This document shows positions 1 through 64,000 of a stretch of 64,000 nt of DNA, in pieces. The stretch lies in contig NC_019873.2 in assembly GCF_002234675.1 (NCBI RefSeq), positions 5,171,158 to 5,235,157 of the forward strand, given 5' to 3'. The notes beneath the pieces were generated by a model, which searched no databases, was not told where the DNA came from, and saw only the letters and a program-made list of their open reading frames with translations. This DNA comes from Oryzias latipes. Lineage: Eukaryota; Chordata; Actinopteri; Beloniformes; Adrianichthyidae. The position numbers were made by a program, and so were the translations under genes. Position 1 is the stretch's first letter. Every line of letters begins with the position of its first letter.

Positions 1-1015
1 CGAGGAACTCCGTTCTGGTAAGAAGGTAACACAGATATATGCTTAGCTGCAGCAGAAGACAGAGAAATTTGCTTTTTTTTGCTTTTTCAGAATATTTCTT
101 CCTGACTTGTTGTCTTTGAAAATCACAGAGAGAGTTATTATTTTTTATTTCATAAATCATGTTATTTATTTTATTAAAAGGATCATGAATTAATAAAGCT
201 TTATTATATGGCTTTACAATAAAAGAAAGATAAAAGAAGTTTAAAGTTTTAAAGAAAAAGACTTCTTGTGGCCCTCACAAGAAAATGTCTGGATTTGCTG
301 TTTTTCATTCTTACGATCATTCAAACACCACATGAACGCAGCATTTCTCTAAGTTTTACACAAAGCACAATTGGTGCAATTGGCTCTAAAATGAGAGCAA
401 AAGTTTTAACCTAAAAACTCTAGAATGTTCCGTTTTAAAAAATAATTTCAATCCAAATGTTTTCATCCAGATTCCATGTTATTTCTTTCTCACTCCACTC
501 ATCTGCTCCTGGTCCGGCCCTTCTATCCAATTTTAGAACCCAATGTGGCCCGCGAGTCAAAACATTAGCCCACCCCTGCTCTATATAGAGGCTTTCTTTA
601 TTGTAGTTTGTGGAGGCATGAGCAGTTCTTTATCTGATACAGAGAAATGTCGCATAAAAACAACTTAAAAAAATGTAAAAATCTAAGATGGCGGTAATGT
701 TTTTCAGAAAAATATATAAAGTAAAGGGTTTAACATAACAGACACCCGAATCCAGACTCTCATGAACACTGACATTCATGGAGGAAACACTGGAGCTGGA
801 GATTTAGCCAGTTAAATAAATTGGATAAACTTTCAGCTAAACTAAAAAACTGTTCTTAAAAAAATCAACCCCTGAGGTAAATGGGAGGCTGTGCAGAGGT
901 TTGAAAACTTCAAAAGAGAAAGAACAGGAGTGAATGAAGTTCTCAGTAATCATTTAGTCCAAATGCTGTTCTATGAAAAATGGCGTTTTTTGTTTTTTTC
1001 CAGTGACTAACTCAC
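1..1015. other. gpr155 intron sequence (left edge)
   Basis: This is intron downstream of the last visible gpr155 exon. No further coding exon was recognised; the next expected one, rich in tryptophan and aromatic residues, is not here. The stretch around 519-583 (gtggcccgcgagtc... ending gcccacccctg) resembles the end of a decayed hAT-type element. Confidence 0.5.
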
Positions 1016-4000
1016 CGCCAGCAGGCAGACGTTGAGCAGCAGACAGAGCAGAACGTGCCTCACGGTCTGCCGTTCATCTGAGCTCTGAAGTCCAGGAGGA
1101 GGCAGATTCAGAGGCTGCTCTGATGCTGAAGAACTCTGCTCGTCGTGGAGCGCCCCCCTGTGGCCTGCAGTGGAACTCATAGTTACAAATCCGACTTCAA
1201 AACATTCATTCATTTTCTGGAACTACTGGCAACTATTTTATTAAAGGGATTTCGATTAACAATGTTATGATGAACTTTGAGCTATTTGAACATGATTTAG
1301 ACAAAAAGCTGTATTTTTTTTGAGTGTCTGCCACCGCTGCATTCACAAACAACTGCATGCCAGGAGCAGGTTAAACTCCAGCTCCTATGCCGTCTGTGTC
1401 CGTCACCTGTGCTGTTTGCGTGCTCTCTCTGCGTGCTGGCTATCATGTCAGGCACCGTCTGAAGAGGAGAAACACTGTGGAGACCTGCACAGCAGTGAAG
1501 ACGAGCATCTCATCAATACGTTACAATAACAGTTAAGATAAAACACAGTTTATATTGAAAACTGTTTATATAAAACTTTGAAAAAGAACACAAAAAATAA
1601 AGAATAAAAAATTAAATATGGACCAGAAATGCAGGTTAAAGTCAGTTTGACTTAGTTTGTCTTTTTACAGGTTTGGTTAAAGGTAAACATCTTTCTTCTT
1701 ACAATAGGGTTTTATGTTTCTCATTGTTTTGGGAGCAGTTATAAGATGAACAGAGTCCAGTGTAAAACAAACAAAAATCAACGATTCTTTTCAAAAGTTT
1801 GGGGTCTCTAAGGACCAAAGGGCGTTGTAAAAACATAAAATCCCATTTTGATTCATTTCTAATTATAACTAGAATGAATGTTTAATTATTATTTGCATGA
1901 ATACTTTATATTTTAATTGCAACAAAAAGGTACTTTATATTTAATAAGTTACAATTTTGAATGCATCTTTTCACGTAATTTGGCAAATAATTTGAAAAGT
2001 TTTAGAGAACTTCAGACAACTTTATGATGGCGACATACCTTTCAAAATAAGGGTTCTGTCTCTGGCCTGCAAACAACAACAGTGTGACATGCAAACAAAT
2101 AACAGTAAACTAAGGTTAACATTTAATGTTAGGAGTTTTAAAAACACCTTTTAGCTAGACCCTTTTTGTTTTCTGATAGTTTTGTAAAGTATTTTAAAAT
2201 CCTAAAAGAAGTTTATTGTGAAAGCAACAAAGTCCCAAAAAGTCCCAAAACAGATGTGGACAAAAACCTTCAGAAACCTGGATTGATGCTGCAGGCAGGT
2301 GAATTTAGATTTGTCTGACGTAACGAGTCATCCGCTCCACCAGGGGCCCTCGGCTCCTCGTTGATGACTGTCGCAGCAGCTCTGCTCAGAGCCTGATAGC
2401 CGCTTTGCGCCCGGCCTCCCTGGCTGAGGCCCATCAGAGACACCGCCCCGAGTGCCAGACTCACAGCAAGAACCACGGCAGAGGTGATGATCTGTGGACG
2501 CACACAGGCATAGGAACAAGACGCATTCTGGGAGTTAGACCTTCTGCGGCGGAAGAAGTTCGTTCCGACCTGAGCTCTGCCGTAGAAGAAGGCAGAGTCG
2601 ATGGTGTTCGTCCTCTCTCCTAAGAGCAGCAGAATTCCAGCCATCAGGAAGGGAATTCTGCAAAAACACAAACGGAATTTGGATCAAAATTACTCAGACA
2701 AGAATTTTTAATTACTGCAAAAATTATTTATACACAATAAATAAAGAAACAAGTCGAATTTCCACTTTCTTGTTCTGGTTTGCGGTGTGGAAACGTACCC
2801 CCATCCCAAAACCATGAAGACCCCAGGTCGAAGTCTCAGCAGATCATCTCTGTTGGTCAGAGCCATGCAGAGAGGAATCAAACCTGGAAAAAAAAAACAC
2901 AAATGGAAACCAAAAGAAACTGACACAGAGAGCTGAAACCCTCCCAAACCTGTCAGCGCACCTGTCCAAATGTACGTGCTGTACAGAGAGCCGTACAACA
3001 AGGTGAACGTGAGAATTTGGCCCAGTAGGACGTCTTCTTGTTTCACCAAGAAGTTCCACAAGATCATACCAATGCAGACCAGAAACTGCAGAGCAGAGGG
3101 CACAGCGCTGAGGCAGCCGTCCACGTGTCACGGAGGGACATGCCGCTTCACGCCGGCAAACAAGCACTGACCTGAGCCAGGAACAGGTTCAAGGCAAAGA
3201 TGTGAGGGAGTCTGGTAAACTTTCTGCTGAGCAGCATCACGCCTATCGTCCAAACCTGAGGGCCAAACAGATGAAAGTTCTCCTCTGCCGTCCTCTCATG
3301 CTTCACACACATCCGTGAGGAACGGTTAAAAGATACGCCACCAGTGCCACCAGGCTGACGACGCTGCTGTTGAAGCTGACGTTTTCCAGCTCGGCCATCA
3401 GCGGGGCGGGGTCCATCAAAGGGATGGTCAACAACCAGGCAGACACGTACATGATGGGGGCGGACAAAAACGTGCTGATCACCATCCCAGACGTTACCTG
3501 AAGGACAAAGAATGTAAGAGTCAGGAAACAGCACTTTCATGTTATGTTTTGGTGGTTTCCCAAAGTTAAGCAGAAGAATGAGGCTCAACAGGAAATGAAT
3601 AGTGAGGATGGCTGTTAGTAATTATCTCTGAGATGGACTGCTGACCTGGTTGACCCCACCATCACCTAAAGGCAGCTGGAACAGGTTCCACGTATCTTTG
3701 GCTGGTTTTACAATGAAGTAGAGGTTTAGTGTTGGAGTTTCTTTAGTTGTATACCATGGATACTGAATACTGGATTCTGATTGGCTGCAGGATCTCCATT
3801 CAAAAGTGATTAACAAAACCTCTTTGTCGTCCATAAAGTCTGGCATTATCCTGTATGTATTGACTTCCTTTATTTATTTACAAAATTTATCATTTTCCTC
3901 TGGGGAAGACTAAGGTTTTTTTTGGTTTAATTAAATTTTGTATCCTGATGTTCAGAGGAGGGGCAATGAGAACAGTGGCGCAAAAATGTAACGTAGGCGT

Positions 4001-7000
4001 CGCTTAGGGGCGCCGGCCAAAGGGGGCGCCATCCCAAAGTTGTAAAAATTATTTATAGTTCGTATTTTTTAATGTCACAGCTGTTTGTGCACATATATTT
4101 ACATGATATGATCAGTAACAGAAGCCCATCGTGACTGATCAGGCGCCCCCGCCGCAGCCGCTCCTCCCTCACTCGGGTCTTTTACAGACAGCGCGCTCCA
4201 GCACGTGTCCGCGAGAACGCGCTGGAGCGCGCTCTGGCTGAGACGCTCTGTTGATTGTTTTTATTTAAAATTGTGTGATCATCTGATGACAGGATTAAAT
4301 GGAAAGGCAAAAGTAAAAAAGAACCGGGGGGCTCAAAACAAAAAACGCAAAAGGGACAAAGATGTAGAATGAAGAAAAGTTTCTCTAAATGGTTGAGAGA
4401 CAGCAGGTACGTTATAGCCGTGATAAAAACATTTAGGTTAAAGCTACTATAGTAGAATGGCCACAAAAGTGTCTTACAGCTGCACTGAGCAGGATTTACA
4501 GCATCAATAATCAGAAAGAGAGAAAAAAGGAGCTTGTTGGGCGCAGCGGTAGGGCGGTCGACCCATGATCGTAAGATTGCAAGTTCGATTCCCGCCTTGC
4601 ACGCCCATGAGTCGAAGTGTCCTTGGGCAAGACACTGAACCCCACCTTGCCTCTGGTGGTAGGCGGGCGCCTGTGTTTGGCAGCGGAGCGGCCACCAGTG
4701 TGTGAATGTGTGAGTGAATGTGTGTGTGACTGAGTGAATGTGTCTGTGACTGTAAAGCGCTTTGTCCTTATAGGAAGAAAGGCGCTATATAAGTATACGC
4801 CATTTGTTTGTGCTGATTTTGTTTTAAATAATTTCTTTAACTAGATGTACCAAAACACTGAAAAGGTTTTATCCTTTGATTGAAAAAGCACTAAATGATG
4901 ATAAAAGCTGCTCCTTTGGGCAGAAGGGAGAAGTATGTGTGATGGTGGGTTAGATGCTGTTTTTGTTTCTTTTTATATTGTTAAAAGTTTGGATAATTAT
5001 TTTTTGTGAGTGACTATTTAGTTTGCAGCCTTTTGCTTTTAATATCACTTTGGCTGAACAACACTTTGGATTTTAGTTGAACATTTGGAGATTTTAAGGA
5101 AAAATAAAGAAATTCTATTACACCACTAGTGATATCCAACACAAATATAATTTAAAATAAAAAATGTCTCTATTTTACATATAGTTTAGGCACTGTATTC
5201 TTTTTAAGTCTTCCTAACACAAAGTTTATATCACACAGCTGTGAGGAGGGAGAGAAAGACGAGAAGAGAGAAAAAGTATCAGGACAGATGGAGGAAAGAA
5301 ACAGGCTGGTCTGATGGTGGACGTTCAGGGCAAAGTCAGTCCATAACAAGTCCGGCATTTTTGAATAGTATTCTTAATTTAAAATAATGCATTAGCAAGA
5401 TGTTTAATTTACTGTTTTTAAAACATGAAATAATTGTTGCTTGAAGAACAACACAGACAAGAGGAGAAGCAGACAGACATGAGGTTGGTGATGCTGATCT
5501 GATAGAAAAGAGAGCAGAGATGACTTCAGGTAGGAATAATTAAACTATTAAAGTCACAATAACCTAGAGGCGCTTTTTGGTTTAAACTTCTGCTGACCAA
5601 CTGTTCACGTATTTTGGAAAAACAAGTGCAGACATACATGACAAGTCAGTCCCAACAGAGAAGAATGAGGAGAGAGGTTCAGATGATGATGATGATGATA
5701 GAGAGAAAGAGAGACGATCAGCTGATGATGAAGAGGGAGAAGAACAGAGAGGGGGGCTGGGGCAAGGCATCACTCTGAAGATTCCTCTGAATGGCCTTCA
5801 CTTCACAAATTTGGAGAATCAATGAGTCAAAACACGGTTGAAAACGGGTCACAAAAATGTTCTGCTAGGTCGAACAATAAAAGTGTTGTGTGGGTGTTTA
5901 GATAGCTTTAGGAGGGGTGGATGGGCCGTTTTATTATGCGCATTTATACCTGTGTTTGTGTGTGTGTGTGTGTGTGGGGGGGGGGGTAATGTGGCCGCAT
6001 ACCCCTATGAAATGAGGTAGTTGTGCCCCTGAATGAGAAGATCAGTAAAAAGATGCAGAGGTCAGATCTTCCAGGAAAGATGCCTAAAGAGGAGGAGATG
6101 AGGGGAGGTTGGTGTGGGTGAGGAAAGGATTAGATGGAGGTGAAGGGAGAAGCTGAAAGGGAGAATGATGAAGTCGTCGTCTTTTTTTTCTTCCACAGTG
6201 TCTCTGTCGTCCTGCCATCTGCCTGCTTGGTCTCCACAGCGCTAAAACACCTTCATGAACTCACCACCTCTAATTCCATGTTGTAGTGTCCGGCGTAAAT
6301 GGCCACACTTGGTGCAGTCGGGAAGGCTCCGTACAGAAAAGCAAAGTTGGACAAACTCGTGTGGTTGGCGCTCGTCTTGTTCGCTCCGACGTCCAGAATG
6401 TCCACCAGGTCTTTGCAGACCAGCGGCATCACCAGGCTGGGGAACGACATTGAGTGACAAAACAGAAATCCACAAACTCACATATTTTTACAAACTTTAT
6501 TTGAGTTTTCTTTATCTTTTAGAATTTAGGATGGAAAATTCTTCCCCTGATGTGTGTTTTCTGACTGTGAAGTCCAGTTTTTACATTTTCAATGTAATTC
6601 TTAATCTCAATTTATATCAAAGGGTTGTTTAAACATTTTGATTTTGATATATTTTTTTGAACATCTGCCACATTTAGAAAGACTGGTGTTTAAAAAACTA
6701 GAACGGAAAGTTCAATTATTTTTTTATATTTCACAACTTTTAAAATAAATTCACTATTTTTTTATTTGTTATTAATAAAAGAACCAATTCCAACAGGTCT
6801 CAGCGTGGCAAAACAACTGAATCCCTAAAGAGTATGGTTCATTCCAGATCAATGATCATTTTTGAACATACAGTCTGATCGCTGCGACTTATTTTCCTTT
6901 ACAGATCCACTCTAATCCTCTTTTGATCTATTCTGATAGCCTTTCCAGGGGTTTTCAATGTCTTGTTATTAGCCAAAAATGAAAAAAAAACTGTATAGTT

Positions 7001-8167
7001 TTCTGTGGCAAGAGTTTATCAGAAGTTTCTGTTGGCGCAAAGTAAGCCTCCCCCCCATTTCCCATCATTCCTTAGTTTCCATTCTCACCCTTACAGCCCC
7101 CACCTAAACATTACAGGGGGCAACATTACATGCTGAGCAATTTTGGAGCGATCCTACAGAGCCTGTGACCTGACATGGATGTAAAATACTAATTCATTCC
7201 TATGAAATAACTCTGACCTTTTACACACCCCGTATTTTCAACCACAAATAAACTTAAATGCTTCCGGTTACGTCTTTATTGAAAACAGGATAACTGGTTT
7301 AAAGCTATAATAAAATATATTTTGCCGTCGCATCATTGATGATTCCGATTGGCTTTATCGAGGTGATCGCTACGCCAGGCAGCTGGCCGGTAGATGGGAG
7401 CCGCTGTGGGATGGGGAAGCAGCCAGCTCGGGCCTCCTGAATCTTATCATATTTTTCTTATTTTCATTGAGACAATAATAAATAAATCCCCTAGTTTGAT
7501 TCTAGTTTTTATTTTTCCCTTCTCGAACTAATGTGGGTCACGGAAATAGCAGCGAAAAGCGGCTTTTGCAGCAGGAGGGAGTGAACCTCACCGTACTGGA
7601 AGAGACTCTCTGACTGACATCCTCCATGTCTCCGTTCCATTGTAATGAGATATACACAGACAGAAATTTGAATATTACTATACCACAGGAACTAATATTA
7701 CTCTGTGGGAACAAAATACTTTTTCTGTGGTGAAGAAATCCTAATTTGTGGAAACGATTTCACTTTTTTTTTTTTACCCAGCTGTCCAGTTTACATCCAG
7801 ATTCCAGCTCAGACGAGGAAAACAAAGATGTTCAGGGATCTATTTGTCTGCAGGTGGATGCATCAGAATGAAGCGGAGCGGGGACTAAGCCCAGCGTATT
7901 TTCTACAACACAACTACAATCTTTTTCAACCAGCAATTTTTTTGTCTGCTCTCAAAAGGAAAGCGATTTAAAGCTGAATTTCTTTATGCATACCCTCCAT
8001 CACCAGAAAAATACCACAGGAACATGTTAAAAACAACATTTACATAGGAGTGGGTCTTTAAGGAGTTTGTATTATTCAAGTGAAGAACTTACAGTTTGGC
8101 TGTGATCAGAAGGATCAAGGCCACTCCGGTATCTCTGGTTAGCTTCCTAAGCTGTCCGACCTGCCAG

Positions 8168-8199
<32 letters not shown>

Positions 8200-9375
8200 G
8201 ATCAAATGGTTTTCTCTGTAAAGCATCTAAACACATTCAGCTGCGGCTCACCATCGTCAGGCCGAGGTAAAACAACGCCGCCCCACCGAAAGAATTGGCC
8301 AGACCGTCGATGAACTCTGACAAGACGGCGGGAATCCTCTGACCCAGAGCAAAGTGAGAGATGATTCCCACCATCACCATGAACACTATAGGGTTCTTCA
8401 TAAGCTTCACAGACAAAAACACCAAGGGTTGCATTAAAGTTTTACACAAGTTCAAAAAAATAAAAATAAAAATAAAAAAAACCTCTGGCAAAGACACCTG
8501 TGTGCACCTGTAACACTACAACTCCCAGGATGAGCAGCCTGCTGCGCTGCGGCTGGAGGGTCTGCTTCCACCTCTGCACCTCACACAGAGCAAAACCGAT
8601 GGGGTTCAGAAGCATGAGGGAGACTGGAGCCACCAGGTAGATGTACTGCAGGTACTCCGGATATGTGCTTCGATACAAAGCGTCAACTGCAGGAGTGGAG
8701 ACAGACAGACAGACAGACGGGGAAATGTTCAGCACCTTTCTCCACTGACAACACCGACATGGAGCGTTTGCCTCACCTATAGGGTATCCTAAAGCAAAAT
8801 CATTGCTCTGAGTGGCCAAGATGGCGTACAGCCCCGCCTTGCTGTACCTGCTGTCTGGACTGGCCACCATCAGTGTGAGCACACACACCAGCAGGAACAC
8901 CGCCACCTGCACCCAGCGTGACATCACAGCGCCTCGTGAAGCGTCGATTCAGAACAGCTTCTGCTAGACGAACCGCGGATTTGACGAACCTTTGCAACCA
9001 GGACGCTCCAGAGGAACGCCCAGATGACGTCCCCAAAGTCCAGGAGCACCATGTTTTTAAAGAGCAGGGCGGGCAGAGCAAACTTGGACACAAAGTTCCC
9101 CAAACCTTTCGCCTGGCTCTCTGTGATGATGTCGGCCCTTAAAGAAGACACGTGTGAAGCATGGAAACAAAAGGAAAACACAACAGGCGACTGCATGGGT
9201 GAGCTGGACACAAGCACCTGCCAGCGACGTATCCGCACAGAATGATGCCGAAGCACTCCAGCAGAGCCGGGAAAAGCTTATCGATGGACATGTGGGGCGA
9301 GGCGGCAGGGTCTGACGGGCCGTCGTGGGAGATGTTCTTCCCATGGATCAACACATAGCTGCTGACGGTCTCCAT
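1016..9375 (-). CDS. gpr155: GPR155/LYCHOS-type multi-pass membrane protein, 3' end beyond the window
   Basis: Exons read on the minus strand, each with GT-AG borders and matching phase: 9218-9375, 8990-9137, 8777-8906, 8508-8686, 8252-8404, 8093-8160, 6265-6436, 3342-3497, 3172-3255, 2962-3085, 2799-2883, 2570-2657, 2278-2491, 1016-1164. Together they give 636 codons, against roughly 870 residues in the human protein. The product resembles GPR155 throughout: LFPALLECFGI and QAKGLGNFVSKFALPALLFKN near the N terminus, then VASPDSRYSKAG, ATQSNDFALGYPI, YPEYLQYIYLVAP, SGMVIST, SAPIMYVSAWLLT, IDSAFFYG and finally VRHVLLCLLL. Family knowledge: an auxin-carrier-like transporter fold is followed by a GPCR-like part and a C-terminal DEP domain, and the mammalian protein is a lysosomal cholesterol sensor acting on mTORC1. 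The last membrane segments and the DEP domain are missing because the gene runs off the left edge. The start is the ATG at 9375 (context GCCATGG); the ATG at 9423 overlaps a likely splice acceptor. Which teleost ohnolog this is (a or b) is inferred only from its HoxDb neighbourhood. Confidence 0.93.
1407..1508 (-). other. possible additional gpr155 exon
   Basis: A 102-nt open segment between exons 2278-2491 and 1016-1164 has an AG acceptor and an ACAG|GTGACG donor. Its phase (1 in, 1 out) matches both neighbours, so it would add 34 residues in frame. It would fall in the poorly conserved cytoplasmic linker, which is long in mammalian GPR155. The acceptor has a weak pyrimidine tract and I see no strong residue-level match, so it may be intron. 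Confidence 0.3.
4531..4806 (+). mobile_element. tRNA-derived SINE
   Basis: A tRNA-like head (GGGCGCAGCGGTAGGGCGG, then the B box GTTCGATTCCC at about 4582-4592) is followed by a tRNA-unrelated body with (GTGAATGT)-type repeats. The tail, aaagcgctttg...ggcgctatataa, is the kind of end many fish SINEs share with L2-like LINEs. It lies in the gpr155 intron between exons 6265-6436 and 3342-3497. It is not a functional tRNA gene: no acceptor stem follows the B box. Confidence 0.75.
6828..8061 (-). repeat. dispersed repeat family R1, interrupted minus-strand copy
   Basis: The ends (about 6885-7140 and 7765-8061) match the recurring element described in the findings as R1. Its landmarks are a CCACTCT...GATC terminus, the block ccagctcagacgaggaaaac and a terminus reading gagtgggtctttaa. 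The middle (about 7141-7764) does not match R1 and may be a later insertion or divergent sequence. The copy sits in the gpr155 intron between exons 8093-8160 and 6265-6436. Confidence 0.55.
8169..8199. repeat. (CA)n microsatellite
   Basis: About 15 CA units lie just upstream (in the sense of transcription) of gpr155 exon 8093-8160, close to its acceptor site. Confidence 0.9.
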
Positions 9376-10020
9376 GGCGATGGATCCAGGTGAGGAGAGG
9401 AGAGGAGAGGCAGCTATCTGCATGGGGACAAAGAGGATTCTGTTAACATGAACAAGAATGAAGTGAATGAAAAGGATAAAACATACAAATATTTAATTTG
9501 AGAGAGGGGGAATATTTTTCTGTTCCATTAAGATTTCTTTATTGCATCATCTGGAATGCCGACTGTTACTAAATTTCAGAATGTAAAAAGATACATACAC
9601 ATATGAGAGAGGCAAATAGCATCAGGATATGTTTTTGTTTAGTTTTTTTGTCACGCTGTCAGCTGACCGTTAACTCTAGCGCTGCGTGCTGAAAACAAAC
9701 GGGAGGGCGCGGTAACCCCGGAAAGCGCCTCGTGAAGCTCCAGACATCCACTCCAAATCCTCACCTCTGCTCCTCAGACGATCCTCATTACGAAGCTAAA
9801 CACAACAGAGCAGCTCTACCAGTCTGACGTGACCCTTTTCTTCTTCTCCGCTGCATTTAAGGCTCTTTCTGACAGCTGCTGAGACTGGAGACGCCCCGTG
9901 AGAGATTGACAGATGAAACATCCAATCACTGTCGAGGAAAACACCGACAGCCTTTTGTGATTGGTGGAATCACAACAGACGTCACAGTGAGACCACATTC
10001 CCATTCAGCCACTTTTTTAT
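9376..10020 (-). promoter_or_regulatory. gpr155 5' untranslated and promoter region
   Basis: Just upstream of the start codon, minus-strand tttgtccccatgcag ending at 9418 looks like a splice acceptor, so the first coding exon probably begins there and a non-coding first exon lies further up. The GC-richer stretch around 9700-9830 is the best promoter or first-exon candidate. I cannot place the transcription start. Confidence 0.4.
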
Positions 10021-10164
10021 TTTATTTTATTTTTTTGCGTGAACAAAAAATAAGATTCCTCTTTCAAACAGTATCAATTTAAAAAAAATGATAATTACAT
10101 TGATTGAAAAGAATTGATTTTAAGGCCTCACATGAATGAACAAAGGACATTTAAGGGATTACCA

Positions 10165-10181
10165 CCGCTAGATGGCAGCAG
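10165..10181 (+). promoter_or_regulatory. CTCF-like motif (forward)
   Basis: CCGCTAGATGGCAGCAG fits the CTCF core (CCASYAG-RKGGCRS). It lies between gpr155 and mtx2. Confidence 0.45.
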
Positions 10182-10295
10182 CTACTTCCACATGTTTTGC
10201 CGAAGGTTGTTGCTTTCAAGACCCAATCCAATAAAAACTGCTTTTAACATGTTGTTGTAGCATTGTTCTTATGGAGAACATATGAGAGGAAAATG

Positions 10296-10376
10296 TGTTG
10301 TGATTTTATTTTTTTTCTTTTGAATCTGTACAGTCTCCTTGGGTATTCTGAAAGGCGCTTTTAAATAAAATGTATT
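10296..10376 (+). repeat. 3' tail of an L2-type LINE
   Basis: The text cttgggtattctgaaaggcg followed by cttttaaataaaatg and a TATTATTAT tail matches the 3' end of the longer fragment at 24630-25345. Only the tail is present, as expected of a severely 5'-truncated insertion. Confidence 0.6.
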
Positions 10377-10377
10377 A

Positions 10378-10712
10378 TTATTATAAATTGAATCTTGAAG
10401 TTGCATTTTCTAAGTTTTTCTTCACTCAAATTGTTGTGAATCAGGAGCAGACGAAAAAATACTGTTTGAACAAAGATTCTATTTGTAAAATAGAAAATAC
10501 GCTGGTGGGGCAAAAGCTTCCTGCTCTGCTCTATTCTGATACATTCACTTGCAGACAAATAGATCCATGTGTGTCATTGCTTTGCTCGTCTGAGCTGGAC
10601 TCTGGATCAAGCTCCATTATTGCATGATTTTGTCTAAAAAGGCACAAAAAATGGAAAGACCACTGGGAACATTTTGAGAATACATTTAAAAAATGATCAG
10701 AGTGGGACTTTA
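10378..10712 (+). repeat. dispersed repeat family R1, plus-strand copy
   Basis: It contains the R1 landmarks caaattgttgtgaatcagga, a block with tgctctattctgatacattc, and the terminal aatgatcagagtgggacttt. It directly follows the L2 tail. Large internal parts of the full element are missing. Confidence 0.7.
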
Positions 10713-10719
10713 ATACAAA

Positions 10720-11570
10720 AAAGAATGAAATTGTTTGAGTTCAGTAAACATGGGAACGTTTAAACATGTAGAATTTTACATTTCTGGGAGTAAACAGAAT
10801 TTTTTTTAGAGAATAAAATGTTGACTTTAATGTTTTGCCAGATCAAGACGATTCTTTTCTTAACAAATGTTATCTAAGTGTTCTACAAGTATACTTACAA
10901 AAATGAGGTAATATACTTTTAGTTTACTCTTTATATACTATATTGTAAACTTAAAATGTTCCAATTTAGTTTGAAGATGTATTCAGTTTGCATACACTAT
11001 ACGTGCAGTAGTCTGCAACCTTTGACAGTAAAAGACCAAGCTACCTATCCGTCCGTCCGTCCGTCCAGGAAGTGTGGAGTGAGCAAGGCCTCTTGATGTC
11101 AGCAGGAATGTAAAAACCTTTACACAGTTTCTTACTTAGGTGCATCTCAGCCATGAATTTCTAGACATAACTGATCTACAGTAAATCAACCAACAACCCC
11201 TACTTGTAAAATTATTATTATTGTATTTCTCATCAACCAGAGAGTCAGTATGGAGGGGTAAAAAAAGCCAAATGTGGCTACAGATCCTCAGGTTGAAGAC
11301 TCCTGATTTATAGTTTATTTGCCACTTATACTCAAACGTGCTTCAAATGTATTTAAACATACTCAAGGGCACTAGCTTTTGCAAAGAGTAATTTTGAGCC
11401 ACAGTCATGTTGACAAAAGAATAAAGAATTAATCATGCTTCAATTCATATGAAGACACTAAATCAGTCTGTTTATATGGAATTCATATGATCAGATGACT
11501 TCGACTTTACATAGAAAGTTTTCTTTCCAACAGTGAGATATTTTAAACAAATGTTTTTGTAGGAAAATAT
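10720..11570. other. gene-free intergenic DNA with decayed repeats
   Basis: No coding exon is seen. The AAGTATACTT-rich stretch around 10880-10960 recurs in inverted form near 23220-23330 and is probably a decayed MITE. A (GTCC)n run lies at about 11048-11067. The segment near 11220-11310 (catgtggct...aggttgaagactcctga-like) resembles a hAT-type terminus. Confidence 0.45.
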
Positions 11571-11881
11571 TGTAACGATCCGGCCGGACCGTCACTTTAG
11601 TGGGGTAGCGAAAGCCAACTGCTCATGAAGAGGTTTTAATGGAGAGCTGTCCGTGCCCCATACACCGCACGACCCCGGACAGTCTCAGGTTGCAAGAAAC
11701 GTAGAGAGAGGCAATATTAGCTTTTAAGCAACAAGCTTGTTTATTTCAGCACACATACAGCCTAAACAGCATGGAGAGTCACTTCAGCTTCCAGCCCTCT
11801 GACTCAAGGTTTCACCCTTAAGCTCCCCACTTCCCATGAGCCTTTGGGGCTGAAGGCAGCGCTAACCCCCGGGTCGCTACA
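11571..11881 (-). repeat. LTR (3' LTR in element orientation)
   Basis: This is the left-hand 311-bp copy, nearly identical to 12702-13012. It shares the blocks ccgtgccccatacaccgcac and ggcagcgctaacccccgggt. Confidence 0.9.
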
Positions 11882-12701
11882 CTGCCCCCACCTAAGAGGG
11901 TTAGTGTCCCAACAACCCTCACATAACTGCATAACTGAATAACACAACACAATTAGCAAAACACAGGAACACACTGGCTGGAGACTCCTTCGCACAATCC
12001 TGGGTTTCGACCGCCACCGTGTACAGTCCTCCTCTTAACTGGCTGGGTTAGCACATCTGTAACTGACACAGTTCCATGCCAGTATGTGCCCAGCCAGGAG
12101 AACCAGTCCCCGCCTCTGTGGAAGCACCACCATCAGGGTGCACGTCACCATGGGGGAGCAGACTCTCTCCAAGTGAAGAGCTGCACAACAGCAGCAGAAG
12201 GTCCCCAGGCATCCCAGGCGATCGTCTTCATCACTACGGCTGCTGTAGGGTCTGCTTCGTCAAACCCTCCTCCCCAAAGCGAAGCTCTGCTGTCCGGCTG
12301 ACAGGTCTCGCAGCTCCGCAGGTGGGAGGTCCAGCAGTGTAGCGCCCTCTAATGCCAGGCCTGGGTGTGTGAGAAGTCCCCTTCGGCGTCTAGCCCTCAT
12401 GGCCGGTCGCCAGGTTGACCTGAGCCAGGTGTGGTTCCAGTGTTGTTGAGCCATTGCGTCGTGAAGGTTCAGCTGGGCTGCGCACCGTCATCACAGTCTG
12501 GTCCAGATGGTCTAGCGCTGGCGTCGGGCAAGGCCAGGCTGCAGATGACGGTGGGTGCTCGATCCATCAGGGAGTTGATGTCGCCCTTTCTCCTCCCTTG
12601 TGCCGAACTGCCTCCAGAATGGCGTCAGTCCCCGCGGCGTAGCTCTCCATGGTGTGGCTCTCTGAAGTAGCAGGGGCAAAGGATCCCACTTCTGACACCA
12701 A

Positions 12702-13012
12702 TGTAACGATCCAGGCGGACCGTCACTTTAGTGGGGTAACGAAAGCCAAATGTTAATGAAGAGGTTCTAATGGAGAGCTGTTCGTGCCCCATACACCGCA
12801 CGACCCCGGACAGTCTCAGGTTGCAAGAAACGTAGAGAGAGGCAATATTAGCTTTTAAGCAACAAGCCTGTTTATTTCAGCACACATACAGCCCAAACAG
12901 CATGGAGAGTCACTTCAGCTTCCAGCCCCATGACTCAAGGTTTCACCCTTAAGCTCCCCACTTCCCATGAGCCTTTGGGGCTGAAGGCAGCGCTAACCCC
13001 CGGGTCGCTACA
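12702..13012 (-). repeat. LTR (5' LTR in element orientation)
   Basis: This is the right-hand 311-bp copy. It adjoins the putative primer-binding site at about 12684-12701. Confidence 0.9.
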
Positions 13013-13121
13013 ATATAACAATCATATTTCTTTTCTGCAGGGTCACAAATGGAATGGAAACAAAAGGTTCCACCTTTATTGTGCTTGTTGACATTATCTA
13101 GCAGCTGCCTCTGTTTCAGCG

Positions 13122-13334
13122 TTAACCCTTGTGCTATCCTAGGCACCTTAACATTGGGAGTTGGGTCATCTAGACCCACTAGACAGTGCTCTGAACCTTT
13201 TTTCTTCAATGATTTGTGATCCTCACTGGTGTCCATGGATAACATGAAATCTTTCCACCTTTATCCACCTTTGTCATGGTAGGGAGAACACGTCAATGTA
13301 AGGGTGGGGTCATCTAAGATAGCATAAGGATTAA
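13122..13334. mobile_element. piggyBac-type MITE, copy A
   Basis: The left end TTAA-CCCTTGTGCTATCC and right end GATAGCATAAGGA-TTAA are inverted repeats bounded by TTAA, the target duplicated by piggyBac transposases. The roughly 205-bp interior is non-coding. A second copy at 45855-46925 shares the whole interior but is split by another element. The right-hand TIR here carries two changes from the copy B version (GATAGCACAAGGG). Confidence 0.8.
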
Positions 13335-14633
13335 ACATGTTAGTGTGCAGCCCCTTTTGGAATTAGGGCATTCTTTTTTGTTTTGTTTCTTTAACCAGGA
13401 ATGTGTTGCTGGAAGAGCCACAGTGTTGAAGCAGCCACCTTTTTCCTGCATGTTTGTTGTATTTAGGAAAACTTCCAAAACCGTCTTGAATCTAGTAAAT
13501 GAAACATTTATGAGGATGATTTGTCGCAATGGAAAATCTCATTAAAATTTGAGTTTTTTTGCGATTCTCCACATTTTTCTTGGTTTGTAAGTTAGGTGCT
13601 CACATGCCTGCACACTCTGCACCGCTCCTCTTCCTCAGTGAGACACAGTTCTCTGTTTATTTCTCTGTCTGCCGTTCTGCTGATGACCTCCAGTCGAGCA
13701 GCTTTCGGTCACTGCAGCCCATCACTCATGATGCCACAGCTCCTGGAAGTTCACGGGTCAAACCCTGACCTCTGAAGGAAACCTGGGAGACAGACGCTGG
13801 CCCGGTTTGCCACACAAACACCACCCGATCAACGGCAGGCCAGCCAGAGCCAGGGGGCAACAGCCGTCACCAGAGGAGGGGCAGACCTGGAGCCCCAAAC
13901 ACAGGCTTTGACCTCTAGGTATTAAAAGGTAGATTTGCAATTGTTCAATGATTTTCTATGTGTGGTTTGCAATTAAATAACAAACAGATGTTTAGACAAC
14001 ACTTTATTGGGGAAAAATGTCATGGAGGCACTTCACATTCACATACACACAAAAACAAAATCTGCATCTTCTGCTTTAGTCTGTACACAAGAACCGATCC
14101 CTCTGCGCTTTCTGCATTCCTTTAACTCTCATGGAGGAAGAGCACCGCCTGCTTTTTGACCTCCAACCTGGGTCAAGTGGAGTTGTGCCTCCAGAGAGGC
14201 GGTCATGTTGAGGACACCTCCCACCGTCAATGTGAACTGGAAAGGCTCAGTGGCTTGAATTAGGAGGAGGCCGTCTTCCAGAGCAGCGTCAATTCAGAAG
14301 ATCAGAGTGAATATGAAGATGAAGGGTAACGTTATGGGAGTTCCTGTCACCGGCCCACTTCTAATCTAGATGAACACTAAAGTTTTTAAAGACTGAATTT
14401 AGAATTAAAGTTCTAATTTTGCCACATGTAATGAAGTTCTGCTGACTGATCCTAAAGGATCTGGCTGCCCTGGTTTCCCAGAAGTCGCATGAATCAATTT
14501 GAAACAAGGAGGACAATCCTCAGATGTGTGAATTTTTGTCTTTTTAGCTTATTTGTGCAACGAAAACAGGGAATGAGAGACAGAAGTGAAGAAAATGGGC
14601 TATGAAACCGACAGAAAGGGTCTGTTCCGTTCT
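13335..14633. other. intergenic DNA downstream of mtx2
   Basis: No gene was recognised. The region must contain the mtx2 3' untranslated region (minus strand, below 14634). A minus-strand polyadenylation candidate (AATAAA, seen as tttatt on the plus strand) lies near 14003. The rest is anonymous. Confidence 0.4.
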
Positions 14634-17600
14634 TCAGGAGTCCTTGCTCTCAAAGTAGGTCTGCTCGATCCGCCTGCAGAAGGACAGCAGGTTGCTGTAG
14701 CTCCTGACCCTCTCCAGCAGCTCTGTGTTGGTCAGCTGGGTGGTCAGTATGGTGAAGAGGTGACCAAACACGAGCGCGTCCAGTTCCGTTGGTCTGCGAC
14801 ACAAAAGAAAATGTTAGAAAAAAAAAAGAAAGCCCCAAAAAGTGACCATTCCTGAAAACGGGTCAGCACTTTTACAATTCCACTTTGAATTGTATTTTGG
14901 GGAGATTTTTTTTTTGTTAAAATAAAAGTTAGGATTTTGTTGTGATATTTAACCACAGGGGTGAGTAAAGAGCAAGCTGCAGATCACATGATCAGTCACC
15001 AAAATACCAGGTAGAATACCTACATTTTAAAGAAGTACGGTTGCGTCCCCAGCCTCTGAGACAGCGCCTGACAGCACTGACTCACATCCTCATAAACCTA
15101 CAACAAACATCCGGAAAACACACAGGGAAACAAGCAAAGTCCTGCTGTGAGACCGTTTAAGACAAGGAAGAGTCATTGTGTAGATAATTGAATAATAATA
15201 GTGATGGAATTGTGTACAAAACACAAGGAAGACACATTTCAATTAAAAATGGAAACATAAAAATAGAAGGAAAAAAAACGCAAATAAATTTGTTCAGGTC
15301 TTAGATTGAGGCCTTAGAGTCTCCCTCTGATCACCTGCCAGCTCAGACAAGGAAAACAAAGACGTCTCTGAATCTATTCGTCTACAGGTTGACGTATCAG
15401 AATAGTGCGGCGCAGGGAGATTTTTTTTTGTCTGTTCCTGAGTCACAATGGTCTGAGTATAGAAATACCGAGACATGCAATTTTAAGCTGAATTTCCTTA
15501 ATATAGCTCCTCCATCATCAGGCAAATGGCACAAGACCGTGTTAAAAACACAATTTTAATGGGAGTGGGTCTTTGAGGAGCAGAGGGGGACCTTATGCAG
15601 AGAGACTGGGGACTGGAGCTAAAGTTTGGGGATAAACATTTGATTATTTGGGGGGAGTTTAGGGGAAAAAAACATTGTGTTAGGAAGGAAAGCAGCCTTT
15701 CAGCTCATTGTTTTGCAGTGGAGAAATGCAGGACAACCGCTGCTCGTTGTGGAGTTGATGCTAACCTGGTCGACCGTTTTCCCTCCCCAGCCGACGGCGT
15801 TCATCTTCCTGCGCACCTCCCACTGCTTCTGATAAGCCAGGATCAAATTGAGAGGCCAGGAGTACGGCGTGCCGTATCTGTGACGAGTGATCTACAAAAA
15901 GTCCAGACGTGCCACCATGAGAGCGGGACCAGGCCAGAGACACAGATGCAGACAGGAGGAACCCACCTGAGAGACCGTGGTTTCATCGCACCACTGGATG
16001 AACAGCTGTGGGGGACAGACAGACAGGCTTCATGAAGATGACATGGACGGGAGCTCTGTTCTGAGTGTGTGTGTGTGTGTGTGTGTGCACCTCAGCAGTG
16101 AGCAGCATGTTGTTGACCAGCTCCATGTACGCTTTCATCTCGGCTCTCTGCACATCGTCCAAGCCGTCGCTCAGCGAGTGACCCTGACGACCACAATCAG
16201 AAGAACATCCAGTCATTTACCTCACCTCCTCTGCTTCTCCACACATTGATAACCTTTCACTAACGGAAAGCATCGGTGTCACATGAAAACTCTTCCCAGG
16301 AGTTTGTAGCATTTTAGAAAGATACTTCCAAATGTTGTGCCTTCAGTTCTGTAGTTTAGTGTCACTTGGAGCACAATCCCATAAAAAATTATTTGTTTTT
16401 TTACACACCAGAACTTGTAAAAAAAAAAACTAGTAATGAAGATAAAATGGTCACAATTACAGGCAAAAAAAAAATCCTTGGTTATAAACTGAATATTGAA
16501 AAGATAATTCTAAGAATACCATTTTAAAATGTTGATTTTTATTCCAAATGACCTTCTTTTTCTTTCTCTTTCGGCTTTTCCCATCAGGGGTCGCCACAGC
16601 GAATCATCCTTTTCCACCTCACTCTATCATGAACATCTTCTACCCTAACATTAGCCAACTTCATGTCCTCTGTTAAGACATCCATGTATCTCCTCTTTGG
16701 CCGTCCTCTTGCCCTCCTGCCAGGCAGCTCCATCTCCAACATCCTTCTACCAATATATCCACTGTCCCTCCTCTGAACATGTCCAAACCATCTCAGTCTG
16801 GCTTCTCTGACTTTGTCGCTAACACAGGCAACATGAGCCGTCCCTCTGATGTACTCGTTCCTTATCCTGTCTAACCTGGTCACTCCTAAAGAGAACCTCA
16901 ACATCTTCATCTCTGCTACCTCCATCTCAGCCTCTTGTCTCTGTCTCACTGCTACCGTCTCTAACCCATAGAGCAGAGCTGGTCTCACCACTGTCTTGTA
17001 CACCTTTCCTTTGAGTCTTGCTGGCACTCTTCTGTCACACAACACTCCTGACACTTTCCTCCAACCGCTCCAACCTGCCTGCACTCGCCTCTTCACCTCT
17101 TTTCCACACTCCCCATCACACTGAACTGTTGACCCCAAGTACTTAAACTCCTGCACCTTCTTCACCTCAGCCCCCTGTAACCTAACGCTTCTACCTTGAT
17201 CCCTCTCGTTCAGACACATGTATTCTGTCTTACTATGACTGACCTTCATGCCTCTTCTTTCCAGAGCAAACCTCCACCTCTCTAGCTGTTCCTCCACCTG
17301 CTCTCTACTCTCACTGCAAATTACAATGTCATCTGCAAACATCATTGTCCAGGGAGATTCCTGTCTTACCTCGTCTGTCAGCCTGTCCATCAGCATAGCA
17401 AACAAAAAAGGACTCAAAGCTGATCCTTGGTGTAGTCCCACCTCCACCTTGAACTCCTCTGTCTGACCTACAGCACATCTCACCACCGTCATACTTCTCT
17501 CATACATGTCCTGAACTACTCTGACATACTTCTCTGCCACTCCAGACAATCTCATACAGTACCACAGCTCCTCCCTCGGCACCCTGTCATACGCCTTCTC

Positions 17601-20600
17601 TAAATCTACGAACACACAATGCAGCTCCTTCTGACCATCTCTGTACTTTTCCATCAACATTCTCAAAGCAAAAATGGCATCAGTGGTGCTCTTACGGGGC
17701 ATGAAACCATACTGCTGCTCACAGATCTCCACCTTCTTCCTAAGCCTGGCTTCCACTACTCTTTCCCACAGCTTCATTGTGTGGCTCATCAACTTTATTC
17801 CTCTATAGTTGCTGCAGTTCTGCGTGTCACCCTTGTTCTTAAAGATCGGAACCAGAACGCTTCTCCTCCATTCCTCAGGCATCTTCTCACTCTCTAAAAT
17901 CCTATTGAACAACCTTGTTAGAAATCCACTGCTGTCTCTCCTAGGCACTTCCATACCTCCACAGGTACGTCATCAGGACCAACGGCCTTTCCGCTCTTCA
18001 TCCTTTTCAGAGCCTTCCTAACCTCATCCTTTCCAATCTCTGCTACTTCCTGCTCCACAACAACCACATCTTCCTCCCTTCTTTCCCTGTCATTTTCCAC
18101 GTTCATCAGCTCCTCAAAATACTCCTTCCATCTTTTTTGTACACTCTCCTGGGTTGTTAGCACCTTTCCACCTCTGTCCTTAATCACCCTTATCTGTTGC
18201 ACGTCCTTCCCATCTCTGTCTCTCTGTCTGGCTAGCCTGAACAAGTCCTTTTCTCCTTCCTTTGTGTCTAACCTGTCATATAGCTCATCGTAAGCTTTCT
18301 GTTTGGCCTTTGCCACCTCTCTCTTCACTCTACGCTGCGCTTCCTTGTACTCCTGTCTACCTTCCTCAGTCCTTTCTACATCCCACTTCTTTTTAGCCAA
18401 CCTCTTCCTCTGGACGCATTCCTGTACTTCCTCATTCCACCACCAAGTCTCTTTACCGTCTTTCCTCTTTCCAGATGACACACCAAGCACCTTCCTACCT
18501 GTTTCCCTGATAATCTCTGCTGTAGTTTCCCAGTCATCTGGAAGCTCATCCTGACCACCCAGGACCTGTCTCAACTTCTGCCTAAATTCCTCACAAGTTT
18601 CTTCATTCTGTAGCTTCCACCACTTGGTCTTCTTTTCTGTTTTCCCTCTCTTCTTCTTCCTGACCTCCAGAGTCATCTTACACACCACCATGCGGTGCTG
18701 TCTGGCTACACTCTCTCCTACCACCACTTTGCAGTCAATAACCTCTCTCAAATGACCTCGTCTGCATAGGATGTAGTCCACCTGAGTACTCCTACCTCCA
18801 CTTCTGTATGTCACTCTATGTTCCTCTCTCTTCTGGAAGTAAGTGTTGACTACAGCCATTTTCCATATTCCAAATGACCAATTTTTGGAAAAAAAAAGAG
18901 ACTAGAAAAACTAAAAAGCACCAAAGTGAATTACCCTAAACATAGTCAATTGTAAGCTTAGTGCTATGATCGCTTAAAAGTATAGGAAAGATTTGAGGAA
19001 ATTGTTAAATGTATCATTAAAAAACCGAGTTGAAATGATGTGTGAGCTGTGAAAACATTTAAAAAAAAGTTGAATAAAAGAAACGGAAAAGCCAAATTCA
19101 ATGATTCATAAACCAAAAGAGTAAAAAAAAGAAATCAAATAGGTTTTTAAAAACACAAAGTGTTGATAAAAAGAAGACACCTGAAGATAAAATATAACAG
19201 AAAAATTCAACACCATAAAAAAATGCAACCCAAATAATGGCAGAATTTTAATTAAATAACAAAATGTATGAATGCGTATTTATTTAATTTAACTTGCAGA
19301 AAGACATTAAGATGTAAAATAAAAATAAAAAACAATTGTTATTGAAGTCATAAAAAATGTAAATAAAAACTGACGTATTTACTTTAGTGAGTGTGTGAAT
19401 ATCTGAATCTTATCTGTGGGTTAATAATAATTATTAGTGTGGGTTAGTAAAGTAATTAACTGACTACTGTTCCTTTAAACAAAATGTCATGACACCGAAA
19501 TAAATGAACAAAACATTAAAAAAAAAAAAACTAGAAGAATCAAGCAGCATTAAGAATGTAAAGAAATAAGAAAAAATGAAATGAAAATGCATGTTAATAA
19601 TTTTCTGCTCCACCTACTGTGGAAACTAAGGAATATGTTGGAGCCAAAGTATAAATCCCCTTCAAAATGAAACACTGACATTAAGCTGCAGTTGACCTCA
19701 CAGCCCAAGTTTGAAAGTTCTGTGTAAAATGTAAAAACCAATTCCTGCTGGGTTCTGTGTGGAGTTAGCATGTTCTGCCCGTGCACGCGTGGGTTTTTCC
19801 TGGGGACTTCGCTTTCCTCCCACTCTCCTAAAAACATGCTTCACAGGTTCACTGATCAGTCTAAATTGCCCCTATGGGTGTGTGTGTGAGTGTGTGAGTG
19901 TGTGTGTATGTGTGTGTGTGTGGTTGTGTTGCCCGCCTTCACACAACCGTAGTTGAACTGGGCTCCGGCAGCACTGTGACCCTGAAAGGGATTCAGTGGC
20001 GCCAGTAAATAGATGGATCCATTCATTCCGTTTCTTCCATCTTCTAAACCCGTTTAATCCCTTTCGGGGTCACAGGGCTGCTGGAGCCTATCCCGGCCAC
20101 TTGTGGGTGAAGGCGGGGGACACCTGGACAGGTCGCCAGTCTGTCGCAGGGTCACATTCACACACCCAGACTCACATTCACACCTGGGGACAATTTAGAG
20201 TAACCTATGAACCTATGAAGCAGGTGGGAGGAAGCCAGAGTCCCCGGAGAAAACCCACGCATGCACGGGGAGAACATGCAAGAGCGCTAACCACTGCACC
20301 TCCATCACATTCTTATTTATTATCTAATAAATTAATTAGTTAATAGCTTAAACAGACTTGATATATCTATGGATTTTATTTAGTTTTGTATCTTTTTCAT
20401 TTGTTTTTATTGCTAAAAGTGTTTGAAACAAACCAAATCATTAAAAAATGAATCAAGAATCAAGTATGAAACAGCAGAAGTTGTGTTGATTGATTCACCT
20501 TAGCTTTGCTAAACTGCACAATCGGCCCAAGTTCTGACACAACCTGGTTCCCCACATGAATAAAAGGTATTTTACCTAAAGGAAGAGCAAACACAGAGTT

Positions 20601-21485
20601 TATCCCTTCAGCTCTCACCGTACGTTAACATCAGTTACGTTCTCCAAAGATCAGACAACAACAAGCGTGTACTGACCAGAAGGGGACATGTATTCAGCGT
20701 TTGGCCTGCAGACCACCTGCACTGGAAGCCCACACATCCGGAGGTAAGTCTGCAGATGATACAAAGAACAGCTGGAGGAAAAAAAGCTGCAACCTTCATT
20801 CATTCATTCATAAAATGTCTGAGATGTGGTGAAAATATCTGAGTGTAGAAGATATATGATGCATTTACTGTAAATTTGAAGAAAAAAAACACCAAAACAT
20901 TTATTTCATTTTCTGGATTCCAAGCAGGAAAGTAAAAAAAAGGTTCATTTCATTGCAATAAGTTTCAAAGATGACTTACCTGAACTGCCAGAGAGGAGGC
21001 GGAGTCTGACAGCAAAATCTGATCCTCTGTGAGGAAAAAACAGGAACAAATGTAAAGCTGGCAAACATGCAGACAGACAGTTCAGGGCGTTTCAACCCCT
21101 CACCCTTCAGTGGCTGGTACAAGGTGGCATTTTCAGGCCAGGGTTCAGCAGCTGTCAACGACAAACACAAGAGCACGCGCTCATTAACTCGTATCATTTA
21201 TTATTCTTTGATGTTGACATCTTTGTGAGAACTATAAGAAGTCATTCAATAGTCAGCTGACATCTCTGTCACTGTACTGTGTCGTCCTGGACACACTTCG
21301 GGATATTTGAACGAGGTGAAAATCAAACACGGGTGTGTTTTCATCCCTCTGGTCAGGTGAACTACTAACTTTAGCCGCTAACCGGCTAAAAAGAAGCAGC
21401 TAAATAAACAGCATAGAATCAGAAAAGGCAGAACGTAAACATTACCCGCCATCTGCGACACGAAGGCCTCTGCAGCAAGAGACAT
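14634..21485 (-). CDS. mtx2: metaxin-2, outer mitochondrial membrane import protein
   Basis: Ten exons on the minus strand with consistent phases: 21446-21485, 21104-21151, 20980-21026, 20677-20749, 20499-20575, 16091-16183, 15967-16005, 15766-15891, 15024-15097, 14634-14793. They encode 258 residues plus stop, against about 263 in human MTX2. Diagnostic stretches are [126 protein letters not shown] and [20 protein letters not shown]. Family knowledge: metaxins have a GST-like fold, lie on the cytosolic face of the outer membrane, and work with metaxin-1 and the SAM/MICOS machinery in beta-barrel insertion. The splice between the last two exons gives FFKIPTELD, one residue short of the usual form and with a GTAGGT donor (see findings). 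Mtx2 flanks the 3' side of HoxD in vertebrates, which supports the cluster assignment. Intron 5 (16184-20498) holds a LINE and other repeats. Confidence 0.96.
15296..15583 (-). repeat. dispersed repeat family R1, minus-strand copy
   Basis: R1 landmarks: ccagctcagacaaggaaaac, tctattcgtctacaggttga, tgagtcacaatggtctgagt, and a terminus gggagtgggtctttgagg. It lies in the mtx2 intron between exons 15766-15891 and 15024-15097. Confidence 0.65.
16066..16088. repeat. (GT)n microsatellite
   Basis: A short GT run abuts the donor site of mtx2 exon 16091-16183; only two bases separate it from the exon end. Confidence 0.85.
16554..18865 (-). mobile_element. RTE-clade LINE, 5'-truncated, with one reading-frame break
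   Basis: Minus-strand reading frames at 17918-18859 and 16584-17954 together give the end of an APE-type endonuclease ([11 protein letters not shown]) followed by reverse transcriptase. The second frame has [39 protein letters not shown] and the catalytic FADDIV, then a C-terminal region ending near [13 protein letters not shown]. The two frames overlap at about 17918-17954, so a single frameshift separates them. The 3' end reads GGCGACCCCTGATGGGAAAA followed by purine-rich AAAGAGAAAG, typical of RTE elements. A 14-bp target duplication, tattccaaatgacc, flanks it at 16540-16553 and 18866-18879. It lies in the mtx2 intron in the same direction as the gene. The endonuclease N terminus is missing. 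Confidence 0.93.
19742..20303. repeat. two copies of a fish dispersed repeat, tail to tail
   Basis: The left copy (about 19742-20015, plus) has the core gtggagttagcatgttctg and ends near tggcgccagtaaatagatgg. The right copy (about 20020-20303) is the same element reversed, with gggtcacagggctgctggag and ggggagaacatgcaagagcg. A fuller plus-strand copy is at 48243-48600, whose head has tRNA-like boxes (TGGTTAGCGCT). Both copies lie in the mtx2 intron. Confidence 0.7.
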
Positions 21486-21647
21486 GACGAGCAGATTAGC
21501 TCTTTAATTCAACTTCCACGGAAACGGGCCGGTTCAGAGGCGTTTCATGTCACATTAAGGACAAATGTTGATGTGCAGTCATGGAGCAGTCCGCCGTCAA
21601 TAGTCATCCCCCCAGAAAAAGTGCTCTCTACATATGTGGTTCCGCAT

Positions 21648-22435
21648 ACTCCCCAACCATCAAATCAGAGAATCTTTTAACGAAACGTCCTTTCCCTACA
21701 TCTCAAATCCAAATGATTTTAACCAGTATTTTAATAATTCAGAAAAAAAAACAATTACGAACTAAATATTCAAAACTTCCCATTCCTCCAAGGAAGTCCA
21801 TTTAAAAGCTTTTCAGGTATTTACCCTTCCAAGGAATTGCATGGAAAACGGTTTGGATTTCCTAAAAATTGTTGTTCTTTTTTTATAATGATGACATTGA
21901 AACGACTTTGAATGTTTTCACTCTAACATGTTTTGGGATAATATACATTATTGGCTTTCCCCCAAGATTCCATGTTTAGCAGACTTTTCTATTAAGGATA
22001 TAATTTTTGGGTTTATTTTAGAAAACAAAAACAGATTTTATTTTAAATGATATAATTATTTTTGAGTAGATTCTATATGCAATCAAAATCAAACCATATT
22101 TTTTTACATTTCATAAATAATTCTGCTCTTTTTTTTCTTCCGTAAACTTCATGGAAAATAAACTTGCTATGGAACTTCAAAATATCATATGTAACTTGCA
22201 GCTTTTTGATAACCCCTAAGTTAATGATGAATATAATGCCCATGTAACCCCTTTATTTTATTTTGTTTTAATCTTTTCTATTTAAGTTTGTATTTTTCTG
22301 TATTATTGTATTTTTTTTATTTAACTTTTTTAATGTTGTTTACATTTTTCTATACTTGTTGTGATTGTAACTTGTTGAATTCTTTTTACAACGGCCACAA
22401 TACTCTAAACCTTAATTGTTTTTCAATTAAAAAAA
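21648..22435 (+). mobile_element. 5'-truncated L1-like LINE remnant with target duplication
   Basis: The segment ends in an A run (tttcaattaaaaaa) and is bounded by a 14-bp direct repeat, atgtggttccgcat, at 21634-21647 and 22436-22449. That is the mark of target-primed insertion. Broken frames inside suggest the C-terminal part of an L1-type ORF2 followed by an AT-rich 3' untranslated region, but the clade assignment is weak. It lies just upstream of mtx2. Confidence 0.6.
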
Positions 22436-22449
22436 ATGTGGTTCCGCAT

Positions 22450-24629
22450 TCGCAACGCGCAAAAGCAATAAGCCAGTTAAAAAGAGGTATGTGGCCACTA
22501 AACCATTCATTTATGACACAGCTTTTAAACATTTACAATATTTGAATCACACCACTTCTGACAGCAGCAGATACAAGCTCCTTTCAAAATAAAATGCACC
22601 CTGTATCAAATAAAATCCCACTGCAGCTGTTTTACATGAATTGAAAATGCAAGAAAGTTTTTTCTCTGAATTCAAAGAGTCACACTGGAGGGATAAAATA
22701 GCCACATGTAGCTCCATGGCATCAGATTGCAGACCCCCGAGTTAGGCAAATGTTTAACATGACATGTATACCTTAACATGTTGATGTTTATACTAACCTT
22801 TCAACTTTTTACATGTAACATTTAGTCATTTATTTATCAATTTTTGTTTAATATATTATTACTTAAGGACATGTAAAATGTAAAAACAAACAAACAAACA
22901 AACAAAAAAAAACAACATATGGAGTAGCTGGGTAAATATTTCATAGCTGTCCAAAAGGCTCGTTTTCATTTCTAGGTCTTTGCCAGATGCACAAAAATAC
23001 CTCAATAGTTAATACAAAAAACATCACTATAGTCAAAAAAATATTTAAAAAAATAAAAAAGATGCAACAGCCAATTCTAAAAAGAATTGCAGTTACTCCT
23101 TAGCAAAAAAGAAATACACTTGACATTCATTTTGTTAAATATACTTGAGCATAAGAAAAATAGCAAGGATACTTTAGTGTGTAGAGTAGGAAGCATATGG
23201 AATACTTCTTTAGACTAAATTGGAATGTTTTAAGTTGACAATATATAGATGGTACATAAAAAGTAAACTTCAAGTATACTTCCTCTCTTTTAGCATAGAC
23301 TAAGTATACTTGTAGTAAACTGAAATAGACTACTTTTTCCTGAGGGAAGTTATAGTTCAGAGATCAGGGCATAGTAAAAAAACAATCCTGAAAAGCCAAG
23401 ACAAACGTACACAACCACACAAATAAAACCAGATTGCACACATCTGAATTTACATTTTTGTGACATGTATAGACATAAAAATGTCTGATTGTCTAAAATG
23501 TGTAAAATTGAACTTCACTCTTTTATAGTTTTTGTTTTCTGTTTGACTCCAAGATGAGATTGTACTGCATAGGTATTTCAATTCTTAAATCATTTATAGC
23601 TTTTCCACCAACAATAGAGTGTGGATTTGGGTCAAATACCTCAGTTACAGACAGCTTTAATTTAACCATGTAGTTACTTTTTCCTTGGCATTCACCTGTT
23701 TGGCTGCTACATGGCTGCATCATCGGCATAAATAAATGCACAGCATTGGATGTATGAGGATATCAATAGACATGGGGAAAAAATGAACCCTGTACGGATC
23801 CCTGCTGCACACTGGTGGAAAGATAAAGAGGTTTAAATTCAGAATAAAAATGATGTACACAGAGTTTGATATTATGACATTATGATGTAATCCATTTAAG
23901 AGAAAGATCAGAGAATTTAAGAGTGCAGTGGTGATTGACATTGTCAAATGCTCTTCTAAACTCTGCTGTCAAGTAAATGTTTGGTTTTTGCAATAAGCAA
24001 GTAAGTGAGTCTGTAGAATGGTCGGATCTAAACCAAAAACCACAACAGATGGAAGGAAATTGAGTTATTTAGTGATCCTTGATTTGCTGAGATCTACCTT
24101 TCAAGGAACATGAGATTTGCTGACACGATACTAACTGGTGTGTAATGTCTTAATTTGAAGAGTGAAGAGAAACAATTGCTGGATGGACCTGTGTGCTGAA
24201 ACTCTCCTTGAGAAATTGGTTTATTCATAGTTTGTCATTCTCAGCTTGTTACATTGTAGTGTCCATCACAAAGATGTCTTTAGCTTTAATGGCTCATTCC
24301 AGTCAAATAATTGCTCTGGTCTTCGTTTGTGAAACATTTTTAAAAGGACAGATATTTTAGCACCATAATAGCTTTTTAAGTGCAAAATCGTTCTTTCAGA
24401 ATGTTTGCATTAATGACTGAAAGGCATCCTTTAGTTTCTGGATTTAAACTTGTTGCTCAATTGTGTTAGAATATTCAACATCATTCTTTAATGACTGTTT
24501 CAAATAGAAAATCATTCCAGTTAAAACTCTAAGTGAAATTTTTTAAGTTCTTGATTTTACACAAAATAATCCTCAGAATTCCTGCTTCTCGACAGGAAAA
24601 ACCTGAACCTGGGCCACTAGACTGAAGGC
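22450..24629. other. gene-free DNA between mtx2 and hoxd4b, part 1
   Basis: No exon was recognised; in particular there is no homeobox. Visible items are a hAT-like terminus near 22670-22745 (gccacatgtagctcc...cagacccccgag), an AAAC-repeat run at about 22890-22905, and AAGTATACT-rich MITE-like sequence at about 23140-23340. Confidence 0.5.
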
Positions 24630-25345
24630 TGGTTAACAAATTACATGTTTGGTCAAATCCTCCGTAAATACAAGATTCACTTCCATTGCTATGCAGACGA
24701 CACTCAGCTCTACATTTCCACCTTCCCTCAGTCCTCATTCCTTTGTCACTTCCCGCCTGGATTACTGCAACTTCCTTCTTTTTGGTTTACCACAAAAAAA
24801 CTCTACGAAAACTACAATAAGTTCAAAACTCAGCTGCTACAATTATCTCTCAAACACCTTCCATCCAACACTTCACACCTGTTCTGCAGCAGCTCCATTG
24901 GCTGCCAATCACACACCGAATTACACACAAAATACTTCTCCTGACTTTTAAATCCATCCACAACCCTGCCCGCTCATATCTATCAGATCTTGTTCATGTC
25001 GTCTCACCCACCCGTACCCTCAGATCCTCCTCCTCCCTTCATCTGGATGTCCCCCCTGCTTGCCTTGTCACCATGGGGAGCAGAGCTTTCAGCTGCTCTG
25101 CCCCCCAGCTCTGGAACTCACTACCTCCTGACCTCGGAAACATTGGCTTTCTCCTACAATTCACCAAAAAACTAAAAACTCACCTTTTCCAACTTGCTAT
25201 TTCCCCCCATAACGTGTTAGTCCTGGGCTATTTTAAAATGTTTATTTTATTGTACATTTGATTGCTTTTATTTTTATTTTCACTTTTATGTACGGCGACC
25301 TTGGGTTCCTAGAAAGGCGCCTAACAAATAAAATGTATTATTATT
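24630..25345 (+). mobile_element. L2/Rex1-like LINE fragment, decayed
   Basis: Plus-strand pieces in shifting frames match the reverse transcriptase end of CR1-group LINEs: HCYADDTQLY near 24670, SRLDYCNF near 24750, then LHWLPI-, LLLTFKSIHN-like and RAFSCSAPQLWNSLPPDL up to about 25130, and LKTHLFQL near 25180. The 3' end reads aaaggcgcctaacaaataaa plus a TTATTATTATT tail. Internal deletion and frameshifts make it inactive. Confidence 0.8.
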
Positions 25346-26138
25346 ATTGAAAACATTTTATAGTCTGTTCTTGAACACTAAGTCAGTCTATGTTCTGTTC
25401 TGTTACTCTATTTCTCACCTTTTTATGTTACATCAAATCTACTCGATTGGAGTTTTTTTTCTTGTTTTTTTTGGCTGATATTTGAATCTTCCCAGTTGGC
25501 ATTGAAATCCTCCATCATTATTACATGCTGGATAAAATTTGAATTGGTGTCTTGAAGTGAATGGCAAATAATATTAAATAAATATTTAAATCAGCTTACC
25601 TCTGTACGCCACTAAGAGATAATCAGGTGTACTGTGGGAAATTGCTCAATTTCCCCTAATGGGTCTTCAAATAATTGCCATTGCTAGGATATCATCTCTG
25701 TGTTTATCCAAACAGGCCCAGAAGGCAGAAAGTTGAAAGATCATAAAATACCTATTTGTATTTTTTGATTCCTATTCAAGACACTTTGATGTATAACTAT
25801 ATAGGCTATAATAATGAGTACAAAGTTTGACTTTCTAAACATTTTCTGTTAATGCTGTGCTTGTAATTGTTATCAAGGAAGGAATGTACCTTAAAAGATG
25901 TCCCATGTGTTCATGATTGGACAGTAGACATCTCTTGGTTTACTTTGCAGCCGCCCCGTTTCGTATTTTGATGGACTTCCCACCAGGAAGTAATTCAACT
26001 TTTGTTTTGGTTAGCTTAATTTCTGAACAAGTTGATGAGCTTGTTGAGCTAAAGAGCTGTCACCTGCAGTACATAGCATGTCCAATGAACCCGGATCAGC
26101 CGTTACACTATGACATCAGACGGCACACCAGACGTTGT

Positions 26139-26408
26139 GCACTGAAAAAAACCAAACCTTAAGGAAATAGTAACATCATTTGTCTCAAGAGAAAATATTT
26201 TATTTTCCTTCTTGCAAGAAAAATAATCTTATCAAGAATTTTTTTTCAATGTTAAAATCATCTTAATTTAAGAATACATGGTGACTAGAATTTTTTTCTT
26301 AAAATAGGAATTCCTGGTAAGCACATCTTTCTTAACCCATTGGCAGCTTCTTTTTTTGCTTATTTAAAGATTATTCTGACTTATTTCTAAGGGGCCTGTT
26401 TTTGCAGT
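26139..26408. mobile_element. short DNA-transposon-like repeat (MITE)
   Basis: Termini CACTGaAAAAAcC and GtTTTTGCAGTG are near-complementary, and the interior is AT-rich and non-coding (TTCTTAAAATA). A related fragment without clear ends lies near 58925-59040. Superfamily is uncertain. Confidence 0.45.
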
Positions 26409-26917
26409 GTGCACAGCTGACAATAATCCTTTTAGCAAAAGTCTGATGACAATATTATAAGTCACAAATAACTTTCGTAAACTGCTCCTTCTTGTCTGGA
26501 CCACAGCTGAGCTGAGAAACGTTCCTGGTTCAAAGCACATGTTCAATTTATGATTTTTTTAATTGTCTACACCTAAAAAGAGTCATGCCAAATAATCTAG
26601 AGTCAGATCCCCCTCATTGTTTCTGCTTTGTTCTGTTATAAAATCCCTCTTGAGATAAACTTGAGGTCCAAACATATGTAGTCTAAAGAACAGATCTTCA
26701 TCATCTGGCGCCCAGCAGATGAGCTAAAAATCACCATGTCACTGTTGCGTAGTAGGTTGCTGATGGCCATATTCCTCTAGTATTTGCTTTTGATGTCATA
26801 AGTGTCTATTAATAATATTCCAAAAACATACGTGTGCATTATTACCCTTAAAAGATTTTTTTCTTCATCCCAATTTGTATAAATTCTCATCATCCGTCCT
26901 CCTGCAGTGCGCAGTAT

Positions 26918-26936
26918 TGCCAGGCGGGGGCAGCAG
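26918..26936 (+). promoter_or_regulatory. CTCF-like motif (forward)
   Basis: TGCCAGGCGGGGGCAGCAG is a good match to the CTCF core. It sits about 1.6 kb beyond the hoxd4b stop codon, on the mtx2 side of the cluster. Confidence 0.45.
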
Positions 26937-28029
26937 TGTTTCATTGGAGTAATCCTAATCCTTCTTTATGAGACTATCAGACGGGGAGGCGCACATTTAC
27001 ACCCACATTAAGGGGTTTTCTGTGTATTTAAATGCCTTATTGCAGAGATGTTTCATGGAATTTTGAGTTTCCTTTCCTGTAATATGAAAATGCAAATAAA
27101 TAAAAGGCTTCTAGCTATTGATTTAAGATATTTTCTCATGCTGTAACTTGATAAACATTTATAATTCTGGACTTTCTAGGGAATCTGCTGTCGTACAAAT
27201 GGTTCCTTCCACGCATTTTTCTCACCGCGTCTGGACAGGAAGAGGGCAATTATTGCTCCATTTGCTTTCATATGAACGCACGCGGCTTGGTGGGGCAGTT
27301 TACTGCACACTGAATGGCTTTCTGCGGCCGCAGATTTTTTATGTCAAATCCAAGAAAAACTGCTGTAAATACTCCAACAGAAATGTGGTAATGTTTTACT
27401 GTTTCCTGTATATATTTTAAAGATTTAGAAGTTGTGAAAGACCATCCAAGTGAAATCCACATGTTCTTGTTTTATGACAAACTCTACATGTGAATTATAG
27501 AAACATCAGAAATGGACCGGGTTGGACCGTTTCAAACGGAATCAGAGGGTTCTGGTTCTTCTGAGCAAAGATTATCAACGTATTAATATTAATATCATTT
27601 TTTAAATTATTATCAATAGCAGTCTCCCCGGCTTTAAAAAAATGTGATGACGTCACGTCCGTCTCATCAATCAACACTTTTCTGGTTTGAAACAAGTTTA
27701 TTCTATTTTATCAAAACATTGACACATATAAAACTCTTACAGTGAGAGTTACAGCTTTCCCAAATTTAAAATATATAAAGAGAACAGACAGAAAGACCGA
27801 CAGGCCGCTACAAAAAGAATAAAATGGGATTCTAAATATTAAAATAAGTACTGGCGCATGGTAGCATTATAAATTGGAATGAAATGGGGTACGTGGAGAA
27901 AGGGAGAGGGGGGTATCCTTTCCATGAACATTTTAGGAAGATGTTTTCATAAAACCCTGTGACCCTGAGAAAATTAGCTGAATGTACAGGCAGTGCTGTG
28001 CGTAACAAACCTCTGTTTGACTCTTAGGA

Positions 28030-28039
28030 TTTATTTATT
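28030..28039 (-). terminator. candidate hoxd4b polyadenylation signal
   Basis: Minus-strand AATAAATAAA lies about 0.5 kb after the hoxd4b stop codon, which gives a 3' untranslated region of normal size. Another AATAAA candidate is near 27703. Confidence 0.45.
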
Positions 28040-28532
28040 GCAAATCAAAATTTAAAAAAAGGAAGAAAAAAATGTGCACAATATGGCTACTTTCCTATAA
28101 AAAAGCCATAACATCTTTCATAAAATATTTTGCAGGTCTGGCTGGAAAGAAACGGCGATTCTGTTACTTTTTTGACCCCCAAACGCCAGTTTGTAAAGCA
28201 TTTTGGTAACGTGCACATTCATAAATAGGCTACGGCTAAATCAACCCTTTACATGGCTACACTAAAACCCTGCATTCTGTTTACCCTGTAGAAACAAAAC
28301 CCTGTTTAGTCCAGAAGACAGCCATAGCCGGTGAAGAGCGCGGCGCGGCGCGCGCCGGCACCGAGCTGTGCGCAGCGGCTGTGGTGTGTTTGGATGTGAG
28401 ACCTGTTCGGAACCTGGATGCAGGCGCGTCTGTGACCTCTGGAACTGGATTTAGAGCATCGACATGTCTCAAAATAATAACAGATTGTTTCGGGACCTGG
28501 ATCCACTCGGCGGCGCGCTCTGGAAGAGGCGC

Positions 28533-29725
28533 TCACGCGGTGATCACGGCCTTCACGTGCTCGCCGCCGCTACTGTTGTTGTTGTTGTCCGATGTTTTCT
28601 TGTTTTTGCTCCTTCCTTTCGTGTTCGGTAGCTTGTTGTCCTTCTTCCAGCGCATGCGCCGATTTTGGAACCACACTTTTACTTGCCGTTCGGACAGACA
28701 GAGCGCGTGAGCCACCTCCACGCGGCGGCGGCGCGTGAGGTAGCGGCTGAAGTGGAATTCCTTCTCCAGCTCCAGAACCTGCTGGCGCGTGTAGGCCGTC
28801 CGCAGGCGCTTAGGCTCCGGACCAACGTGATTTGGATTGACTGTGAAGAAAACCAAAAGAAATTGAATGAACATATTATATATTTAGACTCACATGATCC
28901 AGGCTGTAAAGTTCAGCTGATTTCTGCAGAATTGAAGCGTTATCTTTGCTCCATCTGTGGTTGAGCTGGACAAGATTCAAGAAGCAATTTATTTCTTTAA
29001 AACGTTCAGTCTTTTCTTTGTACACACAACACACACCGTTTTGTGTATGTGTGCGCGCACATGTGTGTGTTGGGGCGCGCGCACACACAGTGGCAGGGTC
29101 ATAAAACTTTATGGAAGCTGTAATTCTCGCGGCTCTCTGCAGTGAGCTCGTAAATAACTCCACAACAAAAAAAGGGGGGATGCTCGCAAATGGAGCAGAG
29201 ACAGAAAGAAGGGAAGAAAGAGGTGCGCCTGGCAGATTTAAGCAAACAAACAAAAGGCAGAATTAAGGAGTGAATTTGAGCTACAGCTCATTTACCGTGG
29301 GCGACGTGCACTTTCTTCATCCACGGGTACACCACAATAGGCGGCTTGTCTTTGCCCTGGCAGGCCGCTTTCCTCTGCACCTGAGCGCTCTTGGCGCAGG
29401 TCATCCAGGCCTGGCACTGCAGATCAGCGGCGGGGAACGTCTCCTTCTCGGGCGCGCCCGCATCCCTGTAGCCGGGGTAGGAGGCACCTGGGAGCCGCGG
29501 CAGCTCCTCTCCATCCTGCCCGCGATGCCCCTGCAGAGAGTAGCCGGTTTGTTGTGGTGTGTACGGAGGTGGAGGGGGCTGCATCGGCTGGTAGCCCCCT
29601 CCGTAATTACCACTGTCCTGCGGGCTGTTGTAATACCCCCCTTGGTCACTAAAATTACTGTAATCTTCTTCACATGGCGGGAACTGCGGCTCTGCGTATT
29701 TACAGCTCACCACGTAGGACTCCAT
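28533..29725 (-). CDS. hoxd4b: Hox4-group homeodomain transcription factor (HoxDb copy)
   Basis: Two exons, 29296-29725 and 28533-28840, with a 455-bp intron (donor CACG|GTAAAT, acceptor TTCACAG), encode 245 residues. The start [20 protein letters not shown] is a typical Hox4 N terminus. A proline-rich stretch follows ([11 protein letters not shown]), then the PBX-binding motif YPWMKK (residues 133-138) and the homeodomain (153-212). The homeodomain has the Hox4 core [17 protein letters not shown] and WFQNRRM, followed by KLPNTKGRS. Relative to the usual Hox4 homeodomain it has several substitutions: leucine at 4, serine at 23, valine at 32, 34, 45 and 47, alanine at 37, arginine at 55 and asparagine at 60. 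W48, Q50 and N51 are kept. Family role: it patterns the hindbrain, anterior trunk and pectoral region by binding TAAT sites with PBX partners. The d4b rather than d4a assignment rests on the two-gene layout with hoxd9b, mir-10d and mtx2. There is no sign of decay. Confidence 0.95.
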
Positions 29726-29849
29726 GATTGATTTATAGAGAGGCTTGTAGGAGAATACTAATTTTTCTTTCTCTCCCCTCTCTCTGTCCCTTTTCCCCCT
29801 CTGGCATCAAGCCATCCTGCGGCTGTCAAATAGACGGACGGTCGTGTGG

Positions 29850-29875
29850 GTCATGTGACCCTGCGGCCAGCCAAT
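29850..29875. promoter_or_regulatory. hoxd4b promoter: palindromic E-box plus CCAAT box
   Basis: GGTCATGTGACC (29849-29860), ten bases, then CCAAT (29871-29875) lie about 125-150 bp upstream of the start codon. The same pair with the same ten-base gap is in the hoxd9b promoter. E-box and NF-Y pairs at fixed distance are known for USF with NF-Y; binding here is inferred. Confidence 0.6.
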
Positions 29876-31144
29876 GAGAGGCAGCACGTTGGGCTGTTTA
29901 TGTCAGATGTAATGGGATAATTTGGAGGACAAAAAATGTTCATCAGGGAACTAATGGAGATCTGCTTGCTGGGAAAATGGCCGTAATTGAACGTTTGTGG
30001 ACGCTGACAAAAAGCTATGAAGAAAACGCAGTAAATCATTAATCTGTCCGCATGTCTGTTCATCCTCTTTTACGCACAGCAGCCGTTGATTTATCACTTG
30101 GAGCTGCCTGGGTTTTTTCGACTCCCACAGATGGCGCGAGCTGAAAAATTAATCTGGTCCATATTGAAAAACCGTGGAGCCATATTTGGCCTTGTGGTCA
30201 CTCAAAGGACGGACAACAAAAACCACGGCCGGTCAGCGAGGCCACGCGGAAAACAAAGGGATAAAAGCATGCCAGACAGTGACTAGTAGTTGGCTTTGTT
30301 AGGCCGGGGTCAGGCCGGGGGTCTGCCGCTCACCAACTCCACTGTTAAAGGACGAGGTGGATGGGAGGGGGGGGGGGGGGGGGGGGGGCTCTGCGTAAAA
30401 AATGATACCGAGGCGAGCTGATGCGGAGAAAAAGACTGACAGCGTTTTGCAGAAAAATGAAGCTTAATGATTCTGCGCGTAAAATCGAAATACGGCGAAA
30501 GAGATAAATGCACAGACGCAGAGCCCCCACACGAAGAGGGAGGCGCACAATGAGGGTGCCTGAGCGAATATGTTTGCTAATGCTGAGGCGCGCATCTCAG
30601 GTCCAAGAGATCAATTTAAATGGATTAAAATAAAGCTGGTTGGTAGTTAAGGTGTCATTTTTTTACCTTTTACCTGATTTAAAATCTCCTGGTATTATAG
30701 GGCCTATAAGAGAAGAGGAGGTTTAAGGTTTTAGTGGCCGGATTGATGAAAAGGTTCTTAGCTTTACGCCCATTTAAACACAAATAACCAAAATCCCTTG
30801 TTCTTTTCTCTTCCTGCATGCACAACAGAAGAAATAGTCATGTTCGGAGTCTCTGTGCTTTATTGAGTAAAAAAAAAATCTGATGTTCTCACTTTTACAT
30901 CAATATTTCATCAAAACCCTTTAGAAGCTCAACAGTCATAACACAATGCTGCTGTTTGATGAACCAAATCAAAGCACCAGGTTTTTGTTTGGCAGAAAAA
31001 GGAATAGGTCCTGTCACCACCTGAAGCTTTCCTCCTCATGCTTGGGTCCACTGTGATGAGAAACAAGTATCGAGCTTGATTTTGAAAGAACGAGGCTGTT
31101 CGCCTCGTCCCCCTCTCTCTTGGGTTTTGATAGATGGTTAGTCA
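29876..31144. other. hoxd4b upstream region
   Basis: No coding exon was recognised. A poly-G run of about 22 lies at 30367-30388 and is likely unstable or an assembly weak point. The first few hundred bases next to the promoter are candidates for hoxd4b regulation. Confidence 0.45.
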
Positions 31145-31226
31145 TCGCCCATAGACTCCCCTAGAACCCAATCTGTGACTGAGGCAGCTCCACACACATT
31201 CGGTTCTACAGGGTATGTATGGGCGA
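31145..31226 (-). ncRNA. mir10d: miR-10d-like microRNA precursor hairpin
   Basis: The minus strand folds into a clean hairpin. Stem ends tcgcccata (31218-31226) and tatgggcga (31145-31153) pair perfectly. The 5' arm carries the mature sequence at 31193-31215, beginning TACCCTGTAGAACCGAA and ending TGTGTG. The 3' arm carries a star-like ACAGATTGGGTTCTAGGGGA. The seed ACCCTGT is that of the miR-10 family. As I recall zebrafish miR-10d, the 3' end of the mature sequence (GAATGTGTG rather than GAATTTGTG) is its signature, and miR-10d marks the otherwise lost HoxDb locus in zebrafish. The hairpin is about 1.4 kb upstream of the hoxd4b start codon on the same strand, the conserved miR-10 position. 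Confidence 0.95.
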
Positions 31227-32607
31227 AGGTTCCCGTCACGGCCGGCCGCTGATGACTTCTTTTGTTGGGCGGTGAACTCATTTGTCAGAGATTTTATTGA
31301 CTAGATCAGCTCCTGAAAATCACTGCAAGCTGCAGCCGTTCATTTGGGAGGCCTGTATGTCCCTGTTGTTCAGAAGCAATTACTGCTCCTGTTCCATACA
31401 ATGTTTAACATCAGCTACTCCACATTAATTATGCGTGTAGAAATGCAGATCAGAGAGAGGATCTTTTTTAGAGTCATGATGCATCATGGGAGGTGGTGCA
31501 TGCAGGACGGAGGGATTTTTGCTTTGGCACAGATGACATTTCACCTTTTTCAGGGTCTGACTGCTTCTCTTTGGATTCCTGCTGAGCATATCTATCGTAA
31601 ACAATAGACAGATGAGTGTGGTACATTTATTTAAGATGATGAGAGTGCTGTTTCCTCCCCCTCATTTGATGAGTCAGGGCCAGATTGCAGTTGGTCACGT
31701 GCCAGAGCTGCTAGTAACAACCAGCTAAATTGATGTACACACACAAGCCTTTCCATGCACGAAATTATTGCTGGACTCCAATAAAACAGAGAAAGTTGTA
31801 CAAATTATTCAGCCTGATTGGAACATTTCAAGCTGTGCTGCCTGTTCGCATGCATTTTGGAACTGCAAAATGACACATTTGTCAAGAACTAAACAGAGCA
31901 GGGAAAATAAATATATAATTGAGCATGTCCAAGAGCATTAAGCTTCAGGCTTTTGTTGTCTGAGTTTAAAAGAATGCTTAGTTTGTCCAGAAAGAGTTTT
32001 ATTTTAGAAAATTCTTCAGCTTTCATTCCAATTTTAGCTTTGCAGCATGTGCGGATGTTGCTCAATGTGTGGCAAAAAGTGCTGCAGCATCAGTTGGTGG
32101 TCCTTTCTGGCCTTCTTGTGCCTCAAATTGGACTCCAATTAGGATCCCAATGCCTGAAAGAATCTGGCCCTGAGGGTGAAACTAAACTTCTCATTTAGAT
32201 GCTGCTGTTCATGATGGTTCTCAGCCTTATAAATGTTTACCGTTCAACATCTGCCTCAGCTGGAGCTGCCAGCAGCATTTAAGCTGGACTGTGTGAACTG
32301 AATTTAATGAAACAGACTATTGTGGATGAATAAAACAATAAATCCACGCTTCTTCACAGACATAAATGATGGTGAATGTTACAGACATTGTTGCACTTTT
32401 TGATTAAAATTGCAAGTTTATATTCTTTTGGTTCGTTTTTTCTTTTTTTGCTGTTTATTCGTCCTGCTAAATTCCCATGGCTGCCTGGGTGGATGCCTGC
32501 TGCAGACTGTCAAGACCATTTGCTTCTAGCATGGAGGGCCTGCAAACTTTGTGCCAAAGACACAGGATCCGCTCTGGCTGCAAACGGACTGAACCTTTCC
32601 GCAGATG
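31227..32607. other. intergenic DNA upstream of mir-10d
   Basis: No coding exon was recognised. The part next to mir-10d (about 31227-31330, ggccggccgctgatgac) and 31640-31740 (gatgagtcagggccagattg, tcacgtgccagagctg) look less repetitive and could be conserved non-coding DNA. This needs alignment with other fish. Confidence 0.35.
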
Positions 32608-32688
32608 AGTTGGACGTGAGGGGGGCTTTCATGCGCTTTTGCGCACCTGGTGCGCAAAAGCGCATGAAAGCCCCCCTCACGTCCAACT
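32608..32688. repeat. 81-bp perfect palindrome
   Basis: Two 40-bp arms, 32608-32647 and 32649-32688, are perfect reverse complements around a single T at 32648. The left arm begins agttggacgtgagggggg and ends cttttgcgcacc. Bases outside the arms do not pair. No transposon-like target duplication is seen at its edges. Confidence 0.95.
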
Positions 32689-34199
32689 GTTAAAAATAAA
32701 AGTGAGATGAAAACTGAAATTATTCACAACTATTCCAGCTCAGACTCTCCCAAGAATTGAAATGGGAGGGGGGGGGGGGGGGGGGCAGCAGGCCGTTTGC
32801 ACCTTTTGAACTTTTTTTTTGGAGACCTCGACAACAACGAGCGATGTTTCGCTTCTCCTCAAAGGGCATTCTTCTTGGGCCGGGTAGCCTAGCTGCCGCA
32901 GGTCGCCGCAGGGTCAGTCAGAATCGTTGACCGCTGCTTCACCGTTTCATTAGTCCCCGCGCTGGACAGGACCACGCGGGGGCTCTTGCGGGGGAACCAT
33001 GTGTTCGAGCGCAGTAACTTCTCGGAGAGCTTCTGTTCGCGAGTTTTAGAAAGAATCCCAGTTGGTCTTTTTTTTTTTTTAAACCTGCAGTCTTCATATC
33101 TGCGCGTGCACGATCCAACGCCGTGCGCGCGCAGCACAGCAGGTATAAAAGTGGCCTCTCCTCCCAGGTTCGCCGATATAAAGCCATTCAGTAGTGGCTT
33201 TTCTTTCGGGGGTCGTTTCACTTTTTCATCTTAGACAGGCTGACCGCAGGCTCACCCCTCCACCCCCGGCCCTCTGCCGGGTCAAAGCCGAGCTGGGTGC
33301 TGCTTTAACCCGGTTTAGACATTAACTGCGACCTCCAGCCCTTCTTGGGAACCGCGCGTAAAGGGGAGACACACCTCACTTTACTGAAACATCACCAGAA
33401 AACAAGAGCACTTGTTTTATTAAAAAAAAATCTCACAGAAACGTAAATATTTCAAATTCGATCAGGGAAAACATTAAATGTAGATGGATAACAATTCAAA
33501 TTTCTATGCAAAAATGACGACAACCCAGAATAATCTTTTCATGCTTTGACTTTGCTCGTGCTAAAGGGAACGCACAAACTAAATTACAGATGAATTCAGA
33601 CTGGGGCCATAAATTACGACAGACAGCACTGCTGTTGTCATTAAAACGGACGTAAATGAAACATTTCAGGACCTGCGCAAGTCTGAACGTAGACAAATTA
33701 AAAAAAGAAAAAGTTTTGAAAGAAAAATCTGACTTTAGGTCCTTTATATTGATATCAGGTTTTAGTTTTTATTTTGTTTTAAAGAATTTGATACATAAAA
33801 ATCCATAAGATTTTCACAATCAAATGTTTTCAAATGAAAACAACAGCACTGTTAAAACGGTGACAAATGTTCTCCTAAATTATGTGTTATTTAAAATTAA
33901 ATATCAATGGTAAAAATAATCACGTAAATAATTTAAAACTTTAATACTCATTTTATTCCTAAAGTAAAAAATCTTGTCTTCACCCCCGCATTTTTTAACA
34001 CAATTGTATTGTCATTATAAAAATGTATCTTAAATGTATCTACATTTGCGTAAAACTAATACGTGTTTTTGTCTGATAACATTTACGTAAATCTAAGAGC
34101 AATTCACCCAAAAAATAAGGAAAAATCTGGAGCAGGTAATTTATTTAGCTATTTAAGTTTCCTATTTAGATTTAAAAATTAAATAAATAGCAAAGTACG

Positions 34200-34238
<39 letters not shown>

Positions 34239-35927
34239 CACACACAAGAAGACACGCACTATACGAATCCTTCAAAGAAAATGCGTTATTTATTTTATTT
34301 AATTATTTATTTTTGGCAAAGAAAATTGTAGCCAGTTTTTTTGCTATTTCTTACATAATTAATATTTTACTACTATATCACAGGCATACATTAAATCTAA
34401 GGCCACTCGGATAACAATCCGTATTGCATGGATAAACAATAAAAAAAATGTTTAAAAAAATGCCCGAGCTAAAAAACAAACCCCAAAAAACAAAAACAAA
34501 GATGAAAGCTTGCACGGATTAGAAGACACGTTTTGAGGTAAATCGGTAAAGATTAGCAACTAAATTATTATTGAAACAGAAAATCTTCAGTCACACACAC
34601 GTCAGCGAACATTCTTTCATTAGGTGAAAACATGGCGCGCGCGCTGTGAAGTCTGACACCTGAACGTGGTCTGCGCACAGTATCAGGTGGATTTCTGCCT
34701 CCATGTGAGGTCCTGCGGGGAACACCTCTGCACGCACGCACACGCTGACTCACGCACACCTACCTCACGCACTGTCTTCATCATACACCCCCCACCACCA
34801 CCACCATTTACTGTCAAATCTGCGTCAAATATGAAACCAAAACTCACGCGCGCGTGGGCCCTGGCTGCTGTGATCTCGCGTTAGCCGGGGCTGTTCTCGG
34901 TCTGGGGGCTCCGGCTGCGGCTCCTCCTGAGCGGCTCCTCCGCTCCCGCTCCTCCTGATTCGGGACAAATATCCAGCGCGGATCCCATCTGGCTGCCTGT
35001 CGGCTTTTCTGTCTGAGTTATATTTTGGGGCTTGTCAAACGGCGGCAATAAAATACGCTTTATTACTGTCACGTGTTCTGACCCCCCCCCCCCCCCACTC
35101 CCACAAGGGTTCATAAATTATTAGGCCGTGTTCAGAGAGCCGCTTTGCTTGATGATGGCGCCAAAGGAAAAAAAGGGCCTTTAATCACAGGAGGGCTGAG
35201 CTGGAGGACACTACACCGATCGCCGTTTCTTTGCGCCGTTTGGCATCGTTTAGAGAATATTGCACAGGACGCGCAGAGAATGCGCACTCCGCTCGTGTGT
35301 TTTTGCACTGCGGGGTTTTTCCTGAAAACGGAGCTGAGGCCAAGCGCTGTTTGCATTTTTCCGGATGTGTCTGGAATGCTGTTTGGAGCATTTGTTTCCT
35401 GCTTTGATTTCCGTACATGGGGAGCAATAAAGCCATAAAGCGACCCTGTGAAAACACGCTGCGCGTCTGTGCGTGTCACCGTGTCAAGGCGTGCGTGTTT
35501 AAGCAGCTCACAGGCTACAGAGGGAACGCTTTGAGTCCAAACAAGACTTTAAAGTCCCGCCAGGAGTTTTCACCAACTACTGTTCATTGACCTGAAGCTA
35601 TTTTAAATAATGTGTCATTTAGATCAGTATGGACGATCTGTGTAAGACAATAATTCATGTACTCCAGATGTTTCCTGTCAATTAAAACAATTAAAAGTAA
35701 TTCATTTTAGATAACAAATATGACCAAATATTGTTTGTCTTCACAAATTTCATCTCAGCTTCTGACGCCTTTTGATTTACAGTTTTTTAATTTTTAGATA
35801 GTGAGTTGTTAGAGTTTTAAAAACGCATCCAGGCAAAGGAGGATGGAGGTGGAAGCTTTTGGTCACTTAAAAATAATGAAAGAAAAAAAGAAAGGCCCAG
35901 AGATTCTGATCATTGGTGAGTTTTTAT
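32689..35927. other. hoxd9b-hoxd4b intergenic region, part 1
   Basis: No coding exon is recognised despite several open frames around 32890-33230. A poly-G run lies at 32768-32785, a (CA)n run at 34203-34234 and a poly-C run at about 35084-35097. The GC-richer stretches 32880-33380 and 34600-35480 have many CG dinucleotides and may be regulatory. Confidence 0.4.
34203..34234. repeat. (AC)n microsatellite
   Basis: About 16 AC units in the hoxd9b-hoxd4b intergenic region. Confidence 0.9.
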
Positions 35928-35940
35928 CGCCACCTAGTGG
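35928..35940 (-). promoter_or_regulatory. CTCF-like motif (reverse)
   Basis: CGCCACCTAGTGG is the reverse of CCACTAGGTGGCG, a close match to the CTCF core. It lies inside the cluster between hoxd4b and hoxd9b. Confidence 0.5.
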
Positions 35941-36938
35941 TCGTAAAACGAACTGCAAGCGCAGTCCAAACAACTTCTAGGAAAAGTATGACTTGATTTG
36001 ATCTCACGACGTGGAATTTGAATTGTTTGTAGCTCAAACAAACAAACAAACAAATAGGTAATTAAATAATTAAATAAAACAGACAATAAAAACAACAGAT
36101 AATACCTGAATTTCTATTGGTCGATGCTCTTTTAAATGTCTAAGACAAATTCTGAGCTGTTACTGGCTGAAGTTCTAAACCGATGTTTCTAATATATTAG
36201 TTGATTCAAAAGTAGATAACTCATTTATACTACACTATACCATTGTAATATACCATATCATACCACATACTATGATGTTACTACTTTTTTCCTTTGTAAG
36301 AAAATAATAATAAAATCATTGTCATTTATTTTATGTGTATGTACAGCATATCTATTAATCATCACGAGTAATCCTAATGACATCACTGACATATGGATCT
36401 GTATCATTTTTTATATGTATCTCTTACTTTTAAATGTTTAATTTTCCAATCACGTCACAATTGATCAGACATGTATAGATGTGTATCTCCTTGTCTTCTT
36501 TATTATTTGTTGTTTTTAGTGCTTGAAATCAAATCCAGAGTAGTTGTTATTTATATTTACCTTTTTATAATTGTTTTTCTGTGTTTTTCACAATGTAGTG
36601 CTGTTGGTTTTCTTAAAATATTTTTTTTGCACTTTGGTGCTTAGATTTTAGTTCTAAATAATTCCATTAAAAATACTGTGTGTCTGAGGAATAAAACCAT
36701 CATATTTTTACAGTTTTTATTACAATTTTAAGCTTCTGCACTACATGTAAATGTGAGGATTTTTTGAATTGTAAAATAAATGTATTTGTCAATAAATAAC
36801 GAATAAATAAAACTATCTGTTTAAAATGTATAAATTACACAAACTCAAAGCCCCACCCTCATTATTAGTAAAAAAAAGAGGTTTTGTTTTTTTTAATTCA
36901 GAAAAAAAGCTGGCGCCTCTCCCTTCATTCTCTGTGCA

Positions 36939-36955
36939 CTGCCGCCCTCTAGCGG
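36939..36955 (-). promoter_or_regulatory. CTCF-like motif (reverse)
   Basis: CTGCCGCCCTCTAGCGG is the reverse of CCGCTAGAGGGCGGCAG, a strong match to the CTCF core, about 1 kb from the preceding site and in the same orientation. Confidence 0.55.
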
Positions 36956-36959
36956 TAAA

Positions 36960-38881
36960 TATGTAAAACTACATTCCCTATATTTTAGAGCCACTTTAAA
37001 TAAGAAAAGTTTAAAAAAAACGGTTTCTTAATTTAAATTTTAAATCAAAGTTCTGTTTCACCTTTAAGAAAAAAAATCCTCTTTCAGATACGACACTGTT
37101 ATATATTGCATGGTGAGTTTTACCTGCAGGTGATGCCATCCAGCTGCCTACAGAGGTGTGACGTCTGCAGAACACGTTTCACATAATGAAAGTGTCATTA
37201 CTCACGCGCCGTGGACAGGAGACTTGTGATTGTTCAGAAGACATACCTGTGGCATTGAGTCAGCAGCGTCCCTGATGTCCAGCTGCGGCTCTGAGCTCAT
37301 TCTCCTGCGGGTCAGGCCTGTTGGACAAAACCATGCATGCGTGCGCATCTTTGGCGTCAGACTTCAGCGTTTGCCTCGGTGTGTCCAGACCAGACCCCCC
37401 TTTTGTCTCTTTGTTTCCATCTCACGCGCTCACGCACACGCTCACGCACGGATCCTCTGCCGCATTGCAGTAGGTTGTAAATACTGGGTGCCAGCTGAGG
37501 CTGGCTGAGGAGCACCAGTGAAATACTGTCTTTGTCTCTCTGCATCTCTCACACCCGCCCTGATGAAAAACAGAAAGAAACCCAACATGGGAAAAGAAGA
37601 AGAAAGAAGGGAAGAGAAAAGACTTGGCATTAAAAAAGTAGAAAGATTCCTGCTCCTGTTTTGTTTCAAAGTTTTTGTTTTCAAAAAACGATTTCTGTTT
37701 CTCGAGGAAGAATCAGAAAAACATCCTGCTGTTGCATCTTTGACCACCTTTGCAAATGCAAGATTCTGTTCAATTCTGCTCAAACTCGTCTTTTTTCAGA
37801 GTCCAACAAACGCGTACCTGCCTGCAGAAACACATTTTCATGCATTTACAGAGGCTGAACCAGGAAAAAGAGCACTGGAACCAACTCTGAGATCTGTTCA
37901 CTGCACAAATGTGAGCAAAAGTACTGCTGTAGGCCTGTTTACCGCACACATGCACAGAGTTTCATCGGGATGACGCAAACAATTCTGCTACGAGGAAACA
38001 GATAATGGAAAATGCATCATAAGAACAAACAAAACGGCAATATTTGATCGGACTTTGTGTGAGGATGCTTTACCTGAGAGGCTGATCTGATTTCGTCTTC
38101 ATCTGCAGCATCACGGGAATTATTTTTAATAATTATAATTTAAAAAAACGAAACATCTTAAAATATTTTTAATGCAAAATCGAAAATAATAAATTTCGAA
38201 TAAAATTAAAAATTAAGAAGCGAAAAAAAGCTTATACTTTTTTTTTTTTTGCTTGTTTACCGAACATGGAGGCGCGCAGCTGCCGAGTCGCAGTTCTGTG
38301 AGCGCGCGCGGCTGAAGCTGCAGGATACGCAGCCCGCGCGCACACATGACCGCTCGCGGCCAATTGCGCGGAGTGTTGGCTCGTAAAAACATTTTATGGG
38401 CTTGCTTGTGTGTTTGTGAGAAGACATCTAAGAGAAAGCTGCAGCACACACTCACACAACTCCCCTCTCTGTGAGCTTCACATGTTTAGCATGCTGCTCA
38501 GAACATACATGTCTCCTCCACGTTTCTGACCAAATGACGTTACTTTGCTCATCGATGAGATTCCGTTTGGACTGAACGGTTTACGATGACCAAATAAAAA
38601 ACGGATACAAAAAATCAAAACTATTTGAGTAAAATAAAGGCTAAAAAAATAAAAATAAAGGCCAAGAATGAGCGTGTAAGAAACGCAATATGGTCCTTTA
38701 TTATTTAAAAAACTGATTAGGCTGCTTTCAATTAACCTTCAAGATATATTTAATATGCAACGATACCGTTTCTACTGGATTCGGTTCAAACGCCTGACTC
38801 ATGGTTGTGTTTTGGCTCGAAGGCCACAACAAATAAAATAACTTCACATTAAAAGAAAAGTGCAATGATAAATATACATGC
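36960..38881. other. hoxd9b-hoxd4b intergenic region, part 2
   Basis: No gene was recognised. GC-rich, CpG-containing DNA at about 37200-37520 and 38260-38370 alternates with AT-rich DNA. Small open frames are unsupported. Confidence 0.4.
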
Positions 38882-38894
38882 ATATATATACATA

Positions 38895-38944
<50 letters not shown>

Positions 38945-39000
38945 TAGATAGATAAAAAGATAGATATAGATATATGTGTGTATATATATATATATGTGTG

Positions 39001-39094
<94 letters not shown>

Positions 39095-39118
39095 TATAGA
39101 TATATATTTATATATATA
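38882..39118. repeat. compound microsatellite (TA)n-(GATA)-(TA)n-(GA)n
   Basis: A TA run from about 38896, GATA-type units at about 38942-38970, a second TA run and then about 35 GA units (39021-39090). The tract can fold and expand, and assembly length may be unreliable. Confidence 0.95.
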
Positions 39119-42100
39119 ATTGCATCTCTGCATATTATGGTTAGACAGTTCAATCTAAACGTTTTTCTTATTTGTTTGCTAGCAGGTTTTGAAAGTACTT
39201 TTTTTAAATGTTGAGTTCTTTTGTTTGTTGTCGCCTGTGAACCATATATCCAGACGTACACATATGCAAATATATAGACAATTTTTTCTGTGCAAAAAAA
39301 TGTTTTTTTCTTATTTCCTGTAGAGGAGAAACGTGAGAAATAAAAGAATCCATTCTGAAATCTTTTTCTTTTCTTTTTAATATTTTATTATTTTTTGTTA
39401 GACACATTTGGAGAATTCTTTGATTCCATAATTTAAAAAGATCTCTTCCAAATTTATACATAAATACTTACATTTATAAATTATAATGTATACTTCATTT
39501 TCTTTGTCTGATACTTTTGACCTAAAGTTGTTAAAAGGCATTCTGATCTGAGATCAAACTGACCTTTATTTTGAAGAGGCACTGTAAAGCGGAAGTGTCC
39601 TTGCACCTGTTACAGTCACAAACAAGATGAACTTTCAGCACAATCAAAGTCTTGTCTGTCCGATGGTTGTTGTGCTTCCTTGATTTTTAAGGACGGTATC
39701 TTTTTTAACATGATTATGTCATGGATACACGACGGTCTCGCCCTGAAGCCTGAAGCCGTTTCAAAACCAGAAGCAGACTCTGCAGACTCAGGCTTTCAAA
39801 CCAGAATTCCCTCCCTGTCTTTATTTCTGACAGACAGGCTCCTCTTCTCAAATTTCACATCATCTTCACTCCTCTTCTAACCATTTTTCAGAACATATTT
39901 AGGGACCAACAACCTGCAGAAGTGACGCTTTTTTTGTCTGGACAGCCCAAATAATGTGAAAAATAATATTCAATCCATTCAAATACATTAGAATAAAGAA
40001 AGGAAGTCTGTCTTTCAAATGTGTCCCAAATCCTTTCTCTCCAGTGTTTCACAGCATGAAGGAAAATTTGGCATTTTTTAAAACCTTGTCCAAAGCTTCC
40101 TTAAAATGATGTAAACAATAATAATAATTATAGAGTACAATATTAGCCAGAGCTACTGAGTAGACATAACTGTGTGATAAACTGAAGGTGAAATATTTCA
40201 AACGTTTCTTCTACATCCAAAGGCCTCAAAGAACAGATCAGAAACAAAGTCACCGACAGCTTTTAAGACATTTCTGCAGCTGACTCCAGAAATCTGCAGA
40301 AAGACTCATGATCCGCCGCGCGTGACAAAGACTTGTGAAAGCGTGCAGCCTTCAAACGACGGACTCCAAGAACACAACAGGAACTCATCCAGAAGGGGAT
40401 GGAGACAACAGAGATCATGATTCTGAAAGAAATCACCACAGAAGGAGAAACTGGTCCATGAAGGTATTTCTGAGCAATAAAAAAAAACACAAAGACATGT
40501 CCCAAGTTTGACAAAACATTAAAAAAGGCTCATTTGTTTCTGGAAGGTGTGCTTCACATGACCTCTGACCGTCACAGCAAAGTCACTTCTGTTTCTGCAT
40601 TTATGGAAATCAGAAAAATGTTTAAACAGACACTAGAATAAGCATGGCTGCCCTTTCTGTGTGTTGACTGGTTTCAGTCAGGTTGATGTTTCTGCAAATA
40701 GAAGGCCTGACTTGACACCCCCCCCCCCCCCCATAGTATATTAAACTGTTCATTAATAACTATTTTACAGCCATAGAATATTTTTATAATTTAATTTAAT
40801 CACAGTTCCTTGGCATGGTAATAATTCTAACCAAAGTGATGAATAGAATATAAGCAACAAAAAAAATTACAAATGATAGGAGAATTAAAAACAAAGGAAC
40901 AAACCAAAGAATCTGTCTGTTTGTCTGTCAAAGAGAAAACAAACTGTTAAATTCATAAAACACTTTCTTTCATTAAAGAACAAAATGAAATACAAAAGTG
41001 ACCTTCGGAAATCCACACAACTGTCAAACTACATAATATAAATGAAAATTTGAATAAAAAAAGTCTGTTTATGCATTACATGCAGGGTAATGCATTATTG
41101 GATCAAACTATTTCTCCTGTCAGAACCAAACCGCTGAACAAACAATGACGGACAACAGCGCCACCCAGTGGGCACAAGAATGCAAAGACAGAGCGTTATT
41201 TGCGGTGCCTTTTCCAAATGTTTCAGGGCTGTAAGTGAACAGAATCTGCATAAGGTTTTGCATTTCTTCTCACGCATTATCACTGATCATTTAACAACAG
41301 TTTTATGTTCATCCTAATTGCTAGATTTTAAAACTCTCTCTGAGGAAAGCACGTGGGCCTGCAGTAAAATTGAGCCAAATTTCAAACGTTTAACAGCAAA
41401 ATTTAGCATTTTGTGTATTTATTAGAGGTTTATTTATCCAGCAAGACAAAAGACAGATAAAGAAACAAAATCATATTGGCCTGCAAAAAGGAAACACCTT
41501 TGGAGAAAAAGAAATAAAAAGAGTGACAGAAAACACAAATATTTTTTAAAAAAACTCTCCTCTCTAGCTTTACCCATCAAAATCCATTTACTCTAACTAA
41601 ATATAGGCCAGTTACCTCACTGCTTATGATTGTTTGAATCCAGAAAATGTTCCCGTGAAAACATTTTTGTCCTTAATGTCATATTTTGAGACACTCAAAT
41701 GGATTCAGTTGATGTCATTGAATCAAACTGAGGCCTCCACGCGGTATTTCGGTCCGATTCTCTCAGATTTAGAAAAGTGCAGACTTACTGAAATCTATGA
41801 TCACCTCTCCGCAGAGTTTAAAGCAGAGTCTGAAGCTGCGGAGACAATGCCAGCCCAGTTGGATTTCCTGCGTTTTGTGTCCAGTTTAGACTGCAATAAA
41901 TCCATTCAGCCGCGATGACTGTCTGCGCTAAATGACTTTACAGACCTCACGTGTCCGCGCGCGCGTGCGCGTACGTTGAGAGTTAGGTGGAAAGTCAGGG
42001 TTATTCTTCAACTGCACGGAGTTGCTTAATGACCCTGCAGGAGGATGCGCGCGGGCTTTATTTGCAATGAAACTAACTTTGAAAACAGCGCGCATGTGCA

Positions 42101-44925
42101 AGCCGCGCGCGCAGACCTGAACATCCAAGAAGAAACAAGAAAGTCCTAAAAACAATTGTCAGCAAATTATATGTTGGAATGTAATTGTTATTTCTCATTT
42201 TTGCGGCCGGTTAGTGGATCATTTTATTTTGAAAATAAAATCTAAAACCTCTCCATTGAATTTATGATCTGGAAACAATAGCTTACACATAGATTTTTTG
42301 TTTTTGTGTAACTAGTAATGCATAAATAGTTCATTTTATTTTTTTAAATAGTATAAAATGCTAGTTTCCGTGTTCTGGGTCTTTCCAAAATCACTTTACA
42401 TCCCCCCCTTTCTATTTAAAATATTCTACAAATATCTAAAACTCTAAAATATGTAATTTCTGATTAAATGCACTCGTTTTGAGACCAAATCTAAAAAAAC
42501 TAAGAAAAAAAGACAGCTTGAAATTTGTTTTTAAAATACTAAATAACTGGAGTACTCCTTAAAATGCCATTTTCCCTTTGTGCCTTATGTCCAAATTAAA
42601 ACCATAAAAATAAAATAAATTAGAATTTTTTTTTTTTACCATTTGTTTCAATTGTGTCTCTTGTAACTACAGTAACAATGGTTTTAACGAGCTAAATATT
42701 TCCAATAATAATTATCTACTTGTCACACAACATGCACGCAACCATAATCTTTTTATCACGGCATAGAAGACTCTAGAATCATATGATCTGCTGGACTTAA
42801 CATCATCAGTTTCCCAAAACCAATTGATCTCCGCTCTGCTATTTGTCTTTTTTACAACATAGTTGTCCTGGATTGAATGTTCTTTACATGCATCACTGTT
42901 ATGCGTACAATCAGACTAAGATTATTTTTAGTATTATTTATTTTTTACTAAGCACAAGTAAGTTTGTCCTCTTTGTCATCAGTAACAGCTAAACAATGAG
43001 AGAAATAATGTCAGATGCTAAAATTAGTGCAGATTTCAACTTGCAGAAGGGTTGCACCAAGGTTTATAATCCCCTAATGTAATATAATGTAATAAAAAAA
43101 ATGTACAATTGATCTGTAAGCTAATCAAGCTTTTGACAGTTTATTGTTTGATGAATATGCAGTAGATCATTTGAAAAGTGAAGATTTACTTTTCATGAAT
43201 TTGGAGGCCTAAATGTTCTCCAATTCTGGAATGATCCATTTCTGATGTTTGGGGGGTTAGAAGTCCTTTTACTTAACTTACACACCTGTATTTTATGTTT
43301 TAACAATGCATAGTTTATTGTAAATTGTGACATGTTATTTATTTATTCAACTTGGCAGGAGAAAATTATTTTAAGTATCTCAAGATCCTGCAGCTTTCAG
43401 ATGTCATAGAAAAATACTGTAAAGTAAAAAAGAAAAGTTTTCCTGATTGTTTGTACTAGAAACTATCTTTTGAACCATTTTTACTCACACTTCTAATTTA
43501 TTGAGGGAGAGAAATCTTTTAAAATCTTAAAAGCTTGGGTCTAATGTGTCTGAAAAATGAACAATGCAAAAGATAAAAAAACAGCCCAGGTGGTGGATGA
43601 TGAGCAATATTGTGGTCCTCATTTTTTATTTTCTTCATAATGAGCCACCATGAGCAGCATTTGAATGGAAGTTGAATGAAAGCTCAGGATTTCATTCCCT
43701 TTCTCCTCCAGAGTTTGAATCCATCCAATCTTCTGGATTTAAAAAAACATAAAACACACATAAGCACACAACGGTTTCATGTTTGTGATGAGCTGTACGT
43801 TTACAATGACAGCAGCTTTGTGCGTTGTTTGGTGAGTTCCCCGCCGCTGGGGCGCCGGCGTCGGTTTGGACATGAGGTATAGAGAAGAACGAGCAGCAGA
43901 CGGATGTCACTGCAGCTTAGACATGACTGGTGTGTGTGATGAAGCATCTGCATGAACACAACAAATATATATGCATATCTACCATATATACAGAGTAACA
44001 ACAACAACTACGACAACAAATATTAAGAGAACATGCAAACTTTACAAAAACAGGAGGTCCTTTTCTCTGCAGGTGCAGGAACAGAAGGCAAAGTCGTCTT
44101 TAAGACGCCTGAAACCCACATTTACAAGTTTATACACAGAACCTTGTTGGGTCGGCTGATCGCCTCACTGAGATGTTCGCCAGACGTTCTGCTCTTTGAG
44201 GTTCCACATCAGCCGTCAGGAGGAAGCTCCATGCAGAAACTTCAACTTTAGAAACCTTCAAGAAGGTTTTCAGGAAAATTGCAAGGGTTTAGAAACTCTT
44301 TGAGTCCAGATCCTCGCAGGCTGAAAGTGTCCCAGCTCGCAGGAAAACCAAAACCTGTAGAAGCTTCAGCTGCAAGAAGCTGAGATGATTAACTTCTGCT
44401 CCTGAACTGTTTGGAGACATCAGTGAAATAGAATTTGATGCTGGTTGTCTTCTTCAGTAAAGAGAATTAAGATGAAACAAAAAAGACTAAATGAAGCTGA
44501 TGAAGAGTTTGCTCTTCTTCACTAAAATCTTTCCCAGATGAATTTTCCTCACTAGTCTGGCTCTTTCAAAGGCTGGTAACAAATTGATGGGATGCTTTTT
44601 CCTATTGTCTCTGCTTTTAAATTCAATTCTAGAAAGGAGTTTTCAGAAAAACTGTCTTCCCGCATGTTTGTGCAAATGTTTCACATGCTCAACTCAGATG
44701 TCCTGCATACTTTGGCATGGAGAACTTCCCACCAGCATCTTTTTGTACTTTGATCCCTGAAGGTTTCAAATCACTGAAAACATCAGATTTCAAAATAAAA
44801 CAAAAAACTAAACATGTTTGCCTTTCTTGTTTGTTTTCCAGAAGATTTTTTACATTTATTTTAAGTGAATTTAGAAAGAAAGAGGATCCAGCGGTGGGTA
44901 TTTCTCTCATTGTACTTTTTAGCAA
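39119..44925. other. hoxd9b-hoxd4b intergenic region, part 3
   Basis: No coding exon and no homeobox remnant was recognised. A poly-C run is at about 40720-40731. A CTCF-like site is at 41156-41172. A CpG-rich patch at about 41940-42110 stands out from AT-rich surroundings. Confidence 0.4.
41156..41172 (-). promoter_or_regulatory. CTCF-like motif (reverse)
   Basis: CAGCGCCACCCAGTGGG is the reverse of CCCACTGGGTGGCGCTG, a strong CTCF-like core, in the same orientation as the sites at 35928 and 36939. Confidence 0.55.
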
Positions 44926-45334
44926 GACATGATAGAAGACATTTGTTATCACACTATAGGACTAAGGTCCACATTCACTTAAAGAAAAGGCTGTTTGAAA
45001 AATATCATATTTGTGACATAGAAAATACTGCAGTCTCTCTGCTCCGCTCCATTCTGATCATCCACTGTCAGACAAATAGATCCACGTACGTCTTTGTTTT
45101 CCTCGTCCGAGCTGGAATCTGGATCTAAACTGTAAAGATGGATAGCTCTGATATTGCTCGCCATTTTTGTTGCACCGCTAATGTTAGGCTCAAGGTGGGA
45201 GTGGCTGTACGTTAACGGGAGAGAGTGTGTAAACAGACAGCTCTCAGTTCTGGGTGATGACAAGGAGGCCCACAGGCAGACCCCTAGGAAGGCTTTGAAA
45301 ATAGATCAAAAGATGATCGGGGTGGGTCTTTAGG
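44926..45334 (+). repeat. dispersed repeat family R1, plus-strand copy
   Basis: Contains catatttgtgacatagaaaa, the block ccgagctggaatctggatct, caccgctaatgttaggctc, and the terminus gatcggggtgggtcttta. The 5' part is missing. Confidence 0.7.
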
Positions 45335-45854
45335 GGTAAAAGCAGAATGTGATCCAAAAATGAACCTTTCGACTGACTTTTGGGGTTTCCCAGCCTTCGA
45401 TGCAGGAGTTCAGAGGAGGTAGAAAACGTAAAAAGGCATTGTTGCAATTAAGATATTCTCCTAAGCAAAATGATGTCCTCCAGCCGTGTTCTTTTGTTTT
45501 CATATGAGAAACTTTTATAAAGAATCTAGGACTTCTTACAAATTCAGCGTTCAAATCTGTGAATGTTTGTGCATGTTTTCACATCTAATGCTGTGTACAC
45601 ACCGGCCTCAGCCCCGCGCACTCAAGTGACAGTTTTCAAGGAAAAGTCTTGATAAACATGCGTATCTTCGCATTTCGGACTTCCACGTTCAGAATTCTTG
45701 TGATCGCACTTTGCTGCGCACATTTTTACGTCTCCCTGCAGGCTCTACGTACAAAACATGCATCCATTGGACGATTGAACTTGGCCAATCAGAGGCTTCG
45801 GTTTTGTAGTGATGTATGAGTAACGTCCTTTTCAAAACAAAAAGTACCAACTGT

Positions 45855-46925
45855 GTAACCCTTGTGCTATCCTAGGCACTTTAACATTGGGAGTTGGGTC
45901 ATCTAGATCAGTGTTTTTCAACCTTTTCTGAGCCACGGCACACTTTAACCTTGACAAAAATCCCGCGGCACACCAGCATCCAAAAAGAAAGCAGAAACTC
46001 ATAGTCTGTATTGATCTACAGCCCCCCCCCCCCGGCCGCAATCTCATGTGAATCTTTGTGATAATTGTGTCAGAAAAAGCTGGAAGTTGCAGCTGTTTTT
46101 TTTCTAAAAGATGTAATAAGAGTTAAGTTCGAAAATTTACAAACTGTGTTCCTTGCTATTTCAAGACGTTTAACAAGGATGGCTCATTGAACGCTTAAGT
46201 GCTGTCACTTTAACCCATTGCATCATGGGAGATGTAGTGCATAAAACGGCCGGAGATCGCTTTTCAGAGCTGCATTGTTTTGTTCACTTGTTCCAAGGTC
46301 TGATCCCAGATTCTGTGGAAAGCTACACCGCTAAAGACGAGCTTTAGCTGGTATTTTTGTTAGAACTGAGTGAATGTTTGAGCTAAATCAGAACAAGGAA
46401 GTGAAGACTTTAACCACTTCTGATTGGTCAGACTGATGACGTGTGATTGAGCCTTCAAGAATGATTGGTGGAGACAGTTAAAGGGGCGGGACTTTTCCTA
46501 AAACAGCTGAAGCTACGGCTAAATCGTGGTACCGTCATTCTTATCAAAATGTCTTTAATAGAATCAAATAAACACAAAGAAAAAAGTATTTTATGATCTT
46601 TCATATTCCTAACTACTCAGTGTTTTATCATGGCCTGTTTGGATGAACACAGAGCTGAAATCCTAGAGATGAAAAATGTTTTTAGATCAGTTAATGAGGG
46701 CAATTTCCCACGGCACACCTGACCATCTCCCACGGCACACCAGTGTTGACAAACACTGATCTAGACCCACTAGACAGTGCTCTGAACCTTTTTTCTTCAA
46801 TGATTTGTGATCTTCACTGGTGTCCATGGATTACATGAAATCTTTCCACCTTTATCCACCTTTGTCATGGTAGGGAGAACACGTCAAAGTAAGGGTGGGT
46901 TCATCTAAGATAGCACAAGGGTTAA
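45855..46925. mobile_element. piggyBac-type MITE, copy B, split by a nested hAT-like element
   Basis: The ends GTAA-CCCTTGTGCTATCC (45855 on) and GATAGCACAAGGG-TTAA (to 46925) match copy A at 13122-13334. The left TTAA has mutated to GTAA. The interior is collinear with copy A except for an 850-bp insertion at 45909-46758. Confidence 0.85.
45909..46758. mobile_element. hAT-type non-autonomous DNA transposon nested in the MITE
   Basis: The ends CAGTGTTTTTCAACC and GTTGACAAACACTG are inverted repeats of hAT type. The element is flanked by an 8-bp duplication, atctagat (45901-45908) and atctagac (46759-46766), with one later base change; copy A of the MITE shows the undivided site catctagaccc. 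The interior is non-coding, with the motif cacggcacac at both ends. Confidence 0.88.
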
Positions 46926-47196
46926 AATGTTGATCGTGAAGGAGAAATCACTAACTGCAGTTTTCCCGGCTGGTTTTCTATGACATCAAGTCTTTCATAT
47001 GTTTGGAACAGAGCTGTGAAACTAAAGCCTGGAGCAACATTCATGAGATTTGCACCACTTAACTTTTTCCCTGCAAGTCTCTTCCAGCTGTGCTAGTGTT
47101 GGGTAGCGACAGTCCAGTAAGAACAGCGTACGGTAAAGCGCGTTCACGACCCCGCGTACAGCATCGTTTTGAATGACCGGTGTGAACGTAGCATAA

Positions 47197-47877
47197 AGGC
47201 CCGTTCACACCGGGACGAATTTCGCCGGCGATTTTCGCCGACGTTTAACGCCTCGTGACTAAACAAAGGGCCCCAATGAGAGTGTGCACACCGACGCGAA
47301 AAAATGCCACGCGTCAAAGCGTCAAAAAAAAACAAAACGCCTCGGGTTCGTTTTTTTTTTTGACGCCTCGCGTCGAAATCTATTCGACCAATGAGAACGG
47401 CGCTTTTGCACACGTGTCTGGAGCTTCTGAAGTTACAGTAAAACACAACTTGGGGGCGCTCAAACACAGAACTGCCTTGCACACATACCAGCGAAGAAGA
47501 TAGACGCCAAGTAGCGTCTACACTGCCGCGAAGAAATAATGACGGACATTCTAAAATATCCCCGAACCAAGCACCAGTTGGAGCTACTGGTGCTTGAAAT
47601 ATTCATGTTTTCTCTGTTTGATTCTGACAAGCGTGTAAATACTTGCTCTCTTCTTCTGAGTGAAAAGCGACTTCAAGAAGCGTAAAGTTGCGCAGCGCCA
47701 CCTTGTGTACAGGAGTATTTCTGTTTACATTAAGCACCATCTAATGTCAGGGAAGGAAATTGCATGTTCGCTCGGCTCATCGTCAGCGAAAATCGTCTGG
47801 GTGTGAACACAAAAAACGTGGCGAAAAACGCTGGCGAATAACGCCTGGCGAATATTCGTCCCGGTGTGTACGGGCCT
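47197..47877. mobile_element. PIF/Harbinger-like MITE
   Basis: The ends AGGCCCGTTCACACCGGGAC and GTCCCGGTGTGTACGGGCCT are long inverted repeats flanked by TAA on both sides (47194-47196 and 47878-47880), the 3-bp target type of PIF/Harbinger elements. The interior is CpG-rich with no transposase frame. It lies between hoxd4b and hoxd9b. Confidence 0.85.
47693..47707 (-). promoter_or_regulatory. CTCF-like motif inside the Harbinger-like MITE
   Basis: CAGCGCCACCTTGTG is the reverse of CACAAGGTGGCGCTG, a plausible CTCF core carried by the mobile element. Confidence 0.4.
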
Positions 47878-48242
47878 TAAGGCTGTGTTTAAATTCCCTC
47901 ACTAGTCCATGACCCTTAACAGGCTGGATTGTAATGCAGTTCCAACATATGGTCACTACTTTAAAAAAAAAATTCTCGTTGTGACGTCTTTCAATGCTGC
48001 AGTAAAAATCAAATATCAACATTTTAAAGACTATTTATGAATCCTAATGATGAAAACTTGGATGATTTGTAAAAAATAAATTAAAGTCATTTTTTTACAC
48101 GTCTCAAAATGTTCAGATACAATGCATTGTAGTCTATATTCAGCAATCTAGTGAGCATTGATGCACACCAGGGGACATTTCCATGGCACAGGATTTTGGA
48201 ATTGTAGATTCGGAGCCCCCGACAACATGGCAAACGCACTAC

Positions 48243-48600
48243 ATGGCTGGGCAGTGGTTAGCGCTCTCGCCTCACAATAAGAAGTCCTGGTTGGGGGACC
48301 TGAACCAGAACACCAATGGGGGACCTTTCTGTGTGGAGGTTGCATGTTCTCGCCGTGCATGCGTAGGTTTTCTCCAGGAACTCCGCCTTCCTCCCACCGT
48401 CCAAAAACGTGCTTCATAGATTCATAGGTTACTCTAAATTGTACATAGGTGTGAATGTTAGTCTGGGTGTGTGATTGGGGCCCTGCGACAGACTGGCGAC
48501 CTGTCCAGGCTTCACCCACAAGGGACGGGATAGGCTCCAGCCGCCCCGTGACCCCGAAAGAGAACAAACAGACTAGAAGATGTAGAAGAAGTTTGGACCC
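48243..48600 (+). repeat. tRNA-like dispersed fish repeat, fullest copy
   Basis: The head TGGGCAGTGGTTAGCGCTCT and a following degenerate B box look tRNA-derived. The core gtgtggaggttgcatgttct and ggcgacctgtccaggcttca follow. The copies at 19742-20303 are related. It lies about 0.4 kb beyond the hoxd9b stop codon. Confidence 0.7.
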
Positions 48601-49023
48601 AGCCTATGTATCTGCTCCATGGGACTGCTGAGGGATTTATGTGAACCAAATAAAAACATGTACTCATTGAAAAAGCTGTCAGGAAAATGTGACATTTCAA
48701 CATAAGTTTTAAAAACCGAGTGAGCAGCTGCACCTTCATACTTTGTACATTTCTAAAGAAAAGTTCTCTGCTTCCTTTGACATTTAGAATGCCTCAAGCA
48801 TTTGGATATTACCGAACCCCACGGAAAAGAGATGAGCATGTCGACGATTCCTGCTGCTCTCAGCCTTTTACTATTTACAAAAAAAAACAAAAAACTCCAG
48901 ACCCTTCCTGCTTTGAAACATGCAGGTGGACGAGTGGTCCAGCTCCACCTCCGTGGCTCAGCTGATCATGGCAGTCGGTCTTGCAGAGCTGCACTAATCA
49001 CCTCACCTACAAAGCAGCGCGAC

Positions 49024-52000
49024 TCATTCGTTCATACTCCTCCTTTCTCGGATCATCAGCTTCTTCATCTTCATCCTCCGGTTCTGGAACCAGATCTTCA
49101 CCTGTCGCTCCGTCAGGTTCAGAAGTCCTGCCACCTCCAGGCGCCGATCCCGGGTCAAGTACATGTTGTAGAGGAACTCCTTCTCCAGCTCCAGGGTTTG
49201 GTGCTTGGTGTACGGACATCTCTTTTTCCGCGTGGACTTGGCGTGGATCCAACTGGCGGACGGGTTTTCTGTGAAGGAAGAGATTCTTACTGTTCACAGT
49301 TTGCTGAAGCTGCAGTGAGTCTGTGCTGTAAAAACTTTATGAGCCTGCAGCGTCCGGCTCCAACAGCACAACAGAACTCTTCATAAATTCAAAGGTTACA
49401 AAGTTTCCCTTTGAAGCTTTTATTTACTTAGATGGGTTTACTACTGCTGTGCTGATAAAAAACATTTAGTCTAATTTTTATTTTTTAGTTCATAAAACCC
49501 AAAACTACAAAGAGATGACCCAAGTAAAGACATTTTTGGATATTAATTGCAATTATTAGGCGTAAAAGCTGTGAAAAGGTGCTTGTTAAAGGTCTGTTAA
49601 ATGGCATGAAACAGACTCTGAGATATAAAACCAAATGTGAAGAAAACCTTCATTTAGCTTCTTTGATCCATTCAAAAGTGGACTTTCTGCTGATCGTACA
49701 TCAGTGTTTTGGGTGTTTTTTTTCTTTTTTTTTAAACTTGTCCTGTCCAACAGCTGGGCAGACAGATGAGAGCTGATGGCCTCTTGTGTTGGACATATTT
49801 TACTTTAACAAGAGGGGTTATTAATCTTCAGACAAACCAAAGGTATGTCTGAATAAACCCCTTTTGTAATTGAGGCCAAACTTTATTCATTTCAACCATG
49901 ATTGAAAATCTTTGTTGTTGGACCGGACGGAAAAGGAAAGAAGGGAAGAAGAGGGAGGGATGTCAGAGGGGGGGGGGGGGGTGATAGTGAGAGGGGGGGG
50001 TAAGACCATGAAGCAGCATAGAGCAGACAGGTTTACTGGTTGTTTATCATTACAGTAAGGTTCAAATGTAGTACAAAAAGGGCGGGGCCTGTCCACACAC
50101 ACACTCAAATGTTATCAACACACCTGCTAGCCGCAAAAATGTCCACATGTCAACATGTACACAAAACAGATAGTGTTCACACGCATACCTATGCCTTTAA
50201 ACCAACTAGTGTGAAATCTTTCATTCAATCATGCAAACTATTAGTGCAAAGGTGAGCTAACACCTGTGCTCAGGTGAGTGTTTATGTTCTTCAAGGAGGA
50301 GGAGCGCCCAGCCACCCCCACACCCAGATCCCCGCCCCAGCAGCAGCGGCAGCGGCAGCCGGAATTCCCCCAACGCCACACGGGAACAGGCAGGGAACAA
50401 CTGCCCCCCGGGCGACCAAGACCGCCACCCAGGCCAGGGCCAGCAGGACCGCCGCGAGGCCCCCAGAGCCAGAGAGCAGGGAGGCACGGAGGGAAAGAGA
50501 GCTCCGCCCCAGCCCAGCCAGGAAAGCAGCCCCCCGCCGCGCCGGAAGAGCCCAACGCAGGGCCCCACCGAAGAAGGACGCCCACAGCCCCAGAGGAGCA
50601 CCCCACCACCACCCAGGAGTTCCGGGCATCCCGGGTGTTTTTAACATGTTTTGTGGCATATTTCTGATAATGGAGGACATATATAGAGAAATGTCAGATT
50701 AATGCTTCAGTTCTGAGTATTTCTTTATTCAAATTGTTACAAATGAGGAGCAGATGAAATAAAGCTTGTATGTGTGACGTAACAGCTACGGTGAACCACA
50801 GTAGAGGGCTGCATTGGGATTGGGTCCTGCGGGACCCAACCCAAATCTCGCGGGATTGGGTGGTTTGAATTGTGCTGCGGGCGGGAGCGGGCGGCAAAAG
50901 AAAACCCTGCGGGATCAGTGCTGCCATGAATATCTCATGAATATATATTAGCGGACTACATTAGGCTGTGCGGCTGTTGGATTCTTATGTACTGAAGCTC
51001 CGTGAAGGCACCAGGTAGAGACGCCCAATGGCCTCTCTCATCTAACCTGTTGTTGGGGGTGTGCAACGCCCCGCCCCTCCTCTTACTAAGAGCGTGCTTC
51101 AGGCCGTCTGTCTGCGCGCGAACACACGCACACTTTTAACCAAACAGGATTTGGGAAAATATATTTAATACTTAAGTTGCAAATTACACAAAAGAGGAAT
51201 GCATGAAAAGATGAGGCTGGAGGAGGGATATGAATCTCTTTAATAATATCAATAAAAATATGTGTTTTTTTTCTGCGGGACGGGAGACGATACAAAATCA
51301 ATGCATCTCTATTACTTAGCGGGACTAAATTCTATGAGTTTTGCGGGTGCGGGCGGGATTGGACATACATATTGCGGGTGCGGGCGGGAGTGTAACGCAT
51401 ACGTTGCTAGAGTGGGCGGGATTGGTCAGAAATTCAGCTGGCGTGGGCGGGAGCGAATGAAGAAAATAGTCCCGCACAGGGCTCTAAGCCACAGTCTCTC
51501 TCCATTCTGATGCATCCACTTCCTGACAAATAAATCCATGTACGTCTTCCATTTTCCTCGTCTGAGCTGGAATCTGGATCCAAACTGTTTGATTGAATAG
51601 CTCTGATACTGCTCAGCCTTTTTGTTACAGCCGTTATGTTAGATCAGGGGTGTGAGGGGCTGTAAGCTAGCGGGAGAGAGTGGAAACAACTGAATGATGG
51701 GAAGGAGGCGGGCTTACTCTGTGCCAAAGGTCCCGCCCACAACTGAGAAGTGAATTTCTAATGAACTCCTGCCGTTGCCTTCTATGCTCTGCAGAAACTA
51801 TGTCCTAGAAAAACAACACTAATTTTCAGATTTTGCATAAAAACGGCATAATTATGTAAGGGTTAATGGCTGACAAAGTGTGCGTTATTACTTTTTAACG
51901 CACGCCGTGGAAGCCTGAACCGTCTGACGCGAAGTGCGTTAAAAAGTAATAACGCACACTTCGAAGGCCATTAACCCGCTCATACCATGGTCACTTACAA

Positions 52001-54891
52001 AAGCAATACATATTAAACAGGTTTTAGTCCTTAATTCTTGTTTTTTTCCAATTTAAATTGCTTTTCTCACATAAAGCAGACTATTTGTTGCATAACAAAT
52101 AGTCCGTGTCGTGCAGCACTACCGCTGCAGTCAAGATTCTGCGATATATATATGCTGATCTTTCCGATGGGTTGAATAAAGCATCAGTTCAGAGAGAAAG
52201 TTACCGTTTGTTTTTGTCCAGATGATGAAGCAAAAGGTTGTTTAAAAGAAGCCAGCGCAGTGATACCAAACATTTAAGCTAGCTGACCGGAACTTCTTTT
52301 TTCACTGTGCGGTTATCAGGTTTTAATGCACACCCAGCAGCCAATCAGAATCGAGTATTCAAACGGACCATGGTATAAAACTAAAAGAACCACTGGGAAC
52401 ACTTTGGGAATAAATCTAAAGATAAGCAGAGTGACTTTAAAAGAAGCTTTTTCTGGTTGAGGTTACGTTTCTAGAGTATCAGTTTGACTCTGGACATAAT
52501 GGGACGCAAAGCCTCCAGAAAGTTCCTTTTTTGTGCCATTAGTCCATAAAATATTCATCCAAACGCTTTCTGGGTAAAATGTTTCTTCGTGTTCTTGTTG
52601 CCCAGCGGCGTCTTTCTCCTTGAACTCTCCCATGGATCCATTTTGTCTCCTTCTTCTTGTTGGAGCATGAACTCTGACCTGAACTGAGTGAAAAGAGGCC
52701 TGCAGTTCTTCACGTGTTGCTGTGCTTCTTTTATGACCTGCTGGATGAGTCGTTCTCGTTGTGTTCATAGAGTCAGGTTGGTTGGTCGGTCACTTGGGAA
52801 GGTTTTTCCCTTTTCCAAGACTTCCACATTTGGCTCTCACTGTGGTTCTGGAGACCCAAAGCTGCAGAAATCTCTTATAGGGGCCTTCAGACGGAAACCT
52901 GTGAGTCATGTCTTTGTTTCTCGTTTGTTCTTTGAAAGCAGCAGAGTGAGACATTAAGAGAGGATATAAACTGCCTATTATCAATTGCTTAATAGTATCA
53001 CGCATCATAGCATTAAAGAAGAACAAAAGTAAACGCTGAGGAATTTTCAAAATAAAAGCATGCAGACTGAACTTGCAAAAAGCCAGTCTATTTGTCAAGA
53101 ATAAAGTATGCTGCTACTTCTAACAACATTCAAAAGAGACGAGTGAATGTGAGAGAACAAGCTAGACGTCTTTTGTTGATGGAATCTGAATTTAAACCAT
53201 CCCAAACTGAGTTAACGTCTCCTGAATACCGTCCGTCATCAAAGACAAAGTCTGAGCATTTCCGTCTGTGTGGTGAAGAATAATGTGGAGGAAATGATGA
53301 AAAATGTTACACAATTAAAAAAAAAAATACTAACTGAAATTACAAAATGAGAAACCCAATGGGACAATGTCTGGACAACCATGGCGTTGCTTTGACACCT
53401 TGATGCTTTAATCTTTAATTACTTTGTTTAATGTGTAAAAATGCATGAATAAACTATAATACGCTTTGGGTGGGAATTAATAGGATTTGTCTTCTATTCA
53501 CTCCTTTTCAAGCACTTTTCTGTTTATCATATTTACTGGAGTGTTTTATTTTGTGTTTGAAAACCAGTCCATCACTTAGAACAATGTAAAAAAGCTGCTA
53601 ATTTTCCCCCTTTTATATGTCTGAAATTAATAACATACTATGAAAAGCCCCTCGATCTTATTATTATTGAAAATAGGCATTTTTACAGTCTAGTTTTCGT
53701 GCAAAAACTTGTTTATATTCTGACTTTATTAATTGAAAAAGAACATTAACGCCAGAAAACGGGAAAAACGATGAAAGACAAATTATATATTAGTTGGATG
53801 GTTTCATTATTTTCATTTAAATGGTTTTTTCCCTTTTCTTTAAGGGGTTTATGAGGAAATGTGTGCTGTTCTAATAATACTAATAAATCTTTGCGTGGCA
53901 CAGAAGCTTAAATTATAAAAAGTCTTAATTGCTAAAAAAAAATAGTATTTTCTCTTATTTTAAACGTGTTTTAAGTCTTCCCTCTCTGATTAGGCTGAAC
54001 TAAGGAAAACTGCGCCCGTCTGCTGCTCCTCTTTACTGACAAATTACTAAATAACAATAGCGCCTTAATTATTTTAATGGACAATAAAGTTTTATATTTT
54101 ACCGTTTACAAGACATTTATAGGGCAATAAAAGTCGCACACACTCTCCAGCACCGCCCGGCCTCCGTAGGCGGGTGAGCAGTCTTTACCCGGGTCTGGCG
54201 GCGGCGCCTGCTGCTGCTGCTGCTGCTGCTGCTGGCTCTCCCTGTCCTCGTCCTCCTTCTTGGGCTCGGCCGTCCTCCCCAGCTCCTCCGCGGTGCCCAG
54301 CCGCTCCAGGACCACCTCGGTCCGGCTTGTGAAGCTCGGACCGTCGCTAGCGCCGAGCGACGGCGGCGGCGAACTTGTTTCGGGTTTTATTGCGTCGTAC
54401 GTCGGGCTCGGCTCCGGCACGCACGCGGGGAAGGAGGCTGGACCCGGCGGCGGCGGCAGCGCCGTCGTCTCCGAGGCGGGGGTCGTCACCCCCTCCCAGC
54501 CGCGGACGAACCTGCCGTCGGAGGCGGAGAGGTGGTGATGCTCGGCGTGGCCCGGAGCCTGCGGACCGTAGTAGGCGTGGTGATGGCCGAGGAGGTGATG
54601 TGGATGGAAGAGGCCCGGGAGGGAGCCCCCGTGGGCGGACTGCAGCTGCGGGGAGGACGGCGAGGAGGACGCGGAGGTGCCCGTCCACGGAGAGAAGCCG
54701 TTCAGGCTGACTTTGTTGGAAAAATGGGAAAAATCCGGGATGTGGGAGCTCCCCTCCTCTTCCTCCTCCGCTCCCCGGGCTGGCTTTGAGCAGGCGCCCG
54801 TCGAACTCTGCAAGCCTCCCGGGATGAAGTGCGCGCCGTACGGCTCCTCGGCCCCGAGACCCATCATGGAATAATAATTCGTTAGCGACAT
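49024..54891 (-). CDS. hoxd9b: Hox9-group homeodomain transcription factor (HoxDb copy)
   Basis: Two exons, 54189-54891 and 49024-49268, encode 315 residues. The donor is CCGG|GTAAAG, the acceptor TTCACAG, and the phase-1 join gives [14 protein letters not shown], matching the Hox9 form DPNNPxANWxHARS with its PBX-contact tryptophan (residue 241). The homeodomain (247-306) has the Hox9 signature [29 protein letters not shown] and [11 protein letters not shown]. Exon 1 has a Hox9-like N terminus with NYY, PDFS-like [18 protein letters not shown] and DGRFVRGW, then a run of nine glutamines (220-228) coded by CAG. Unusual points are leucine at homeodomain position 32, glycine at 36 (usually arginine), an atypical C-terminal tail ([11 protein letters not shown]), and a 4.9 kb intron, long for a Hox9 gene and filled with repeats. 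W48, Q50, N51 and R53 are intact, so it looks functional. Family role: posterior trunk and fin patterning with PBX and MEIS partners. Confidence 0.93.
50274..50640. repeat. GC-rich stretch with long frames on both strands
   Basis: Proline-, arginine- and glycine-rich frames of 114-142 codons run on both strands, but this is what GC-rich, stop-poor DNA produces. There is no recognisable domain. It directly abuts an R1 copy, so it is probably part of a mobile element. Confidence 0.45.
50802..51486. mobile_element. hAT-like element nested in R1
   Basis: The ends TAGAGGGCTGCATTGGGA and CCCGCACAGGGCTCTA are imperfect inverted repeats. The flanks aaccacag (50794-50801) and agccacag (51487-51494) form an 8-bp duplication with one difference. 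The interior has no transposase but carries many gcgggcggga-type repeats near both ends. Confidence 0.72.
51857..52373. mobile_element. foldback-type element nested in R1
   Basis: It interrupts R1 between cataattat and aaaactaaaagaaccactgg. It contains a strong internal inverted repeat, arms about 51860-51903 and 51934-51977 (gggttaatggc...tgcgttattac and complement). A second, wider pair is formed by ataccatggtc near 51981 and gaccatggtat near 52367. No coding capacity. Confidence 0.65.
54208..54234 (-). repeat. CAG repeat coding a nine-glutamine run in hoxd9b
   Basis: Nine uninterrupted CAG codons (CTG on the plus strand) near the end of hoxd9b exon 1, 19 bp from the splice donor. A pure codon run may vary in length among individuals. 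Confidence 0.95.
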
Positions 54892-55024
54892 GCTTATTTT
54901 ATTATTTCAATAAAAAGGAAGTTAGGAAGGACTGTAAAACGTTAGATGGGCTGGTATAGTGGCTCCATCCTCCCCTAAAATGGTAGTAATTTTTTTCCTG
55001 CCTTCACCTCCTTCCCGGCTGCCG

Positions 55025-55051
55025 ATTGGTTACAGACCGGGTCACGTGACT
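55025..55051. promoter_or_regulatory. hoxd9b promoter: palindromic E-box plus CCAAT box
   Basis: On the minus strand GTCACGTGACC (55040-55050), ten bases, then CCAAT (55025-55029) lie about 134-160 bp upstream of the start codon. The spacing is the same as in the hoxd4b promoter, though the pair faces the other way relative to the gene. Confidence 0.65.
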
Positions 55052-57339
55052 GGACTGGACTCAGCCCGTGCCGGGAATAAATCACATCGTTCTTTTGTGT
55101 GGAAAAATGCTGCAGATGGGCCTGAATGCACACATGTATAACTCTGGAGTCATTTTACAAGCTTAAATAAGGAAAGAAACCCCATTCAACCAGCCTTTTC
55201 CTGGAAATTTAAACTAATTTATTTGTTTTTGGCAACTCTGAAGTTTTTCGCAACTTTGACGATTTTTTTTCTGCTAATCTTTTGCTTTTATTTGACTTTT
55301 TTATTTTTTAGGAAAAATATACAGTTTTGACAACATTAAATAGAAATACAATCTTTCCTGGTTGCATCTTTTTATATAAATATAAAAACACGCAAAATTG
55401 ACTGAAAACAGTCAATTAAATGTGGAAATTTGACTTTGACCTGTAAAAAATCGAAAATCTTTTATAATAAAATGTTTAACTTAATCAATAAAAACAATAA
55501 TTTTGCTAATTCATAATTATTTAAACATATTTAAAACATAAAACTGACAATAATCCTTTTATATTCCTTATAAATAAAACAAAAACACGTCATGCAAAAA
55601 TCACCTTCTCTTCTGCATTTACTTGATATTAAACAAGAAAAATTGGTTTATTTTTGTAACTTTAAAAACTACTGTAAAATAAATAAATGTGTCTACTTCT
55701 TTAAAGTTGTTTGTTTTAATGCTTGTGTAACAAAATAAAATCCCTGCTTTGTTGCAGGCCTCGTGCCATCAATACAGAACTGTTGTGTACCACCTGTTGG
55801 TGGTATGAGGTACTGCACCAGAGCGGAATGCAGGGAAAGTTTTACGCAAAAGTTTCAAGCGGCACCAGATGCAGAGTTCAAGAACAGGTGATAAATAATT
55901 CTAGAACAGTGTTACAGAATTTTTTTTTTTTGCAGTGTAGTTTTTACCCCTCTATATTTTATTACTCCCCACCAACTTGTTCCATGAGCAGCTTCCACAT
56001 AAATGAATTCATACTGAGCTGTCAACTCTGAAAGCTACTGTTCTATATCAGCATTCAAGGATCTTTATTGCCTTTTTATTTGGCCCATAATTGCCACGGC
56101 TGACAGCAGCTTTTAGTAATAACTAGAACCAACCCACGAATCGGCGTTTACTATTTAATTTGGCTGCACCCCTCTGGCTCAGGCCAGAGCCCAGCGATGT
56201 TATGGGGGGTTTGAGGGCTGAAATGCTCCGCATCCGCCTGTAGGGGGCAGCAGTACAACAAAGTGTGCTGCGTGGAGACGTGGGTGACGCCGGGGCTGCG
56301 GTGGGAAACGTGAGGAGCTTTCTTGAGTAAAAGTGACCGGGTCGGCGGTGTGGATTTATTTTACACTCTTGGAGCGGGAAACCTTAAACAAAACCCGCAG
56401 AACAGCAACGAGATTAGGGAGAAGAAGCAGGATGGTCTGCAGGTAACAAACTCAAGCGCGTGCGCATGTTGCGCTGTTAGTGTTATAATTGTATTTATTC
56501 CTCTGTTAAACAAAATACAAACTGCAAACAAAAGACATTTCTTAATTTATCAATAGCAATCTATGTTCCTTTTTTTTTAAATTAAGATAAAATAAAGATC
56601 AGAATTTTATTTGACTTATTTTTATAAATAGGTCTAATTGAACATTAGAAAGCACGGAAAGGTCAAAGAAAAATCTCAACATAAAAAAAGCAGCCCGGCA
56701 TTCTAAACATACATTTTTTCTCAATGTAAAGAATTTATCACCCATGTATCTTTTTTGCTTATTGCCTCTGTTTGGGACCTTCTTTGTTTGCTTTAGGAAA
56801 TTTTTTTTCTTCCTTCCTTCCTTAACTTTAAAATGCATTTCATGCTAAATCCAGTCTAAAAGCAACACATTTTTTAAGTCTCAGGAGAACCTTTCTGTAC
56901 TCATTCACTCATGTTGCTGCTTTTGCATCAAACTGTTCCTGAGTTACACAGTTATTATCTCTTCTATCGTAAATAAAGTGCGTTTTTGTGTTTGACTTCA
57001 TATCTTCATCAGAGGTTACTAAATATTCTTTATCTCCTTTAGCTCTTTTCAGCTGTTCTGATGAAATATTCTGGTCTAAAATTCACCAGACATTACAATT
57101 CCCCAAAAACAAATAAGAAAAAGTGTGAAAAATAAAACACAAACTGACCAAAGAACACATACAGTCTATAAAAAGATCAAGAAATCGGATCTTTACACAG
57201 TTGTTTGTTTCTTGTTTGTCATGAGGTTGAATTCCTTCACATTTAGACAGACACAATCTCTCCTTTCATCCCCCTAACATCACACACACTACTACACAAA
57301 CAAGCATGCACACACACACACACACGTGTGTCATTTTTT
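55052..57339. other. hoxd9b upstream DNA
   Basis: No further Hox gene or miR-196 sequence was found. Less repetitive patches at about 56040-56120 (ctttattgcc, ggcccataattgccacggct) and 56140-56300 could be conserved regulatory DNA. A CTCF-like site is at 56237. Confidence 0.4.
56237..56253 (+). promoter_or_regulatory. CTCF-like motif (forward)
   Basis: CCTGTAGGGGGCAGCAG is a strong CTCF-like core about 1.35 kb upstream of hoxd9b. Its orientation is opposite to that of the sites inside the cluster. Confidence 0.55.
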
Positions 57340-57736
57340 AAAGACATTTCCTGCAGAGCAGCAGGAGTTCATCAGAAATTTGCCACTGAGTTGTGGGCGA
57401 GACTGATTGCTTGGAAGTAACCCTCTGCTGATATCTGATGGTCCCTTTGTTTACATTCTCTCCCGCTAGCTTACAGCCCCTCACTACCCCAACCCAAAAC
57501 AAAGCAACAAAAACGGGGAGCAACATCAGATCTATCCAGCCGTACAGTTCTGATCCAGAGTCCAGCTCAGACCAGGAAAACAAAGACGTTCATGGATCCG
57601 TTTGTCTGACAGTGAAATACTCAAAAATTCAACTCTAAGCTTAATTGTCTTTATAGATGTCCTCCATCATGAGAAAAATATCACAAGAACACGTTAAAAA
57701 ACAAAAAATACAGTTTTCATTGGAACGGGTCTTTAG
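57340..57736 (-). repeat. dispersed repeat family R1, minus-strand copy
   Basis: Blocks gcagagcagcaggagttcat, cattctctcccgctagctta, ccagagtccagctcagacca and a terminus reading cgggtcttta match R1 in reverse. Confidence 0.7.
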
Positions 57737-58710
57737 GTACATGCACACACACACACCTCCATGCACAAACATGCACCAGACACCCCCCACATACTCACAC
57801 AGACACACACACACGGACACACAACCTTTCCTTTCATCTCCTTAACGTTACACACCTTCACACACCTACACACTACAACACAAACAAGTGTACAGACACA
57901 CTCAAGCGTGCACACACACACACAGGCAAGCACATTCTCCCTTTGACGCAGGCTGGCTAAATGTGCGAGACAAAGAGAGAGACGGCAGACTCTCAGGATT
58001 GCCCCAATAAAAGTCATCAAGTGGAGGAAATGGTGGTTGTGACTGCGGGGTGTGTTGTGATTTGTTTGCGGTTCAAGGTTTATTAGCAGCCTTGGACTCA
58101 TTGTGTGTTTCTGCTGTCTGGACCCCTGTTGTTCAAAGTCAGAACACCAAAAAGCAGAAAAAGGGAAGACAATCCGGACCAGAGATGCTCCTCTGCAGCT
58201 TTTCACCTTCCGTGCTATACAGCGGTGTGGCGGCTCTGCTCTCTGCTTTGGAATGCCGACTCTGAGGTCATAAAGAGCTGCTGGATAACACGCTTTTTAC
58301 TTTACAGCCTCTTTAACGCCGCCTCTGGGTGCACTCAGTTTTCTGCAAGAGCAACTTTGCATGACATCGACTCTCCTCTGATACTCTATCTGCAGTCTAA
58401 CATCTAAATCCTTCAAATAGGAGAAATCATTCAAATAGAAGCGTTCTTCAACCTGTTGTGTGTTTATGTTAAAAACCTGAAAGCTTCTAAATTTTAAACC
58501 CAAATGAGGTACATTTTGAACATACTGAACTCTGAATTTTAAGGTTTCTTTTAAAGTTTGTGTCATATCAGGGACAAATTCATGCTGCCCTTTATTTGCA
58601 AATACACTAATTGTTAAAATAGTTTGAGCAACTATTTAAACTTTTTTTCTGGCAATTTAAAGACCTTGAAGACATTTTAGCAAGGGCTCCATTTGAGTAA
58701 ATATCAACTG
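57737..58710. other. CA-rich and anonymous DNA
   Basis: CA-rich low-complexity DNA at 57737-57935 (the source of spurious threonine/histidine frames), then non-coding DNA with no recognised feature. Confidence 0.5.
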
Positions 58711-58890
58711 TTAAAGACCCACTCTGATGAAAATAGTGCTTTTTGGAGTTTTTACATGTTCTTGTGGCCTTTTGCTGATGATGGAGGATATAAATGAATA
58801 AAATTAAGCTCATAATGGCATTTCTGAATATTTCTTTATTCAAATTGTTGTGAATCAGGAGCAGACGGAAAAAAAATCCCATCATGCTCC
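58711..58890 (+). repeat. dispersed repeat family R1, 5' terminal fragment
   Basis: Begins TTAAAGACCCACTCTGATGA, the clearest left terminus of the family, and continues with acatgttcttgtggcc and caaattgttgtgaatcagga before breaking off. Confidence 0.75.
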
Positions 58891-59164
58891 ACGTGCCAAC
58901 AGTCCCGGCCTAATAAAATACATTTTCTTAAAATAAGATTCTTTTGTTTTTGAAAAACTTTCTTGATGAGATTATTATTCTAACAAGACAATTTACTTGA
59001 AACAAGCATCTTTTTTACTTTCTTAACATTCTGGATTTTCCTTGTGGAGAAAGATAGAGTTTTTGTTTTAAAAAGTCCAATAGGTTTTCTCATGAACCAC
59101 AGAGAAAACAAACATAAACAATGAAATTAAAAAGTCGACATGATACAGCCTTACGTAATTCAGT

Positions 59165-59578
59165 CCAAAGGGTGAAAGTGGAGTTTTTAACATGTTCTTG
59201 TGGCATCTTTTTGATGATGGAGGACATATATGAAGAAAACTAAACTTAAAAATTGCAATTCTGAGTACTTCTTTATTCAAATTGTTGTGAATCGGGAGAA
59301 GATGAAAAAATGTTGTTGAAAAAGACGAAGAAAATACGCTGGGCAGGCAACAGGCTCCTCATTTCACCAACGGGGAGAGGAAAAGGGGGCGGGGTTGCTT
59401 CATTCAAACGGTCCGCCCACAAATCAGAGGGGAATTTCTGCTGCTCTGCAGAAACTATGTCCTAGAAAATGACACGTTTTTCATTTATTTTGCATAATAA
59501 CGGCATAATTATATTTAAAAAGACCACTGGGAACACTTTGAAAATAGATCAAAAAAATGATCAGAGTGGGGCTTTCGA
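59165..59578 (+). repeat. dispersed repeat family R1, internally deleted copy
   Basis: Starts at aacatgttcttgtggcatct, then caaattgttgtgaatcggga, jumps to ggtccgcccacaaatcagag and actatgtcctagaaaatgac, and ends aatgatcagagtggggcttt. Confidence 0.75.
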
Positions 59579-60176
59579 TGTGGACAAACAGTCTGCACTA
59601 AAATGTTTCAAAGTGATCCTTCATGAAGGGCATCCAGCTGTGAGGCGGGCCCTGCTTTTGGCTCGTTAGCTGTCTGCTTTGGGAATGTTTACTGCTAAAG
59701 TAGAGCTGGTTAGAGAAAATGCAGAGAAGACCATCTTTAGGTTTTGATTTTTTGATTTGAAATGGTTTATTTCAAGCAATTAAATAAGAATAATGCACAA
59801 AACAATCAACAGTCATGGATGTATACAAAGATGTATCAAACTTAAGATAGGTGGACGTATGAAACAAATGAAGTTTGTCGGTGTTTGAAGAAATCTCACT
59901 GAGACGTGATGGCACACTGTCTGGAGCTGCAGGCCACGGATGTCCACAGCATGTGACTGAACCCTGCAGTCACCAGAACCCCCTCCCCCCATGAGGGGCA
60001 GTCAGCATCTGGAGGATCCGGAAACTGAAAAAAATCTGAAAAAATTCAATCATCAAATCTTGTAATCTTGCTTAGCAGCAGACGGAGCAGTTTGGGTGAA
60101 AAGATGGTCTTTTGTCAGGGAAAGGTGCAGGTAGATCCAAAATCCAAGACATCAGGCTGAGTGTCAGAGGTGAAAC
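59579..60176. other. no feature recognised
   Basis: Anonymous DNA between two R1 copies. No exon and no clear repeat was seen. Confidence 0.4.
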
Positions 60177-60560
60177 ATTGAAGTTCCACCCCGATCCTCT
60201 TCTGATCTACTGAAAAAGTGTTCCCAGAGTCTTTTAATTCTGATTATGACATTTTTTTCAGCCAAAATCAAAAACGTGTGTCGTTTTCTAGGAGAGCGGC
60301 AGTAGTTCACCATAAATTTACCTTTGACTTGTGGGCGGGACTGCTGCTGCAGGGCTGCCCCGCCCCCCTTCCCCTCACCGAGCCCGCCTGAGGTATTTTC
60401 TACATCAAAAATACAATATTTTTCAAAAGGCAATTTGTCGTCGGCTCCTGAATCACAACAATTTCAGTACTGAAATTGTCAGAAATACAATTTTGAGCCT
60501 AATTTTCTTCATAGATGTCATCCATAATCAGGAAAATGCCACAAGAACATTTAAAGTTCA
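60177..60560 (-). repeat. dispersed repeat family R1, minus-strand copy
   Basis: Starts ccaccccgatcctcttctga, contains cttgtgggcgggactgctgc and ctcctgaatcacaacaattt, and ends near gccacaagaaca. Internally deleted like the copy at 59165. Confidence 0.7.
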
Positions 60561-62893
<2,333 letters not shown>

Positions 62894-64000
62894 TTTTTTG
62901 TTTAATCAAATGGATAATTATCTTTTTCCCTTATAACATATCAGTCTGACTGTAGAACGCAGCGTTTTCGTTAAGCGCCTCAACATTGAACCATCCAAGA
63001 ACAACAGAAATGGCTGAAACGCACAAAGGAACTGCGGCTGTCAGTGAAAGCATCCACAAACCTGCGGAAAAACCTAAAAAAATGGAATGAGTTCTGTAAA
63101 TAATGAGGCTGTATTTCAGAGTTTTGTGTAATTCGTGGTCGGATTCTAGTCCTGGTTTTAAAGGATGCTTGAACGAAGAGCTGCGCAGGAACGGAGCGCA
63201 GGCAGTCAGCCTCGGTCCTTCTCTCCTTTCGTTGAATCTCATTTTCTCTCTATGTTTTTGTTACTGTTTGCTGTTAAAAAACCGTTACTGACGCGCTTCC
63301 CACAAAATGTCCGAGAGGAAATGCAAGAGAGCAAATATCACTAGTCAAGAGGCCTTAAAGCTTCTCTCATCCTCCATATTCACGCGCAAAAAGCGACAGG
63401 CCGGCCTTCTTCACGAGATTTAATTATTGATGGATGTCGTTGAAGCTGACATCTTTCTTTGGCAACAAACAACATTTTTGAATGGCAAATTTATGTATTT
63501 GACTCTTTTGGTTTTATTTTGACACAAACAACCCCTAAAGATGCGGGGGAAATCGATCCGTGCCGTTCTCCTTCTCTCGGTTGTATAATTTATTTTGGCT
63601 TAATGAAACGGGGACAGCATTATCATCGGAGTGAACCTTCATCCTTAATATATTTATCAACAGCCAAGGCCTGTTGGAGGCAGACGGGCTTTATTGGGCC
63701 CATAACTCCTCACACTTCAGACTGAAGGCCAACTTTCCTCTGCTGCAGTCTAATCTCAGCACGAGGGATCTAGCATCGCACGCGCACGGAGGTCGCTAAA
63801 GCAGTTTTGAGGAGTGGACTTTGCATTTCAATTCTAATACAAATATGATTTTGTATATTATGTGCAGAGCACAGCTCCGACGTTGTCCTCTACACACACC
63901 GCAGCGGAAGCCCGTTTAACAGTAGCTGAAACAATGCTGACATCTAGTGGACAAAAATGGAATTACTGTAGAGAATTATTCTAATGCAAGAACCTGAACT
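62894..64000. other. far upstream DNA at the right edge
   Basis: No gene was recognised. At 63370-63800 the sequence is non-repetitive, with patches such as aggccggccttcttcacgag and ctttattgggcccataactc, and may be conserved non-coding DNA from the lost posterior HoxDb region. A weak CTCF-like site (tgacatctagtgg) is at 63938-63950. Confidence 0.4.

Follow-up and report, generated by a model that had tools for sequence, protein, structure and literature searches.

An exact 81-bp palindrome between hoxd4b and hoxd9b of Oryzias latipes and its probable origin by replication template switching

The palindrome and its Hox setting

How a perfect inverted repeat came to lie between two Hox genes, and whether it has a role there, is the question raised by positions 32608-32688 of a 64,000-nucleotide stretch of Oryzias latipes DNA (contig NC_019873.2, 5,171,158 to 5,235,157), which is referred to here as the window. 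Direct sequence comparison showed that 32608-32688 is an exact 81-bp palindrome with 40-bp arms, zero mismatches and a 1-bp spacer, and this exact comparison of the arms confirmed the coordinates and the perfection given in the initial annotation. The left arm (32608-32647, plus strand) is the exact reverse complement of the right arm (32649-32688, minus strand), and tentatively the left is the ancestral copy and the right the inverted copy. Between them is a single T at 32648, to which no strand is assigned and on which the loop of the folded RNA (39 pairs, 3 nt) is centred. Because the bases directly outside the palindrome are G and G, the symmetry ends exactly at 32608 and 32688 and is lost at the first flanking base on both sides. 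The G+C content of the palindrome is 59%, with six CpG dinucleotides, and that of the whole window is 0.41.

In random sequence of the same composition the chance expectation for 40-bp arms is 1.8e-19 with a 1-bp spacer and 3.8e-18 with spacers of 0-20. When the window was scanned with spacers of 0-20, the next-longest perfect palindromes were in an AT-rich tract at 38897-39020 and had arms of at most 23 bp, and the best ones elsewhere had 14-bp arms with a 20-bp spacer (47319-47366) and 13-bp arms with an 18-bp spacer (4190-4233). With tolerant settings (arms of 25 bp, up to 4 mismatches, spacer up to 10, G+C above 15%) a scan gave five rows, all of them nested at 32608-32688, and no other locus in the window. 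In a separate inverted-repeat scan the palindrome was absent from the longest 25 of the 158 pairs. None of the titles and abstract openings among the literature matches listed names a palindrome at this locus, and the string "palindrom" is absent from the main text of PMC2080641.

The palindrome is between hoxd4b and hoxd9b. These names, and that of mir-10d, were taken from the initial annotation and from the teleost HoxDb gene content reported in PMC9525239 and PMC2080641. All the features that define this setting are on the minus strand. A homeodomain match within 28533-28883 was taken as hoxd4b, and its putative start at 29725 comes from a first-exon open frame. The mir-10 precursor at 31148-31222 (mir-10d by its position) matches Rfam RF00104 at 55.1 bits, the gathering score being 47.5; it is not part of the palindrome and is 1,385 bp from it. 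On the other side, a domain match to the Hox9 activation region at 54106-54906 and, from its sequence, a homeobox at about 49.1 kb were taken as hoxd9b. Thus, the earlier placement of the palindrome between hoxd4b and hoxd9b and 1.4 kb upstream of mir-10d holds by the Rfam match, the homeodomain, the Hox9 region and the measured distance. The Hox9 activation-region frame and the homeobox are just under 5 kb apart on the minus strand, and between them, at about 50.2-50.7 kb, is a stretch that is open in several frames. Two CpG-rich stretches, 32751-33750 and 34501-35500, are upstream of hoxd4b, at a distance of about 3.0-5.8 kb from its putative start, and, by analogy, may be regarded as candidate counterparts of the mouse Hoxd4 P2 promoter. 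Regulatory changes in HoxDb have been reported to alter stickleback spines (PMC9525239). Since the enhancer studied in that report is between HOXD9B and HOXD11B, no phenotype is implied for the palindrome.

Other repeats were also seen in the window. Two nearly identical 52-bp stretches, 13123-13174 and 45856-45907 (local score 99/104), are both in open frames reading DDPTPNVKVPRIAQGL and are probably a dispersed repeat. At 19768-20279 there is an imperfect nested inverted repeat of about 510 bp with arms that are 73-84% complementary, which resembles an ancient foldback element or a pair of repeat copies in opposite orientation. Long open frames on the minus strand at 16584-18901, of which 16584-17969 matches reverse transcriptase (Pfam RVT_1, E 2.3e-38), represent a LINE-like insertion downstream of hoxd4b.

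Origin of the palindrome

The most likely explanation, which we consider probable, is that replication template switching with two switch points duplicated a local sequence in inverted orientation. It is the best-supported reading, it invokes a known class of mutation, and it rests on the anatomy of the palindrome and on published precedent. The right arm is an exact reverse-complement copy of the sequence adjacent to it, and the flank is abruptly unrelated, with the symmetry stopping at 32608 and 32688. The exactness of the arms, the 1-bp centre and the loss of similarity directly outside the arms fit a double switch in which the polymerase goes and returns. The single locus in the window and the lack of a target duplication also speak for this reading. 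In such an event, the polymerase copying this stretch would have left its template at a short self-complementary seed, for example the present centre GCGCACCTGGTGCGC, and would have moved onto its own nascent strand or the sister strand. About 40 bases would then have been copied backwards before the return to the original template, of which the right flank is presumably the continuation. The product would be a head-to-head pair of identical arms with unrelated sequence behind it, the left arm being tentatively the original, and it may well have been neutral.

Precedent for such events comes from the great apes, where 4,017 significant template-switch events have been reported; in a gold-standard set of 1,503 of them the copied length has a median of 12 and a maximum of 128, and 65.0% of them lengthen the sequence (PMC7954356). 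Further precedents are MIR633, reported to be an event of this type (PMC8794818), and the human Xq27.1 palindrome (PMC6489244). The palindrome shares with the short-range switches of the four-point model (PMC7954356, PMC8794818) a perfect inverted repeat, a tiny spacer and unrelated flanks, and its 40 nt falls among the copied lengths reported for them. It differs in that those events were shown against an ancestral sequence, whereas the palindrome is known from the present sequence alone, and in that 40 nt is well above the median of 12, which counts against template switching. The composition does not fit either, because the reported great-ape switch regions are richer in AT than random genomic sequence (PMC7954356) whereas the palindrome is in G+C-rich surroundings (0.53 in 32500-32699 against 0.41 in the window).

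The same switching chemistry could have acted on an older structure, that is, an imperfect palindrome such as a regulatory dyad or an old hairpin could have been perfected recently by quasipalindrome correction. The change from a near-perfect to a perfect inverted repeat has been described as the usual form of local template switching in vivo (PMC7954356; PMC3820800, PMC8604942), and without an outgroup such a correction is hard to tell apart from a new inverted duplication. Outside the 40-bp arms, however, there is no trace of an older, wider symmetry, the symmetry stopping at the first outside base. The repeat search of 32000-33400 listed five pairs and no wider inverted repeat centred on the palindrome; of the other inverted pairs, the closest (13 nt, 32579-32591 and 32789-32801) has a different centre. 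We consider quasipalindrome correction very unlikely.

If the arms were brought in from elsewhere, the candidate would be a palindromic MITE or a foldback transposon, which the inverted-repeat structure and the presence of other repeats in the window would suit. A second copy of the palindrome was not found in the 64-kb window, and the longest direct repeat across the palindrome ends was 3 nt when end shifts of up to 8 and repeats of up to 12 nt were tried, so that the target site duplication expected of a transposon was not seen. The earlier argument that the lack of a target duplication speaks against a simple MITE thus stands with shifted ends as well, and an insertion of this kind is barely probable at all. 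A source for the arm elsewhere in the window was also sought and rejected: the best partial match was 13 bases at 62153-62165 with a score of 26, a score that was reached by 23 of 200 letter-shuffled arms.

It also had to be considered whether the palindrome is in the genome at all, because a foldback, or a gap-closing error that joined the sequence to its own reverse complement, would be expected to produce just such perfect symmetry. Long G runs are places where assembly or gap filling can fail, and an 18-G run at 32768-32785, 80 bp to the right of the palindrome, marks a nearby difficulty for assembly; a CTCF-like reading of this run was considered as well. A simple foldback, however, would run on through the reverse complement of the whole left flank, and after 40 bp there is unrelated sequence instead. 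Since the unrelated sequence resumes there, an artefact needs a second error at that exact point. The window has no N bases, and there was no sign of contamination in the plasmid, E. coli or bacterial and archaeal collections. By blastn at E 0.01 the 181 bp of 32560-32740 had no match in the plasmid collection or in E. coli genomes, and exact matches were found neither for a 31-base arm pattern among the bacterial and archaeal genomes nor for a 22-base arm pattern in viral contigs; these searches may omit records close to the genome of the window itself. The hoxd4b homeodomain exon gave 13 pattern matches in viral contigs and none was confirmed as a relative. An assembly, cloning or library artefact is accordingly unlikely.

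If the palindrome arose by a template switch, the base composition gives a weak hint as to which arm is older. The arm has a G+C content of 0.60, and that of the left and right flanks is 0.57 and 0.23 over 40 bp, 0.55 and 0.34 over 80 bp, and 0.54 and 0.47 over 120 bp. The match to the left flank over 40 bp hints that the left arm is the original and the right arm the copy, but the contrast between the flanks fades with width (0.54 vs 0.47 at 120 bp). The observed/expected CpG ratio points the other way, being 0.31 over 500 bp on the left, 0.94 over 500 bp on the right and 0.89 in the arm, where it is based on three CpG only.

The hairpin and its possible transcription

Within the hoxd4b/mir-10d primary transcript the palindrome could act as a functional hairpin, either by giving rise to a new microRNA or hairpin siRNA or by influencing how the transcript is processed. 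Folded alone, the RNA of the palindrome has 39 pairs, a 3-nt loop and an energy of -81.6 kcal/mol, and with flanks the energy is -94.4 kcal/mol (z -12.5), with none of 200 shuffles as low. This stability follows from the symmetry; it does not indicate a function. With respect to hoxd4b the palindrome is upstream, 2.9 kb from the putative start, and it is upstream of mir-10 as well. Because of this position, a layout conserved with mouse Hoxd4/miR-10b would transcribe the palindrome, and transcription is possible by this analogy. Should the hoxd4b/mir-10d host transcript span the palindrome, as the layout of mouse Hoxd4 would have it, the nascent RNA would form a hairpin of 39 pairs as a by-product.

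At the gathering threshold no Rfam family was found at the palindrome. A lax Rfam search of 32500-32800, with rows kept up to E = 1, gave 14 rows of which nine were microRNA families; three families were found on both strands and the remaining rows were on one. The best was mir-3202 with 51.2 bits and E 1.4e-10. All 14 rows are, however, below their gathering scores, that of mir-3202 being 90, so that the palindrome does not match a curated microRNA precursor family by this measure. The mir-3202 scores on the two strands are 51.2 and 51.1 bits, and we read these lax scores as what any perfect stem would obtain. The loop, moreover, is only 3 nt, and Drosha substrates favour larger loops. Little probability is therefore left for a functional hairpin, and a function of the palindrome is unsupported. 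Template switches can make perfect stems, MIR633 being reported among them, and microRNA loci have been reported to pass through a perfect-stem phase (PMC8794818). A bolder form of this reading is that a template switch within the hoxd4b/mir-10d host transcript made the 39-pair stem at once, and that the stem is now transcribed and diced in the mir-10 axial domain. It would then be a small-RNA gene of de novo origin in a Hox cluster, still at its perfect-stem stage; this we regard as extremely unlikely.

Two other signals around the palindrome were set aside. An exon-like stretch of 40 nt on the minus strand, nearly the same as the arm, is delimited by two splice-like signals (32646-32688). 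The acceptor, where the right arm ends on its outer side, is weak (6.7 bits, among the best 5% of AG in the window), and the donor, in the centre of the palindrome, is good (9.3 bits, among the best 0.6% of GT). With the scores of this pair as thresholds, an acceptor was found 30-60 nt upstream of 3 of the 21 strong donors on the minus strand, the palindrome donor included, and of 1 of the 13 on the plus strand. The splice weight matrices used are approximations. Because comparable pairs occur elsewhere in the window, the splice-like pair was treated as chance. A bacterial promoter and terminator scan of 32500-33500, which is not applicable to fish, gave no promoter-like site and two terminator-like sites outside the palindrome.

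Age, stability and comparison with known palindromes

The absence of differences between the arms (80 sites) gives 95% upper ages of 3.75, 7.5, 15 and 37.5 My at 1e-8, 5e-9, 2.5e-9 and 1e-9 per site per year, respectively, under neutrality and these assumed rates and with gene conversion between the arms ignored. Identical arms fit neutral ages of several My, and therefore great youth is not forced and constraint is not evidenced. It had been proposed that the palindrome is either very young, constrained or an artefact. Of these, extreme youth and constraint are not needed, since neutrality up to 3.75-37.5 My suffices, and the artefact stays live but weaker. The accompanying statement that perfect palindromes are unstable is right in part. 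The risk of instability is reported to rise with arm length, with arm identity and with a short or absent spacer, and the 1-bp spacer found here fits a raised risk because short or absent spacers increase it (PMC7999016). On the other hand, the palindromic AT-rich repeats (PATRRs) that are named as breakage sites have lengths of several hundred bp, and about 180,000 human palindromes of more than 40 bp have been reported with up to 4 mismatches allowed (PMC7999016). Like the PATRRs, the palindrome can form a hairpin or a cruciform, but they are also more than 90% AT (PMC7999016), whereas it is 81 bp with 59% G+C.

The human Xq27.1 palindrome of 180 bp (PMC6489244) is similar as a young palindrome whose halves, in the human lineage, are exactly inverted. 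It differs in being longer, in having LINE1 and LTR flanks, in being a known rearrangement hotspot and in that its single-half form is documented in other primates; as reported, primates other than human and chimpanzee have one half (stated as single for most of them) and in chimpanzees both halves point the same way (PMC6489244). With MIR633 and the other microRNA stems made by template switching (PMC8794818) the palindrome shares a perfect stem formed at once as a reverse-complement repeat. It differs from them in having no mismatches and a 3-nt loop and in being documented by its sequence only.

If it is real in the genome, the palindrome is a clean and long case of a perfect stem made in one step, in Hox intergenic DNA that is possibly transcribed. 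As such it would help to date template switching in fish and to find out if stems of this kind turn into microRNA genes.
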